From NCBI GenBank assembly GCA_017549185.1, contig JAFYVJ010000040.1, positions 1-50,593 of the forward strand: DNA of 50,593 nt. The letters run 5' to 3'. Position 1 is the stretch's first letter, and each line of letters opens with the position of its first letter. The notes under the pieces were generated by a model, which was not told where the DNA came from, ran no database searches, and worked only from the letters and a program-made list of their open reading frames with translations. A program made the position numbers and the translations under genes. Positions 1 to 50,593 of the stretch are shown piece by piece. This DNA is from Roseburia sp. Its GTDB lineage: Bacteria > Bacillota > Clostridia > Lachnospirales > Lachnospiraceae.

Positions 1-1
1 A

Positions 2-862
2 AAAGAGAATAAAAAAGAAAAGAAAACGGAAGAATTTTATAAACAGGTAGAGCGAAGTCTTCGTAAAAAGTTCCATAAAGATATCTGGTGCAGATTTACA
101 AAGGCGATTAACGAATATGAAATGATTTCAGATGGAGATAAGATTGCAGTCTGCATTTCCGGTGGTAAAGATTCGATGCTGATGGCGAAACTTTTTCAAG
201 AGTTAAAACGCCATGGTAAGATTGATTTTGAAGTGGAATATTTAGTAATGAATCCAGGCTACAATCAGGTGAATTATGATCAAATTATAAAGAATGCCAA
301 ACTGCTTGAGATTCCAATTACGATATTTGAATCAGAGATTTTTGATGTAGTGGCAGATGAGGATGACTCGCCATGCTATCTGTGTGCGAGAATGCGTCGT
401 GGTTATCTTTATAGCAAGGCACAGGAGTTGGGATGTAATAAAATTGCATTAGGACATCATTTTGATGATGTTATCGAAACGATTGTTATGGGGATGATGT
501 ATGGAGCACAGATTCAGACGATGATGCCGAAGCTTCATAGTACGAATTTTGAAGGGATGGAATTAATCCGTCCGATGTATCTGATTCGAGAAGAAGATAT
601 TATGCGTTGGTGTGAGGAGAATGAATTGGAATTTATCCGTTGTGCCTGTCGTTTTACGGAAAAAAGAGATTCCTATGATGATGTGGGACAGGTATCAAAA
701 CGTGCAGAAGTAAAAGAATTAATAAAGGAACTTAGGAAACGCAGTCCGTATATAGAGATGAATATTTTTCGGAGCGTGGAGAATGTGAATGTGAATACAG
801 TCATCGCGTATAAGAAAGATGGAGTCAGACATCACTTTTTGGATACGTATCATGCAAAATAG
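2..862 (+). CDS. ttcA: TtcA-like tRNA 2-thiocytidine synthetase (5' end outside window)
   Basis: PP-loop ATPase of the TtcA/TtuA family, which adenylates a tRNA base and then thiolates it using an iron-sulfur cluster. The ATP-binding SGGKDSM motif lies near position 164. A CYLCAR cysteine pair follows at about 374, the GHHFDD motif at about 454, and a late RCACRF cysteine motif near 640; these are the cluster-binding and active-site cysteines of the family. The first ATG in the window is at 122, but the frame is open without a stop from base 2. The upstream codons encode a basic helix ending in an AINEYEMI-like stretch, as found before the PP-loop in TtcA. The true start is therefore upstream of the window. 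A terminator hairpin follows. The exact tRNA substrate is inferred from the family. Confidence 0.85.
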   Translation, partial: KENKKEKKTEEFYKQVERSLRKKFHKDIWCRFTKAINEYEMISDGDKIAVCISGGKDSMLMAKLFQELKRHGKIDFEVEYLVMNPGYNQVNYDQIIKNAKLLEIPITIFESEIFDVVADEDDSPCYLCARMRRGYLYSKAQELGCNKIALGHHFDDVIETIVMGMMYGAQIQTMMPKLHSTNFEGMELIRPMYLIREEDIMRWCEENELEFIRCACRFTEKRDSYDDVGQVSKRAEVKELIKELRKRSPYIEMNIFRSVENVNVNTVIAYKKDGVRHHFLDTYHAK

Positions 863-904
863 TATTATCGAGACAGAAACGCAATGATTAGTAGCAAAAA
901 AGAA

Positions 905-946
905 ACCTCATCATTTATTAGTAGAAATAGATGATGGGGTATTTTT
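905..946 (+). terminator. Rho-independent terminator after the TtcA-like gene
   Basis: The arms ACCTCATCAT (905-914) and ATGATGGGGT (931-940) pair over ten positions with one G-T wobble, followed by ATTTTT. The T-run abuts the start codon of the next gene at 947, so the 3' arm also contains the only purine-rich sequence able to act as its ribosome binding site. Confidence 0.7.
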
Positions 947-2632
947 ATGCCTATATGTAGAGAACAGGTATATTCAAACGATTATTTTGATTTTATTATT
1001 CCATATGGAGAAGCTTATACGGTGTCACCACCGGGGACATGTATTCAGAGAGTGGATGAGGATTATGATATTTTATATTATGCGAGAGAGGGGATGCCTC
1101 CGCTTAATATTGGGGATTATACGTATTCCAGTATTCCGAAATGTTTTGGGTTATTAGACCAAACTGCATTAGAGGTGAGCGGCATCTTGCGAATGCAGAA
1201 TCAACCGACATTACGATTGACGGGAAACGGTGTTTTAATGGGATTTATTGATACGGGGATTGATTATACCAATCCGATTTTTAGGTATGAAGATGGAAGT
1301 AGTAGGATTGTGCAAATTTGGGATCAGTCCATAGAAGATGGTACACCACCTCCGGGTATTTTTTATGGTGCAAATTATAATCAAACTCAGATTAATGAGG
1401 CACTTATGACGGAAAATCCATATGAAATAGTGCCATCTAGAGATACCAATGGACATGGTACTTTTTTAGCTGGAGTGGCTTGTGGAGGTCTAGATATTCA
1501 GAATGATTTTATCGGAGCGGCACCCGATGTACAGATTGCAGTAGTGAAGTTAAAAGAGGCAAAGCAATACTTGAAGGATTTCTTTTTTGTTAAGGAGGGA
1601 GTACCTGCTTATCAGGAGAATGATATCATGATGGCGGTGGCGTATTTAGATGGACTGGCAAATATGTTAAACTTGCCTTTGGTAATCTGTATCGGTGTGG
1701 GAAGTGCGAATGGAAGCAGAGCTGGAAATAGTAATTTGTCAACTTATTTGAATCGCATCTGTAACAGAAGGAGGCGGGCGGTTGTGTCAGCAACCGGAAA
1801 TGAAGCCGGAGTGAGACGGCATTATCTGGGGCAGTTTACGGAAGAGGCGGCGTACGAAGATGTAGAGATTAATGTGGGGGATGGAGTAGAAGGATTTTTC
1901 ATAGAACTTTGGGCAGGAGCACCTGAACTTTTGGAGGTTGCAGTTTTTTCCCCGACAGGAGAGGAGATGCCACGTGTTCCTGTGCGAGAAGGCCGCACTA
2001 CCGTGTATGATTTTATATTTGAGCGAACGATCGTAAGTGTGGATTATCGAATTGAGGCTAGGCGTACAGCAAGTCTGCTTATCTACTTGCGTTTTCAAAA
2101 TCCGAGTGCCGGTATTTGGAGAATTCGTGTTTATCCACAAAGTATTGTGGTAGGAGATTATCATATGTGGCTGCCATTGCAACAGTTCACGAGTGGGGAG
2201 GTATTTTTCTTACGCTCTAATCCGGATACGACACTTACGATACCAAGTTCTGCGCCACAGGTCATATCAGTAGGGGCATATAACGCGGCAAACGGAGGAA
2301 TTTTTGTAGATTCTGGAAGAGGCTATCTGACAACAGGCGAGGTAAAACCGGATTTTGTGGCTCCGGGTGTGAATGTGTATGGTCCGGGAACAAGAGGGAA
2401 TTATGTGAGACAGACCGGAACTAGTGTAGCGGCAGCCATTACAGCAGGTGCAGTAGCACAGATAATGCAGTGGGCGATTGTAGAACGAAATTCACCAACG
2501 ATTTCGAATATCGGTATCAAAAATATGCTTATTCGGGGAACTGGAAAACCGGTACAACGGGAATTTCCGAATCCGGAGTGGGGATATGGCACGCTGGATG
2601 TGTATCGGTCATTTGAAATGTTGCGGAATTAA
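947..2632 (+). CDS. Csp-like subtilisin-family (S8) serine protease
   Basis: The protein has 561 residues and no signal peptide. The catalytic triad is intact: Asp102 in GFIDTGIDY, His170 in DTNGHGTFLAG and Ser493 in GTSVAAA; the oxyanion Asn is at about 285. The 320-residue gap between His and Ser contains a beta-rich insert (about residues 295-425) matching the jelly-roll insertion of clostridial Csp proteases. Residues 1-85 fit the Csp prodomain. In spore formers, Csp proteases process the cortex lytic enzyme SleC during germination. That role is inferred here, but the germinant receptor and sporulation genes in the window agree with it. The start at 947 is kept because the YSNDYFDFII-type N-terminus fits the family. 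The gene appears monocistronic, with terminators on both sides. Confidence 0.85.
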   Translation: MPICREQVYSNDYFDFIIPYGEAYTVSPPGTCIQRVDEDYDILYYAREGMPPLNIGDYTYSSIPKCFGLLDQTALEVSGILRMQNQPTLRLTGNGVLMGFIDTGIDYTNPIFRYEDGSSRIVQIWDQSIEDGTPPPGIFYGANYNQTQINEALMTENPYEIVPSRDTNGHGTFLAGVACGGLDIQNDFIGAAPDVQIAVVKLKEAKQYLKDFFFVKEGVPAYQENDIMMAVAYLDGLANMLNLPLVICIGVGSANGSRAGNSNLSTYLNRICNRRRRAVVSATGNEAGVRRHYLGQFTEEAAYEDVEINVGDGVEGFFIELWAGAPELLEVAVFSPTGEEMPRVPVREGRTTVYDFIFERTIVSVDYRIEARRTASLLIYLRFQNPSAGIWRIRVYPQSIVVGDYHMWLPLQQFTSGEVFFLRSNPDTTLTIPSSAPQVISVGAYNAANGGIFVDSGRGYLTTGEVKPDFVAPGVNVYGPGTRGNYVRQTGTSVAAAITAGAVAQIMQWAIVERNSPTISNIGIKNMLIRGTGKPVQREFPNPEWGYGTLDVYRSFEMLRN

Positions 2633-2643
2633 GGGAAAATGAT

Positions 2644-2693
2644 AAAACAGTCATGACAATTGTTACTGTTGAGGTAGTGGTCATGACTGTTTT
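2644..2693. terminator. Bidirectional terminator hairpin
   Basis: AAAACAGTCATGAC (2644-2657) and GTCATGACTGTTTT (2680-2693) form a perfect 14-bp stem with A and T tracts at the two ends. It lies between the convergent protease gene and the minus-strand small gene and can serve both. Confidence 0.75.
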
Positions 2694-2706
2694 GCTAAGT
2701 TTGCGG

Positions 2707-2982
2707 TTAGTTTTTATCAAAATATTTTACCAGTGCGAGTACAGCAGGGAAGAGTATGCCTGCTACCGGCCATATATAAATGGTTTGAGACCATTCGTTT
2801 GTTGAAAGAGTCATGGAAAGGAAGACCGCAGTTATAATCAGCCAGTATGCTGTAGAGACGGTAGATGTAAAAGAAGATTTAGTTTTGGCTTCTATGGTAT
2901 AGGCTTTTAGTGTTTTGTTATCCAGCCTTTTTTGATCGTGACAATAATGCAGGTACTTTTCAGTATATTCTTTTAAGTTCAT
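2707..2982 (-). CDS. Small two-TM protein with an integrase-like N-terminus
   Basis: This is a 91-residue protein. Residues 1-32 (LKEYTEKYLHYCHDQKRLDN, then KTLKAY) read like the SAM-like core-binding N-terminus of tyrosine recombinases, which typically has EYL.YC..QK.L...TLKAY. Residues 40-91 are two hydrophobic segments (about 46-61 and 69-85) around a polar stretch containing NEWSQ, ending in a basic tail; they resemble short TM tails of some clostridial regulators. A GGAG ribosome site 10 nt before the ATG supports the start. No catalytic recombinase domain is present, so it cannot be an integrase. It may be a decayed chimera, or the integrase resemblance may be chance. Function unknown. 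Confidence 0.55.
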   Translation of the reverse strand: MNLKEYTEKYLHYCHDQKRLDNKTLKAYTIEAKTKSSFTSTVSTAYWLIITAVFLSMTLSTNEWSQTIYIWPVAGILFPAVLALVKYFDKN

Positions 2983-3149
2983 AAAATCAGCTCCATTTCT
3001 TTTTTGGATAGTTTATCAAATATTAGAAAAAAAACATAATAAATTTTATTTGAGGAGTGATAACATTTTTCAGAGCATAAGAAAAAACTATCCAATCTTT
3101 GGGAGACTGGGTAGCCGTTCTTTTTGATGTTACGCTAGATTGCGTGCAT
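2983..3149. other. Intergenic region with a weak hairpin
   Basis: This 167-base stretch holds the probable promoter of the minus-strand small gene. It also has an imperfect hairpin, CTATCCAATCT with AGACTGGGTAG (about 3088-3113), followed by a T-rich run. No gene is visible. Confidence 0.4.
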
Positions 3150-3520
3150 TTAAGAGTAAGACTTGTTGGAGTGATATTGGTCGCAGTTAAAGTAACTCCC
3201 AAGTTTTTTCAGAAACAAAAAATTCCGGTGGTAAATACGAGGACAACATTTTTCCTGCGAAGATAATTCTAACCATTGTAATGTTGCATTGCATAATTCC
3301 GATTTTTTATATTCTTTTCCATTATATGTGATGGTCTCTTCATTGATTTCATGTCCTTGCTGATTATTTATTTCGGTTGGTTTTGTCCATTGACCTGTTG
3401 CTTCGTCTTTGAATAAAACTAGATCATATCCGCCATCTGTACGATTAAAATATATTTCGCTATCGTCTTGTGCAAGTTCAAATGTAAATGTATTTTTTGA
3501 ACCCCAAGAACTGTTTAGTA
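3150..3520 (-). pseudogene. 3' remnant of an unidentified gene
   Basis: A minus-strand reading frame without a start codon stays open from about 3600 down to a TAA at 3150-3152. From about 3520 leftward it reads like a genuine protein, with segments such as FTFELAQDDSEIYFNR, GGYDLVLFKDEATGQW and TYNGKEYKKSELCNATLQW. No ATG or ribosome site precedes it. The opposite strand from about 3512 to 3624 also reads as a plausible C-terminal fragment (GMSKSEIVDLCDILKIEEF, stop at 3624). The simplest view is two gene ends joined by a deletion or insertion near 3520-3540. I do not recognise either family. Confidence 0.5.
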
Positions 3521-3621
3521 GATATAATAATAGATAAGCTTGGCGGAATGAGTAAAAGCGAGATTGTAGATTTATGCGATATTTTAAAGATAGAAGAATT
3601 TAAACCGTCGAATAATTACGT

Positions 3622-3658
3622 TTGAGTGTTGTTAAATGCTGTGCTATAATATAGCATT
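3622..3658 (+). promoter_or_regulatory. Sigma-A promoter with inverted repeat, ABC importer operon
   Basis: A -35 box TTGAGT (3622-3627) lies 17 bp from TATAAT (3645-3650), which is preceded by TGC and so forms an extended -10. The inverted repeat AATGCT (3635-3640) and AGCATT (3653-3658) brackets the -10 box symmetrically. Its position suggests an operator that would block RNA polymerase, but no local regulator gene is present. Confidence 0.6.
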
Positions 3659-3694
3659 ATCAATTCTGTAAGAAATACAAAAGGGTGAACGAAG

Positions 3695-4786
3695 ATGAAA
3701 GTTGTATTGAAACATTTAACGAAAAAATTTCCAAACCGTAATAAAAAGCAGCCGGATGTGATTGCGGTGAATGATTTTAATATTGAGATTCCGGATGGGA
3801 AACTGATTGGCTTATTAGGACCATCAGGTTGCGGTAAAAGTACGGCACTTAATTTGTTGTGCGGTTTATTAAAACCTACCAGTGGTAAAATTTATTTTGG
3901 CGAGGATGATGTGACAAGTCTGCCGGTGGAGAATAGGGGTGTTGGAATGGTATTTCAGAATTACGCCCTCTATCCGCATTTGACTGTAAAGCAGAACATT
4001 ATTTTTCCACTAGAGAATTTAAAAGGAGTAGACAAACTGACAAAAGAGCAGATGTCAGAAAAGGCGTATGAAGTGGCGAAATTAGTGCAGATTGATACGT
4101 TGATGGATAGAAAACCAAGTGAACTTTCCGGTGGTCAGCAGCAGCGAGTAGCGATTGCGAGAGCACTTGTGAAAATGCCGAGGATTCTTTTGATGGATGA
4201 GCCGCTTTCTAATTTGGATGCAAGATTACGTTTACAGACAAGAGAAGAGATTCGAAGGATTCAGAAAAAAACGGGAATCACTACGATTTTTGTAACGCAT
4301 GATCAAGAAGAAGCTATGAGTATATCGGATATGATTGTGGTGATGAAAGATGGTGTGATTCAGCAGATTGGTAAGCCGCAGGAAGTATATGATAATCCAG
4401 TGAATCAGTTTGTAGCGAAATTCTTAGGAACACCGCCGATTAATCTTTTCGAAGGTGAGGTAACGGATGGAAAACTTTATATCGGGGAGAGTGATGTGAT
4501 GCTGGTACAGAATGTGCCAAATCAAAAGGTAGTAGTAGGGGTACGTCCGGAAGGGTTTGTGTTGGATGAAGATGGGGCGTTATGTTGTGAATTAAAAGGT
4601 GTGGAAGTCATGGGGCGTGATATTACTGTGGTTTCGGAGCACGAGAACTCTATAGATGTAGAGATAAGGTCGATTATCAGTTCGGAAAATCAGGTGGATA
4701 CTGAGGCAGATAGGGTTCATTTTGCGTTAAAACGTGAAAAGGTATATTTGTTTAAAGTTGATACCGGAGAAAGAATCCGATTTTAA
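3695..4786 (+). CDS. ABC importer ATP-binding protein (MsmK/UgpC type)
   Basis: The 363-residue ATPase energises a carbohydrate-uptake ABC transporter. Walker A GPSGCGKST spans residues 42-50, the Q-loop is FQNYALYPH near 87-95, the signature LSGGQ is at 144-148, Walker B LLMDEP at 165-170, and the switch His lies in FVTHDQEEA. The C-terminal 110 residues form an OB/TOBE-like regulatory domain typical of MalK relatives. It is the first gene of a four-gene operon with two permeases and a binding protein. Gut clostridia often share one MsmK ATPase among several sugar systems; here the ATPase is encoded inside the operon. The substrate cannot be read from the sequence. Confidence 0.92.
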   Translation: MKVVLKHLTKKFPNRNKKQPDVIAVNDFNIEIPDGKLIGLLGPSGCGKSTALNLLCGLLKPTSGKIYFGEDDVTSLPVENRGVGMVFQNYALYPHLTVKQNIIFPLENLKGVDKLTKEQMSEKAYEVAKLVQIDTLMDRKPSELSGGQQQRVAIARALVKMPRILLMDEPLSNLDARLRLQTREEIRRIQKKTGITTIFVTHDQEEAMSISDMIVVMKDGVIQQIGKPQEVYDNPVNQFVAKFLGTPPINLFEGEVTDGKLYIGESDVMLVQNVPNQKVVVGVRPEGFVLDEDGALCCELKGVEVMGRDITVVSEHENSIDVEIRSIISSENQVDTEADRVHFALKREKVYLFKVDTGERIRF

Positions 4787-4810
4787 GGGGGATAAAAGTA
4801 TCTGTTCGTC

Positions 4811-4863
4811 AGGAGGATAACTTCTGAGAGTGGAGCTACATTTTGCTTTACAAAACAGGGAGG
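4811..4863 (+). repeat. Hairpin repeat in front of a ribosome binding site (copy 1)
   Basis: The stretch runs from an AGGAGGATAA-like segment through GTGGAGC to ATTTTGCTTTACAAAACA and GGGAGG. It closely matches two tandem copies at 23364-23453 in front of an unrelated gene. The TTTTG/CAAAA hairpin ends just before the Shine-Dalgarno sequence of the permease gene at 4870. Confidence 0.6.
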
Positions 4864-4869
4864 TTAATA

Positions 4870-5760
4870 ATGGAAACAAAAAATTGGAAAGCATGGCTGT
4901 ATCTATTGCCGGCAATGTTTTTTTTGGGAATCTTCATGGTATATCCTCTGATTGATGTATTGATTTATTCCATCGAGGAAGGATATAATTTTGCGTCCCA
5001 GACGTATCAGGGTGTAGGAAGCTATAATTATGCTTACGTACTGCGTGATCCGTATTTTTTACAGGCGCTTAAGAATACATTTATTTTGGTAATGATAACG
5101 GTTCCGTTATCGACGGGACTGGCATTATTGATTTCGGCAGGTTTGGTTTCGATTAAGCCACTGCGGGAATTGTATCAGACGATTTACTTTTTGCCATATG
5201 TGACAAATACGTTAGCGGTCGGTCTGGTATTTATGATTTTGTTTAAAAAGACACCCTATACGGATGGTCTGGCGAATATGGTACTTCATTTCTTTGGTGG
5301 CGGAACTATTGATTTTATGGATGGTCCATATTGGGCAAAGATGTTCGTGTTGTGTTTTTACACGATTTGGGTAGTATTGCCGTTTAAAATACTGATTTTA
5401 ACCAGTGCCCTTGCATCGGTAAACCAGAGTTATTATAACGCCGCAAAAGTAGATGGAACTCCGGCATGGCGTATTTTTTGGAAAATTACACTGCCTATGA
5501 TTTCACCATCAGTGTTTTATCTGATTATCACCGGATTTATCGGGGCGTTTAAGGCGTATAGTGATGCTGTCGCGTTATTTGGCACAAACCTGAATGCAGC
5601 AGAGATGAACACAATCGTAGGATATATTTATGATATGCTTTATGGTGACAGTGGCGGATATCCGTCTTATGCATCAGCAGCAGCGATTATATTATTTGTG
5701 ATTATTCTGACGATTACGTGCATCAATCTGTTGGTGAGCAAAAAGCATGTACATTATTGA
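4870..5760 (+). CDS. Carbohydrate ABC transporter permease (MalF/UgpA type)
   Basis: This is an inner-membrane permease of about 296 residues with six predicted TM segments. The EAA loop that docks on the ATPase reads NAAKVDGTPAWRIFWKITLP around residues 195-215. The start was moved to 4870 because GGGAGG sits 7 nt upstream and the protein then begins METKNWKAW, as is usual for the family. It pairs with the next gene to form the heterodimeric channel. Its stop codon (5758-5760) is 14 nt from the start of the second permease, indicating translational coupling. Confidence 0.9.
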   Translation: METKNWKAWLYLLPAMFFLGIFMVYPLIDVLIYSIEEGYNFASQTYQGVGSYNYAYVLRDPYFLQALKNTFILVMITVPLSTGLALLISAGLVSIKPLRELYQTIYFLPYVTNTLAVGLVFMILFKKTPYTDGLANMVLHFFGGGTIDFMDGPYWAKMFVLCFYTIWVVLPFKILILTSALASVNQSYYNAAKVDGTPAWRIFWKITLPMISPSVFYLIITGFIGAFKAYSDAVALFGTNLNAAEMNTIVGYIYDMLYGDSGGYPSYASAAAIILFVIILTITCINLLVSKKHVHY

Positions 5761-5774
5761 TGAGGACTTCATAT

Positions 5775-6650
5775 ATGGGAAAACAAGTTGATTATGAAAA
5801 GATTGAAAAGTCTGCAAAGGTACGGAAAAATGTGATCAATACGATTATTTATGTATTGTTGACCATATGGGCATTTGTAGTACTGTTTCCGTTTTACTGG
5901 ATGATTTTGACGTCCGTAAAAAGTTACAGTTTGTATAACTCCGAGTACATACCACAGTTAATTGCCGTATCACCAACTTTGCAGAATTATAAAGATGCAT
6001 TCACGATGGTTCCGTTAGCAGGATATTTTCTAAATACATTGATTTTTACGGTAGTTACGACGGTGCTGATGTTAATCGTTACTGTTCTTGCAGCGTTTGC
6101 ATTTGCGAGACTGGAGTTCCGTGGAAAGAATGTAGCATTCACATTGTTTTTAGCGTTGATGATGATTCCGAATGAATTGGTAATTATTACAAACTATGTG
6201 ACGATTACGAATCTGGATATGCGTAATACATTTATGGGATTGATTCTGCCATCCGTGGCATCGGTGTTTTACATTTATCTGTTAAAAGAAAATTTTGCAC
6301 AGGTGCCGGATGAGTTGTATTATGCTGCAAAAGTAGATGGTACTTCGGATTTGAAATATTTGTTTAAGGTGTTGATACCGATATGTAAGCCAACACTGAT
6401 TACGATTACGATTTTAAAGATAATTGAATGCTGGAATTCTTATGTGTGGCCACGACTGGTAACCGATGAAGAGGCATACTTTTTAGTATCAAATGGTATA
6501 CAGGAGATTCGTGAAAATGGTTTTGGACGAGAAAATATTCCAGCGATGATGGCGGCAGTCGTGGTAATTTCTGTGCCGTTATTGATTCTGTTTTTGATTT
6601 TCCATAAAAAGATTATGGAAGGTGTGTCAAGAGGAGGTACCAAAGGATGA
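5775..6650 (+). CDS. Carbohydrate ABC transporter permease (MalG type)
   Basis: The second channel subunit has about 292 residues. The EAA motif reads YAAKVDGTSDLKYLFKVLIP around residues 182-201, and the C-terminus ending in EGVSRGGTKG is typical of MalG relatives. The start at 5775 is preferred over the upstream ATGs because GAGG lies 9 nt before it. The last codons overlap the start of the binding-protein gene (ATGA at 6647-6650), which implies coupled translation. Confidence 0.9.
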   Translation: MGKQVDYEKIEKSAKVRKNVINTIIYVLLTIWAFVVLFPFYWMILTSVKSYSLYNSEYIPQLIAVSPTLQNYKDAFTMVPLAGYFLNTLIFTVVTTVLMLIVTVLAAFAFARLEFRGKNVAFTLFLALMMIPNELVIITNYVTITNLDMRNTFMGLILPSVASVFYIYLLKENFAQVPDELYYAAKVDGTSDLKYLFKVLIPICKPTLITITILKIIECWNSYVWPRLVTDEEAYFLVSNGIQEIRENGFGRENIPAMMAAVVVISVPLLILFLIFHKKIMEGVSRGGTKG

Positions 6651-8242
6651 GAAAGATGGGGAAGTATTTACTGCTTTTGGCACTGGTATTTTTAACAGGC
6701 TGTCATGGCTCTAAAGAGAGGGAAGCATTTGAAGTGCCGGAGAGTTTTGATACAACAAAAGAGTATGAGATTACTTTCTGGGCAAAGAATGATACGAATA
6801 AAACACAGACCGGAATATATGAACAGGCGATAGCAGATTTTGAGACACTGTATCCAAATATAAAAGTAAATCTGCGTTTGTATACGGACTACGGCAGAAT
6901 TTATAATGACGTTATCACTAATATTTCTACTGATACGACACCAAATGTGTGTATTACTTATCCCGACCATATCGCTACTTATCTGACTGGAACGAATAGT
7001 GTTGTGGCATTAGATGAGTTGTTTGTGAATGAAAAATATGGTCTTGGTGGAAGTGAGGTGCGGTTTGATTCACCGGTTAAGGAGGAGATTGTTCCTGAAT
7101 TTTTGAAAGAATGCATGATAGGAGAACATTATTATGCCATTCCTTACATGCGTTCTACGGAAGCCTGCTATATAAACAAGACCTATGTGGAGGCGTTAGG
7201 TTACACGTTGCCGGAAGTTTTGACATGGGACTTTGTATGGGAAGTGGCAGAAGCTGCGACGAAAAAAGATGCCGAAGGTAATTATCTGTTGAACGGACAG
7301 AAAGTCATGATACCATTTATCTATAAGTCTACGGATAACATGATGATTCAGATGTTAAAGCAAAGTGGCGGTGGATATTCTGAGGATAGTGGAGAGATAC
7401 AGATTTTTAACGATGTTACAAAACAGATGCTATATACGGTGGCAGAGCATGCCAAAACAGGAGCATTTTCTACATTTAAGATATCCAGTTATCCGGCGAA
7501 CTTTTTGAATGCGGGACAGTGTATTTTTGCAATTGACTCAACCGCCGGAGCAACATGGATGGGAAGTCACGCACCGCTTTCTGATATTAGCGAGGACAAG
7601 TTCGTAGAATTTGAAACGGCAGTTATGCCGATTCCGCAGTTTGATACGGAAAATCCAAAGATGATTTCACAGGGACCATCCGTATGTGTGTTTAATAAAG
7701 CTGATTCGCAGGAAGTACTTGCAAGCTGGTTGTTTGCCCAGTATTTGCTGACCAATGAAGTACAGATTGCCTATGCCCGGACAGAAGGGTATGTTCCGGT
7801 TACGGAAAAAGCACAGGATTCAGTAGAATACAAGGATTATCTGTCACGGATTGGGGAAGATAATGCGTTGTATTATGATGTGAAAATCAAGGCGTCTAAA
7901 TTAGTGTTGGATAATGTTGAGGACACGTTTGTAACACCGGTATTTAACGGTTCCGCATCTCTTAGAAATGCAGCCGGACAAATGATAGAGAATACGACAA
8001 AATCTGTAAAGCGAAAAGAGGAAATCAATGATGCATATTTTACAGATTTGTTTGCAGAAATGAATTCGTTATATCGTTTGGATCAGATAGAGAATCAGGG
8101 AGAAAGCAAAGCGTTAGGAAAACTTCCGACAGAGTCCGTAGTGCTACTGACTATTTTGGCAGGAGTCTGGATTTTAATGGGCATATATGTGATTTATGGA
8201 GTAATAAAAAAAATATTGATTTATTTTGAAATAGAGGTATAA
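6647..8242 (+). CDS. Extracellular solute-binding lipoprotein with C-terminal TM helix
   Basis: A family-1-type solute-binding protein of 531 residues, last gene of the importer operon. Residues 1-19 are a lipoprotein signal peptide ending in LTGC, so Cys19 would be lipidated. The mature protein has the EITFWAKND...FETLYPNIKV opening of sugar-binding proteins. Unusually, residues from about 497 form a hydrophobic helix (VVLLTILAGVWILMGIYVIY) followed by a basic tail, giving a second membrane anchor that typical binding proteins lack. Such proteins are usually about 430 residues, so the tail accounts for much of the excess. The ligand is unknown, probably a carbohydrate by family. Confidence 0.88.
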   Translation: MRKMGKYLLLLALVFLTGCHGSKEREAFEVPESFDTTKEYEITFWAKNDTNKTQTGIYEQAIADFETLYPNIKVNLRLYTDYGRIYNDVITNISTDTTPNVCITYPDHIATYLTGTNSVVALDELFVNEKYGLGGSEVRFDSPVKEEIVPEFLKECMIGEHYYAIPYMRSTEACYINKTYVEALGYTLPEVLTWDFVWEVAEAATKKDAEGNYLLNGQKVMIPFIYKSTDNMMIQMLKQSGGGYSEDSGEIQIFNDVTKQMLYTVAEHAKTGAFSTFKISSYPANFLNAGQCIFAIDSTAGATWMGSHAPLSDISEDKFVEFETAVMPIPQFDTENPKMISQGPSVCVFNKADSQEVLASWLFAQYLLTNEVQIAYARTEGYVPVTEKAQDSVEYKDYLSRIGEDNALYYDVKIKASKLVLDNVEDTFVTPVFNGSASLRNAAGQMIENTTKSVKRKEEINDAYFTDLFAEMNSLYRLDQIENQGESKALGKLPTESVVLLTILAGVWILMGIYVIYGVIKKILIYFEIEV

Positions 8243-8243
8243 T
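8238..8243 (+). promoter_or_regulatory. Probable -10 box for the lipoprotein gene at 8285
   Basis: TATAAT overlaps the stop codon of the binding-protein gene. Possible -35 elements TTGATT (8217-8222, 15-bp spacing) or TATTGA (8214-8219, 18 bp) lie inside the coding sequence, so the -35 assignment is uncertain. Confidence 0.45.
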
Positions 8244-8284
8244 AGCCTTGTTTTTATAAATTGTTTTAGGGAGGAAAAACGATT

Positions 8285-9097
8285 ATGAAGAAATTATTAG
8301 CTTTAGGTTTAAGCCTTTCACTTGTATTAAGTCTTGCAGGCTGTGCAGGTGGAAACGCTGATGCAGGAAATGAAGCAAACACAGAAAACGTAGTGAACAC
8401 AGAAACTGTAGTAAGTACAGAAGAAGCTGCTGACACAGAAGTTGTAGCAGATGATGTAGCTGTTATGACATATGCTGAATATGCAGCAGCAGAGCTTGAC
8501 AGCAAAGTTGTAGTAGAGACTTATGTACAGGCAAAGCAGTCATGGTGGGAAGACAAAGCAACTGTTTATACACAGGATGAAAACGGTGCATACTTCTTAT
8601 ATGACATGGCATGTTCTGCAGAAGACTATGAGAAATTAACTCAGGGGACAAAAATCCGCGTAACAGGTTACAAAGCTGAATGGGCTGGTGAAGTAGAAAT
8701 CATTGATGCAACATTCGAAATCTTAGAAGGTAACTATGTAGCATCAGCTACCGATGTAACAGAATTACTTGGTACAGATGAATTAATCAATCTTCAGAAC
8801 CGGTATGTAGCTTTCAATGGTTTAACAGTAGAAGCTTCGAAAGATGCAGATGGCAATGATGTTGCATTCTTGTATAACTGGGATGGATCTGGTGAAGATG
8901 GTAATGACTTATACTTCAACGCATCTATCAATGGACAGACATATACATTCACAGTAGAGTCTTACTTATGTGACAATACAACAGAAGTTTATAATACAGT
9001 AAAGAACTTACAGATCGGAGATGTTATCGATATGGAAGGTTTCTTATACTGGTATGAAGGTGTAAATCCTCACATCACAACTGTAACTGTAAAATAA
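8285..9097 (+). CDS. Secreted lipoprotein, beta-rich (OB-fold-like), function unknown
   Basis: A 270-residue lipoprotein. The signal peptide ends in LAGC, making Cys20 the lipid anchor. A linker of about 35 residues rich in Asn, Thr, Glu and Ala (NTENVVNTETVVSTEEAADTE) follows. The remaining 200 residues are acidic and beta-rich, with two similar halves containing TKIRVTGYK and QIGDVIDMEGF segments that read like OB-fold strands. GGGAGG lies 11 nt before the start. The linker composition resembles the otherwise unrelated lipoprotein at 28585. The gene has its own promoter and terminator. I do not recognise a functional family. Confidence 0.8.
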   Translation: MKKLLALGLSLSLVLSLAGCAGGNADAGNEANTENVVNTETVVSTEEAADTEVVADDVAVMTYAEYAAAELDSKVVVETYVQAKQSWWEDKATVYTQDENGAYFLYDMACSAEDYEKLTQGTKIRVTGYKAEWAGEVEIIDATFEILEGNYVASATDVTELLGTDELINLQNRYVAFNGLTVEASKDADGNDVAFLYNWDGSGEDGNDLYFNASINGQTYTFTVESYLCDNTTEVYNTVKNLQIGDVIDMEGFLYWYEGVNPHITTVTVK

Positions 9098-9107
9098 TTT
9101 AAACATA

Positions 9108-9138
9108 AAGAGAACGGAAATCTTTTCCGTTCTTTTTT
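9108..9138 (+). terminator. Rho-independent terminator
   Basis: AGAACGGAAA pairs with TTTCCGTTCT across a very short loop and is followed by a T-run. Confidence 0.85.
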
Positions 9139-9233
9139 AAATTTAGCACAATTTGCATATGGAAATTTTGGCGAAGTAGGAGTATAATTTTGTAGTTGGT
9201 ATTGATAAAAGGAAGAGACTATGAGGAGACACT

Positions 9234-10712
9234 ATGAGAATCGGATTTGATAATGACAAGTACCTTAAAATTCAATCAGAGCATATTCGTGAGCGAATCA
9301 ATCAGTTTGGTGATAAATTATACTTAGAGTTTGGAGGCAAATTGTTTGATGACTATCATGCTGCAAGAGTACTTCCAGGATTTGCACCGGACAGTAAACT
9401 TCAGATGTTATTACAGTTATCTGATATGGCAGAGATTGTAATTGTAATCAGTGCGTCGGATATCGAGAAAAACAAGGTGCGTGGAGATTTAGGTATTACG
9501 TATGATGTAGATGTACTCCGCCTCATTGAAGAATTTGAGAAAAAGGGCCTCTATGTGGGCAGTGTTGTTATTACGCAGTTTACAGGACAGCAGTCTGCGG
9601 AACAGTTTAAATCACGTTTAGAGAAAAAAGGCCGTAAAGTATATTATCACTATATCATTCCAGGTTACCCTGCGAATATACCATTAATTGTCAGTGAAGA
9701 CGGATTTGGAAAAAATGAATATATTGAGACGACCAGACCATTAGTTGTCATTACAGCACCGGGACCGGGAAGTGGGAAAATGGCAACCTGTCTTTCGCAG
9801 TTATATCATGAGAATGTTCGTGGCATTAAAGCTGGCTATGCAAAGTTTGAGACATTCCCAATTTGGAATATTCCACTTAAACATCCAGTGAATTTAGCTT
9901 ATGAAGCTGCTACAGCTGATTTGGATGATGTGAATATGATTGATCCGTTCCATTTGGAAGCATATGGAGAGACAGCGGTAAACTATAATCGTGATATTGA
10001 AATTTATCCGGTATTAAATGCTATTTTCGAAGGAATCTATGGCGAAAATACTTATTATAAATCACCGACCGATATGGGTGTTAATATGGTTGGTAACTGT
10101 ATTATAGATGATGAAGCATGTTGCGATGCATCTAAGATGGAGATTATCAGACGCTATTATGGTGCGTTGAATCGAACTGCAAAAGGCGATGATGCAGAGA
10201 CAGAAGTATATAAAATTGAACTTCTGATGAAACAGGCAAAGATTAGTACAGATGATCGAAAAGTTACGGTTGCAGCAAAGAACCGTGCGTTGGAATTAGG
10301 GGTTCCAACTGCCGCAATTGAACTTGCTGATGGAACGATTATTACTTCAAAAACTACAGATTTTCTTGGAGCTTCAGCAGCGTTATTATTAAATGCAGTG
10401 AAATATTTAGCAGGGATTGATCATGATGTGAAATTAATCAGCCCAGAAGCAATAGAACCGATTCAGGATTTGAAGGTTCGTTTCTTAGGGGGAAAGAATC
10501 CTAGACTTCATACAGATGAAGTATTGATTGCATTGTCACTTGCGGGACTTAACAATCAGGATGCTAAAAATGCATTAGAACAGCTTCCAAAGCTAAAAGG
10601 ATGTCAGGTGCATACATCTGTTATGCTGTCAGAAGTAGATGTTAAAATTTTCAAACGATTAGGTGTAGATTTAACTTGTGAACCGATTAAAAGTGGTGTG
10701 AAACTGTATTAA
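9234..10712 (+). CDS. DUF1846 family protein
   Basis: A cytosolic protein of 492 residues, full length for the DUF1846 family (about 500). The N-terminal RIGFDNDKYLKIQSEHI opening is characteristic. The segment VITAPGPGSGKMATCLSQLY (about residues 173-192) resembles a nucleotide-binding P-loop. The biochemical role of the family is not established as far as I know. An AGGAG-like site precedes the ATG. The gene stands alone. Confidence 0.85.
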   Translation: MRIGFDNDKYLKIQSEHIRERINQFGDKLYLEFGGKLFDDYHAARVLPGFAPDSKLQMLLQLSDMAEIVIVISASDIEKNKVRGDLGITYDVDVLRLIEEFEKKGLYVGSVVITQFTGQQSAEQFKSRLEKKGRKVYYHYIIPGYPANIPLIVSEDGFGKNEYIETTRPLVVITAPGPGSGKMATCLSQLYHENVRGIKAGYAKFETFPIWNIPLKHPVNLAYEAATADLDDVNMIDPFHLEAYGETAVNYNRDIEIYPVLNAIFEGIYGENTYYKSPTDMGVNMVGNCIIDDEACCDASKMEIIRRYYGALNRTAKGDDAETEVYKIELLMKQAKISTDDRKVTVAAKNRALELGVPTAAIELADGTIITSKTTDFLGASAALLLNAVKYLAGIDHDVKLISPEAIEPIQDLKVRFLGGKNPRLHTDEVLIALSLAGLNNQDAKNALEQLPKLKGCQVHTSVMLSEVDVKIFKRLGVDLTCEPIKSGVKLY

Positions 10713-10814
10713 TAAGGTAACTAAGAAGAGACGGAATAGTTATATTAAAAAAATCATAAATCAATTTATACTGCATACAATAAAACAAATTTAAAACTAG
10801 CTATAAGAGTTTTT

Positions 10815-11486
10815 ATGCAGAAAAAGAAAGTTGCGATAAGGATATATTTGGCAGTTCTCATTGTGATGATAGGATATTTGTACAGAGCAGTAGTGTTATG
10901 GAAGGAATTGCCGACCGCAGCATTCGTGACAGAGAAGAAAGTCGCAATTACGTTTGACGATGGACCAAATGAGAATCATACAGCGAAGTTACTAGAAGGA
11001 TTAAAGGAACGTGGAGTGCTTGCCACGTTCTTTTTGTTAGGTACAGAAGTAGAGAAATATCCGGAACTTGTAAAGCAGATATATACAGATGGGCATTTAA
11101 TAGGAACACATTCTTATCAGCATGTAAATCTATGTAATTTGACAGATGAAAAGGCGGTAGAGCAAATCGTAATGACCAATCAATTAATTGAAAAAGTTAC
11201 AGGGGAATGTCCACAGTTTATCAGACCGCCGTTTGGGTGTTGGAAAAAAGAGTTGGATTATAATATTACAATGATAGAGGTTCTTTGGGATGTTGACCCA
11301 AAAGACTGGTGCACGGATAATACGGGGAGCATTGTAAAAAGAGTAGTGAAAAATGTAAAAGATGGTGATATTATTTTATTACACGATGCTTCTAGTTCTT
11401 CGGTTGAAGCTGCATTACAGATTATTGATTGTTTGCAGGCAGAGGGTTATCAGTTTGTGACAGTGGAAGAACTTGTGTTGAATTGA
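10815..11486 (+). CDS. Membrane-anchored polysaccharide deacetylase (NodB domain)
   Basis: This protein has 223 residues, with one N-terminal TM or uncleaved signal segment (about 7-25) and an outward NodB catalytic domain. The family motifs appear in order: TFDDGP (metal-binding Asp pair) at about 44-49, THSYQH (metal-binding His) near 95-100, RPPFG near 137-141, WDVDPKDW near 158-165, and LLHD near 191-194. Relatives remove N-acetyl groups from peptidoglycan or chitin-like sugars, and several clostridial copies modify spore or cell-wall peptidoglycan. The exact substrate cannot be told. The ribosome site is weak (AAGAG). Confidence 0.88.
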   Translation: MQKKKVAIRIYLAVLIVMIGYLYRAVVLWKELPTAAFVTEKKVAITFDDGPNENHTAKLLEGLKERGVLATFFLLGTEVEKYPELVKQIYTDGHLIGTHSYQHVNLCNLTDEKAVEQIVMTNQLIEKVTGECPQFIRPPFGCWKKELDYNITMIEVLWDVDPKDWCTDNTGSIVKRVVKNVKDGDIILLHDASSSSVEAALQIIDCLQAEGYQFVTVEELVLN

Positions 11487-11513
11487 TGCCAAGTCAGTTA
11501 GTGTGGAGGAAAT

Positions 11514-12203
11514 ATGAAGTCTATTACAAAAGAATTATTTGCGTTACGGGATGAAGCGTATTTTAATTTTCATAAAAAATTAATTCCGGAAATCCCGGAG
11601 GAGACTATCATAGGAGTTCGTACACCGATACTTCGCAGTTACGCAAAAGAAATGGCAAAGAGACCGGAAGCATATGCATTCTTGCAGGAATTACCGCATA
11701 CTTATTATGAAGAAAATAACCTGCATGGTGCACTCTTAGGCTTACTCTATAAGGATGTGGAAAGTTATCTGCATGAAGTGGAAAAATTCCTTCCATATAT
11801 TGATAATTGGGCAACTTGTGATATGATGGGACCGAAGGTATTTAAAAAGAATTTGCCTTTGGTTTATGAATATGTAAAGCAATGGATTGTCAGTGGAGAT
11901 ACGTATACGGTTCGTTTTGGTATTGTGACACTGCTGGGATATTTTTTAGAGGATGCATTTTTGCCGGAGATGTTAGAGTTAGTAGCAGGAATTGATTCGG
12001 AGGAATATTATATAAAGATGGCGGTGGCTTGGTATTTTAGCATGGCTTTAGTAAAACAGTATGATGCGACGATTCCTTATCTGCAAAAGCAGGTAATGTC
12101 AGCCTGGACGCACAATAAAGCGATTCAAAAAGCGATTGAAAGTTATCAGATAGATAAAGAGACGAAGGAATATCTTAGAAGTTTAAAGGTGCAAAAGCGA
12201 TAG
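11514..12203 (+). CDS. AlkD-like DNA alkylation repair protein
   Basis: The 229-residue all-helical protein matches the AlkD/HEAT-repeat DNA glycosylase family, which removes positively charged alkylated bases without base flipping. Family signatures include GVRTPILRSYAKEMAK (about 34-49), DNWATCDMMGPKVF (about 97-110) and the repeats that follow. GGAGG lies 6 nt before the ATG. It is 27 nt downstream of the deacetylase gene and may be cotranscribed with it. Confidence 0.85.
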   Translation: MKSITKELFALRDEAYFNFHKKLIPEIPEETIIGVRTPILRSYAKEMAKRPEAYAFLQELPHTYYEENNLHGALLGLLYKDVESYLHEVEKFLPYIDNWATCDMMGPKVFKKNLPLVYEYVKQWIVSGDTYTVRFGIVTLLGYFLEDAFLPEMLELVAGIDSEEYYIKMAVAWYFSMALVKQYDATIPYLQKQVMSAWTHNKAIQKAIESYQIDKETKEYLRSLKVQKR

Positions 12204-12342
12204 ATGAGTTGCATTTGGAGGAAATGTGTTAGAGAATATATATTATAACGAAAAAGAATGATAATTTATGCATTTTAGACTTGTCAAAATGGTAAGTTTC
12301 ATGTAAGGTAAAACGAAAGTACAAATTACGATGGAGAATACC

Positions 12343-13665
12343 ATGGATTTATTTGAGTACATGAGAGAGCAGAATCAGGAAAAAGAATCGCCATTAGCAT
12401 CAAGACTCCGTCCGACCCGGTTGGAAGAGGTAGTGGGACAGCAGCATATTATAGGAAAAGATAAGCTTTTGTACCGTGCGATTAAGGCGGACAAATTAAG
12501 CTCCATTATTTTATATGGACCTCCGGGAACCGGTAAGACTACTTTGGCAAAGGTGATTGCGAATACTACTAGTGCGGAATTTTTACAGATTAATGCGACT
12601 TCTGCTGGGAAGAAGGATATGGAAGAAGTAGTAGAGCAGGCGAAGAATAACCAGGGTATGTACGGTAAGAAGACGATACTGTTCATTGATGAAATTCATC
12701 GTTTTAATAAGGGGCAGCAGGATTATCTGCTTCCGTTTGTAGAGGACGGAACGGTGATATTAATCGGTGCTACCACAGAGAATCCGTACTTTGAAGTGAA
12801 TGGAGCGTTATTGTCCCGTTCGATTATTTTTGAATTAAAGAATCTTTCGATAGAAGATATTAAGACACTTTTACTTCGTGCAGTAAATGATGTGGAAAAA
12901 GGTATGGGCTCTTACAATGCTGTTATAGAGGATGATGCGTTGGAATTTCTGGCGGATGTATCGAATGGGGATGCAAGAGCAGCGTTAACAGCCATAGAGC
13001 TTGGTATTTTGACGACTGAGCGTAGTGAAGATGGGAAGATTCATATTACATTAGAAGTTGCAAGTGAATGTATCCAAAAACGTGTCGTGCGTTATGATAA
13101 AACCGGTGATAATCACTATGATACCATTTCTGCTTTTATTAAAAGTATGAGAGGTTCCGATCCAGATGCAGCAGTTTATTATCTGGCAAGAATGCTTTAT
13201 GCAGGTGAAGATATTAAGTTTATTGCTAGAAGAATTATGATTTGTGCATCAGAAGATGTGGGGAATGCCGATCCGATGGCATTAGTGGTTGCAACATCTG
13301 CATCACAGGCGATTGAACGAATCGGTATGCCGGAAGCACAGATTATTTTGTCACAGGCGGCAAGTTATGTGGCATGTGCTCCGAAAAGTAATGCGGCATG
13401 TAATGCGATTTTTGATGCGATGGATGTGGTACGGAATACCAAGACGGCACCTATTCCGGTGCATTTGCAGGATGCTCATTATAAAGGGGCTGGCAAATTA
13501 GGACATGGTGATGGTTATAAATATGCCCATGCGTACCCGAAACATTATGTAAAGCAACAGTATCTGCCGGATGGTTTGACCGATAAGGTCTTTTACAGTC
13601 CGTCCGACAATGGATATGAGAGAAAAATAAAAGAGCATTTTCGTTGGCTGAAAGAGGAAGAATAA
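12343..13665 (+). CDS. rarA: Replication-associated recombination protein A (AAA+ ATPase)
   Basis: A RarA/MgsA/WRNIP1-family ATPase of about 440 residues that acts at stalled replication forks. The N-terminal RLRPTRLEEVVGQQH segment, Walker A GPPGTGKTT, Walker B LFIDEIHRFNK and sensor GATTENPYF are all in order. The C-terminal tetramerisation region contains MRGSDPDAAVYYLARML and EDVGNADP, which are diagnostic of RarA. An in-frame ATG at 12331 exists, but GGAG lies 6 nt before 12343, so the later start is preferred. Monocistronic. Confidence 0.93.
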   Translation: MDLFEYMREQNQEKESPLASRLRPTRLEEVVGQQHIIGKDKLLYRAIKADKLSSIILYGPPGTGKTTLAKVIANTTSAEFLQINATSAGKKDMEEVVEQAKNNQGMYGKKTILFIDEIHRFNKGQQDYLLPFVEDGTVILIGATTENPYFEVNGALLSRSIIFELKNLSIEDIKTLLLRAVNDVEKGMGSYNAVIEDDALEFLADVSNGDARAALTAIELGILTTERSEDGKIHITLEVASECIQKRVVRYDKTGDNHYDTISAFIKSMRGSDPDAAVYYLARMLYAGEDIKFIARRIMICASEDVGNADPMALVVATSASQAIERIGMPEAQIILSQAASYVACAPKSNAACNAIFDAMDVVRNTKTAPIPVHLQDAHYKGAGKLGHGDGYKYAHAYPKHYVKQQYLPDGLTDKVFYSPSDNGYERKIKEHFRWLKEEE

Positions 13666-13669
13666 ATTC

Positions 13670-13702
13670 GTTACTGTTTACGAGGTACGAGTGAATAGTA
13701 AC
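13670..13702. repeat. Short palindromic element (33 bp, TIR-only form)
   Basis: GTTACTGTTTAC and GTGAATAGTAAC are complementary arms around a 9-nt spacer. The unit matches the element at 32068-32100 at 30 of 33 positions. Its ends are those of the larger modular elements elsewhere in the window. Confidence 0.7.
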
Positions 13703-13752
13703 ATAAATTCCTTAAAGTTTACGATGTAGATAGAAAGTAGGAGGAAAAAATT

Positions 13753-15063
13753 ATGAAGTCATATCAGGAAATGACAAGAGAAGAACTTTTAGCAGAAAAA
13801 GAAGTGTTAAAGGCAGAGTATAAAAAATATCAGGCAAAAGATTTACACCTTGATATGTCACGTGGTAAGCCATCACAGGAACAGCTTGATTTATCAATGG
13901 AATTGATGGATGTATTGTCTTCTTCGGCAGACCTTACTTGTGACGACGGTACAGATTGCCGTAACTATGGTGTTTTAGATGGTATTCAGGAAGCAAAACA
14001 GTTATTAGGTGATATGATGGAGGTAAATCCGGATAATATTATTATCTATGGTAACTCCAGCTTAAATGTTATGTATGAGACTATTTCCCGTTCAGTAACA
14101 CATGGTGTTATGGGAAATACACCATGGTGCAAGTTAGATAAAGTAAAATTTTTATGTCCGGTACCGGGATATGACAGACATTTTGCGATTACAGAGTACT
14201 TTGGTATTGAAATGATTAATGTGCCAATGTTACCAACAGGTCCGGATATGGATATGATAGAAGAATTGGTACGTAATGATGAAGCGATTAAGGGAATCTG
14301 GTGTGTACCAAAATATTCAAATCCACAGGGTATTACATACTCTGATGAGACAGTGCGCCGTTTTGCAAGATTACAGCCGGCTGCAAAAGATTTCCGTATT
14401 TACTGGGATAATGCATATTGCGTACATCATTTATATGACATTAATCAGGATCATTTAATTGAGATTTTGGCAGAGTGTAAGAGAGCAGGTAATCCGGATA
14501 TGGTTTACAAGTTTGCATCTACAAGTAAAATCTGTTTCCCAGGTTCCGGTGTGGCTGCGATTGCTACTTCGCCAAATAACTTAGTAGATATCAAGAAGCA
14601 GTTACAGAATCAGACCATCGGTTTTGATAAGGTAAATCAGTTGCGTCATGTGCGTTATTTTAAAGATATTCATGGTATTACAGAGCATATGAGAAAACAT
14701 GCAGCTATCTTACGTCCAAAGTTTGAGATGATTACAGATATATTTACCAGAGAATTAGGTGATCTTGGAGTAGGAAGCTGGTATACACCAAAGGGAGGTT
14801 ACTTTATTGCATACGAGACATTAGAAGGCTGTGCAAAAGATGTAGTAGCCAGAATGCAAAAAGCGGGTGTAACTATGACGACTGCAGGTGCACCATTCCC
14901 TTATGGAAAAGATCCAAGAGATACCGTTATCCGTATCGCACCATCTTATCCAAGTGTAGAGAATTTGCGTACTGCTACAGAAATTTTTGTACTCTGTGTA
15001 AAACTTGCAAGTATTAAGAAATTATTGGCTGAGATGCCGGAAGAAGTAGCGGTAGAAGAATAG
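13753..15063 (+). CDS. Class I aminotransferase (aspartate aminotransferase-like, subgroup Ic)
   Basis: A fold-type I PLP enzyme of 436 residues. The LDMSRGKPSQEQLDLS segment (33-48) is typical of the AspT-like subgroup Ic of aspartate aminotransferases. WDNAY (218-222) supplies the Asp that binds the pyridine nitrogen, STSK gives the Schiff-base Lys259, and RIAPSYP near the C-terminus holds the carboxylate-binding Arg. The likely reaction is aspartate plus 2-oxoglutarate to oxaloacetate plus glutamate; substrate specificity is inferred. AGGAGG precedes the ATG. A terminator follows, and a 33-bp palindrome sits upstream. Confidence 0.85.
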   Translation: MKSYQEMTREELLAEKEVLKAEYKKYQAKDLHLDMSRGKPSQEQLDLSMELMDVLSSSADLTCDDGTDCRNYGVLDGIQEAKQLLGDMMEVNPDNIIIYGNSSLNVMYETISRSVTHGVMGNTPWCKLDKVKFLCPVPGYDRHFAITEYFGIEMINVPMLPTGPDMDMIEELVRNDEAIKGIWCVPKYSNPQGITYSDETVRRFARLQPAAKDFRIYWDNAYCVHHLYDINQDHLIEILAECKRAGNPDMVYKFASTSKICFPGSGVAAIATSPNNLVDIKKQLQNQTIGFDKVNQLRHVRYFKDIHGITEHMRKHAAILRPKFEMITDIFTRELGDLGVGSWYTPKGGYFIAYETLEGCAKDVVARMQKAGVTMTTAGAPFPYGKDPRDTVIRIAPSYPSVENLRTATEIFVLCVKLASIKKLLAEMPEEVAVEE

Positions 15064-15085
15064 AGGAAAGTTAATATGATATTAG

Positions 15086-15131
15086 AAAGAGACAAGGATA
15101 TTTCACAGTGGAGATATTCAAGTCTCTTTTT
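15086..15131 (+). terminator. Rho-independent terminator after the aminotransferase gene
   Basis: AAAGAGAC and GTCTCTTT close a stem that also pairs ATAT with ATAT internally; a T-run follows. Confidence 0.7.
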
Positions 15132-15184
15132 GTTTGGAAAGAACTTGCTGATTTTGTTAGCGTATTATTTTATTAAGGGTTAGT

Positions 15185-16216
15185 TTATTTATGGATGTTC
15201 GATTGAAATTCTTCTAAACTATCAGATTTGGCAGCAAGTTTAATCCAGATTTTTAAAGTATTCAAATCAGTCTCTTTTTCTAACAATAGTTGTAACTCAT
15301 CCGGTACAGGCCCAAGGTCTTCGAGAAGTGAGAGAATATTTTCAATATAGGTTTGGATTTTGCTTTCTTTTCGTACTGCCTGCACATCATATGCTTCAAA
15401 ACTATCAAATAACATAGAAAATTCCCTCCGCATGATTTGGTCTGTAAAGGATTCCACTTCGCCTTGTGGTATATTGATACGATAAAGTAGTACGGATATA
15501 ATTTTACTGATAAGCTTTAGTAAATATTCTGGGGTATTATTTTCCAGATTTTTTAAGTACTCGGGTGGAATGTCTTTTAACAATTTAAATTCGTCCGAAG
15601 TTTTTAGCTTATTAATCAGCATTACAAGTGATAATTCATCTTTTTTGGCGATGATATCGTCGTTTGAATAGTTGCGCAACGGTACTACAATATATTCAAA
15701 ATTTGGAATGTAATCACTAAGTATGTCACTTAAATGTACGCGATCTTTGAAGTTACATACGGCAGTCCAATTCTCAGATCCTTCGTAATAGATAATAGGA
15801 ATAACCGGGGGATATTTAAAATCCTTTGTCTTAGTAATTCCTTCGCGAAGGCGTTCCTGCTCGGCTTCGTAATCAGTCAATACCATAACGATATAACGAA
15901 GCATCCGAAACGACATGTCATAATGTACTTTGGATTGGTGTTCTACAATTGCAATTACAAAAAGTGAAGTATCTTTGATACGAATTTTCTTTACGCTGTC
16001 AGAGTCACGTTCTTCTTGCCACATCGGAATAAAGCGTTCAGAAATGTCTTCAATATCTTCTGGCTGTACATTTTTTAGAATATCAACATCTACGTATCCT
16101 CTTAAAAATTCTGCACATAAAATAGGGTCTTTAAAAATTAATTTGGCACCGCTGTCCTTTACATGTTGATTTGTGACAACCGCAGTTGTCAATGTCTTCG
16201 CATTGGTATGTTCCAT
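15185..16216 (-). CDS. Rpn-family PDDEXK nuclease / putative transposase
   Basis: About 343 residues. The N-terminal half carries the Rpn/PDDEXK_2 core: DPILCAEFLRGYV, then SLFVIAIVEHQSKVHYDM and FRMLRY, where the VEHQSK strand corresponds to the (E/Q)xK catalytic element, followed by PPVIPIIYYEG. Rpn proteins promote RecA-independent recombination and behave as endonucleases. The C-terminal part (about 220-343) is helical and variable in the family. The start at 16216 was chosen over 16306 because AAAGGA lies just before it and the upstream extension is hydrophobic and atypical. It is monocistronic on the minus strand with no transposon ends visible. Confidence 0.8.
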   Translation of the reverse strand: MEHTNAKTLTTAVVTNQHVKDSGAKLIFKDPILCAEFLRGYVDVDILKNVQPEDIEDISERFIPMWQEERDSDSVKKIRIKDTSLFVIAIVEHQSKVHYDMSFRMLRYIVMVLTDYEAEQERLREGITKTKDFKYPPVIPIIYYEGSENWTAVCNFKDRVHLSDILSDYIPNFEYIVVPLRNYSNDDIIAKKDELSLVMLINKLKTSDEFKLLKDIPPEYLKNLENNTPEYLLKLISKIISVLLYRINIPQGEVESFTDQIMRREFSMLFDSFEAYDVQAVRKESKIQTYIENILSLLEDLGPVPDELQLLLEKETDLNTLKIWIKLAAKSDSLEEFQSNIHK

Positions 16217-16496
16217 AAAGGTTTCCTTTCTGAAAAAGAAACACATGGAAAAGACGCTACATTTATTATAGCAATTTAAAAGTATAAAAACAACAAATAT
16301 TCCCATGTGTCTGTATTATTAGGTACCTCAATGATTTTTGTTTTGGATGATTTTGGATAAAAGATGGATTAACACCACATAAAGAGGTAAAGATACTGAC
16401 AAGTCAGTAGAATTAAAACAGTATGAATATTACTGAATGTTTTCAGTATATCATTCGCGCTGTTATTTTACAAGAGAGTTAATAGATTCTTTGTAC
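16217..16496. other. Intergenic region with TACTGA palindromes
   Basis: No gene is seen in the region upstream of the Rpn gene. It holds a perfect palindrome, TACTGAC-aa-GTCAGTA (16394-16409), and a second inverted repeat, TACTGA (16431-16436) with TCAGTA (16443-16448). These could be operator sites or decayed repeat ends. Confidence 0.4.
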
Positions 16497-16535
16497 AAAA
16501 AATAAGGCGTTTCCGCACAGGAACGCCTTATTTTT
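16497..16535. terminator. Terminator of the DUF5610-like gene
   Basis: AAATAAGGCGTT and AACGCCTTATTT form a strong stem flanked by an A-run and a T-run, so it can work on both strands. It lies 37 bp past the stop of the minus-strand gene. Confidence 0.8.
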
Positions 16536-16571
16536 ATGTGCACCAACAGGAGCACATAATATATATCATGG

Positions 16572-17183
16572 TTATACAGTCTCAGTAGTAGTTTCTTCTC
16601 CATTCTTCCATGCGTCGAATTTCTCAAGAACTGCATCGTAAGTTTTCTGAGAAATCTCTGGAAGTTCATCGCCCCATGCCTTAGTAGCCTGTTTGAAACC
16701 TTTTTTGAAAGCGTCTAACATTTCTTCTGCTTTATCAGGGTCATTGCCTGCTAATGCTTTAGCGAAGTCTAAGATACGTTCAGAGGTCTGTTCTACACCC
16801 CAGTATCCATCTTCAGCGATATCTGCCTGTGCCTGAGCTTTTACATCTGCAGATACAGTAAAATCACCTTTTGCTAAGAATTTCCACATTTCATCATCAG
16901 TTGCTTTACCAAAAGCAGTTCCCTGTTTGGTGATTAACTGTTCTACGATACTTCTAAGCTGTGAAGTTCTCTCTTCTGCGTCAGCTTTTAATTTGGCGAT
17001 AATTGCTTTGTTATCTTTGGTAGAAGTAACTTTGTCATTGTCAGAGCTTTTTTCGTATACAACACCAAGTTCTTCTGCTTTGTTAGTTTTTACGTCCTTT
17101 GATTCTTCTACGGCTTTTTTTGTAGATGTTGTAGGCTTTGTAGAAGATGGAGTAGTTATTTTGTTAATTGCGTTCATGTCCAT
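16572..17183 (-). CDS. DUF5610-like protein under a probable sigma-28 promoter
   Basis: An acidic soluble protein of about 203 residues. The N-terminus (MDMNAINKITTPSSTKPTTS) is polar and disordered, like many flagellar secretion or regulatory proteins. The C-terminal half is helical, with AEDGYWGVEQTSERILDF, DKAEEMLDAFKKGFKQATKA and WGDELPEISQKTYDAV, features I associate with DUF5610. The start at 17183 has AGGTGATC shortly before it; an ATG at 17177 is an alternative. A TAAA-N16-GCCGATGT promoter upstream places it in the motility regulon. No function is known to me. Confidence 0.75.
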   Translation of the reverse strand: MDMNAINKITTPSSTKPTTSTKKAVEESKDVKTNKAEELGVVYEKSSDNDKVTSTKDNKAIIAKLKADAEERTSQLRSIVEQLITKQGTAFGKATDDEMWKFLAKGDFTVSADVKAQAQADIAEDGYWGVEQTSERILDFAKALAGNDPDKAEEMLDAFKKGFKQATKAWGDELPEISQKTYDAVLEKFDAWKNGEETTTETV

Positions 17184-17247
17184 ATGATCACCTAATCCTT
17201 TCGACCCAATCCGTGGGTTGCACAATCAATATAGTCTCTTATTATTT

Positions 17248-17275
17248 ACATCGGCAGATATCGTATAAATCTTTA
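17248..17275 (-). promoter_or_regulatory. Sigma-28 (SigD/FliA-type) promoter
   Basis: On the minus strand TAAA (17275-17272) is followed after 16 bases by GCCGATGT (17255-17248). The Firmicute sigma-D consensus is TAAA-N14-16-GCCGATAT, so only one position deviates. It lies about 65 bp upstream of the DUF5610-like start codon. Confidence 0.7.
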
Positions 17276-17344
17276 GTGATGGTTGACCATATTCTAAAGA
17301 AATGATAAGATGGATGTTGTATACAAAAAACATAGAGGAACAAT

Positions 17345-17391
17345 CGTTGCTGTTTGGAAAGCAAAACAACGAAAGTAAGTGAACAGTAACG
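17345..17391. repeat. Palindromic element (degenerate, 47 bp)
   Basis: CGTTGCTGTTT (left) and GAACAGTAACG (right) are inverted arms like the ends of the modular repeat family. It lies directly upstream of the ispE ribosome site. Confidence 0.5.
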
Positions 17392-17409
17392 AATAATCAG
17401 GTGAGAACT

Positions 17410-18279
17410 ATGAACGATATTTCAGTAAAAGCTTTGGCGAAAATTAATTTGGGTTTGGATGTACTTAGAAGACGTGAAGATGGTTATCATGATGTATGTA
17501 TGGTAATGCAGACTATTCATTTATATGACCGTTTGGATATTGTGAAAAATCAGTCCGGTCAGATTACAATGGAGACCAATCTGGCTTTTTTGCCAACAAA
17601 TGAGAATAATTTGGTATATAAAGCTGCAAAATTATTATGTGATGAATTCGGTATCAAAGATGGTATTCATGTGAACTTGCAGAAACGTATTCCTGTTGCA
17701 GCGGGTATGGCAGGTGGAAGTACCGATGCAGCAGCAGTTTTATATGGTGTGAATAAGATGTTTGATTTGGGACTTACTACGAGGCAGTTAATGGAGCGCG
17801 GTGTGAAAATCGGTGCTGATGTACCATATTGCATTATGCGAGGTACTGCTTTGGCAGAAGGCATCGGTGAGAAACTGACGCAGTTGTCTCCGATGGTGAA
17901 ATGTCCGATTTTGATAGCGAAACCAGCGATTAATGTGTCCACAAAGTTTGTGTATGAGAATTTGAAGCTGGATACAGTAACACATCCGGATATGCAACAG
18001 TTGGTTGCAGATATTAAAGCGAAGGATTTGCACGGTATTGCAGCACATATGGGTAATGTTTTAGAGTCTGTAACGATTCCGGCATATCCTATTATTGCGG
18101 ATATTAAAGAACATATGATGAATCATGGTGCGGTAGGTGCTATGATGAGCGGAAGCGGTCCTACTGTGTTTGGCTTGTTCGAAGATGAGAAAACAGCAGA
18201 AACTGCATATGAAGCAATCAAAAAGACTGATCTTGCGAAACAGGTATATCTGACTACAGTATATAATACTGTGAGATAA
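17410..18279 (+). CDS. ispE: 4-diphosphocytidyl-2-C-methyl-D-erythritol kinase
   Basis: GHMP-superfamily kinase of about 289 residues, the fourth step of the MEP isoprenoid pathway. ALAKINLGLDVLRRREDGYH (near the N-terminus) is the substrate-binding motif with catalytic Lys, PVAAGMAGGSTDAAA is the GHMP phosphate loop, and MMSGSGPTVFGLF near the C-terminus is the third conserved motif. Start 17410 has AGGTGAG 5-6 nt upstream; the in-frame GTG at 17401 overlaps that site. The downstream GntR gene is 81 nt away and may have its own promoter. Confidence 0.95.
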   Translation: MNDISVKALAKINLGLDVLRRREDGYHDVCMVMQTIHLYDRLDIVKNQSGQITMETNLAFLPTNENNLVYKAAKLLCDEFGIKDGIHVNLQKRIPVAAGMAGGSTDAAAVLYGVNKMFDLGLTTRQLMERGVKIGADVPYCIMRGTALAEGIGEKLTQLSPMVKCPILIAKPAINVSTKFVYENLKLDTVTHPDMQQLVADIKAKDLHGIAAHMGNVLESVTIPAYPIIADIKEHMMNHGAVGAMMSGSGPTVFGLFEDEKTAETAYEAIKKTDLAKQVYLTTVYNTVR

Positions 18280-18360
18280 TGATGAGGGTGCAACAGATTG
18301 TTTCATTAGTAGTTTGGGTGTAAGGATATGGTATAATATAGGATAGGAGATGTAGGTTTT

Positions 18361-19035
18361 ATGACAGATAATTTAACCCTGAATATGGATGCATATCTGC
18401 CACTTCGGGATGTTGTTTTTAATACACTGCGAGAAGCGATTTTAAAAGGCGAATTAAAGCCGGGAGAACGTTTGATGGAATTGCAGCTGGCTTCAAAATT
18501 GGGAGTGAGTCGTACTCCGATTCGAGAGGCCATTCGTATGTTAGAGCAGGAGGGATTGGCAGTTACGGTACCTCGTCGAGGGGCAGAAGTTGCCAAAATG
18601 ACTGAAAAAGACATGCAGGATGTTTTGCAGGTGCGAGAAGCACTAGATAGACTTGCGGCGAGTATAGCATGTGAATGTATTACGAAGGAAGAACTACAGC
18701 GGTTAGAACAGGCCATGTATGATTTTGAAGAGGCAGTTCATACACAGAATATAAAGAGCATCGCGGATACGGATATGGTATTTCATGACCTTATTTACCA
18801 GGCTACAAGGAATCCGAAGCTGGTAATGATTTTAAATAATCTTCGAGAACAGATGTATCGTTATCGTGTAGAGTATCTAAAGGATGAGAAGAATTATCCT
18901 GTTTTATTAAAAGAGCATCGTGAGATTTTTCAAGGATTTGTAGAAAGAAATAAAGAACTGGTGACGGATAGCATGTGTAGACATGTGGAGAACCAGGCGG
19001 TAGCAGTTAAAACCATGATTCGAAATCAAGAATAA
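18361..19035 (+). CDS. GntR-family regulator, FadR/FCD subfamily
   Basis: A 224-residue regulator. The winged-helix DNA-binding domain (about 15-80) contains LREAILKGELKPGERLMELQ and the recognition helix region LGVSRTPIREAIRMLEQEG. The all-helical FCD ligand domain (about 90-215) has VREALDRLAASIA, then D..FH and the paired His residues (KEHREIF and CRHVENQ) that usually bind metal and a small carboxylate. The effector and targets are unknown. A TATAAT box lies at 18332-18337. A strong terminator follows. Confidence 0.9.
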   Translation: MTDNLTLNMDAYLPLRDVVFNTLREAILKGELKPGERLMELQLASKLGVSRTPIREAIRMLEQEGLAVTVPRRGAEVAKMTEKDMQDVLQVREALDRLAASIACECITKEELQRLEQAMYDFEEAVHTQNIKSIADTDMVFHDLIYQATRNPKLVMILNNLREQMYRYRVEYLKDEKNYPVLLKEHREIFQGFVERNKELVTDSMCRHVENQAVAVKTMIRNQE

Positions 19036-19058
19036 AAGAATAGTGAATAAGAAATACT

Positions 19059-19090
19059 AAAAAAGGATAGGCAAACGCCTATCCTTTTTT
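19059..19090 (+). terminator. Rho-independent terminator after the GntR gene
   Basis: AAAAAGGATAGGC and GCCTATCCTTTTTT form a perfect stem with a short loop. It is followed at once by a second hairpin (GTTAACGCA... TGCGTTAAC, 19092-19122) in the leader of the germination genes. Confidence 0.88.
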
Positions 19091-19148
19091 GTTAACGCAC
19101 AGGAATTTCCTATGCGTTAACAGCACTGTGTGCATAGGAGACAGAATC

Positions 19149-20654
19149 ATGATAAAAACAAATATATCGAAGCGGATAAAATTCAATATAGACCAGATGG
19201 AGAAGGCTTTTTTTGATTGCGCAGATTTGAAGAAGAAACCAATGAAGTTTGGAAAGAATCAGGATGTGGATGCATATTTGATTTATATTGAAGTAACGGT
19301 AGATACGACGATTTCTGTACTTGGTCAGACACTGCGGTTTTTAAATGAAAAAGATAGGCAGGAGATATTGTCAATATTGTATCATAATGCATTGGCAATT
19401 CCGGATGCGACCTTTTTTGAGACGATTGAGGAGGCGATAGATGGGGTACTGACAGGAGAAGCGATTCTTTTCGTAGATGGATTTGATAAAGCATTGAAAA
19501 TCCCAGATGGAGGATATCCTTCTATGGGAATTTCAGAAACAGACTCAGAAAAAGTGGTACGGGGTTCTAACGAAGGATTATGTGATTCTGTAAAACAGAA
19601 CGCGGCTTTAATAAGACGGAGAATCCGCTCTCCTAAGGTAAAGGCGAAGCAGTTAAAAATAGGTGTGAGATCGAATACAAATGTCTATGTGATGTATATT
19701 GAGGATTTAGCCAAAACGGAACTTGTAAAGGAGATTGAAAAGCGGTTAAAAAATTTTGAGATAGATGGTGTATTAGACAGCGGTATTTTAGAACAACTTG
19801 CAGAAAAGGACTGGTATTCGCCTTTTCCGCAATTCCAGACTACCGAACGGGTAGACAGGGCAAGTATGGCGTTGTTAGAAGGAAGAGTGGTTGTATTATC
19901 CGATAACTCTCCGGTGGGTTTACTATTGCCTACGGATTATAATTCATTTATTAAAACGAGCGATGATTACTATAATCGATGGGAGATTGCTACATTTGCG
20001 AGAATGATTCGCTACGTGGCATCCTTTTTTGCATTGACACTGCCTGGATTTTATCTGGCAGTTACAAATTACCATACACAGATTCTGCCAACGTCTTTGT
20101 TGTTGTCGTTTGCCAAAGCTAGACAGGGGGTGCCTTTTCCGGCAGTATTCGAAGTGATTTTAATGGAGCTTGCTTTTGAGCTGCTTCGCGAGGCTGGAGT
20201 ACGGATACCGGGGAATATAGGAAGCACCATTGGCATCGTAGGTGGTTTGATTATTGGTCAGGCGGCAGTAGAAGCAAATCTGGTAAGTCCGATTGTGGTG
20301 ATTGTGGTAGCGTTCACTGCATTGTGCTCGTTTGCTGTGCCAAATGAAGAATTTGCGACGGCATTTCGGTTACTTAAGTTTGTATTGATTGGACTTAGTG
20401 CAGGGCTGGGATATTTTGGTATGTTGATTGGCTTATTGGGTATTTTAATCCATTTATCTCATTTGACTAGTTTTGGAAATCCGTACCTGTCACCATTCGT
20501 AGGGGCAGATTTGAATCATTATCAGGATGAACGGGATGTACTGTGGCGTATGCCTCTTCGTTATCTGAGAAAACGGCCAATTTATGCGAATGAGAAGGAA
20601 CGGACAAGGCTGGAATTTAAGACGGAGGAAAAGGGAAATGTTTGCGACAAATAA
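19149..20654 (+). CDS. Spore germinant receptor A subunit (GerA/GerKA family)
   Basis: About 501 residues, the usual length for the family. The hydrophilic N-terminal domain (1-290) contains VDAYLIYIEVTVDTT and the paired DGFDKAL and EGRVVVLSDNSP segments. The C-terminal half has about five TM helices with TLPGFYLAVTNYHTQILPTS, PFPAVFEVILMELAFELLRE and PGNIGSTIGIVGGLIIGQAA, all diagnostic of GerA. It sits in the spore inner membrane and triggers germination with B and C partners. AGGAG lies 8 nt before 19149, so the earlier ATG at 19089 inside the terminator is rejected. Its 3' end overlaps the fused B-C gene by 17 nt. Confidence 0.93.
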   Translation: MIKTNISKRIKFNIDQMEKAFFDCADLKKKPMKFGKNQDVDAYLIYIEVTVDTTISVLGQTLRFLNEKDRQEILSILYHNALAIPDATFFETIEEAIDGVLTGEAILFVDGFDKALKIPDGGYPSMGISETDSEKVVRGSNEGLCDSVKQNAALIRRRIRSPKVKAKQLKIGVRSNTNVYVMYIEDLAKTELVKEIEKRLKNFEIDGVLDSGILEQLAEKDWYSPFPQFQTTERVDRASMALLEGRVVVLSDNSPVGLLLPTDYNSFIKTSDDYYNRWEIATFARMIRYVASFFALTLPGFYLAVTNYHTQILPTSLLLSFAKARQGVPFPAVFEVILMELAFELLREAGVRIPGNIGSTIGIVGGLIIGQAAVEANLVSPIVVIVVAFTALCSFAVPNEEFATAFRLLKFVLIGLSAGLGYFGMLIGLLGILIHLSHLTSFGNPYLSPFVGADLNHYQDERDVLWRMPLRYLRKRPIYANEKERTRLEFKTEEKGNVCDK

Positions 20655-22614
20655 TCAGATATCTGGCAGACAGACAGCAAGACTGTTGCTGTTTGATATG
20701 CTTGGCTATAGTGCATTGCTGATTCCGGCAGAATTGGCGAGGACTGCAGGCAGGTCAGGTGTTTTTTCTATAATATTTGGCGTGTTGGCTGGATTCATAT
20801 ATTTAAGGTTATTAAAAAAGCTCATTTGCCGGATGGATGGGAGTTATAGCGAGTGTCTTAGAAAATGTTTTGGCAGTATAGGGGGGAATCTGGTAAAAGC
20901 AGGTTATAGTATCTATTTTCTTTTGCTGGCAGGCAGAGTGGCTGCAATATTGGGTGAACTAGTGGTAAGTGAGCTACTGGAAAAACAGTTTCGTGTCATT
21001 ATATTTCTTATCATGGTGTTGGTATATTATGGCGTGTCTGGAGGGATTGAAGGCAGAGCACGGATATATGAAATATTGTTTTGGATTTTGTTGATTCCTT
21101 TGTTTGTGATGATGTTATTTGCACTACCGGGGGTAGATACTGATTATTGGCTTCCTGTGATGCTAGAAAATACGTTTACAATTTTACAGGGGAGCTATCG
21201 GGTGTTTTTATGTATATCAGTTTTATTTTTGGTACCATTTGTGTCTGAGTATGTCAAAGAGAAAGAGCAAGTGTATGATAGTGCAAAACGGGCTTTAATG
21301 TGGACAGGGGGCATTCTGGCGGCACTTTACTTGATTTTGCTTGGGTTGTTTGGAAAGAATGCATTGGGGACATTAGACTATCCGGTAGTAACTATGATGA
21401 GTCGGATTCAGATAACTGGAGGTTTTTTGAAAAGAACAGATACATTTATGTTTGGTATCTGGTTTTTTACATTGTATGCGTTGTTGAACAGCATGGTTTT
21501 TTTTGCAGAAAAGCTGTGGTCACATGGAAAAGGGCGGAGAAATGTCTGGTTATTGGGAGAAATACTAGTGGTGTATTTGCTGGCAAATACTTTTTATTAT
21601 TCGGAGGGATTTAAGATGTTGTGTGAGAAATTCTTTTACTACGTTGGAACACCATTCATAGTGATTGTACCGGTATTGCTCTGCTTTTTATTAAGTGGTT
21701 GTGCTTCTACAGAGTTAGAAAACAGAGAGTTTCCAACGATTCTAACGGTAGCGGCAGAGTCTGATTTTACCAGAGAATGGTTGGATGGTCTGCAGGAAGG
21801 GACAAAAAAGGTGGACTATAATCATTTGAAAGTAATATTGGTCGAACGTGGATTTTTAGAAAACGAAGAGTCTATGGCGGAAATGCTGGGTGTTTTAAAA
21901 GATGATAAGAATGTACCGTTAAATGCTTATGTGGTAACGACGGAGAAACTTAAAGAATTAAAAGAGGGTGAAAAAGAATTAGAAAAACCGTTGGGAGATT
22001 ATTTGGAGGAGTTACTAGAACATGCAGATACGATGAAAAAAGAAACTTATCCAACGATTGGTTTGCTTTATCAGGAAGCAGAAAACCGAATGGAAACAAT
22101 ATATATTCCGACTATTGATATGGTAGAAAAAAAGCCGGAGATTACTTCTTACGAGGTATATAAGCGTGGGGCCGCAGTGGGACAAGTGAGCAGTGATGTG
22201 GCGTTATTATCTTTTTTTGTCGGAAATCAGATGAAGGAGTATGTGTTACAACTAGATGTGAATAATTATGTGCGGTTGTCGAATGCACGAAATGAGATTG
22301 TTATTCATGAGGTGCGGGAAAATTCTGGTCTTTTAAAAAAGCAGGTGAAAGTAGAAATAGAGTGTGATGGAAAAATACTGCGACATGTCTATGATGTCGA
22401 ACAGGAAAACGTGGAGGAATGGTTAGAGGCACAGATAAAAGATTATATGAATAAAAAGGCGGCAAAGGCATTGGAGAGTGGAATAGATATCACAAACAGC
22501 TTTAAAAAACTAGGCAAAGAAAGGGAGTGGTATTTATACTACACGCAGTCTCCAAATTTTTATGAGCAGGATATAGAGATTATTTTTGATATAGATATTG
22601 ATTGGATTGATTAA
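20638..22614 (+). CDS. Fused germinant receptor B-C protein (GerB permease + GerC lipoprotein)
   Basis: One continuous frame of about 658 residues. Residues 1-354 form an APC-like permease with nine to ten TM helices, opening with SGRQTARLLLFDMLGYSALL as in GerB/Spore_permease proteins. The last TM segment runs straight into LLSGC, a lipobox with Cys at residue 355 (codon 21700). Residues 356-658 match GerC: ELENREFPTILTVA after the Cys, and a C-terminal nutrient-receptor domain with VGQVSSDVALLSFF and a helical EEWLEAQIKDYMNKKAAKAL. B and C subunits are normally separate genes. Here the final TM helix seems to double as the GerC signal anchor. The start overlaps the A-subunit stop, with GGAGG 10 nt upstream. 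Confidence 0.85.
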   Translation: MFATNNQISGRQTARLLLFDMLGYSALLIPAELARTAGRSGVFSIIFGVLAGFIYLRLLKKLICRMDGSYSECLRKCFGSIGGNLVKAGYSIYFLLLAGRVAAILGELVVSELLEKQFRVIIFLIMVLVYYGVSGGIEGRARIYEILFWILLIPLFVMMLFALPGVDTDYWLPVMLENTFTILQGSYRVFLCISVLFLVPFVSEYVKEKEQVYDSAKRALMWTGGILAALYLILLGLFGKNALGTLDYPVVTMMSRIQITGGFLKRTDTFMFGIWFFTLYALLNSMVFFAEKLWSHGKGRRNVWLLGEILVVYLLANTFYYSEGFKMLCEKFFYYVGTPFIVIVPVLLCFLLSGCASTELENREFPTILTVAAESDFTREWLDGLQEGTKKVDYNHLKVILVERGFLENEESMAEMLGVLKDDKNVPLNAYVVTTEKLKELKEGEKELEKPLGDYLEELLEHADTMKKETYPTIGLLYQEAENRMETIYIPTIDMVEKKPEITSYEVYKRGAAVGQVSSDVALLSFFVGNQMKEYVLQLDVNNYVRLSNARNEIVIHEVRENSGLLKKQVKVEIECDGKILRHVYDVEQENVEEWLEAQIKDYMNKKAAKALESGIDITNSFKKLGKEREWYLYYTQSPNFYEQDIEIIFDIDIDWID

Positions 22615-22708
22615 AACAAGAAAACACTGGTAATACTGATTTTGTGTAACAGAAATGTGGCGTGGGCTGAACTGTTATAATTTTATAATGAAAGAATGAG
22701 GAAAAATA

Positions 22709-23317
22709 ATGAAACAGGTTACCAGATACATAATAACAGGAATAATTGTAACAATGCTTTTGCTTACGGGGATGGGATGTAAAAAACAGTATCAGTTACA
22801 GCAGCAACTGGCAGAAAAAGTATTGCGATTTCATGTGCTGGCAAATAGTGATTCCATAGATGATCAGAATTTAAAATTAGCAGTAAGAGATGCCGTAGGT
22901 GGGTTTATGCAGGAAAAGACGAGGAATCTGGAATCTAAAACGGCATGTGAAAATATGGTAATAGAGCAGATATCAGAAATTGAGGATGTAGCAGAGCAGG
23001 TGATAAAAGAAGCCGGTTATTCTTACGAAGTTCACGCAGAACTGAAAAAATGTAAATTTCCGATAAAGACTTATGGGGATTATACGTTCCCGGCAGGGAA
23101 GTACGATGCCTTAAAGGTTACGATAGGAAAAGGAAGAGGTCAGAATTGGTGGTGTGTTATGTATCCTAATATGTGTTTTGAAAATAGCATGTATGAGGTA
23201 GTGAATGAAGAATCAGAAGAAAATTTACGGGCAGTTTTGGATGAAGAGGAGTATCAGGCAGTTTTAAATTCGGGAAAGTATGAGGTGCGATTTTGGTTGT
23301 TGGAGATTTTTCGATAA
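22709..23317 (+). CDS. spoIIR: Stage II sporulation protein R
   Basis: A 202-residue secreted signalling protein. An N-terminal hydrophobic segment (about 6-24) exports it to the space between forespore and mother cell, where it activates the SpoIIGA protease that matures pro-sigma E. Family signatures are LRFHVLANSDSIDDQNLKL (about 43-61), KTYGDYTFPAGKYDALKVTI and GQNWWCVMYPNMCF. In B. subtilis spoIIR is under sigma F, whose operon is also in this window. A TATAATTTTATAATG stretch precedes the gene but I could not assign a sigma-F promoter. AGGAA precedes the ATG. Confidence 0.93.
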   Translation: MKQVTRYIITGIIVTMLLLTGMGCKKQYQLQQQLAEKVLRFHVLANSDSIDDQNLKLAVRDAVGGFMQEKTRNLESKTACENMVIEQISEIEDVAEQVIKEAGYSYEVHAELKKCKFPIKTYGDYTFPAGKYDALKVTIGKGRGQNWWCVMYPNMCFENSMYEVVNEESEENLRAVLDEEEYQAVLNSGKYEVRFWLLEIFR

Positions 23318-23363
23318 AAGAAGTCCTTGCGAAGTTGACAGAAAGCAGTTAATATATCATAGG

Positions 23364-23453
23364 TGTGGGTTCGCATTTTGCTTCGCAAAACAAGGAGGAT
23401 AAATCCTCTGCTCACCAGTGGGTTCGCATTTTGTTTTACAAAACAAGGAGGAT
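23364..23453 (+). repeat. Tandem hairpin repeats in front of a ribosome binding site (copies 2 and 3)
   Basis: Two copies of GTGGGTTCGCATTTTG, then a short loop, CAAAACAAGGAGGAT, at 23364-23400 and 23417-23453. Each has a TTTTG/CAAAA hairpin just before an AAGGAGG sequence. The AGGAGGAT of the first copy can pair with ATCCTCT at 23402-23408, sequestering that copy. The second AAGGAGG (23445-23451) is the real ribosome site of the next gene. A third copy lies at 4811-4863. Confidence 0.7.
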
Positions 23454-23456
23454 ATG

Positions 23457-23900
23457 ATGACAAAAGATGTACTTGTAAAAATCAGTGGACTTCAGTTCGC
23501 GGGGGAAGAAGATAATGATTCCATTGAAGTGATTACTGCTGGAACTTATTATAAAAAGAATAATAAACATTATGTGTTATATGATGAAGTGATGGAAGGG
23601 AGTACCGAAATTACTAAAAATGTGATAAAAATCGGTACGGATTCCATGGAAGTTACTAGGAAAGGTCCTGCTTCTGTACATATGGTGTTTGAAAAGGATA
23701 AAAAGAATGTGTCTTATTATCGGACACCATTCGGCAATCTTCTGATTGGTATTGATGCAAAATCGATTCAAGTGGATGAAAGTGATTTGGATATTAACGT
23801 GAAGGTAAATTATGGACTTGAGATAAATTATGAGCATGTTGCAGAGTGTCACATTACAGTAGATGTGAAATCAAAGGAAGCCAAAGATTTTAAATTATAA
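23457..23900 (+). CDS. DUF1934 family protein
   Basis: A small cytosolic protein of 147 residues with a predicted beta-barrel (calycin-like) fold. Recognised by VLVKISGLQF near the N-terminus, EGSTEITKNVIKIGTDSMEV and the late VKVNYGLEINYEHVAECHIT strands. The role is unknown. Two ATGs in a row occur at 23454 and 23457; the second has the better 5-nt spacing from AAGGAGG. It converges on the minus-strand small gene across a shared terminator. Confidence 0.8.
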   Translation: MTKDVLVKISGLQFAGEEDNDSIEVITAGTYYKKNNKHYVLYDEVMEGSTEITKNVIKIGTDSMEVTRKGPASVHMVFEKDKKNVSYYRTPFGNLLIGIDAKSIQVDESDLDINVKVNYGLEINYEHVAECHITVDVKSKEAKDFKL

Positions 23901-23904
23901 AAAG

Positions 23905-23949
23905 AAAGCCTTTAAACCAACGATGAAAATTATGGGTTTAAAGGCTTTT
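23905..23949. terminator. Bidirectional terminator
   Basis: AAAGCCTTTAAACC and GGGTTTAAAGGCTTTT form a stem of about 13 bp between convergent genes. Confidence 0.82.
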
Positions 23950-23953
23950 AACT

Positions 23954-24166
23954 TTAGAGGCTATCTATTTTTTCCTGAATGATAGATTTTTCAGTATCAC
24001 TGAGAGCAGTGTGATGGCAATATTTTCGGAAAGGGCAGTCATCTTTTTTGCATTGCTTCTTGTCACGGCATTTAATAGCAGGAATGAGCATAAAAATACC
24101 TTTTCTTAGCATGAAGATCCAGCTAATCCCATATACGGTTGCTAGTAGTTTGAAAAAAATGTTCAT
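23954..24166 (-). CDS. Small Cys-rich membrane protein, function unknown
   Basis: This protein has 70 residues. Residues 1-30 are hydrophobic (one or two short TM segments). They are followed by a basic cysteine cluster, CRDKKQCKKDDCPFRKYC, with four Cys spaced like a metal or redox site, and a helical tail. The paired cysteines and the shared terminator suggest a real gene. The ribosome site is weak. I do not recognise the family. Confidence 0.55.
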   Translation of the reverse strand: MNIFFKLLATVYGISWIFMLRKGIFMLIPAIKCRDKKQCKKDDCPFRKYCHHTALSDTEKSIIQEKIDSL

Positions 24167-24225
24167 TAGTCATCTTTTTTATTTGAATAATCTTTCTACA
24201 AGTGTCTGATAAAATCCTACATCAA

Positions 24226-24276
24226 ATTGCACCAAAATGCAATAGATAAATGTGTAAATAACATAGAATTATTGCA
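24226..24276 (+). promoter_or_regulatory. Candidate operator of the XRE regulator
   Basis: ATTGCA (24226-24231) and TGCAAT (24238-24243) form an inverted repeat with a 6-nt spacer. A third half-site, ATTGCA, lies at 24271-24276, close to the start codon at 24290. The layout suggests autoregulation by the downstream helix-turn-helix protein. Confidence 0.45.
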
Positions 24277-24289
24277 CGAGGTGTGAAAA

Positions 24290-24544
24290 ATGAAGCGAAC
24301 AGATACAGAGTTTAGAGTCATACAGATTAAAGATAAAAATATAGGAAGTTCCATTCGAAAGATTAGAGAGGAACAGAAGATAAGACAGACGGATATTGTA
24401 AAACAGTTGCAGTTAAGAGGTGTAGATATCTCTATTTATTCTTATAATAGAATTGAGAAGGGTACACAGAATCCGACGGTATCTTGTCTGATTGGATTGT
24501 GTGATATACTAAAGTGTGATATGAATCAGATCTTTTTTGATTAA
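24290..24544 (+). CDS. XRE-type helix-turn-helix regulator
   Basis: An 84-residue single-domain DNA-binding protein. The helix-turn-helix covers about residues 20-78 (GSSIRKIREEQKIRQTDIVK, then SYNRIEKGTQNPTVSCLIGL). No effector domain is present. GAGGTG precedes the ATG, and an inverted repeat upstream may be its own operator. A strong terminator follows, so it is monocistronic. Confidence 0.82.
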   Translation: MKRTDTEFRVIQIKDKNIGSSIRKIREEQKIRQTDIVKQLQLRGVDISIYSYNRIEKGTQNPTVSCLIGLCDILKCDMNQIFFD

Positions 24545-24585
24545 GAAATAAAAACCCCCACCATACCGGTGAGGGTTTTATTTCT
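24544..24585. terminator. Bidirectional terminator
   Basis: AGAAATAAAA...CCCCCACC and GGTGAGGG...TTTTATTTCT form a long stem around a short loop, between convergent genes. Confidence 0.85.
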
Positions 24586-24591
24586 TATGTA

Positions 24592-25092
24592 TTATTTTTT
24601 CTTTTTATCAGATGTGTTCTTTGATGCTTCTGCGGCTTCAGAGCTCAATTTGTTATATTTCTTTTTTAATTTAGCTCTCCAAGTTAATTTTTCCGGTTTC
24701 TCTAACGCACCACGAACTCCTGTTACTTTTGTGATGTAAAGGCCGCTGACAGTTGCTTTTACTTCTTTTTTTAATGGAATCATATCAAAAACAGTTTCGT
24801 CTGCGATTAATGTCATAATCTTTGGTCCGACTTTGGCTTTTACGATTGGGAGTTTTGACCAACGCATCATTTTTGGTGTCTGATCAATCACCGCCTGTGG
24901 AAGACCGGAATCTTTAATCTTCAAACGTTTCTTGTCAATGATAAGCATTGGAACGACCTGAGCAACGGCTGCCATCTGAGAGTCCTGTTCTTCTTTACGT
25001 TTCTGAGCTTTCTTACCAAGAAAATATAATGCAATCATGGCAGCAATCAATACTACCAAAACTACTAATAATACAATTTGTCCTGTTGTCAC
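24592..25092 (-). CDS. Single-pass membrane protein with cytosolic domain, unknown
   Basis: The 166-residue protein has one N-terminal TM helix (about 5-24, VLLVVLVVLIAAMIALYFLG) followed by a basic stop-transfer sequence. The rest is a basic, probably cytosolic domain with the short beta motifs PIVKAKVGPKIMTLIADE and KKEVKATVSGLYITKVTGVR, and a Lys/Ser/Ala-rich tail. AGGAGG lies before the start. It looks like a conserved clostridial hypothetical protein, but I can assign no function. Confidence 0.65.
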   Translation of the reverse strand: MTTGQIVLLVVLVVLIAAMIALYFLGKKAQKRKEEQDSQMAAVAQVVPMLIIDKKRLKIKDSGLPQAVIDQTPKMMRWSKLPIVKAKVGPKIMTLIADETVFDMIPLKKEVKATVSGLYITKVTGVRGALEKPEKLTWRAKLKKKYNKLSSEAAEASKNTSDKKKK

Positions 25093-25262
25093 GATAAAAA
25101 CCTCCTAAAATGCGATTCGACATATATTGTAGCATTGATTTTGGTAAAAAGCAATGTGAATTTATTGTGAACTCGGCTAAAATCCCTTTATTTTTATGAA
25201 AAACTGTGGTATGTTAATAGGGATTTGCAAATTTTGTGTATTTAGAAAGTAGAGAGGGAAAT

Positions 25263-26474
25263 ATGAAAAAGAGATTATTGGCATTTTTATTGTGCATGAC
25301 AACGGTATTAAGTATGACAGCATGTGGATCTGACAAAAACGTAGCAGAGGATACAGAAAGTCCTTCGACAGAAGTTATGACGTCGACAACAGGTTTGGCA
25401 AAATATGAGTTTAACTATGCAGATTATGTGACATTGGCAGATTATAGTGCAATTCCGATTGAATTGGCAGAGACATATGAAGTAACTGATGAGGATGTGG
25501 AGACTTATCTTTTAGAGTGGTTTGAATATTACGGACCATTTTATACAGCAGATGAGACAAAGACGGTTGTTGCAGAAGGTGATATCGTTAATGTTGACTA
25601 TGTAGGTAAGTTAGATGGTGTGGCATTTGATGGTGGAACAGCACCAAATCAGAATATTGACGTATCAGGGAATTGTGCAGCAGGAGGAGGTACATCTTAT
25701 ATTGATGGTTTTACAGCAGGACTTCTCGGTGCACAGGTAGGTACAGAAGTAGACTGTGACGTAACATTTCCAGAGAATTACGGAGCTACTGATTTGGCAG
25801 GGAAAGCGGTAGTGTTTACGTTTACAGTAAATTCTATCCAGAGAGAAATGTCATTTGAAGAAATCGATGATGAGTTTGCTAAGGTAAATGCCGGTGCAGA
25901 GTCAAAAGAAGCAATGTACGAAATGGTTCGTAAAGGTATGGAAGAAGAGAATGTCTATTACAAAATGGAAGATAGTACCAAGGAGATTCAGCAGTATTTA
26001 CTTGATAACTGTACAGTAGAGATTCCAGCAGATTATTTTGCAGATAGATTAGAAGGATATCGCAATATGTTCATTAATCAGTTCTGTGAAGGTGATGAAT
26101 CTAAATTAGAAGAAGTTTTAAGTACAGAGTATCAGATGACATTAGAACAGGCAGAAGAATCATGGAAAGAAGTAGTTACAACAGAAGTTAAGACAGAATT
26201 CATTTTAGGTGCCATTGCACGTGAAATGGGTGTAGAATTAGATACAGACAGATATGAATCAGAACTTTCTGAGTACGTTGCTTACTATGGTTTAGAGTCT
26301 GCGGATCAGCTTTTTGAGTCTTATGGATATGGTGATGTAGTATTTGGTGAGAAACGTATGAAAGAAATGCATCTTCAGAGCGATGTTCTTGAAAAATTGA
26401 CAGAGACAGCGATTGTTACAATTGCAGAACCAGTAGAAGAAACAGTAGAGTCTACAGAAATGGTTTCTGAATAA
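25263..26474 (+). CDS. FKBP-type peptidyl-prolyl isomerase lipoprotein (trigger-factor-like)
   Basis: A surface lipoprotein of about 403 residues. The signal peptide ends in MTAC, giving a lipidated Cys21. Residues about 95-195 form an FKBP domain: EGDIVNVDYVGKLDGVAFDG, then SYIDGFTAGLLGAQVGTEVD, and VVFTFTVNSIQ. Residues about 200-385 are helical and resemble the trigger-factor C-terminal chaperone arms. The probable role is folding of secreted proteins, like PrsA. The start at 25263 has GAGAGGG upstream and begins a clean signal peptide. Confidence 0.85.
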   Translation: MKKRLLAFLLCMTTVLSMTACGSDKNVAEDTESPSTEVMTSTTGLAKYEFNYADYVTLADYSAIPIELAETYEVTDEDVETYLLEWFEYYGPFYTADETKTVVAEGDIVNVDYVGKLDGVAFDGGTAPNQNIDVSGNCAAGGGTSYIDGFTAGLLGAQVGTEVDCDVTFPENYGATDLAGKAVVFTFTVNSIQREMSFEEIDDEFAKVNAGAESKEAMYEMVRKGMEEENVYYKMEDSTKEIQQYLLDNCTVEIPADYFADRLEGYRNMFINQFCEGDESKLEEVLSTEYQMTLEQAEESWKEVVTTEVKTEFILGAIAREMGVELDTDRYESELSEYVAYYGLESADQLFESYGYGDVVFGEKRMKEMHLQSDVLEKLTETAIVTIAEPVEETVESTEMVSE

Positions 26475-26479
26475 AAAGA

Positions 26480-26631
26480 TAACTATTCAGAGCACCATTC
26501 GCAAAATCGCCTCTTTGAGGCTTTGCTTTTGCTCATGTTGGCTTCTCGCCAAAGAAATTTTATAAAAAGCATTTGTTTCAGCAAGCTGAACATCTGCTTT
26601 TTATAAAAATTGCCTTGGCTCTGAATAGTTA
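26480..26631 (-). repeat. Modular palindromic element (152 bp, long form)
   Basis: The ends TAACTATTCAGAGC and GCTCTGAATAGTTA are perfect 14-bp inverted repeats. Read on the minus strand the order is end, a long hairpin (ATTTTTATAAAAAGCA with TGCTTTTTATAAAAT, tipped by GTTCAGC/GCTGAAAC), a linker with GGCGAGAAGCCAACATGAG, a second small hairpin and the other end. The linker and tail align with the elements at 29223 and 35554. It is the only copy read on this strand. Confidence 0.7.
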
Positions 26632-26729
26632 CAAAAAAAGATTGATTTTTTTGGGACAGATAGCTATTATGATATTATTATATGATTCGGTAATATCGAG
26701 GAAATTAATAATTAATTTGGAGGAAAGTT

Positions 26730-28121
26730 ATGGATTTGGTAAATGTAAGAGACTTGTTCCGTAACCAGGAACAGTACGCAGATCAGGTAGTTACAATTGG
26801 CGGATGGGTTAGAAATATTCGTAATTCTAAGAATTTTGGTTTTATCGTTGTGAATGATGGAACATTCTTTGAACCTGTACAGGTAGTATATTCTGACGTA
26901 CTCTCCAATTTTGAAGAAGTAGAGAAATTAAACGTTGGTGCAGCGATTATCGTAACAGGACGAGTTGTACCTACACCGGGCTCTAAGCAGCCATTTGAGA
27001 TTCAGGCAGAGGCAGTAGAAGTAGAAGGACCATCTACACCTGATTATCCATTACAGAAGAAAAAACATACATTTGAATATTTAAGAACTATTTCACACTT
27101 AAGAGCAAGAACCAATACATTTGAAGCTGTATTCCGTGTTCGTTCTTTATGTGCATATGCAATTCACAAATTCTTCCAGGAGAGAGATTTTGTATATGTT
27201 CATACACCACTTATCACCGGTAGTGACTGTGAAGGTGCAGGTGAAATGTTCCAGGTTACTACATTGGATTTAGCAAATGTTCCAATGACAGAAGATGGCA
27301 AAGTTGATTTCAAACAGGATTTCTTCAATAAGCCAACCAACCTTACAGTAAGTGGTCAGCTTAATGGTGAAACTTATGCGATGGCATTTAAGAATATTTA
27401 CACATTTGGGCCAACCTTCCGTGCAGAGAATTCTAATACCACACGTCATGCGGCAGAGTTCTGGATGATTGAGCCGGAAATCGCATTTGCTGATTTACAG
27501 GATAATATGATGCTTGCTGAAAGCATGTTAAAATACGTGATTAACTATGTATTAGAGAATGCTCCAGAAGAGATGGCATTCTTCAATAACTTTATTGATA
27601 AAGGTTTATTAGAGCGTCTTCATAATGTAGCAAACTCTGATTTTGCTAGAGTAACTTATACAGAAGCTATTGATATTTTATCTAAGAACAACGATAAATT
27701 CGATTACAAGGTATCATGGGGCTGTGATTTACAGACAGAGCATGAGCGTTACTTAACAGAGCAGGTATTTAAACGTCCTGTTTTCGTGACAGATTATCCA
27801 AAGGATATCAAAGCTTTCTATATGAAGTTGAATGAAGATGGCAAGACAGTAGCAGCAGTAGACTGTTTAGTACCAGGCATCGGTGAAATCATCGGTGGTA
27901 GCCAGAGAGAGGATGATTACGATAAACTCCTCGCTCGTATTCAGGAAATGGGATTAAAGGAAGAAGATTATGACTTCTATTTAGATCTTCGTAAATACGG
28001 TTCTGCAAGACATGCAGGATTTGGTCTTGGTTTTGAACGTTGCGTTATGTATTTAACAGGTATGACAAATATTCGTGACGTTATTCCATTCCCACGTACT
28101 GTAAACAACTGCGAATTGTAA
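26730..28121 (+). CDS. asnS: Asparagine--tRNA ligase
   Basis: A class II aminoacyl-tRNA synthetase of 463 residues. The N-terminal OB-fold anticodon domain starts [20 protein letters not shown]. Class II motif 2 is [21 protein letters not shown] and motif 3 is [20 protein letters not shown] near the C-terminus, with the usual [10 protein letters not shown] ending. GGAGG lies 6 nt before the ATG. I found no T-box leader; a palindromic element occupies the upstream region instead. The last 12 codons are copied in inverted orientation about 150 bp downstream. Confidence 0.96.
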
Positions 28122-28309
28122 AATTTGTATATTATATATTTTGAAATAAGCGGAAGCGTGGTTATTGTAGAATAAGCATCTTAATACTACAAACGAAAGT
28201 TTGTGGTATTAAGATGTCTGTTTTACAATAACCACGCTTCTGCTTATTTCTAAAAAAATAGAATACACGAATCTTACAATTCGCAGTTATTTACGGTACG
28301 TGGGAGTGG
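28086..28309. repeat. 224-nt foldback: asnS 3' end and its inverted copy around a GAAA loop
   Basis: The left arm starts 36 nt before the end of asnS. The right arm ends at 28309. The arms meet at a GAAA tetraloop (28195-28198) within ACAAAC-GAAA-GTTTGT. The 36-nt asnS tail matches the inverted copy at 33 positions; the inner AAATAAGCGGAAGCGTGG stem also matches, with one G-T pair. The arms between are similar but more diverged. No typical T-run follows, so it is not an ordinary terminator, though the inner stem could stall or stabilise transcripts. Confidence 0.85.
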
Positions 28310-28346
28310 AAAATTTTAAAAAATTCTTAAGATGAAAAAAAGGTGC

Positions 28347-28402
28347 TTGACAAATCATTGATTTTATAAGACAATCACTTAGCAATATTGCTTGTATACA
28401 AG
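28347..28402 (+). promoter_or_regulatory. TTGACA box and paired 12-bp palindromes
   Basis: TTGACA (28347-28352) is a perfect -35 box, with a poor -10 (GACAAT) 17 bp later. Just downstream are two perfect palindromes overlapping by two bases, AGCAATATTGCT (28381-28392) and CTTGTATACAAG (28391-28402). They could be operators for the downstream lipoprotein operon; this is inference. Confidence 0.3.
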
Positions 28403-28470
28403 TTTTGAATAACTATTCCTACAGTAGCTAATTATTTGTGATATGTTGCGTAGGAAAATGATTCAAAACT
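28401..28470 (+). repeat. Modular palindromic element (degenerate half copy)
   Basis: AGTTTTGAAT and ATTCAAAACT enclose a core beginning TAACTATTC. The hairpin-1 region and the GTAGGAAAATGATTCA linker align with the element at 37348. The second hairpin and tail are absent. Confidence 0.55.
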
Positions 28471-28529
28471 GGTAATACTGGTAATACTTTGTAAATGAGT
28501 GCGAGTTACTGCATTTTAAAAAGCAGTAT

Positions 28530-28537
28530 GCTATAAT
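28530..28537 (+). promoter_or_regulatory. Extended -10 promoter of the lipoprotein gene
   Basis: TGC directly precedes TATAAT (28532-28537), which forms an extended -10. No good -35 is seen. The small inverted repeat ACTGC/GCAGT lies just upstream (about 28508-28527). Confidence 0.45.
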
Positions 28538-28584
28538 AGCCAAGTCGACAAATTTAGTTTATTGAAAACAAGGAGAAAAATATT

Positions 28585-29196
28585 ATGAAAAAAGCTTTAT
28601 TATTTTTATTAACAGGTATTATGGTTGTTGGAACTATGACAGCATGTGGTTCTAAGGATAATGCAGGTGCAAACACAGAAGTTAATACAGAGGTAAATAC
28701 AGAAGCTGTTGTAGACACAGAAGTAGTTGTAGATACAGAAGAGTTTGTAGAAGACGAAGTAGTAGAAGCAAGTGAATTAGAAGGAATCGTAAATTCTATT
28801 TACGAAAATCATGCACCAATCGAGTTAATGCTTGGAACAATTCCTGTAAATGTAGCAGATGTGGATGATTTAACATACAACACAGGTTTAACAAGCGGTG
28901 AAAAACTTGTAGAGGCAGTTCGTTCTGAAACAATGATGGGTTCACAGGCTTACTCTTTAGTAGTTGTAAAAGTAGCTGATGCTGCTGATGCACAGGCTGT
29001 AGCTGATGAAATGTACGATAACATTGACCAGCGTAAATGGATCTGTGTAGAAGCTGGTGACAAAATGGTGGCTACATTTGGTGACATCGTTATGTTAATG
29101 ATGGTTGACGTAGAATACGCAGACGCTGTAACAGCACAGAGTATTGTAGATGCGTTTGCAGCTGCTTGTGGTGCAGAACTTGATTACGTTCGCTAA
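28585..29196 (+). CDS. Lipoprotein with Thr/Glu-rich linker (DUF4358-like)
   Basis: A 203-residue lipoprotein. The signal peptide ends MTAC, with Cys21 the lipid anchor. The linker repeats NTEVNTEVNTEAVVDTEV, similar in style to the lipoprotein at 8285. The C-terminal domain (about 70-203) has YNTGLTSGEKLVEAVRSE, GSQAYSLVVVKV, an ADAQAVADEMYDNIDQRKW helix and GDIVMLMMVDVEYADAV. This resembles the DUF4358 family, often encoded beside MBOAT acyltransferases, which is the case here. The family assignment is from memory and moderate. AAGGAG precedes the ATG. Confidence 0.7.
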   Translation: MKKALLFLLTGIMVVGTMTACGSKDNAGANTEVNTEVNTEAVVDTEVVVDTEEFVEDEVVEASELEGIVNSIYENHAPIELMLGTIPVNVADVDDLTYNTGLTSGEKLVEAVRSETMMGSQAYSLVVVKVADAADAQAVADEMYDNIDQRKWICVEAGDKMVATFGDIVMLMMVDVEYADAVTAQSIVDAFAAACGAELDYVR

Positions 29197-29222
29197 TGAA
29201 AGTTCATGTAAATGGAAATGAA

Positions 29223-29355
29223 GTAATTGTTCAGGACAGCTCAAAACACTTGCTGTTTTGAGCGTAAGAACATGATTCAGGAGTGCAAAAATCCCATTGC
29301 GAAGCAATTTTTTATGGATTTTTGTATCGTAATTATGAAGGTACTGAATAATTAC
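29223..29355 (+). repeat. Modular palindromic element (133 bp, full form, copy A)
   Basis: The ends are GTAATTGTTCAG and CTGAATAATTAC. Hairpin 1 is GCTCAAAACA-cttgc-TGTTTTGAGC. The linker is GTAAGAACATGATTCAGGAG. Hairpin 2 is AAATCCCATTGC-gaa-GCAAT with an outer GGATTTTT arm. The tail is ATCGTAATTATGAAGGTACT. It has exactly the same length and module order as the element at 35554, but different stem sequences. Confidence 0.85.
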
Positions 29356-29365
29356 GAAATGAGAA

Positions 29366-29436
29366 GGATGAGGCTGACCCGCCACTATGACTGATGAAGA
29401 AAGCATGGTTTTGGGGCAGCCTCTTTGTTTGGGAGG
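29366..29436 (+). promoter_or_regulatory. Leader hairpin before the MBOAT gene
   Basis: GAGGCTGACCC (about 29368) and GGGGCAGCCTC (about 29412) form a G+C-rich stem enclosing about 33 nt, ending just before the GGGAGG ribosome site. It could be a terminator of the upstream gene or an attenuator; only a short interrupted T stretch follows. I do not recognise a riboswitch class. Confidence 0.4.
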
Positions 29437-29443
29437 AATTTGT

Positions 29444-30868
29444 ATGCTGTTTTCCAGTATCTTATTTTTATATTATTTTCTTCCGGTAGTAATGCTGCTT
29501 TATTTTGCAGTTCCCAAAAAGTTAAAAAATACAATATTGTTTTTGGCGAGCATGTTTTTTTATTTTTGGGGAGAACCGAAATATAGTCTGTTGATGGTGG
29601 TATCTATATTGACAGGTTATGTGGGAGGTATTGTCGTTGGAAGAATGCAGGAATTAGAAAAAAATGTTTTTGCTAAGATTGTAATGGTAGTTACAGTTGC
29701 TGTTTTACTTGGTTTTCTGGCGATATTTAAATACATTGATTTTGGTATATCTACTGTAAACGGGCTAGTAGGAAGTGCGATTCCATTGGTAAAACTTGCA
29801 CTTCCAATCGGTATTAGTTTTTATACTTTTCAGATTTTAAGTTATGTGGTAGATGTCTATCGCAAAGATGTAGAGGTTGAAAAAAATATTATTAATTTTG
29901 GGGCGTATGTAGTAATGTTTCCGCAGCTGATTGCGGGACCTATTGTAAGATTTTCTACGGTTCAGCAGGAGATGAGAGAGCGCACGATTGCTGTAGATAA
30001 GATTGCAAAAGGCATAGGCCGTTTTGTGATGGGGTTATCAAAAAAGGTACTAATTGCAGATTTGCTGGGTGAGTTTGTGGCAGCGATGGATTTGGCACCG
30101 AAGAATAGTGCGTTTCTATTGTGGATGGTGGCACTTGCTTATGCGATGCAGATTTATTTCGATTTTTCAGGATATAGCGATATGGCCATTGGTTTGGGGC
30201 TGATGCTGGGCTTTCATTTTCCAGAGAATTTCGATTATCCGTATATATCTAGAAGTATTACAGAATTTTGGCGTAGATGGCACATGACATTAGGTGGCTG
30301 GTTTAGGGATTATGTTTATATTCCTTTGGGCGGTAACCGAGTAAGTATGTTTAGATGGATACGGAATGTATTTGTAGTATGGTTTTTAAGCGGACTTTGG
30401 CATGGGGCAAGCTGGAATTTTGTTCTGTGGGGAGTATATTTCGGCATTATATTGGCATTAGAAAAACTGTTTTTAAAGAGTCTGTTGGAGCGTTTGCCGA
30501 AAGTATTACAGCATTTGTATGCAATTATTCTGGTTGTAATAAGTTTTGTGATTTTCAGACTAGAGAGCATAAAAGCAGCAGGAACTTTTCTTGCGGGAAT
30601 GTTTGGATTTGGTTTAGAGAAAACTACAGATACGGTAGGTATTTCTCTTGGCATGTATCAGTTTAGGAATTATGTCTTTTTAATTGGTGTGTCAGTAGTG
30701 ATTGCACTGGGAATCCCGAAATGGATTTTGGGAAAAATAACAGAAAAAACATGGGGAGTGACGTTAAAAAACATAGTAGCACCGGTTGTATATCTAGTGC
30801 TGATGCTAGTGGTTACAGCATTTTTAATACAGAGCTCTGTGCACCCATTTTTATATTTTAGGTTTTAA
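29444..30868 (+). CDS. MBOAT family O-acyltransferase (AlgI/DltB-like)
   Basis: A multi-pass membrane enzyme of about 474 residues with roughly 11 TM helices. It moves acyl groups, usually acetate, to an extracellular polysaccharide. The family motifs are FPQLIAGPIVRFSTVQQEM, YFDFSGYSDMAIGLGLMLG, SITEFWRRWHMTLGGWFRDY and the active-site His segment SGLWHGASWNFVLWG. The start was moved to 29444, where GGGAGG lies 7 nt upstream and the protein begins MLFSSILFLYYFLPVV as typical AlgI relatives do. The next gene, a DHHW protein, is the usual extracellular partner. Confidence 0.93.
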   Translation: MLFSSILFLYYFLPVVMLLYFAVPKKLKNTILFLASMFFYFWGEPKYSLLMVVSILTGYVGGIVVGRMQELEKNVFAKIVMVVTVAVLLGFLAIFKYIDFGISTVNGLVGSAIPLVKLALPIGISFYTFQILSYVVDVYRKDVEVEKNIINFGAYVVMFPQLIAGPIVRFSTVQQEMRERTIAVDKIAKGIGRFVMGLSKKVLIADLLGEFVAAMDLAPKNSAFLLWMVALAYAMQIYFDFSGYSDMAIGLGLMLGFHFPENFDYPYISRSITEFWRRWHMTLGGWFRDYVYIPLGGNRVSMFRWIRNVFVVWFLSGLWHGASWNFVLWGVYFGIILALEKLFLKSLLERLPKVLQHLYAIILVVISFVIFRLESIKAAGTFLAGMFGFGLEKTTDTVGISLGMYQFRNYVFLIGVSVVIALGIPKWILGKITEKTWGVTLKNIVAPVVYLVLMLVVTAFLIQSSVHPFLYFRF

Positions 30869-30886
30869 GCAGGAAAGGAGAATGTT

Positions 30887-32002
30887 ATGCAGAAAAGTTG
30901 GAGTCATAGAATGTATAGCGGGGTAGTTGTATGTAGTTTTTTCCTTTTACTGACAGGGTTTGCTATTGCTGCGATTGGGACACCGGACAAAGAAATCTCT
31001 AAATCGGAACGCAGGTATTATGCACAGATGCCAGAGTGGTCGTTAGCAAATGTAATGGATGGAAGCTATATGCGGGATATGGAAGATTATTTGCTGGATC
31101 AGTTTGTTGGACGAGATTCATTTAGAATAGCAAAAACAGAGATTGAAACATCCTTTTTTGGAAAAAAAGATGCGAATAATTATGTAAAAGTGGATGATAT
31201 ACTGTTTGAACTGGATTATGATTGGAGTAAAAAGCAGGTAAGTAAAACAGCAGAGGAGTTTGCAAAATTGCAGAAATTGCATTTTTCAGATGTACAGGTA
31301 TACTATGCAGTAATTCCAGATAAATCATCTTTTTTATCCGAGGAAGAATATCCGGTAGGAAATGGTGGATTTATTTTGACTCAGTTAAAGGAACATTTGA
31401 AAGAGGCATCTTATATTGATTTATATCCATATCTGTCGCTTCAGGATTATTATAAGACGGATTTGCATTGGAAACAGGAGTCTATTTTAGATGTAGCAGA
31501 AGTACTGCTTAGTCAGATGAGAGGCACGGAATGGAACAGAGATAATTATACAGAGACACTAATTACATCTGAGTTTTTTGGTGCTTATGCAGGTGCTGCG
31601 GCGTATCAGACCACACCGGATGAACTTTATGGGTTAACAAGTGAGGTAATAGAAAATGCAGTAGTTTATGATTTTGAGAGTAATAAAGAGACTTCTGTTT
31701 ATGCACCGGAAAAAATTGATGGAACGGATGCGTATGATTATTACCTTTGGGGAGCAAGAGCCCTTTTGACAATGGAGAATCCATTATGTGAGAATGGGAA
31801 GAAATTATTATTATTCCGAGATTCTTTTGGGAGCAGTATAGCACCATTGCTCCTAGAGGGATATGAAGAAATTACATTAGTTGATTTGCGTTATATGAAG
31901 GCGGATTATCTGCCACAACTTTTAGAACTTAGCGAGTACCACGATGTCTTATTTTTATATAGTGAAAATATTTTAAGAAATAGCGGAAGCTTAAAGTTTT
32001 AA
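30887..32002 (+). CDS. DHHW/AlgX-like SGNH-type protein, partner of MBOAT
   Basis: 371 residues with one N-terminal TM anchor (about 11-31) and an extracytoplasmic SGNH-like domain. The catalytic motifs are DLHW (192-195; Asp and His) and RDSFGSS with Ser313. The N-terminal EISKSERRYYAQMPEWSLAN fits AlgX/AlgJ/DHHW proteins that accept an acyl group from the MBOAT protein and pass it to a polysaccharide. It starts 18 nt after the MBOAT stop with AGGAG, so the two form an operon. The polysaccharide target is not encoded nearby. Confidence 0.88.
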   Translation: MQKSWSHRMYSGVVVCSFFLLLTGFAIAAIGTPDKEISKSERRYYAQMPEWSLANVMDGSYMRDMEDYLLDQFVGRDSFRIAKTEIETSFFGKKDANNYVKVDDILFELDYDWSKKQVSKTAEEFAKLQKLHFSDVQVYYAVIPDKSSFLSEEEYPVGNGGFILTQLKEHLKEASYIDLYPYLSLQDYYKTDLHWKQESILDVAEVLLSQMRGTEWNRDNYTETLITSEFFGAYAGAAAYQTTPDELYGLTSEVIENAVVYDFESNKETSVYAPEKIDGTDAYDYYLWGARALLTMENPLCENGKKLLLFRDSFGSSIAPLLLEGYEEITLVDLRYMKADYLPQLLELSEYHDVLFLYSENILRNSGSLKF

Positions 32003-32067
32003 GATAAAGAGACGGTTGAAAATAAATTCTTTGTCGTGTCATCTTTTTTGGGAGGAGTATTTTCTAG

Positions 32068-32100
32068 ATTACTGTTTACGAGGTACGGGTGAACAGTAAC
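32068..32100. repeat. Short palindromic element (33 bp, TIR-only form)
   Basis: ATTACTGTTTAC and GTGAACAGTAAC are complementary arms with a GAGGTACGG-type spacer. It is nearly identical to the element at 13670-13702. Confidence 0.7.
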
Positions 32101-32140
32101 TTTTCTAGCAGGCTGAATGGGAAAAGTCTTATATCAGGAC

Positions 32141-32169
32141 TTGAAAAATTACGAAAGTATTAGTATAAT
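32141..32169 (+). promoter_or_regulatory. Sigma-A promoter of the FapA-like gene
   Basis: TTGAAA (32141-32146), a 17-bp spacer and TATAAT (32164-32169), about 44 bp before the start codon. Confidence 0.75.
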
Positions 32170-32212
32170 TAAACTAGTGGAGACTATAATTACGGTGTAT
32201 TAGGAGAAGTAT

Positions 32213-33598
32213 ATGGCAGAAAGTACAAGACCGAATGCATTCGTTCAGACTAGTAATAGTGAGATGGAAGCGTATTTGCAGGTTCCTACTCCAGAGAACG
32301 AAGAGAATTATACAATAGGATATTTAGAAACTTTGCTAGAACAGTATGGAATACGTCATGGCATAAAAAAGGATACCTTAAAGAATATTATTGATGGAGA
32401 AATTTATAATCAGCCTATTTTGGTTGCGACAGGTACTCCAGCAGTAGATGGTATAGATGGTCATTATGAATTTAATTTTAAAACGCAAAAAGATACTAAA
32501 CCACAGATGAAAGAGGATGGTTCTGTAGATTATTGGTCTGTAAACAGTATTCAGTCTGTGGTGGCTGGTGACGTAATTGCAAAGTATCATCCACCGATAC
32601 AAGGAAAAGATGGTATCAATGTACGTGGAGTTAGTGTATTAGCAAAGCGTGGCAAGGATCAGCCTATGCTAAAAGGAAAAGGATTCCTTAGAAGTGAAGA
32701 TGGCAGTACTTATACAGCAGAAGTCGATGGTAAGATAGAGATGCAAGGTGACCGTATTATGGTCTTAGCTATTCACGAAGTTGCCGGAGATGCAGATATT
32801 TCTACGGGTAACATCGATTTCAGGGGAGATGTTGTAGTTCATGGTAATGTAGAGAATGGTATTGTCATTAATGCTACTGGTTCTATTACTATCGATGGCA
32901 CAGTAGAAGCTTGCACATTAAATGCAGGTAAAGATATTATTTTACGTCGAGGTATGTTAGGTGGTCATAAAGCATCTGTTAAGACGAAAGGTAATATTTT
33001 TGCAAAATTCTTCGAGAATACAACCATTGAAGCAGATGGCAATATACAGGCAGATGTACTGATGAATTGCGATGTAGATTGTAAAGGAAAGATCATCTTA
33101 GGTGGACGCCGTGCTAGTATAATCGGCGGTGAAGTCCATGCAATTGAAGGATTCGAAGTTATGAATCTTGGCAATGATGCAGAGACTAAGACATATATTT
33201 ATGCCGGTGCAGAGCCGGATATGCATACCAATATTGCGATGTTAGAGAAAAAAGTTAGTGAACTGCGGGAAGAACTTTCAAAAGTCGAGCATGGTATAGA
33301 ACAGTTTAAGACTCTTGAACGCGAGAAAAATATAAGTTATGCAAATGACCCAAGACGCATGGCACTGCTTCGTATTCGTATTAGAAATAATGCAGCAATT
33401 GCAGAGGCTGAAACAGAACTTTACAGATTGCAGGAGTTAATGTCCCGTTCTGTAGGAGCTTCGATAAAGGTATTGAATATGGTGCACCCAGGGGTTCGCA
33501 TTAATATCGGTATTGAGAGAATGAAGATTCAGAATGAGGCGACTAATGTGGAGTTTTATTTATTAGAGAATAAGATTCGTACGAAGCCTGCAAGCTAA
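32213..33598 (+). CDS. FapA / DUF342 family protein
   Basis: The cytosolic protein has 461 residues. The N-terminal region (about 30-150) has GYLETLLEQYGIRHGIKKDT and VVAGDVIAKYHPPIQGKDGI, the FapA N-domain. The centre (about 190-330) is a repetitive right-handed beta-helix, GDVVVHGNVENGIVINATGS, then TIDGTVEACTLNAGKDIILR. The C-terminus is a coiled coil (about 340-420, LEKKVSELREELSKVEHGIE). Members are linked to cell-envelope, motility or c-di-GMP functions in different species; the role here is unknown. AGGAGA precedes the ATG, and a terminator follows. Confidence 0.88.
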   Translation: MAESTRPNAFVQTSNSEMEAYLQVPTPENEENYTIGYLETLLEQYGIRHGIKKDTLKNIIDGEIYNQPILVATGTPAVDGIDGHYEFNFKTQKDTKPQMKEDGSVDYWSVNSIQSVVAGDVIAKYHPPIQGKDGINVRGVSVLAKRGKDQPMLKGKGFLRSEDGSTYTAEVDGKIEMQGDRIMVLAIHEVAGDADISTGNIDFRGDVVVHGNVENGIVINATGSITIDGTVEACTLNAGKDIILRRGMLGGHKASVKTKGNIFAKFFENTTIEADGNIQADVLMNCDVDCKGKIILGGRRASIIGGEVHAIEGFEVMNLGNDAETKTYIYAGAEPDMHTNIAMLEKKVSELREELSKVEHGIEQFKTLEREKNISYANDPRRMALLRIRIRNNAAIAEAETELYRLQELMSRSVGASIKVLNMVHPGVRINIGIERMKIQNEATNVEFYLLENKIRTKPAS

Positions 33599-33662
33599 AT
33601 GTCAAAAAAACCGGAAATACGCGATTATTTTAGAAAAACTTAAAAGAAAAAAACTTGATTAT

Positions 33663-33704
33663 CTCACCACTATATTATAATATGCTAATGTAGTGGTGAT
33701 TTTA
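33663..33704 (+). terminator. Terminator after the FapA-like gene
   Basis: TCACCACTA (33663-33671) pairs perfectly with TAGTGGTGA (33691-33699), followed by TTTTAT. Confidence 0.7.
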
Positions 33705-33705
33705 T

Positions 33706-33914
33706 ATTATTCAGAGCCAAGGCAATTTTTATAAAAGAACATGTGATGCTTGCAGGAACGAGTTTAGTGTGAAAAATAAATTTTCACATGCAATTTTGTG
33801 CCTGTGGCCCAAAGTTTGCAGGTATAGGAAGGACATGGTTATTTTTATGAAAATTTTTGGGGGAGAAAACAAAGCGAGGAAGTATATATGCTTTGGAGCG
33901 TGGCTCTAAATAAT
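33706..33914 (+). repeat. Modular palindromic element (209 bp, diverged long form)
   Basis: The ends ATTATTCAGAGCC and GGCTCTAAATAAT are inverted with one mismatch. The first 28 nt (from ATTCAGAGCCAAGGC on) are identical to the reverse complement of one end of the element at 26480-26631. The interior differs, but a GGGGGAGAAAAC linker-like segment remains near the right end. It fills the gap between the FapA-like gene and the small gene. Confidence 0.65.
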
Positions 33915-33944
33915 TTTTGCATAGATAAAGGAGATTACAGAATT

Positions 33945-34088
33945 ATGATTAATTTTGAAGAGGAATTAAAGAATTTTAAACCGTCTCTTGAAGTGGAAGA
34001 AGCAGAACAGGCTATTTATAACCATGAATTGGTAGATATGACAGATATGATGCAGGAGATGCTTCACGAGATTAAACAGGGGATTTAA
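33945..34088 (+). CDS. 47-residue acidic protein, unknown
   Basis: A very small acidic helical protein beginning MINFEEELKNF and containing EVEEAEQAIYNHE and MTDMMQEMLHEI. A longer frame from 33888 exists, but its first codons lie inside the palindromic element. AAAGGAG is present 14 nt before 33945. The composition and ribosome site suggest a real product. It lies between the FapA-like and zinc-ribbon TPR genes, so a role with either is conceivable. No family recognised. Confidence 0.55.
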   Translation: MINFEEELKNFKPSLEVEEAEQAIYNHELVDMTDMMQEMLHEIKQGI

Positions 34089-34089
34089 G

Positions 34090-34150
34090 GTTACATTTCA
34101 CATACGCCAATCACTTGCTGATTGATGAGGCAGAACGTGTAAATAGTAAC
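34090..34150. repeat. Modular palindromic element (61 bp, one-hairpin form)
   Basis: GTTACATTTCAC at the left and GTGTAAATAGTAAC at the right are the inverted ends. Between them is hairpin 1, GCCAATCA-cttgc-TGATTG...GGC, with the same CACTTGCTG tip as the element at 29223. The linker and second hairpin are missing. Confidence 0.7.
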
Positions 34151-34183
34151 AATGTAAAGGACGATTAGAAAGGTTTCATAGAA

Positions 34184-35542
34184 ATGATATGTTATAAGTG
34201 CGGTGCACAGTTGGATTCTTCTGAGAGTTGTCCAAATTGTGGAACCAAGATAAAACTATATAAGAAAATTATTATGGCATCTAATGCATATTATAATGCA
34301 GGATTGGAAAAAGCAAGTGTTCGAGATTTGTCAGGTGCGATTGATAGTCTTAAAATGAGTTTACGTTTTAACAAACGAAATACAGATGCAAGAAATCTAT
34401 TGGGACTTGTATATTGTGAAATGGGTGAAGTAGTTGCAGCACTCACGGAGTGGGTAATTAGTAAGAATTATCAACCTAAAGACAATAGAGCCAGTTTTTA
34501 TTTGGATGAGATTCAGCAGAATAAAGGTAAGTTAGAAGCTGTTAATCAGACTATTAAAAAATACAATCAGGCATTATTATATTGTAAACAAAATAGCAGA
34601 GATTTAGCTATTATTCAGTTGAAAAAAGTATTGTCGTTAAATCCAAAACTTGTTGTGGGACATCAACTTTTAGCACTTTTATACATACAGGAGAAAAAAT
34701 ACGAATTAGCAAAAAAATCTCTTCGAAATGCCGGTAAGATTGATGTTAATAACAAAGTTACACTTCGATATTTAAAAGAAGCTAATTTGGGATTAAGAGA
34801 ACAGAATAGTAATAAAAAGCAGAAAAGTGATGAATTGGTTTCTTACCAAAGTGGTAATGAGACTATCATTCAGCCAAAATATCTGAAGGATACTTCTGCG
34901 TTTGGTACAATTGTGAATATGATAATAGGCATTGTAATTGGTGTGGCTATTACCGGATTTTTAGTAGTGCCAGGTGTTAGAAGAAGTGCTCAGGAAGATG
35001 CAAATAAAGCTGTTTTAGATGCAAATAATATAATTTCGTCTAAGAATCAGTCCATAGCATCTTTGGAGGCCGAGATAGAGGAGTTGGCAGGACAGATTAC
35101 AAATATGCAGATTGCAGGAGAGGATGTAACCTCTCAGGTGAATAGTTATGACCAGCTTTTGCAGGCATATATTTGCAATGAGAATGGTGATGTTGATGCG
35201 GCAGGTACTGCTTTGGGTATGGTACAGCAAGCGCATTTAAGTGAAGCGGCATTGCAGGTTTATAATACGATTAATGGAAAGGTAAACGAAGAATATTTGG
35301 ATATTCTTTATAAAGATGGTTATAACGCATACAGTAGTGAGGACTATGAAGCTGCCATTGAGCATTTACTTAAGGCAGTAGAGATAGATATTTCTTATCA
35401 GAATGGTAATGCGTTGTATTACTTGGCACAGGCATATCGTAAGAGCGGGGATTTAGAGAGTGCAAAACCATATTATCAGAAGTTTGTAGAGCTGTTTCCA
35501 AATACAGAACGTGCAGCTACTGCAGCTAGATATGCAGAATAG
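34184..35542 (+). CDS. Zinc-ribbon, TPR and single-TM protein
   Basis: 452 residues. A zinc ribbon (CYKCGAQ...CPNCGTK, about 3-22) is followed by cytosolic TPR repeats (about 30-200). One TM helix (about 245-263, IVNMIIGIVIGVAITGFLVV) leads to an extracytoplasmic coiled coil (about 285-315) and a second TPR pair near the C-terminus (GYNAYSSEDYEAAIEHLLKA). The order suggests a membrane scaffold with repeats on both faces. The function is unknown. A terminator lies downstream beyond a palindromic element. Confidence 0.8.
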   Translation: MICYKCGAQLDSSESCPNCGTKIKLYKKIIMASNAYYNAGLEKASVRDLSGAIDSLKMSLRFNKRNTDARNLLGLVYCEMGEVVAALTEWVISKNYQPKDNRASFYLDEIQQNKGKLEAVNQTIKKYNQALLYCKQNSRDLAIIQLKKVLSLNPKLVVGHQLLALLYIQEKKYELAKKSLRNAGKIDVNNKVTLRYLKEANLGLREQNSNKKQKSDELVSYQSGNETIIQPKYLKDTSAFGTIVNMIIGIVIGVAITGFLVVPGVRRSAQEDANKAVLDANNIISSKNQSIASLEAEIEELAGQITNMQIAGEDVTSQVNSYDQLLQAYICNENGDVDAAGTALGMVQQAHLSEAALQVYNTINGKVNEEYLDILYKDGYNAYSSEDYEAAIEHLLKAVEIDISYQNGNALYYLAQAYRKSGDLESAKPYYQKFVELFPNTERAATAARYAE

Positions 35543-35553
35543 AATATTGATTT

Positions 35554-35686
35554 GTAATTATTCAGTAGGTCTGTGCATTTGTTGCACAGACCGTGAGAAA
35601 ATGAGTCGAGAGTGAGCAAACTCCATCAGCGTAGCTGATTTTTAATGGGGTTGCGAATCGTAACTATGAAGGTACTGAAGAGTTAT
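35554..35686 (+). repeat. Modular palindromic element (133 bp, full form, copy B)
   Basis: The ends are GTAATTATTCAG and CTGAAGAGTTAT. Hairpin 1 is GGTCTGTGCA-tttgt-TGCACAGACC. The linker is GTGAGAAAATGAGTCGAGAG. Hairpin 2 is CTCCATCAGC-gta-GCTGAT with an outer GGGGTTGC arm. The tail is ATCGTAACTATGAAGGTACT. It matches the copy at 29223 in length, module positions, linker and tail, but the stems differ while remaining complementary. Confidence 0.85.
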
Positions 35687-35697
35687 ATTGATTTTAC

Positions 35698-35733
35698 AAA
35701 AGACGTCAGGATTAACATCCTAGGCGTCTTTTT
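35698..35733 (+). terminator. Terminator after the zinc-ribbon TPR gene
   Basis: AAAAGACG...AGGAT pairs with ATCCT...CGTCTTTTT. Confidence 0.8.
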
Positions 35734-35736
35734 ATT

Positions 35737-35772
35737 CTATACGAGGAAAGTCTATGACTTTCCTATAGAATA
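35737..35772 (+). promoter_or_regulatory. Hairpin and possible sigma-H promoter before spoIIAA
   Basis: A near-perfect hairpin, TTCTATA...GGAAAGTC-tat-GACTTTCC-TATAGAA, lies about 75 bp upstream of the start. It contains AGGAAAG and, 14 bp further, ATAGAAT. This approaches the Bacillus sigma-H pattern (RnAGGAwww, 11-12 bp, RnnGAAT) but the spacing is long. B. subtilis spoIIA is sigma-H controlled, so the site is worth noting. Confidence 0.3.
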
Positions 35773-35840
35773 GAAGCACTACGTGCAAACGATGAGCAGC
35801 TACGCGCGCGGAACAAAAGCTGCGCTAGAAAGGAGGAGCA

Positions 35841-36164
35841 ATGCAAACAAAATATGAATTAGAGGATTTGGGATTAGTTGTATGGGTACCAAGAGAATTA
35901 GACCATCACCATGCAGATATTTTACGTGCAGAAGTGGAGATGTTGATTCAGGTGTATCGTGTGAAAAATTTAGTATTTGATTTCGAACAGACAGATTTTA
36001 TGGATAGCTCTGGAATCGGAGTGCTAATTGGCAGGAGTCGAAATTTAGGGTTTTGCAATGGGGTAGTATATGCAAGAAATCTAAATGGTCGGGTAAAGAA
36101 AATTTTTAAAGCCAGTGGACTTGGAAAAATAATCTATGTGATTTCGGAGGATGGAAAAGAATGA
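35841..36164 (+). CDS. spoIIAA: Anti-sigma F factor antagonist
   Basis: A 107-residue STAS-domain protein and first gene of the spoIIA operon. The DSSGIGVLIGR segment holds the regulatory serine, Ser56, matching Ser58 of B. subtilis. Unphosphorylated SpoIIAA releases sigma F from SpoIIAB in the forespore. AAAGGAGGAG lies immediately before the ATG. Its last codon overlaps the start of spoIIAB (ATGA), as in other Firmicutes. Confidence 0.95.
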   Translation: MQTKYELEDLGLVVWVPRELDHHHADILRAEVEMLIQVYRVKNLVFDFEQTDFMDSSGIGVLIGRSRNLGFCNGVVYARNLNGRVKKIFKASGLGKIIYVISEDGKE

Positions 36165-36592
36165 GAACAAATCGAATGCAGTTACAGTTTGATGCGAAGT
36201 CTGTCAATGAAAGTTTCGCGAGAGTAGCAGTAGCAGCTTTTTTTGCAGAATTAAATCCTACATTAGATGAGATAGCAGATGTGAAAACAGCAGTATCAGA
36301 AGCGGTTACAAATGCGATTATTCATGGATACCAAGGCGGAGAAGGACAGGTTCGATTGTTTTGTGAAGTGAAAGGTAGGCAGATACATATCAGGATAGAA
36401 GACGATGGTGTTGGAATTTCAGATGTAGAAAAGGCCAGAGAACCTTTTTTTACCACAAAACCGGAATTAGAACGCTCAGGAATGGGATTTGCATTTATGG
36501 AGGCTTTCATGGATGAAGTAGAGGTTATTTCTGCGTTGGGTGAAGGCACAAAAGTGATTATGAGAAAAGAAATTGGGAAACAGGAAGTGTAG
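36161..36592 (+). CDS. spoIIAB: Anti-sigma F factor, serine kinase
   Basis: 143 residues with a GHKL-type ATP-binding fold. VSEAVTNAIIHGYQG is the N-box, IEDDGVGISD the G1 box, and SGMGFAFMEAFMDEVEV the lid and G2 region. It binds and inhibits sigma F and phosphorylates SpoIIAA. It overlaps spoIIAA by 4 nt and ends 4 nt before the sigF ATG. Confidence 0.95.
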   Translation: MRTNRMQLQFDAKSVNESFARVAVAAFFAELNPTLDEIADVKTAVSEAVTNAIIHGYQGGEGQVRLFCEVKGRQIHIRIEDDGVGISDVEKAREPFFTTKPELERSGMGFAFMEAFMDEVEVISALGEGTKVIMRKEIGKQEV

Positions 36593-36596
36593 TTTT

Positions 36597-37328
36597 ATGA
36601 GGGATATGGCAGACCTTATCAGACAGGCACAGGAGGGAGATAAAGCGGCAAAAGATAGGATGGTTTCTGAGAATCTTGGCTTAGTGCACAGTATTGTGAG
36701 AAGATTTGAAAAACGGGGATGCGATAGGGAAGAACTGTTTCAAATAGGATGTATTGGATTGATAAAAGCGATTGAAAAATTTGATTTATCATTACAGTTG
36801 GCGTTTTCAACTTATGCGGTACCTATGATTATGGGAGAGATAAGGCGTTTCATAAGGGATGACGGCATGGTAAAAGTGAGTCGAACCTTAAAGGAAAATG
36901 GATATAAAATTAGTAAAGCAAGAGAATTACTTACCAATGAACTGGGACGGGAACCTAGTATTTTGGAAATAGAGGCATTAACCGAGCTGAGTAGAGAAGA
37001 AATTGTTTTGGCGATGGAGGCGAATCGTGACGTGGAATCTATTTATCAGCCAGTAGCCGGAAGTGACGGAGATGAAATATTGTTAGAGGATCAGTTAACC
37101 AATACAGATAGTATTTATGAAGAACCGGAGAAAGAGGCGGTTTTGAATGAACTCTTAGTAGCACAGTTATTAAAGACCTTGGATGAAAATGAGCAGAAAG
37201 TAATTAAATTACGTTATTTTGAAAATAAAACACAATGTGAAGTGGCAAGAGTGATGGGAATGTCGCAAGTACAGATAAGTAGATTAGAACGAAAAATTCT
37301 GTTGCGGTTACGGGAAGTATTAAAATAA
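36597..37328 (+). CDS. sigF: RNA polymerase sigma F factor
   Basis: A sporulation sigma factor of 243 residues. Region 2 contains ENLGLVHSIVRRFEKRGCDR and FSTYAVPMIMGEIRRFIRDD. Region 3 has SRTLKENGYKISKARELLT. Region 4 has KVIKLRYFENKTQCEVARVM and the helix-turn-helix GMSQVQISRLERKIL. It directs early forespore transcription, including spoIIR. The start at 36597 was chosen because the upstream in-frame TTG lies inside spoIIAB. AGGAAGTG is the likely ribosome site. Confidence 0.95.
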   Translation: MRDMADLIRQAQEGDKAAKDRMVSENLGLVHSIVRRFEKRGCDREELFQIGCIGLIKAIEKFDLSLQLAFSTYAVPMIMGEIRRFIRDDGMVKVSRTLKENGYKISKARELLTNELGREPSILEIEALTELSREEIVLAMEANRDVESIYQPVAGSDGDEILLEDQLTNTDSIYEEPEKEAVLNELLVAQLLKTLDENEQKVIKLRYFENKTQCEVARVMGMSQVQISRLERKILLRLREVLK

Positions 37329-37347
37329 GGAAGGCATAAAGATAAAT

Positions 37348-37410
37348 CGTTACCGTTCACTCAGCAGCTAATCATTTACTGATTTGCTACGTAAGAACAT
37401 GATTTAAGAG
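37348..37410 (+). repeat. Modular palindromic element (left part; right part uncertain)
   Basis: Left end CGTTACCGTTCAC, hairpin 1 AGC-AATCA-tttac-TGATT-GCT, and the linker GTAAGAACATGATTTAAGAG, which is almost identical to the element at 29223. A possible second hairpin, AACCAGTGC-ggaa-GCATTGGTT, lies at about 37436-37459, but the right end has diverged. Confidence 0.65.
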
Positions 37411-37512
37411 ATAAATTTTTCCAAAAGAAGTCTAAAAACCAGTGCGGAAGCATTGGTTCTGTGATATAATGTATCCTGTTATATTAGGCGAATTTTAAGG
37501 CAGGAGGCCATA

Positions 37513-38214
37513 ATGGCATTTATAGAGTTTAATAATATTTCAAAAGTATATCAGGCGGGTGAAACCAGCATAAAGGCATTAGATGACGCTAGTTTTGTTG
37601 TTGAGCAGGGAGAATTGGCGGTAGTGTTAGGTACGTCTGGGGCAGGTAAAACAACAGCGTTAAATATTCTTGGTGGCATGGATGTGCCAAGCAGCGGTCA
37701 GATTATTGTAGATGGTAATAACATTACCAATTATAACCAGAAGCAGTTAGTTGGATATCGTAGAACAGATATTGGATTCGTATTCCAGTTTTATAATCTG
37801 GTGCCGAACTTAACTGCACTTGAGAATGTGGAGCTGGCGGTACAGGTTTGTAAGAATGCGTTGGATGCGTCTGAGACCTTAGATAAAGTAGGACTTGCAG
37901 AGCGTAAGAATAACTTCCCTGCACAGCTTTCTGGAGGGGAACAGCAGCGAGTATCTATTGCAAGAGCTTTGGCAAAAAATCCAAAACTTCTGTTGTGTGA
38001 TGAACCAACCGGTGCCTTAGATTACAATACAGGAAAACAGATTTTACAGTTATTACAGGATACTTGCCGAAAAGAAAATATTACAGTAATTTTGATTACA
38101 CATAACTCGGCAATCGCACCTATGGCGGATCGTTTGATTCGTTTTAAAAGTGGGAAAGTGGTTCAGATGACAAAAAATGAAAATCCAATGTCCATTGCGG
38201 ATATTGAGTGGTAG
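37513..38214 (+). CDS. ABC transporter ATP-binding protein (LolD/MacB type)
   Basis: A 233-residue ATPase that partners with FtsX-type permeases. Walker [10 protein letters not shown] spans 40-48, the Q-loop region is [20 protein letters not shown], the signature is LSGGEQQR, Walker [13 protein letters not shown], and the switch His lies in [16 protein letters not shown] precedes the ATG. It is 11 nt upstream of its permease gene. Such pairs export peptides or lipids, or act mechanically on the envelope, rather than importing nutrients. Confidence 0.92.
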
Positions 38215-38225
38215 TAAGGAGCGAA

Positions 38226-41200
38226 ATGAAAGCATATACGAAGGACGTCATTCGCTCGATTGTGAAAGGACGAAAACGCTTTTTTGCACTCATGCTGATT
38301 ACGGCATTAGGAGTGTGTATGTTTTGTGGCATTAAAGCGGGTTGTGATGATTTAAGATATTCAGCGGATGTATTTTTTGATGAACAGAATTTATATGATA
38401 TTTCCATTGTATCGACACTGGGCTTGACAGAGGATGATGTCAAGGCAGTTTCCGGGATGGAAGGTGTTGAGGCTGTAGAAGGCACATATACCGAAGATGT
38501 GTATACGGATTTGAATGATGGTTCACGTAAGCAGGCTACGATGAAAGTGCTAAGCGAAAAGGGTATCAACATGCCTTATTTGCTGGAAGGCAAATTGCCA
38601 GAACAGGCAACAGAAGTTCTAGTGACGCTTAAGTATATCGAAGAGTCCGGCAAAAAAGTGGGTGATATGGTTTCTATCGAAGAGGATATCAGCGTCGAAG
38701 AAGATGACGATGAAGAGGATGAAGACGAAGACATAGAGGAACCGAACTTCATTTTCCGATATTATCGGATTGTGGGTGTCGCAATCGATGTAATGGATAT
38801 TAACAGTAGTGAAGGTGCTGTTGCATTCCGTAACAATTCGACTACGGATTATATCTTTTATGTGCATAAGGGTGCGGTAAAATCTGATGTGTATACAGCC
38901 ATGTATTTGACACTTCAGGGCACGGATGAGCTGGCTTGTTATACAGATGCTTATGAGCAGAAAGTAGACGAAATTGTCACTCTTTTAGAAGAGGAGATAA
39001 AAGAGGATAGAGAACAGGCTCGTTATGACAAGATAATTGGTGATGCATTAGATGAGATTGCAGATGCAGAAGAAGAAATGTGGGAAGCATTTGAAGAAGC
39101 AGAATCAGAAATTGCAGATGCGGTTGATGAGATTGCAGACGGATGGGCAGAACTGACTGATGCGGAGAATGAGTTAAAGCAGGCTGAGCGTGATTTGGCA
39201 AAAGCGGAACGCGATTTAGATGCCGGGGAACGAGAACTGACGCAGGGTGAGACCGAGTATGCGAGTGGCTTGGCACAGTATGAAGCGGCGAAAGCAGAAG
39301 TAGAGGCCGGAGAGCAGGCGTTAAAAGAAGCAGAGAGTACCTTGGATGAGTCGGAAAAGACATTAGATGAATCCGAAGCACAGTTAAAGGAATCCGAAAA
39401 GCAATTAGATGAGGAGTATCCGGCAGCGATTGCTTATCTGGATAACCAGATTGCACAGAAAAAGCTTGCGATAAAAGAGGCGGGGGAAGCTGGTGATACG
39501 GAAAAGCAGACATTGCTAGAGGACGAGTTAAAACAGCTTGAAGATGCTAGAGCTGATATGGTAGAGGAAGAAACCACTGCAAGAGAAGAGATTGCAAATG
39601 GTTATATAGAGATTGAAAATGCCCGTAAAGAAATTGCGGATGGACGTAAGGAGATTAAGAAAAACCGTTCCGAACTCAAGAAAGGTAAACAGGAACTGGC
39701 AGATGCTAAAGTAGAGCTTGATGATGCCCGTAAGAAGTTAGATGATGGCTGGAAGGAGATTACGGATGGTTGGAAAGAACTCACAGATGGCGAGCAGGAA
39801 ATTTTCAAAGGTTGGGATGAAATCGAAGATGCTGTCAAAGAATTAGAAGATGGACAGATTGAACTGGATGAGAATGTAGCAGAATATGAATCTGAAAAAG
39901 CAGATGCTCTACAGGAAATTGGCGATGCGAAGAAAGATATAGCAGATATTAAAATGACAGAGTGGTATATTACGACACGTACTTCGCTAAGTGGTTATAA
40001 TAATATCAAGACAGATGCAGACTGTATCGAAGCCATCGGTCAGGCATTCCCGGTTCTTTTCATGACGATTGCAATTTTAATAAGTCTTACAACTATGAGC
40101 CGTATGATTGAAGAAGACCGAGGACTTATTGGCACATATAAAGCTCTTGGTTTTTCAGATGATGAGATTCGGCGCAAGTATGTATTGTATGCGTTGATTG
40201 CTTGTATTATCGGTGGTATTTTGGGTGACTTTTTGGCGTATATTGTGTTGGCAGAGATTCTGTTTATTGTATTTGATGTTATGTATCAAGTGCCGGAATA
40301 TATCTATACGTTTGATCTTTTCTATGGAATCGGCGGTATCGTAATGTTCGTGGCAGGTATTGTAGGGGCGGCATACGTATCTTGTAATTCTGTTTTAAGA
40401 AGTACACCAGCGATGTTAATGCGTGCAAAACCACCAAGTTCCGGTTCTCGTGTTTTGTTAGAACGTATTACGCCGATTTGGAGCAGACTATCATTCTTAA
40501 ATAAAGTAACTGCACGTAACCTGTTCCGTTATAAAAAGCGTTTATTTATGACTTTGTTTGGTATAGCGGGATGTACGGCGTTGCTATTGACTGGTTTTAC
40601 CATTAAGGACACGGTGGTTGAGTTGTTGCCACTTCAGTATGAGGAGACTTATCGTTATGATGTCATGGTAGTGGCACAGGACAATGAGAAATTGTTGGAG
40701 TGTCTGGAAGAACGAAGCGATGTTCGCAAGTATATCAATACGATGGTTACGAATGTAAAATTGATTGCTGAAAATGGCAAGGAAGAAACTGTTCAGTTAG
40801 TGGTTATTCCGGATGAGGAAAATATTTCCCGTTTTATTCGGCTTTATGACATGGATGGAGAGCGACAGAAACTGACAGATGAAGATGTGTTCGTAACTAC
40901 AAACTTAAGTGTGGTTATGGATTTTGAGGAAGAAGATTTTCTCCTCATGCAGAACATGAATTTAGTGCAGGCGGATGTGGAAGTAACTAAGATAGTCATG
41001 AATTATCTCGGCAATAGCATCTATATGACAGAAACTATGTATGAGGATAGTTTTGAAGAGAAATTTGAACCGAATGCAGCCTATATTTTATTGAATCTTA
41101 AGGATGAAAAACAGGATGGATTCGTAGAAGATCTGGAAGCAGAAGATGGTATCCTTACTGTTATGGGATATCGTGATATGATGGAAGGATTCAACAGTGC

Positions 41201-41612
41201 GATGTACATTATTAATATGGTTGTGTATATTGTCATTGTTTTGGCGGGTGCATTGGCATTTGTAGTATTATTTACATTGGCAACGACCAATATTTCAGAG
41301 CGAGAGCGAGAGTTGGCGACGATTAAGGTGTTAGGTTTCTATGATGTAGAGGTGCATTCCTATGTAAATAAGGAGACACTGATTCTGACCGGACTAGGTA
41401 TTATTTTAGGTATGCCGATAGGCAAGCTTATGGGTGAGTGGTTGATGAGTATTCTTGAAATGCCGTCTATTTACTTCTATACAACCCTTTATCCGGAAAG
41501 TTATGCATATTCGGCAATTATTGCAATTGTATTTGCATTGCTGGTAAATCTTATGACAAATAAGTCGCTTAATAAGATTAACCCGGTGGAGGCACTAAAG
41601 AGTATTGAATAA
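38226..41612 (+). CDS. FtsX-like ABC permease with long coiled-coil insert
   Basis: A large permease of about 1128 residues. TM1 lies at about 20-36, followed by an extracytoplasmic domain. A coiled-coil insert of about 300 residues (nt about 39000-39960) is built of repeats such as ELTDAENELKQAERDLAKAE and DDGWKEITDGWKELTDGEQE. Then come two FtsX modules (SLTTMSRMIEEDRGLIGTYK with three TM helices, and VLFTLATTNISERERELATI at the C-terminus). The insert is rich in Glu, Lys, Ala and Asp. AAGGAG lies 4 nt before 38226. It forms a complex with the preceding ATPase. The substrate is unknown. Confidence 0.9.
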   Translation: MKAYTKDVIRSIVKGRKRFFALMLITALGVCMFCGIKAGCDDLRYSADVFFDEQNLYDISIVSTLGLTEDDVKAVSGMEGVEAVEGTYTEDVYTDLNDGSRKQATMKVLSEKGINMPYLLEGKLPEQATEVLVTLKYIEESGKKVGDMVSIEEDISVEEDDDEEDEDEDIEEPNFIFRYYRIVGVAIDVMDINSSEGAVAFRNNSTTDYIFYVHKGAVKSDVYTAMYLTLQGTDELACYTDAYEQKVDEIVTLLEEEIKEDREQARYDKIIGDALDEIADAEEEMWEAFEEAESEIADAVDEIADGWAELTDAENELKQAERDLAKAERDLDAGERELTQGETEYASGLAQYEAAKAEVEAGEQALKEAESTLDESEKTLDESEAQLKESEKQLDEEYPAAIAYLDNQIAQKKLAIKEAGEAGDTEKQTLLEDELKQLEDARADMVEEETTAREEIANGYIEIENARKEIADGRKEIKKNRSELKKGKQELADAKVELDDARKKLDDGWKEITDGWKELTDGEQEIFKGWDEIEDAVKELEDGQIELDENVAEYESEKADALQEIGDAKKDIADIKMTEWYITTRTSLSGYNNIKTDADCIEAIGQAFPVLFMTIAILISLTTMSRMIEEDRGLIGTYKALGFSDDEIRRKYVLYALIACIIGGILGDFLAYIVLAEILFIVFDVMYQVPEYIYTFDLFYGIGGIVMFVAGIVGAAYVSCNSVLRSTPAMLMRAKPPSSGSRVLLERITPIWSRLSFLNKVTARNLFRYKKRLFMTLFGIAGCTALLLTGFTIKDTVVELLPLQYEETYRYDVMVVAQDNEKLLECLEERSDVRKYINTMVTNVKLIAENGKEETVQLVVIPDEENISRFIRLYDMDGERQKLTDEDVFVTTNLSVVMDFEEEDFLLMQNMNLVQADVEVTKIVMNYLGNSIYMTETMYEDSFEEKFEPNAAYILLNLKDEKQDGFVEDLEAEDGILTVMGYRDMMEGFNSAMYIINMVVYIVIVLAGALAFVVLFTLATTNISERERELATIKVLGFYDVEVHSYVNKETLILTGLGIILGMPIGKLMGEWLMSILEMPSIYFYTTLYPESYAYSAIIAIVFALLVNLMTNKSLNKINPVEALKSIE

Positions 41613-41649
41613 AATTATGGGTTGGATGATTTTATAGTTAAAGAATATT

Positions 41650-41681
41650 AAAAAGGCATACTTTTATGGGTATGCCTTTTT
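41650..41681 (+). terminator. Terminator after the FtsX-like permease gene
   Basis: AAAAAGGCATAC and GTATGCCTTTTT form a perfect 12-bp stem. Confidence 0.88.
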
Positions 41682-42094
41682 CTTGGATAAAAATAGATTT
41701 GTAAAGCGATATACAAGTTGGGATTTGTGAATATACATTGTTACGGGTAACTTGGAGATAAATGATACTTTTTGGCCGTATATCAAAAAATTGTTAATTG
41801 CTGCCCAGGTGCGTCTGTTATTCTAATCAAAAAACTATCATATTTTCCATATAGCAAAAAATATTGTCCCTATGCCTCAATATTTTGAAAAAATGGGGCG
41901 GTAGACTTTAAAAATATTCTATATGCCCATTTAGCTCATTTTGCAGACAAATTTGTACTTAAAACGGGGCAATACAGAACAAAAAATCTGTATATGCCCA
42001 GCACACAATTTTTAGAAGCATTATACTGAATAAATCCTATAAAACAGCTGTCAGAACGGTATAAAGATCACCACAACTCCAAATTTGGCGGCTC
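41682..42094. repeat. Intergenic region with GGGGC...TATATGCCC hairpins
   Basis: No gene is seen over about 410 bases. Two hairpins about 73 bp apart share a design: AATGGGGCGGTAGA...TCTATATGCCCATT (41892-41932) and GGGGCAATACAGA...TCTGTATATGCCC (41966-41999). Two weaker relatives lie near 41773-41807 and 41845-41880. The stem bases between the conserved GGGGC and TATATGCCC differ but stay paired. Confidence 0.5.
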
Positions 42095-43429
42095 TTATAT
42101 AATGTCGTTCTTCTTAAAAATAGGGTTGCGAAGTGTGTTTACCACTAGTGGAATGACCATGATAATCCATGCAATCGGTTCGCAGATGATGATACCCCAG
42201 TAACCCATGACCGGAGCAAAAAGGAATGCCACGAGTACTTTTGTGATTAATTCGAGTGCACTTGAAAATACCGGTGTTTTGCTATCACCAAATCCTTGCA
42301 TGGAATTGCGGAATAAGCAGATGACGGTTGGCACAAAGTAAAATGCAGTATCTACTCTAAGATAAAGGGTTGCAGTTTCAATAATTTCTGTTTCTGTGGT
42401 GGCAGTGATTGCCTGTATAATCTGTGGAGAAATCGTATTTGCTAATAAAATGACAAAAAGTGACCATGCCCATCCTAAAAGTGTAGTATCTCGCATGGCT
42501 ATTTTAATACGGGAGTATTTTCCGGCACCGAGGTTTTGACCACAGAATGTGGCAAGTGTAGTTCCTAATGCACTCCAAGGCATCATAAAGATGGAGGACG
42601 CCTTACGGGCGGCAGTATGTGCTACGATGATATATGTACCAAAGGTGTTGATACTAGTCTGCAATGCAAATGTTCCGAATTGTACAAATGCCGACATAAA
42701 TGCCATGGACAAACCGGTTGCAAACATGCGATTGCAGACTTCGCGGTCAATGCAGAAGTCATCATGGCAAAGATGTAGGTTAGGATATTTTTTCCACATA
42801 TAAAGAAAACAAAGCACAGCGGAAACAGCCTGCGAGAGCACAGTTGCATAGGCTGCACCTGCTACGCCTAGGTGTAGATTTAAAATAAAGGCATAGTCTA
42901 AAAGAATATTCAGTATCGCTGATAAAATCAAAAATAACAGTGGCGTAAAGCTATCGCCGATAGCACGGAGAATGGAAGCACATACGTTATAAAGTGTAGC
43001 GATTACTAATCCGGTCAAAATAACGCTGATATATGCGTTTGCATTTGGAAGTAAGTCAGTAGATACATTTAAAAATTTTAAAATCGGTGCTAAGAAAATT
43101 AAACCAAGAATACTAATAATGACAGCCATACCAGTGCCAAAGAGAATCGTGCTGGCAATGGCTTTTTTCATATTAATCTCATTTTTGGCACCAAAATAAG
43201 TGGCGATTACAATTCCAAAGCCATTTAAGATACCGATTAGTAAGCTCATCAATAGATCGCTTAATGTGGATGTCGCACCTACTGCGGCAAGTGCAGATTC
43301 CCCTAATGTTTCGCCGACAATTCGAGTGTCTACTAAGCTATAGAATAATTGAAACAATTGACCGATGAAGAGCGGTAGGGCAAATTGTAAAATTAGTTTT
43401 AATGGTTTTCCTTCTGTTAAGTTTTTCAT
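42095..43429 (-). CDS. MATE family efflux transporter
   Basis: 444 residues with twelve predicted TM helices and the two-fold MATE repeat. The N-terminus LTEGKPLKLILQFALPLFIG, the LVDTRIVGETLGESALAAVG segment and the matching C-terminal half (FCGQNLGAGKYSRIK and DSKTPVFSSALELI) are typical. Members use Na+ or H+ gradients to export cationic drugs or metabolites; the substrate is unknown. AGGCTT precedes the ATG. A tail of another MATE gene remains at 44340-44405, beyond the shell-protein genes. Confidence 0.92.
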   Translation of the reverse strand: MKNLTEGKPLKLILQFALPLFIGQLFQLFYSLVDTRIVGETLGESALAAVGATSTLSDLLMSLLIGILNGFGIVIATYFGAKNEINMKKAIASTILFGTGMAVIISILGLIFLAPILKFLNVSTDLLPNANAYISVILTGLVIATLYNVCASILRAIGDSFTPLLFLILSAILNILLDYAFILNLHLGVAGAAYATVLSQAVSAVLCFLYMWKKYPNLHLCHDDFCIDREVCNRMFATGLSMAFMSAFVQFGTFALQTSINTFGTYIIVAHTAARKASSIFMMPWSALGTTLATFCGQNLGAGKYSRIKIAMRDTTLLGWAWSLFVILLANTISPQIIQAITATTETEIIETATLYLRVDTAFYFVPTVICLFRNSMQGFGDSKTPVFSSALELITKVLVAFLFAPVMGYWGIIICEPIAWIIMVIPLVVNTLRNPIFKKNDII

Positions 43430-43618
43430 AGTAAGCCTCCGTTTAATTGTAATATAGCAAGTTGTGGAGAGGAGAGCAAGGGATAAAATGGAAAGAAATG
43501 TGGATTTTTTGCTAAAAGCCTTTTTATTTCTTATGGAGTATGGTATGATTTAAAATATAAATTTTTGTTCGCTATTACTATGTAAGCTGCAGTTTTTTGT
43601 GGCGGAACGGAGACGATT

Positions 43619-43918
43619 ATGAGTAATGAATACAACGGGATGGCTATCGGTGTGTTTGAGTTAGACAGTGAATGTGCCTGTTTTGTAGCTTTGGATGCTG
43701 CAGCAAAAGCAGCTTCAGTTAAAATACAATCGGTTGAGAGAAATCGTTTGAAATCGGGTGCCTGTGTGAAAATGAGAGGAAGCATTTCAGATGTAAAAGC
43801 TGCCATGGAGGTTGCTTTGGAAACGGCTGCACCAATTTCCAAGATTTATTCACACACCATCATTGCAGCACCTACAGATGGAACCGAAATGGCTGCTGCC
43901 ATGACGATCAACAAGTAA
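43619..43918 (+). CDS. Bacterial microcompartment (BMC-H) shell protein, first
   Basis: A single BMC domain of 99 residues: GMAIGVFELDSECACFVALD, AAAKAASVKIQSVERNR, SGACVKMRGSISDVKAAMEV and a late beta strand with SHTIIAAPT. Family hexamers tile the shell of protein organelles such as those for ethanolamine, propanediol or choline. ACGGAG lies 6 nt before the ATG. It is 18 nt upstream of a second BMC gene. No vertex (EutN/BMC-P) gene and no encapsulated enzyme is in the window. The domain is somewhat divergent, so confidence is lower than for the second gene. Confidence 0.8.
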   Translation: MSNEYNGMAIGVFELDSECACFVALDAAAKAASVKIQSVERNRLKSGACVKMRGSISDVKAAMEVALETAAPISKIYSHTIIAAPTDGTEMAAAMTINK

Positions 43919-43936
43919 GATTCAGGAGGTATATAT

Positions 43937-44224
43937 ATGTCATATAGTGCATTCGGATTAGTGGAAGTCCTTGGCTCAGCCAATGCTGTGATTGTGACGG
44001 ATCAGCTTCTTAAAATTGCGGAAGTTTCTTACGTGACACATGATACTAAGTGCGGTGGTCATGCATTGGTATTTGTGACAGGAAGTGTATCAGCGGTTTC
44101 AGCTGCCATAGAACATGTGAAAGAGAATAGAACTTGCGAGATTTTTGCTTCTGCTGTAATCTCTAATCCTTCACAGGAGATGATTGAGATAGTAGAGGCG
44201 TTTAAAGCACGTAGAATGAAATAA
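43937..44224 (+). CDS. Bacterial microcompartment (BMC-H) shell protein, second
   Basis: A 95-residue shell protein with a clear BMC-H pattern: AFGLVEVLGSANAVIVTDQL, LKIAEVSYVTH, GGHALVFVTGSVSAVSAAIE and a C-terminal helix IEIVEAFKARRMK. AGGAGG lies before the ATG. It is cotranscribed with the first shell gene, and both end at one terminator. As an orphan pair they may supply tiles to a shell encoded elsewhere, or form a specialised assembly; both ideas are inference. Confidence 0.85.
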   Translation: MSYSAFGLVEVLGSANAVIVTDQLLKIAEVSYVTHDTKCGGHALVFVTGSVSAVSAAIEHVKENRTCEIFASAVISNPSQEMIEIVEAFKARRMK

Positions 44225-44250
44225 TAATAAGCCCAGGCGGGGTGTAGTTG

Positions 44251-44311
44251 CTCCCTTTTTGGTAGATAAGTGAAATAATAGTAACTTGTTACCGGAAAGG
44301 GAGTATTTTTT
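44251..44311 (+). terminator. Terminator of the shell-protein operon
   Basis: CTCCCTTTTTGGTA and TACCGGAAAGGGAG pair with two G-T wobbles, followed by ATTTTTT. Confidence 0.75.
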
Positions 44312-44339
44312 ATGTTTCTAAAGTAGATAAAAATAGATA

Positions 44340-44405
44340 TCATACAACATCTTCGTTTTTGAAAATAGAACTTCGCAAGGTATTCACCACCAAGGGAAGA
44401 ACCCG
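44340..44405 (-). pseudogene. 3' remnant of a second MATE transporter gene
   Basis: The minus strand encodes VLPLVVNTLRSSIFKNEDVV followed by TGA (44342-44340). This matches the end of the intact MATE protein, VIPLVVNTLRNPIFKKNDII. About 20 codons survive; upstream the frame loses all resemblance. At the DNA level the tail differs considerably from the intact gene, so it is an old paralogue rather than a recent copy. Confidence 0.65.
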
Positions 44406-44447
44406 ATGAAAAGTGGCAGGGCAAGTATCATATTTTTACTATTGTAA

Positions 44448-44508
44448 AAAAGTATAAAGAGTTATAAAATAAAAATAAAAGTATAAAGAATAATCAAAAG
44501 TATAAAGA
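44448..44508 (+). repeat. Three 13-bp direct repeats upstream of the ATPase gene
   Basis: AAAAGTATAAAGA occurs exactly at 44448-44460, 44477-44489 and 44496-44508, with a degenerate AGTTATAAAA between the first two. The last copy runs into the GAGGAG ribosome site. The array resembles iterons or tandem operator sites. Confidence 0.75.
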
Positions 44509-44519
44509 GGAGATTTTTT

Positions 44520-45587
44520 ATGCAGAATCCTTTTACAACAACTTTTAGTAAGGCACCAGAGTATACTTATATTGCTACAAATAAAATAGATGAAATTTTG
44601 GAGAATTTTAGTTATCAGAATCCTTCTGAATCTGTGTATAAGATTACAGGAGTTAGAGGTTCCGGGAAAACAGTAATTCTTGCTAAGGTTGAGGAAGAAT
44701 TAAGAAATGATTTTAATAAGGAAAACGGATGGCTTGTTTTTGATTTAAACCCTACGAGAGATATGCTTGGACAGATAGCGGCAATGCTTCATAAAGAGGG
44801 ATTTGGGAAAAATGATATAAAGAATAGGAGCGTAACCATTTCGGCGACCGTGCTTGGTTCTGGTGGTGGAGTAGGATATGCTTCTGAAAAAGAAGATCTT
44901 TTTTTTGACATGGGAGTTGAAGTAGAATCTATGATTAAGCAGGCGCAAGAAAAAGGAAAGAAGATTCTTATTGGAATTGATGAGGTCTCAAAGACATCGG
45001 AAATGATAAAATTTGCATCTGAATATGGAAGATGGCTTAGAGCGAATTATCCGGTATATCTTGTATGTACAGGTCTTTATGAGAATATACAGGAAGTCTG
45101 CAATGTGAAAAATCTTACGTTTTTTAGAAGAGCAACAACGATAAAAACGGAGCCGCTTAATATAGTGAGAATGTCTGAAATGTATAAAAATAGACTTAAT
45201 ATTAAGGCTGAAGAAGCGCGTGAAATGGCAAAATGTACGAAGGGGTACGCGTATGCTTTTCAAAAGCTGGGATCCTTATATTTTAAAAAGAAAAAAACGG
45301 AATGTTTAGAGGATTTAATTCCGGAATTAAAGGCAGAGTTGTTTGCTTATTCTTACGAAAAGATTTGGGAAGAAATGACGGAGGCGGATCGTTTTTTAGT
45401 GAGTCTTTTGATAGAAAAAACAGACTATAAGAGAGAAGAAGTACTGAAACTTATGGGGGAGCGTGCAGGTAATTATTCTATGTATAGAGATCGTTTGTTA
45501 AAACGGGGAATTTTGGAATCGCGCCAGGCGTATATTTCATTGGCGTTGCCTTATTTTACAGATTATTTAAAAGAATATTGTTTATAA
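44520..45587 (+). CDS. Orc/Cdc6-like P-loop ATPase with winged-helix tail
   Basis: An ATPase of 355 residues. Walker A GVRGSGKT spans 44-51, Walker B ILIGIDEVSK contains Asp154 and Glu155, and LVCTGLYENI (about 181-190) is the sensor strand. The C-terminal 80 residues (DRFLVSLLIEKTDYKREEVL to the end) look like a winged helix, as in archaeal-type AAA and Orc1/Cdc6 relatives. GAGGAG precedes the ATG. Many gut clostridia carry such orphan ATPases of unknown role; some relatives carry a nuclease-like DUF234 tail, which is absent here. The gene stands alone between a MATE remnant and a strong terminator. Confidence 0.75.
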   Translation: MQNPFTTTFSKAPEYTYIATNKIDEILENFSYQNPSESVYKITGVRGSGKTVILAKVEEELRNDFNKENGWLVFDLNPTRDMLGQIAAMLHKEGFGKNDIKNRSVTISATVLGSGGGVGYASEKEDLFFDMGVEVESMIKQAQEKGKKILIGIDEVSKTSEMIKFASEYGRWLRANYPVYLVCTGLYENIQEVCNVKNLTFFRRATTIKTEPLNIVRMSEMYKNRLNIKAEEAREMAKCTKGYAYAFQKLGSLYFKKKKTECLEDLIPELKAELFAYSYEKIWEEMTEADRFLVSLLIEKTDYKREEVLKLMGERAGNYSMYRDRLLKRGILESRQAYISLALPYFTDYLKEYCL

Positions 45588-45596
45588 TTTATGTAG

Positions 45597-45650
45597 AAAA
45601 TCCGAGCAGAAATGCCCCGATATTTTGTCGGAGCATTTCTGCTCGGATTT
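45597..45650. terminator. Bidirectional terminator between convergent genes
   Basis: AAAATCCGAGCAGAAATGC and GCATTTCTGCTCGGATTT form an almost uninterrupted 18-bp stem. The right arm covers the stop codon of the convergent XRE gene. Confidence 0.88.
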
Positions 45651-45969
45651 ATTTGTAACTATCAATTACCGTTTGAATAGCCTTTTTCTGAGAAGAAGAT
45701 AAGTGACGATATTTTTCTATCAATGTAAATTCTTCAGCGTTGAGCATATTGGCTTGAACAGGTTCAATTTTGTGAGGTATATCGGTATATTCTACGAGGT
45801 AGTCAATAGAAGTATTGAAATAATCTGCCATGCGTGTAAGAGTTTCAATATCAGGAACGGTGATACTATTTTCATATTTGTAAACTGACTGTTGGCTGAT
45901 GTGTAAAATGTCAGCTAATTTTTGTTGGCTTAAATTGTGCTGTGTTCGTAACAATTTTAGATTTTTCAT
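45649..45969 (-). CDS. XRE-family transcriptional regulator
   Basis: About 106 residues. The helix-turn-helix (about 1-60) reads LKLLRTQHNLSQQKLADILH, then ISQQSVYKYENSITVPDIET. A helical tail (LNAEEFTLIEKYRHLSSSQK) probably dimerises. The start at 45969 has AAAGGATG upstream; the extension to 46047 is hydrophobic and unlikely. It is divergent from the DUF4352-like gene, and the shared region contains two TTnAAAGTGT direct repeats (about 46030 and 46053) that might be operators. Confidence 0.85.
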   Translation of the reverse strand: MKNLKLLRTQHNLSQQKLADILHISQQSVYKYENSITVPDIETLTRMADYFNTSIDYLVEYTDIPHKIEPVQANMLNAEEFTLIEKYRHLSSSQKKAIQTVIDSYK

Positions 45970-46037
45970 ACACCCACATCCTTTCCTGCATAGTATTTTA
46001 CCAATTGTAATAAAATAAAAATAAAACTTTAAAAGTG

Positions 46038-46066
46038 TTGCAAACAAAACCTTGAAAGTGTATAAT
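46038..46066 (+). promoter_or_regulatory. Sigma-A promoter of the zinc-ribbon/DUF4352-like gene
   Basis: TTGCAA (46038-46043), a 17-bp spacer and TATAAT (46061-46066). Two AAAGTGT repeats overlap the promoter, consistent with control by the divergent XRE protein; the control itself is inference. Confidence 0.7.
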
Positions 46067-46135
46067 TTGTGTCATAGCATATATGCACAATATATATGTG
46101 GGAGAAATGATTTATATACAAAAGGAGAAATTATC

Positions 46136-46801
46136 ATGGCAGGAAAAACAAAATTATGTAGGCATTGTAAAAGTGAAATAGCAAAAGATGCAAAAGTTTG
46201 CCCGAATTGTAGAAAAAAGCAGGGGGGAATTTTAAAATGGGTAGGAATTGCGATAGTGGTTATTTTTGTTATTGGCTTATTTGGAGGTGATGAAGAAGAG
46301 TCATCAACAGTAAAAGATGTCACTAACCAGAACATTTCAGAACCGCAGGTTGTAACAACAGAAACTAGTGATGTGGCAGAGGATGTGAGTTCTCAAGTAA
46401 CAGAAACAAAAGAGTTTTTTGTTGCAGGCGAATCTTTTGAAGTGAATGGTCTTGTCATAACGATAAATGAGATTAGTACAGATTTTACAGATTATGAAGA
46501 TACCTATAATCTGTATACCCCGGAAGAAGGAACAAAGTATATTATGGTATCATTTACATATCAAAATAATGATGATACAGATGCATATGTAAGTATTTAT
46601 GACTTTGACTGCTATGCAGATGGTACATTATGTGATCAGACATACTATTTCAATGGCGATTTTGTAAATGGAAATATTTCTTCGGGAAGAAATGTATCGT
46701 TTGAAACACATTATGTTGTGCCGGCAGATGCAGCAGAAATAGAGTTAGAATATACTGCGAATGTGTGGACAGATGAAAAAGTGATTATTAAAGTGCAATA
46801 G
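46136..46801 (+). CDS. Zinc-ribbon membrane protein with DUF4352-like domain
   Basis: A protein of about 221 residues. A zinc ribbon (CRHCKSEIAKDAKVCPNCRK, about 8-27) is followed by one TM helix (about 33-48). A polar Thr/Ser/Glu-rich linker leads to an extracytoplasmic Ig-like domain (about 100-221) with EVNGLVITINEISTDF, YIMVSFTYQNND and ETHYVVPADAAEIEL, typical of DUF4352. The function is unknown, often linked to surface or stress roles. AAGGAG lies 8 nt before 46136; the earlier ATG at 46052 lies upstream of the -10 box and is rejected. Confidence 0.82.
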   Translation: MAGKTKLCRHCKSEIAKDAKVCPNCRKKQGGILKWVGIAIVVIFVIGLFGGDEEESSTVKDVTNQNISEPQVVTTETSDVAEDVSSQVTETKEFFVAGESFEVNGLVITINEISTDFTDYEDTYNLYTPEEGTKYIMVSFTYQNNDDTDAYVSIYDFDCYADGTLCDQTYYFNGDFVNGNISSGRNVSFETHYVVPADAAEIELEYTANVWTDEKVIIKVQ

Positions 46802-46813
46802 ATAAAAATATGG

Positions 46814-46846
46814 AAACGTCTCGAGCATGGTACTCGGGACGTTTTT
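46814..46846 (+). terminator. Rho-independent terminator
   Basis: AAACGTC...CGAG and CTCG...GACGTTTTT form the stem, with a T-run at the end. Confidence 0.82.
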
Positions 46847-46885
46847 GTATTCAAAGGAATAGTTTATATTTTTTTAAGAAATAAA

Positions 46886-46928
46886 TTAGCACTCACCTGT
46901 TGAAAGTGCTAACAATTCGTGTTATAAC
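46886..46928 (+). promoter_or_regulatory. CIRCE operator and sigma-A promoter of clpB
   Basis: TTAGCACTC (46886-46894), a 9-nt spacer and AAGTGCTAA (46904-46912) match the CIRCE consensus except one base. TTGAAA (46900-46905) lies 17 bp before TATAAC (46923-46928), so the HrcA repressor site overlaps the -35 box. An hrcA gene is not in the window. Confidence 0.9.
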
Positions 46929-46948
46929 TAAAAATGTAATGAGGGAAA

Positions 46949-47001
46949 AACTTCTGGTACGAATGAGAGCTTGCGGAAGCGTACATACTGACCAGAAGAC
47001 A
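46949..47001 (+). promoter_or_regulatory. Stem-loop in the clpB leader
   Basis: CTTCTGGT and ACCAGAAG form the base of a hairpin that also pairs GTACG/CGTAC and GCTT/AAGC inside. It lies between the promoter and the ribosome site (GAGAGG near 47014) and does not cover the latter. It might stabilise the mRNA or respond to temperature. Confidence 0.45.
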
Positions 47002-47026
47002 TTGGTAAAGAAAGAGAGGTAACGCT

Positions 47027-49609
47027 ATGAACATTCAGAAATTTACACAAAAGTCAGTGCAGGCTATCAATGACTGTGAAAAGCTTGCCTACGAATATGG
47101 CAATCAGGAGATTGAACAGGAGCATTTATTAGTTGCACTGTTACAGCAGGAAGATGGTCTGATTTTGAAACTGATTGAAAAAATGGAAATCCAGAGAGAA
47201 CATTTTAAGGATAACGCTATCCGAAAACTGGCAGCACGTGTAAAAGTGTCCGGCGGACAGGTTTTTGTAGGTCAGGAACTTAATAAAGTGCTGATTCATG
47301 CAGAAGACGAAGCGAAGCAGATGGGAGATGAGTATGTTTCTGTGGAGCATTTGTTCCTTTGCTTATTGAAATATCCAAACAGAGCGATGAAGGAGCTTTT
47401 TAAGGAGTATGGCATCACTAGAGACCGTTTCTTACTGGCACTTTCAACGGTTCGTGGCAACCAAAGAGTGACTTCCGATAACCCGGAAGCAACTTACGAT
47501 ACATTAGAAAAATATGGTTATGACATGGTGGAACGTGCCCGCAACCAAAAGTTAGACCCTGTTATCGGGCGTGATGCAGAAATCAGAAATGTCATCCGCA
47601 TTTTATCCAGAAAAACGAAAAATAATCCTGTCTTAATCGGTGAGCCGGGTGTCGGTAAAACGGCAGCAGTTGAAGGACTGGCACAGCGAATTGTCCGTGG
47701 AGACGTACCGGAAGGATTAAAGAATAAAAAGTTATTTGCCCTTGATATGGGGGCACTTGTAGCAGGTGCAAAATATCGAGGGGAGTTTGAAGAGCGTTTA
47801 AAAGCAGTGCTGGATGATATCAAAAATTCTGACGGTGAAATCATTCTTTTCATCGATGAACTTCATACTATCGTGGGTGCCGGAAAGACAGACGGTGCCA
47901 TGGATGCAGGCCAGTTATTAAAACCAATGCTTGCTCGTGGTGAACTTCACTGTATCGGTGCTACAACCTTAGACGAATACCGTGAGTACATCGAAAAAGA
48001 CGCGGCATTGGAACGAAGATTCCAGCCGGTCATGGTGGATGAGCCGACCGTAGAAGATACGATTTCGATTTTGCGAGGATTAAAGGAACGCTATGAAGTA
48101 TTCCATGGTGTAAAGATTACAGACGGTGCACTGGTTTCCGCAGCAGTGCTGTCTAACAGATATATTTCGGATAGATTTTTGCCGGATAAGGCGATTGACC
48201 TTGTGGATGAGGCGTGTGCATTGATTAAGACAGAACTTGATTCTATGCCGACCGAGTTGGATGAATTAAATCGTCGTATCATGCAGATGGAGATTGAAGA
48301 AACTGCACTGAAAAAAGAAGATGACCGTCTTAGCCAGGAACGTTTGGCGAATCTGCAGAAAGAACTTGCAGAATTAAAAGACCTGTTTAGTACGCAGAAA
48401 GCACAGTGGGAGAATGAAAAGACTTCTGTGGAGCGTGTGCAGAAGCTGCGTGAAGAGATTGAGGTTGTGAAAAACGACATCAAGACAGCTCAGCAAAACT
48501 ATGATTTAGAGAAGGCTGCGGAATTGCAGTATGGCAAATTACCGCAGTTGCAGAAACAGTTGGAAATAGAGGAAGAGGAAGTAAAGAAACGCGAAATGTC
48601 ACTGGTTCATGAGAACGTCAGTGAAGAAGAAATAGCGAAAATTATTTCCCGTTGGACTGGAATTCCGGTTGCAAAATTAACCGAAAGTGAGCGTAACAAG
48701 ACGTTACATTTGGATGAGGAATTGCACAAACGTGTGATTGGACAGGACGAGGGCGTTACCAAGGTGACAGAAGCAATCATCCGTTCTAAAGCAGGTATCA
48801 AAGACCCAAGTAAGCCCATCGGTTCTTTCCTTTTCTTAGGACCAACAGGTGTTGGAAAAACAGAATTGGCAAAAGCTTTGGCAGCAAGTCTTTTTGATGA
48901 TGAATCTAATATGGTACGACTTGACATGAGTGAGTACATGGAGAAGTATTCCGTATCCCGTTTAATCGGAGCACCTCCGGGATATGTAGGCTATGATGAG
49001 GGCGGACAGCTTACAGAGGCAGTTCGTAGAAAACCATATTCTGTCGTTCTTTTTGATGAAGTGGAAAAAGCACATCCAGATGTATTTAACGTGCTATTAC
49101 AGGTACTTGATGATGGTCGAATTACTGACTCGCAAGGACGTACTGTTGACTTTAAAAATACGATTATTATCATGACTTCTAATTTGGGCTCTGCTCATTT
49201 ATTAGAGGGCATTGATGAAAATGGTGATATTAATCCGATGTGTGAAAATGCAGTGATGAGTGAACTTCGTGGTCATTTTCGTCCAGAATTTTTGAACCGT
49301 TTGGATGAAATCATTTTGTTTAAGCCTCTGACGAAGAGTAATATCGGAAATATCATCACATTATTGATGGCAGAATTAAATAATCGCTTAGCAGACCGTA
49401 ATATTTCGATAGAATTAAGCGATGCTGCAAAAGCATTTATTGTAGAAAACGGATATGACCCAATCTACGGGGCAAGACCGTTAAAGCGTTACTTGCAGAA
49501 GCATGTAGAGACTTTATCTGCGAAGTTGATTTTAGCGGATGAAGTAGGAGAGGGTGATACCATTTTCATTGATACAGAAGGTGATAAATTAGTAGCAAAC
49601 GTGAAGTAA
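47027..49609 (+). CDS. clpB: ATP-dependent chaperone ClpB
   Basis: This Hsp100 disaggregase has 860 residues and works with DnaK to dissolve protein aggregates. The N-domain (1-145) opens [20 protein letters not shown]. The first AAA+ module has Walker A GEPGVGKT (205-212) and [14 protein letters not shown] coiled-coil M-domain (about 400-530), rich in Glu and Lys, separates ClpB from ClpC and ClpA. The second AAA+ module has GPTGVGKT (605-612), ends [15 protein letters not shown] and lacks the ClpP-binding loop of ClpC/ClpA. GAGAGG precedes the ATG. A CIRCE operator indicates HrcA heat-shock control. Confidence 0.95.
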
Positions 49610-49640
49610 ATAGACTTGCAATGAAACATTATTTGTATTA

Positions 49641-49689
49641 GTATAACCATACAGACAATGAATGTAGAAAATTGTCTGTATGGTTATAC
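49641..49689. terminator. Long perfect hairpin after clpB
   Basis: GTATAACCATACAGACAA (49641-49658) and its exact complement (49672-49689) give an 18-bp stem and 13-nt loop. No strong T-run follows, so it may act more as a 3' stabiliser than a classical terminator. Confidence 0.65.
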
Positions 49690-49893
49690 GATTTTATCAA
49701 GGTGTTTTCAGGTGCCTTATATTCAAGCAGTCTGCTTGGATAATCAAAATTAGAATCTTTCCAGTTCTGGAAAATATTCCAATTTATGAATCATTTATTT
49801 TTAAATCTTATTTTATAGTAGCACATTGTCTGTTGCTCTTTTTTCGTATAATTTTTACAGACAGTTTCTACATAGGCTACAGGAAGGAGCCCT
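49690..49893. other. Intergenic region without a recognisable gene
   Basis: AT-rich sequence. A short open frame here has no ribosome site and no protein-like composition. AGGAAGGAG just before 49894 is the ribosome site of the next gene. Confidence 0.5.
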
Positions 49894-50478
49894 ATGGGAA
49901 AAGATGTAGAATGGAAGTCCTTTTTTGAGGATAATCATCGGTATGCCGACATTATCAACGGCATCGGCTGTGGTGGCATGCAGGTAGTAAAAGATACTGA
50001 TTTGACAGAGGTAGATACTGCTTCAAAAAAGAAGCACCGGGATCTGCTGCGGAAAGCGGCATTAGGTATGAATTTTGTAATTGTTGGTATTGAAAATCAA
50101 GATGAGAGAGATTATGAATTGCCACTACGTAATATGCACTATGATGTTACAAATTATCAGAAGCAGATGGCAAAAATTCGTAAAGTGGTTCGGTCGGATG
50201 CGAAAGGTTTGGAACCGGGAGAATATATGTATGGATTTAAGAAAGACAGCAAGCTAAATCCGTTAGTTACTTTTATTTTGTATTCCGGAAAGGAGACATG
50301 GGAAGGACCGAATTGTCTGCATGATATGTTGAATTTTGCAGATATCCCGCCGATATTACAAAATATGGTGCCCAATTATAATATCAATGTGATTGATATT
50401 CGTAAATTTGAAAATACAGAAGTATTTCAAACAGATGTGAAACAGGTATTTGATTGTAAAACTGCACTTTATCCCTAA
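49894..50478 (+). CDS. Rpn-family PDDEXK protein, apparently shortened
   Basis: 194 residues. The sequence follows the Rpn/PDDEXK transposase-like pattern of Lachnospiraceae: WKSFFEDNHRYADIINGI at the N-terminus, FVIVGIENQDERDYELPLRN with the IENQ catalytic strand, then NPLVTFILYSGKETWEGPNC and NYNINVIDIRKFENTE. Relatives of this type are usually about 300 residues with a helical C-terminus. Here the frame stops soon after the nuclease-like core, so the gene is shortened or decayed. AGGAAGGAG precedes the ATG. No transposon ends are visible. Confidence 0.7.
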   Translation: MGKDVEWKSFFEDNHRYADIINGIGCGGMQVVKDTDLTEVDTASKKKHRDLLRKAALGMNFVIVGIENQDERDYELPLRNMHYDVTNYQKQMAKIRKVVRSDAKGLEPGEYMYGFKKDSKLNPLVTFILYSGKETWEGPNCLHDMLNFADIPPILQNMVPNYNINVIDIRKFENTEVFQTDVKQVFDCKTALYP

Positions 50479-50593
50479 TTTAAACCTCAAATTATTTCTA
50501 AATCCTTTTCTCTGTTTTTTCACTTTTATCCTAAGATTTCATCAGATTGTTTCTAAAAATTGTGTATACAAAAGAACCGGTGATTTTTAAAAA
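50479..50593. other. End of window, AT-rich
   Basis: No gene, hairpin or clear promoter is seen in the last 115 bases. Confidence 0.4.

What the first reader, a model, noticed from the sequence alone, without database searches (positions are those of the whole stretch)
29223..29355. Two 133-bp intergenic elements with covarying hairpins
The elements at 29223-29355 and 35554-35686 have identical length and module order. Hairpin 1 sits at element positions 16-40 in both. Its 10-bp stem is GCTCAAAACA/TGTTTTGAGC in one and GGTCTGTGCA/TGCACAGACC in the other, almost unrelated yet fully complementary. Hairpin 2 likewise keeps pairing with altered bases. The linker (GTRAGAAnATGAnTC) and tail (ATCGTAAYTATGAAGGTACTGAA) stay conserved. 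Hairpin 1 tips in four copies fit CA-YTTRY-TG. Compensatory change with conserved unpaired segments points to selection on a folded RNA or single-stranded DNA. The design recalls BOX elements or folded recombination sites, but I know no described family that matches.
Basis: seen in the sequence. Interest (0 to 1): 0.82.

Follow-up and report, generated by a model that had tools for sequence, protein, structure and literature searches.

The report
Mobile repeat with conserved RNA fold
The two hairpin elements are copies of a small mobile DNA repeat, found in many bacteria of the gut family Lachnospiraceae, whose sequence changes while the shape of its single strand is kept, which suggests that it is selected to fold, probably as RNA inside bacterial messages.

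Summary
Confirmed and extended. 29223-29355 and 35554-35686 are two insertions of a dispersed miniature transposon (MITE). Its ends are near-symmetrical inverted repeats, GTWACTRTTCA(G/C), with 8-bp target duplications (51 of 63 copies match at 7-8 of 8 bases; none at 7 or 9-12 bp). Ends and duplication fit the ISBst12 group of the IS66 family; two copy-bearing genus-mates carry such elements with near-matching ends. A covariance model finds copies in 32 of 62 genomes of the genus, 29 of 200 family genomes, one per genus, and 4 of 291 across the class, all in-family. Inside are four modules: hairpin 1, conserved linker, hairpin 2, 3' hairpin made from the right end. On 97 diverged copies, 10 of the 11 column pairs that beat a tree-based null lie in these helices. 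G.U cells outnumber A.C 85:32 and tandem G.A replaces pairs in hairpin 1, so the + strand is the folded one. Linker-bearing copies lie along flanking co-directional genes 82:19, but replication direction confounds this. Best reading: a MITE selected to fold as RNA in leaders and gene junctions; its function is inference. No Rfam family matched. New variant of a known kind (BOX/ERIC-like MITEs).

The parts
29215..29222 (.). left target-site duplication GAAATGAA, element 1
   Evidence: sequence; 7 of 8 match with the right copy
29223..29234 (+). left terminal inverted repeat GTAATTGTTCAG, element 1
29239..29263 (+). hairpin 1 (10 bp, loop CTTGC), element 1
29264..29284 (+). conserved linker GTAAGAACATGATTCAGGAGT
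   Evidence: alignment columns G41, T42, A46, A47, G51 at 95-100% of 97 copies
29285..29325 (+). hairpin 2, two-part stem with GCGAAGC tip
29329..29355 (+). 3' hairpin whose 3' arm is the right terminal inverted repeat (29344-29355)
29356..29363 (.). right target-site duplication GAAATGAG
35546..35553 (.). left target-site duplication ATTGATTT, element 2
   Evidence: read; 8 of 8 match with 35687-35694
35554..35686 (+). element 2, whole (R1 match 35554-35687, 131.4 bits)
35568..35592 (+). hairpin 1 (GGTCTGTGCA/TGCACAGACC, loop TTTGT), element 2
35616..35654 (+). hairpin 2, element 2; its inner stem 35625-35639 plus TTTT is one weak terminator-like match
35660..35686 (+). 3' hairpin with the right terminal inverted repeat, element 2 (in the lone-sequence fold other pairings win)
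35687..35694 (.). right target-site duplication ATTGATTT, element 2
   Evidence: read
37349..37458 (+). decayed or truncated copy with GTTACCGTTCAC left end
   Evidence: 31.5 bits, E 1.2e-4

Best explanation
The element is a non-autonomous miniature transposon (MITE) moved by an ISBst12-group transposase of the IS66 family. Its + strand carries a four-module fold (hairpin 1, linker, hairpin 2, 3' hairpin) that selection keeps while stems and even terminal repeats are replaced. It sits mostly between co-directional genes or upstream of a gene, in the sense direction, so the fold would be made in host mRNA. Shown here: mobility signature, fold, strand, orientation bias, spread. Inferred: that RNA (not single-stranded DNA) is the selected molecule, and that the fold works at the mRNA level. 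Most likely role (about 0.4): a compact untranslated spacer that lets the insertion be tolerated inside operons and leaders, by setting processing, stability or polarity of the message; the conserved unpaired linker and loop may bind a host factor. The 3' hairpin may in part belong to the transposon end itself.
For: MITE: 8-bp duplications in 51 of 63 copies, unrelated-flank control 1.4%; both window copies have them. Transposase class: elements with ends GTTACTATTCACAG (L147, 14 of 14 in both arms) and GTTACTATTCAC (L150, 12 of 12) in G022 and G054, which bear at least 54 (scoring cap) and 13 R1 matches; L151 in G067 with GTTACTGTTCAG and an 8-of-8 duplication; three such proteins hit NF033517 and PF03050. 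In print ISDge4, ISBst12 group, has GTAACTGCTCAGCA ends and an 8-bp repeat (PMC12898284, passages). Fold. Strand: G.U 85 against A.C 32 over three helices; in hairpin 1 G.A 79 against C.T 0 (cells, not independent events). Orientation: 82 sense to 19 antisense of 101 tandem contexts among linker-bearing copies; over all classified copies 108 to 23. The same modules occur with different ends (GTAACTATTCAG, GTTACTGTTCAC). Right-end hairpin pairs 110-132, 112-130, 114-128 covary, while the left-right end pair 3-132 does not reach significance (E 6.5).
Against: No transcript data. Orientation also follows replication in part: in G179 (a subfamily whose viewed copies lack the usual hairpin 1) 38 of 52 copies follow the replichore, and 11 of 14 in gene-neutral contexts; of 30 copies examined there, sense to antisense is 11:5. 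The bias is as strong in copies with perfect duplications (27:6) as in those without (41:7; one-mismatch class 14:6), so it may arise at insertion. It is weaker in other genera (22:11) than in the own-genome/set (35:6) and genus-mates (25:2). Genes were called by a simple ORF script. Candidate IS elements also show right-end hairpins, mostly weak: L155 has strong end hairpins (-17.2 and -10.8 kcal/mol), the other five -4.3 to -7.3 at the right end, against -5.7 and -6.5 for the window copies; so the 3' hairpin alone is no proof of an RNA role. Of the six IS only L151 has an 8-of-8 flank repeat; L150 has 7 shared bases shifted by one; the other four have none. The own genome (70% complete) shows only classical IS66 with other ends, so the actual partner is not identified. 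By the strict script 80 of 160 linker-bearing copies have no clear duplication.
Confidence: 0.68

Rival explanations
1. The + strand fold is needed as single-stranded DNA during transposition or replication; sense orientation follows the direction of replication.
For: Replichore bias in G179, 38 of 52 and 11 of 14 in gene-neutral contexts; over gene-neutral linker-bearing copies agreement with local GC skew is 24:16; six candidate IS elements show some right-end hairpin, strong in L155; GNA-type tips such as GCGAAGC are very stable in DNA (recalled).
Against: Hairpin 1, linker and hairpin 2 are not found in IS66 loci: R1 gives 3 weak hits in 24 loci (E 0.0054, 0.031, 0.045); the two in loci with mapped ends lie outside the IS. 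In the own-genome/set and genus-mates gene-neutral contexts show no skew bias (5 agree, 7 disagree) while tandem contexts are 60:8.
Confidence: 0.18
2. A mobile regulatory RNA: the core is recognised by a specific host factor and regulates the next gene (cis-regulatory module spread by a transposon).
For: Conserved unpaired linker and loop (columns G41, T42, A46, A47, G51 at 95-100% of 97 copies); the core outlives changes of terminal repeats; 116 of 141 classified linker-bearing copies have a gene start downstream of the 3' end in the same direction (82 tandem-sense plus 34 divergent, against 19 plus 6).
Against: No shared downstream gene class was looked for; copies number in the tens per genome, as for parasites; no ligand or factor known.
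Confidence: 0.2
3. A weak transcription attenuator: the inner stem of hairpin 2 followed by T residues slows or ends transcription.
For: One terminator-like match in element 2 at 35625-35639 (0.2 expected by chance); a short T-run after this stem is common in the alignment.
Against: No such match inside element 1; the T-run varies and the outer arm of hairpin 2 follows at once; other copies were not scanned. No promoter-like match in either element.
Confidence: 0.07
4. No selection: stems are kept complementary by a mutational process that copies one arm onto the other (quasi-palindrome correction).
For: Would also give changed but complementary stems.
Against: It works on DNA without strand preference, but G.U exceeds A.C 85:32 and G.A stands in for pairs in about a third of 97 copies (20-36 in 33, 21-35 in 32).
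Confidence: 0.04
5. Independent unrelated hairpin insertions that only look alike.
For: Stems of the two window copies are nearly unrelated.
Against: Intermediate stems and shared linker, ends and module order in dozens of copies, with model matches in 29 of 200 genera.
Confidence: 0.01

Closest known systems
BOX elements of Streptococcus pneumoniae (PMC3049150, passages read)
   Same: Modular small intergenic repeat, terminal inverted repeats, proposed to be moved by an IS in trans (ISSpn2), RNA structure drawn from an alignment of 30 copies, co-transcribed with genes in several cases.
   Different: Other host; sequence not compared here. In the text searched the words 'covaria' and 'compensatory' do not occur. 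The pneumococcal repeats are tabulated there as overrepresented between convergent genes; the elements here are rare there (12 of 222).
ERIC and Correia elements (as described in PMC3049150 passages)
   Same: MITEs of bacteria that can change mRNA stability; ERIC in a specific orientation.
   Different: Other hosts; not compared by alignment here.
ISBst12 group of the IS66 family, ISDge4 (PMC12898284, passages read)
   Same: Terminal repeats GTAACTGCTCAGCA / GTGACTACTCAGCA and an 8-bp direct repeat, near the ends and duplication seen here.
   Different: ISDge4 is an autonomous IS with a 449-aa transposase in Deinococcus; the element here has no gene and a structured core.
QMITE2 of Coxiella burnetii (PMC10969869, passages read)
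   Same: MITE with 7-9 bp repeats, inverted ends and a transcript predicted to be structured.
   Different: Structure there is an mFold prediction of the full-length transcript; no sequence relation tested.

Membership tests
MITE (non-autonomous miniature inverted-repeat transposable element) | terminal inverted repeats | tested here: met
   GTWACTRTTCA(G/C) at both ends; 124 matches of GTAACTATTCAG within 1 mismatch in the own genome against 19 for the reversed control (these include the second MITE family)
MITE (non-autonomous miniature inverted-repeat transposable element) | target-site duplication of fixed length | tested here: met
   8 bp in 51 of 63 copies, none at 7 or 9-12 bp
MITE (non-autonomous miniature inverted-repeat transposable element) | short, no transposase gene, many copies | tested here: met
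   133 bp; 42 blastn matches in own genome, whole or partial; 41 R1 matches
ISBst12/IS66-derived MITE | ends match an ISBst12-type IS in the same or a related genome | tested here: met
   near match: L147 and L150 in copy-bearing genus-mates have GTTACTATTCAC; not in the own genome
ISBst12/IS66-derived MITE | candidate IS itself makes 8-bp duplications | tested here: inconclusive
   1 of 6 IS with 8 of 8 (L151), L150 shifted by one, 4 without
ISBst12/IS66-derived MITE | transposition by that transposase | not testable with these tools
   needs an assay
BOX element | boxA-boxB-boxC sequence modules | not tested
   no BOX sequence was compared
ERIC | ERIC consensus sequence | not tested
   no alignment made
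Any Rfam family (4227) | match on the element at or above the family's gathering score | tested here: not met
   window, gathering: 0 matches; 7 loci, E up to 5: 11 matches, all under their cut-offs; one T-box (92.6 of 93 bits) next to a copy in L051, and an rli38 row at E 3.2 over the copy in L002
Integron attC or other folded recombination site | insertion without terminal inverted repeats and staggered-cut duplications (recalled) | tested here: not met
   inverted ends with 8-bp duplications

The most novel reading that the evidence does not exclude
A family-wide mobile cis-RNA: one RNA domain (hairpin 1, GTRAGAA linker, hairpin 2, 3' hairpin) has been carried through the Lachnospiraceae by swapping transposon ends while its fold is kept, is recognised by a host factor, and rewires operons by dropping the same RNA control module into leaders and gene junctions in the sense direction.
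Probability: 0.2. Interest if true: 0.85.

Novelty: new variant of a known kind. Interest (0 to 1): 0.6.

Why it matters
Bacterial MITEs are often called structured, largely from folding predictions (recalled). Here the fold is supported by covariation against a tree-based null, is specific to one strand, and is kept across many genera while stems and transposon ends are replaced. That makes the question 'do parasitic repeats carry selected RNA?' directly testable in common gut commensals, and gives a covariance model for annotating many unexplained intergenic repeats.

Tried and rejected
Rfam at gathering and at permissive thresholds: nothing convincing on the element. Classical IS66 copies of the own genome as partner: ends GTAAACGC..., rejected. 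R1 in 24 IS66 loci: three weak hits, so the core is not a remnant of these IS. A short ORF starting at the linker ATG/GTG: open in some copies, a stop after 4 codons in others (by eye), rejected. Promoter: no match in either element. Terminator: none in element 1, one weak match in element 2; kept as a minor rival. Target preference as cause of the orientation bias: the duplication starts with a purine in every context (45 of 50 sense, 13 of 15 antisense, 33 of 38 mixed), but the flanking purine excess is too small for 4:1. Decay of the bias with age: none seen. A first context count (122 copies) held duplicates and was replaced. Phage-contig scan: 1 stretch, only folded. Literature: MITE + IS66 + Lachnospiraceae 0 papers; Lachnospiraceae + 'miniature inverted-repeat' 3 papers, not on this by title and abstract start; listings (10 of 12; 8 of 8; 12 of 31; 10 of 28) named nothing on this repeat. 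Only the held open library was searched.

Full report
What is there. The element at 29223-29355 begins with GTAATTGTTCAG, ends with CTGAATAATTAC, and is flanked by GAAATGAA and GAAATGAG; the one at 35554-35686 begins GTAATTATTCAG, ends CTGAAGAGTTAT, and is flanked by ATTGATTT on both sides. Both lie between co-directional ORFs; 26 and 11 bp separate them from the upstream stop codon (ORFs ending at 29196 and 35542). Blastn with the first copy gives 42 matches, whole or partial, in the own genome.

Mobility. The ends recur 124 times (within 1 mismatch) in the own genome against 19 for the reversed control. A second, 154-bp MITE family with the same ends but another inside sits at 26479-26632. 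Classical IS66 copies in the own genome have other ends. Diverged IS66-family elements in genus-mates have near-matching ones: L147 (G022), L150 (G054), L148 (G043), L149 (G069), L151 (G067), L155 (G050). L151 has an 8-of-8 flank repeat, L150 one of seven bases shifted by one, the other four none. Three of the proteins match NF033517 at 149, 155 and 179 bits, under its cut-off of 180, and pass PF03050. A published ISBst12-group element, ISDge4, has GTAACTGCTCAGCA ends and an 8-bp repeat (PMC12898284, passages read). I had recalled GTAA ends and 8-bp duplications for IS66 before finding this; 8-bp repeats for two IS66 members are tabulated in PMC3281130 (passages).

Fold. Of 54 full-length hits I dropped four exact duplicates, two near-identical copies, one cut off by a contig end and one of the second end type, and aligned the other 46 by sequence (A1). 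RNAalifold puts pairs in hairpin 1 and in a 3' hairpin formed by the right end and an internal copy of it, and none in hairpin 2. With a four-helix structure that I wrote from one copy, 90.9% of cells are paired against 80.3% in shuffles and 27-44% in slid versions; 18 of 32 pairs have changes on both sides. In hairpin 1 the two middle pairs are non-standard in 32 of 46 copies, nearly always tandem G.A. For a test that respects relatedness I took 222 distinct insertions, dropped G179-type copies, copies without the linker motif and lengths outside 120-150 (158 left), filtered at 93% identity (97 left), aligned with MAFFT, kept columns filled in 60% or more, built a FastTree tree and simulated 60 null alignments with the same substitutions per branch. 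Eleven column pairs had E under 0.05; ten are pairs of hairpin 1 (five), hairpin 2 (two) and the 3' hairpin (three); the eleventh is a neighbour of a hairpin 1 pair. The outer stem of hairpin 2 did not reach significance in this test. The left-right end pair at columns 3-132 did not either (E 6.5), so the 3' hairpin rather than end-to-end pairing is the supported structure.

Strand. Over three helices there are 85 G.U cells against 32 A.C; in hairpin 1 there are 79 G.A and 0 C.T, mostly a tandem CGAA/TGAG in place of two pairs; in hairpin 2 C.T (19) exceeds G.A (8), nearly all at its outermost pair. These are cells, not independent events. A structure kept on both strands, or by a copying mutation, would not favour G.U. 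Tandem sheared G.A in this context is known from RNA and DNA (recalled).

Modules. Hairpin 1 tips are mostly CAYTTRCTG (ATTTACTG 36 and ACTTGCTG 31 of 97) or a GGAACC-type turn; the linker is CGTRAGAAnRTGATTCA; hairpin 2 tips are often GCGAAGC. Copies with GTTACTGTTCAC ends carry the same core. One copy (L299) appears to lie within quite different ends, GGCGGTTG...CAACCGCC (by eye, a single case). Copies viewed from G179, G104 and G213 keep hairpin 2, the 3' hairpin and the ends but have another 5' hairpin.

3' hairpin and the IS. Folding 40 bases at each end of six candidate IS gives right-end hairpins of -4.3 to -7.3 kcal/mol in five and -10.8 in L155 (which also has -17.2 at its left end), against -5.7 and -6.5 for the right ends of the window copies. 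So this module may belong to the transposon end. Hairpin 1, linker and hairpin 2 have no counterpart there.

Spread. R1 matches 32 of 62 genomes of the genus (E up to 0.001), 29 of 200 genomes drawn one per genus from the family (E up to 1e-6; own included) and 4 of 291 genomes of the class, all in the same family (own included). Copy counts in these searches are capped. Of 54 stretches found by the tail pattern in named genomes (many from the same few assemblies), 51 are titled Lachnospiraceae, the rest Clostridia, Eubacterium sp. and 'bacterium'; that the own genome's family is Lachnospiraceae is inferred from this.

Context. Of 222 distinct insertions, 108 lie in sense and 23 in antisense between co-directional ORFs, 42 between divergent, 12 between convergent ORFs, 20 overlap an ORF, 17 could not be classed. 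For copies with the conserved linker it is 82:19 (binomial p 1.7e-10, not corrected for kinship): 35:6 in the own genome and set, 25:2 in genus-mates, 22:11 in other genera. For sense copies the median gap is 13.5 bp to the upstream stop and 52.5 bp to the next ORF. Replication direction is a confounder: in G179, whose GC skew changes sign between 1.62 and 1.80 Mb, 38 of 52 copies follow the replichore. In the own-genome/set and genus-mates the few gene-neutral cases show no skew preference (5 agree, 7 disagree), in other genera 19 agree and 9 disagree. The bias is not weaker in copies with perfect duplications (27:6) than in others.

Reading. An ISBst12-type MITE whose inside is a selected fold, probably RNA. 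Steps shown: mobile signature, fold, strand, orientation, spread. Steps inferred: that transcripts are made, that the fold acts in the message, and how. The role as tolerated spacer or processing module is the most likely to me; a regulatory module with a host factor is the bolder reading.

Comparison. It works like BOX or ERIC elements (passages of PMC3049150; PMC10969869) but was not compared with them by sequence.

Noticed in passing
window 26479-26632: A 154-bp MITE of a second family with the same ends (GTAACTATTCAGAGC) and several hairpins; seven more similar-sized copies and ten shorter ones (49-98 bp) were fetched from the own genome.
   Followed up: partly
window 34090-34152: A short element with GTTACATTTCAC left end and the CACTTGCTG hairpin 1 tip but no hairpin 2.
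   Followed up: no
L051 2967-3101 and 3173-3428: A copy of the element lies about 70 bp upstream of a T-box leader (92.6 bits, cut-off 93).
   Followed up: no
L299 1541-1675 and flanks: A core copy enclosed by different ends (GGCGGTTG...CAACCGCC) with its own new 3' hairpin; may show that the core moves between transposons.
   Followed up: partly
duplications of copies in all contexts: The 8-bp target starts with a purine, often G then A, in element orientation, although the ends are nearly symmetrical: an asymmetric target choice.
   Followed up: partly
L155 1582-3410: An IS66-family element whose two ends each fold into a strong hairpin (-17.2 and -10.8 kcal/mol).
   Followed up: no
L086 780-836 and L085 2460-2515: Classical IS66 copies carry a GTGGATAACAAT... 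palindrome between or in ORFs.
   Followed up: no
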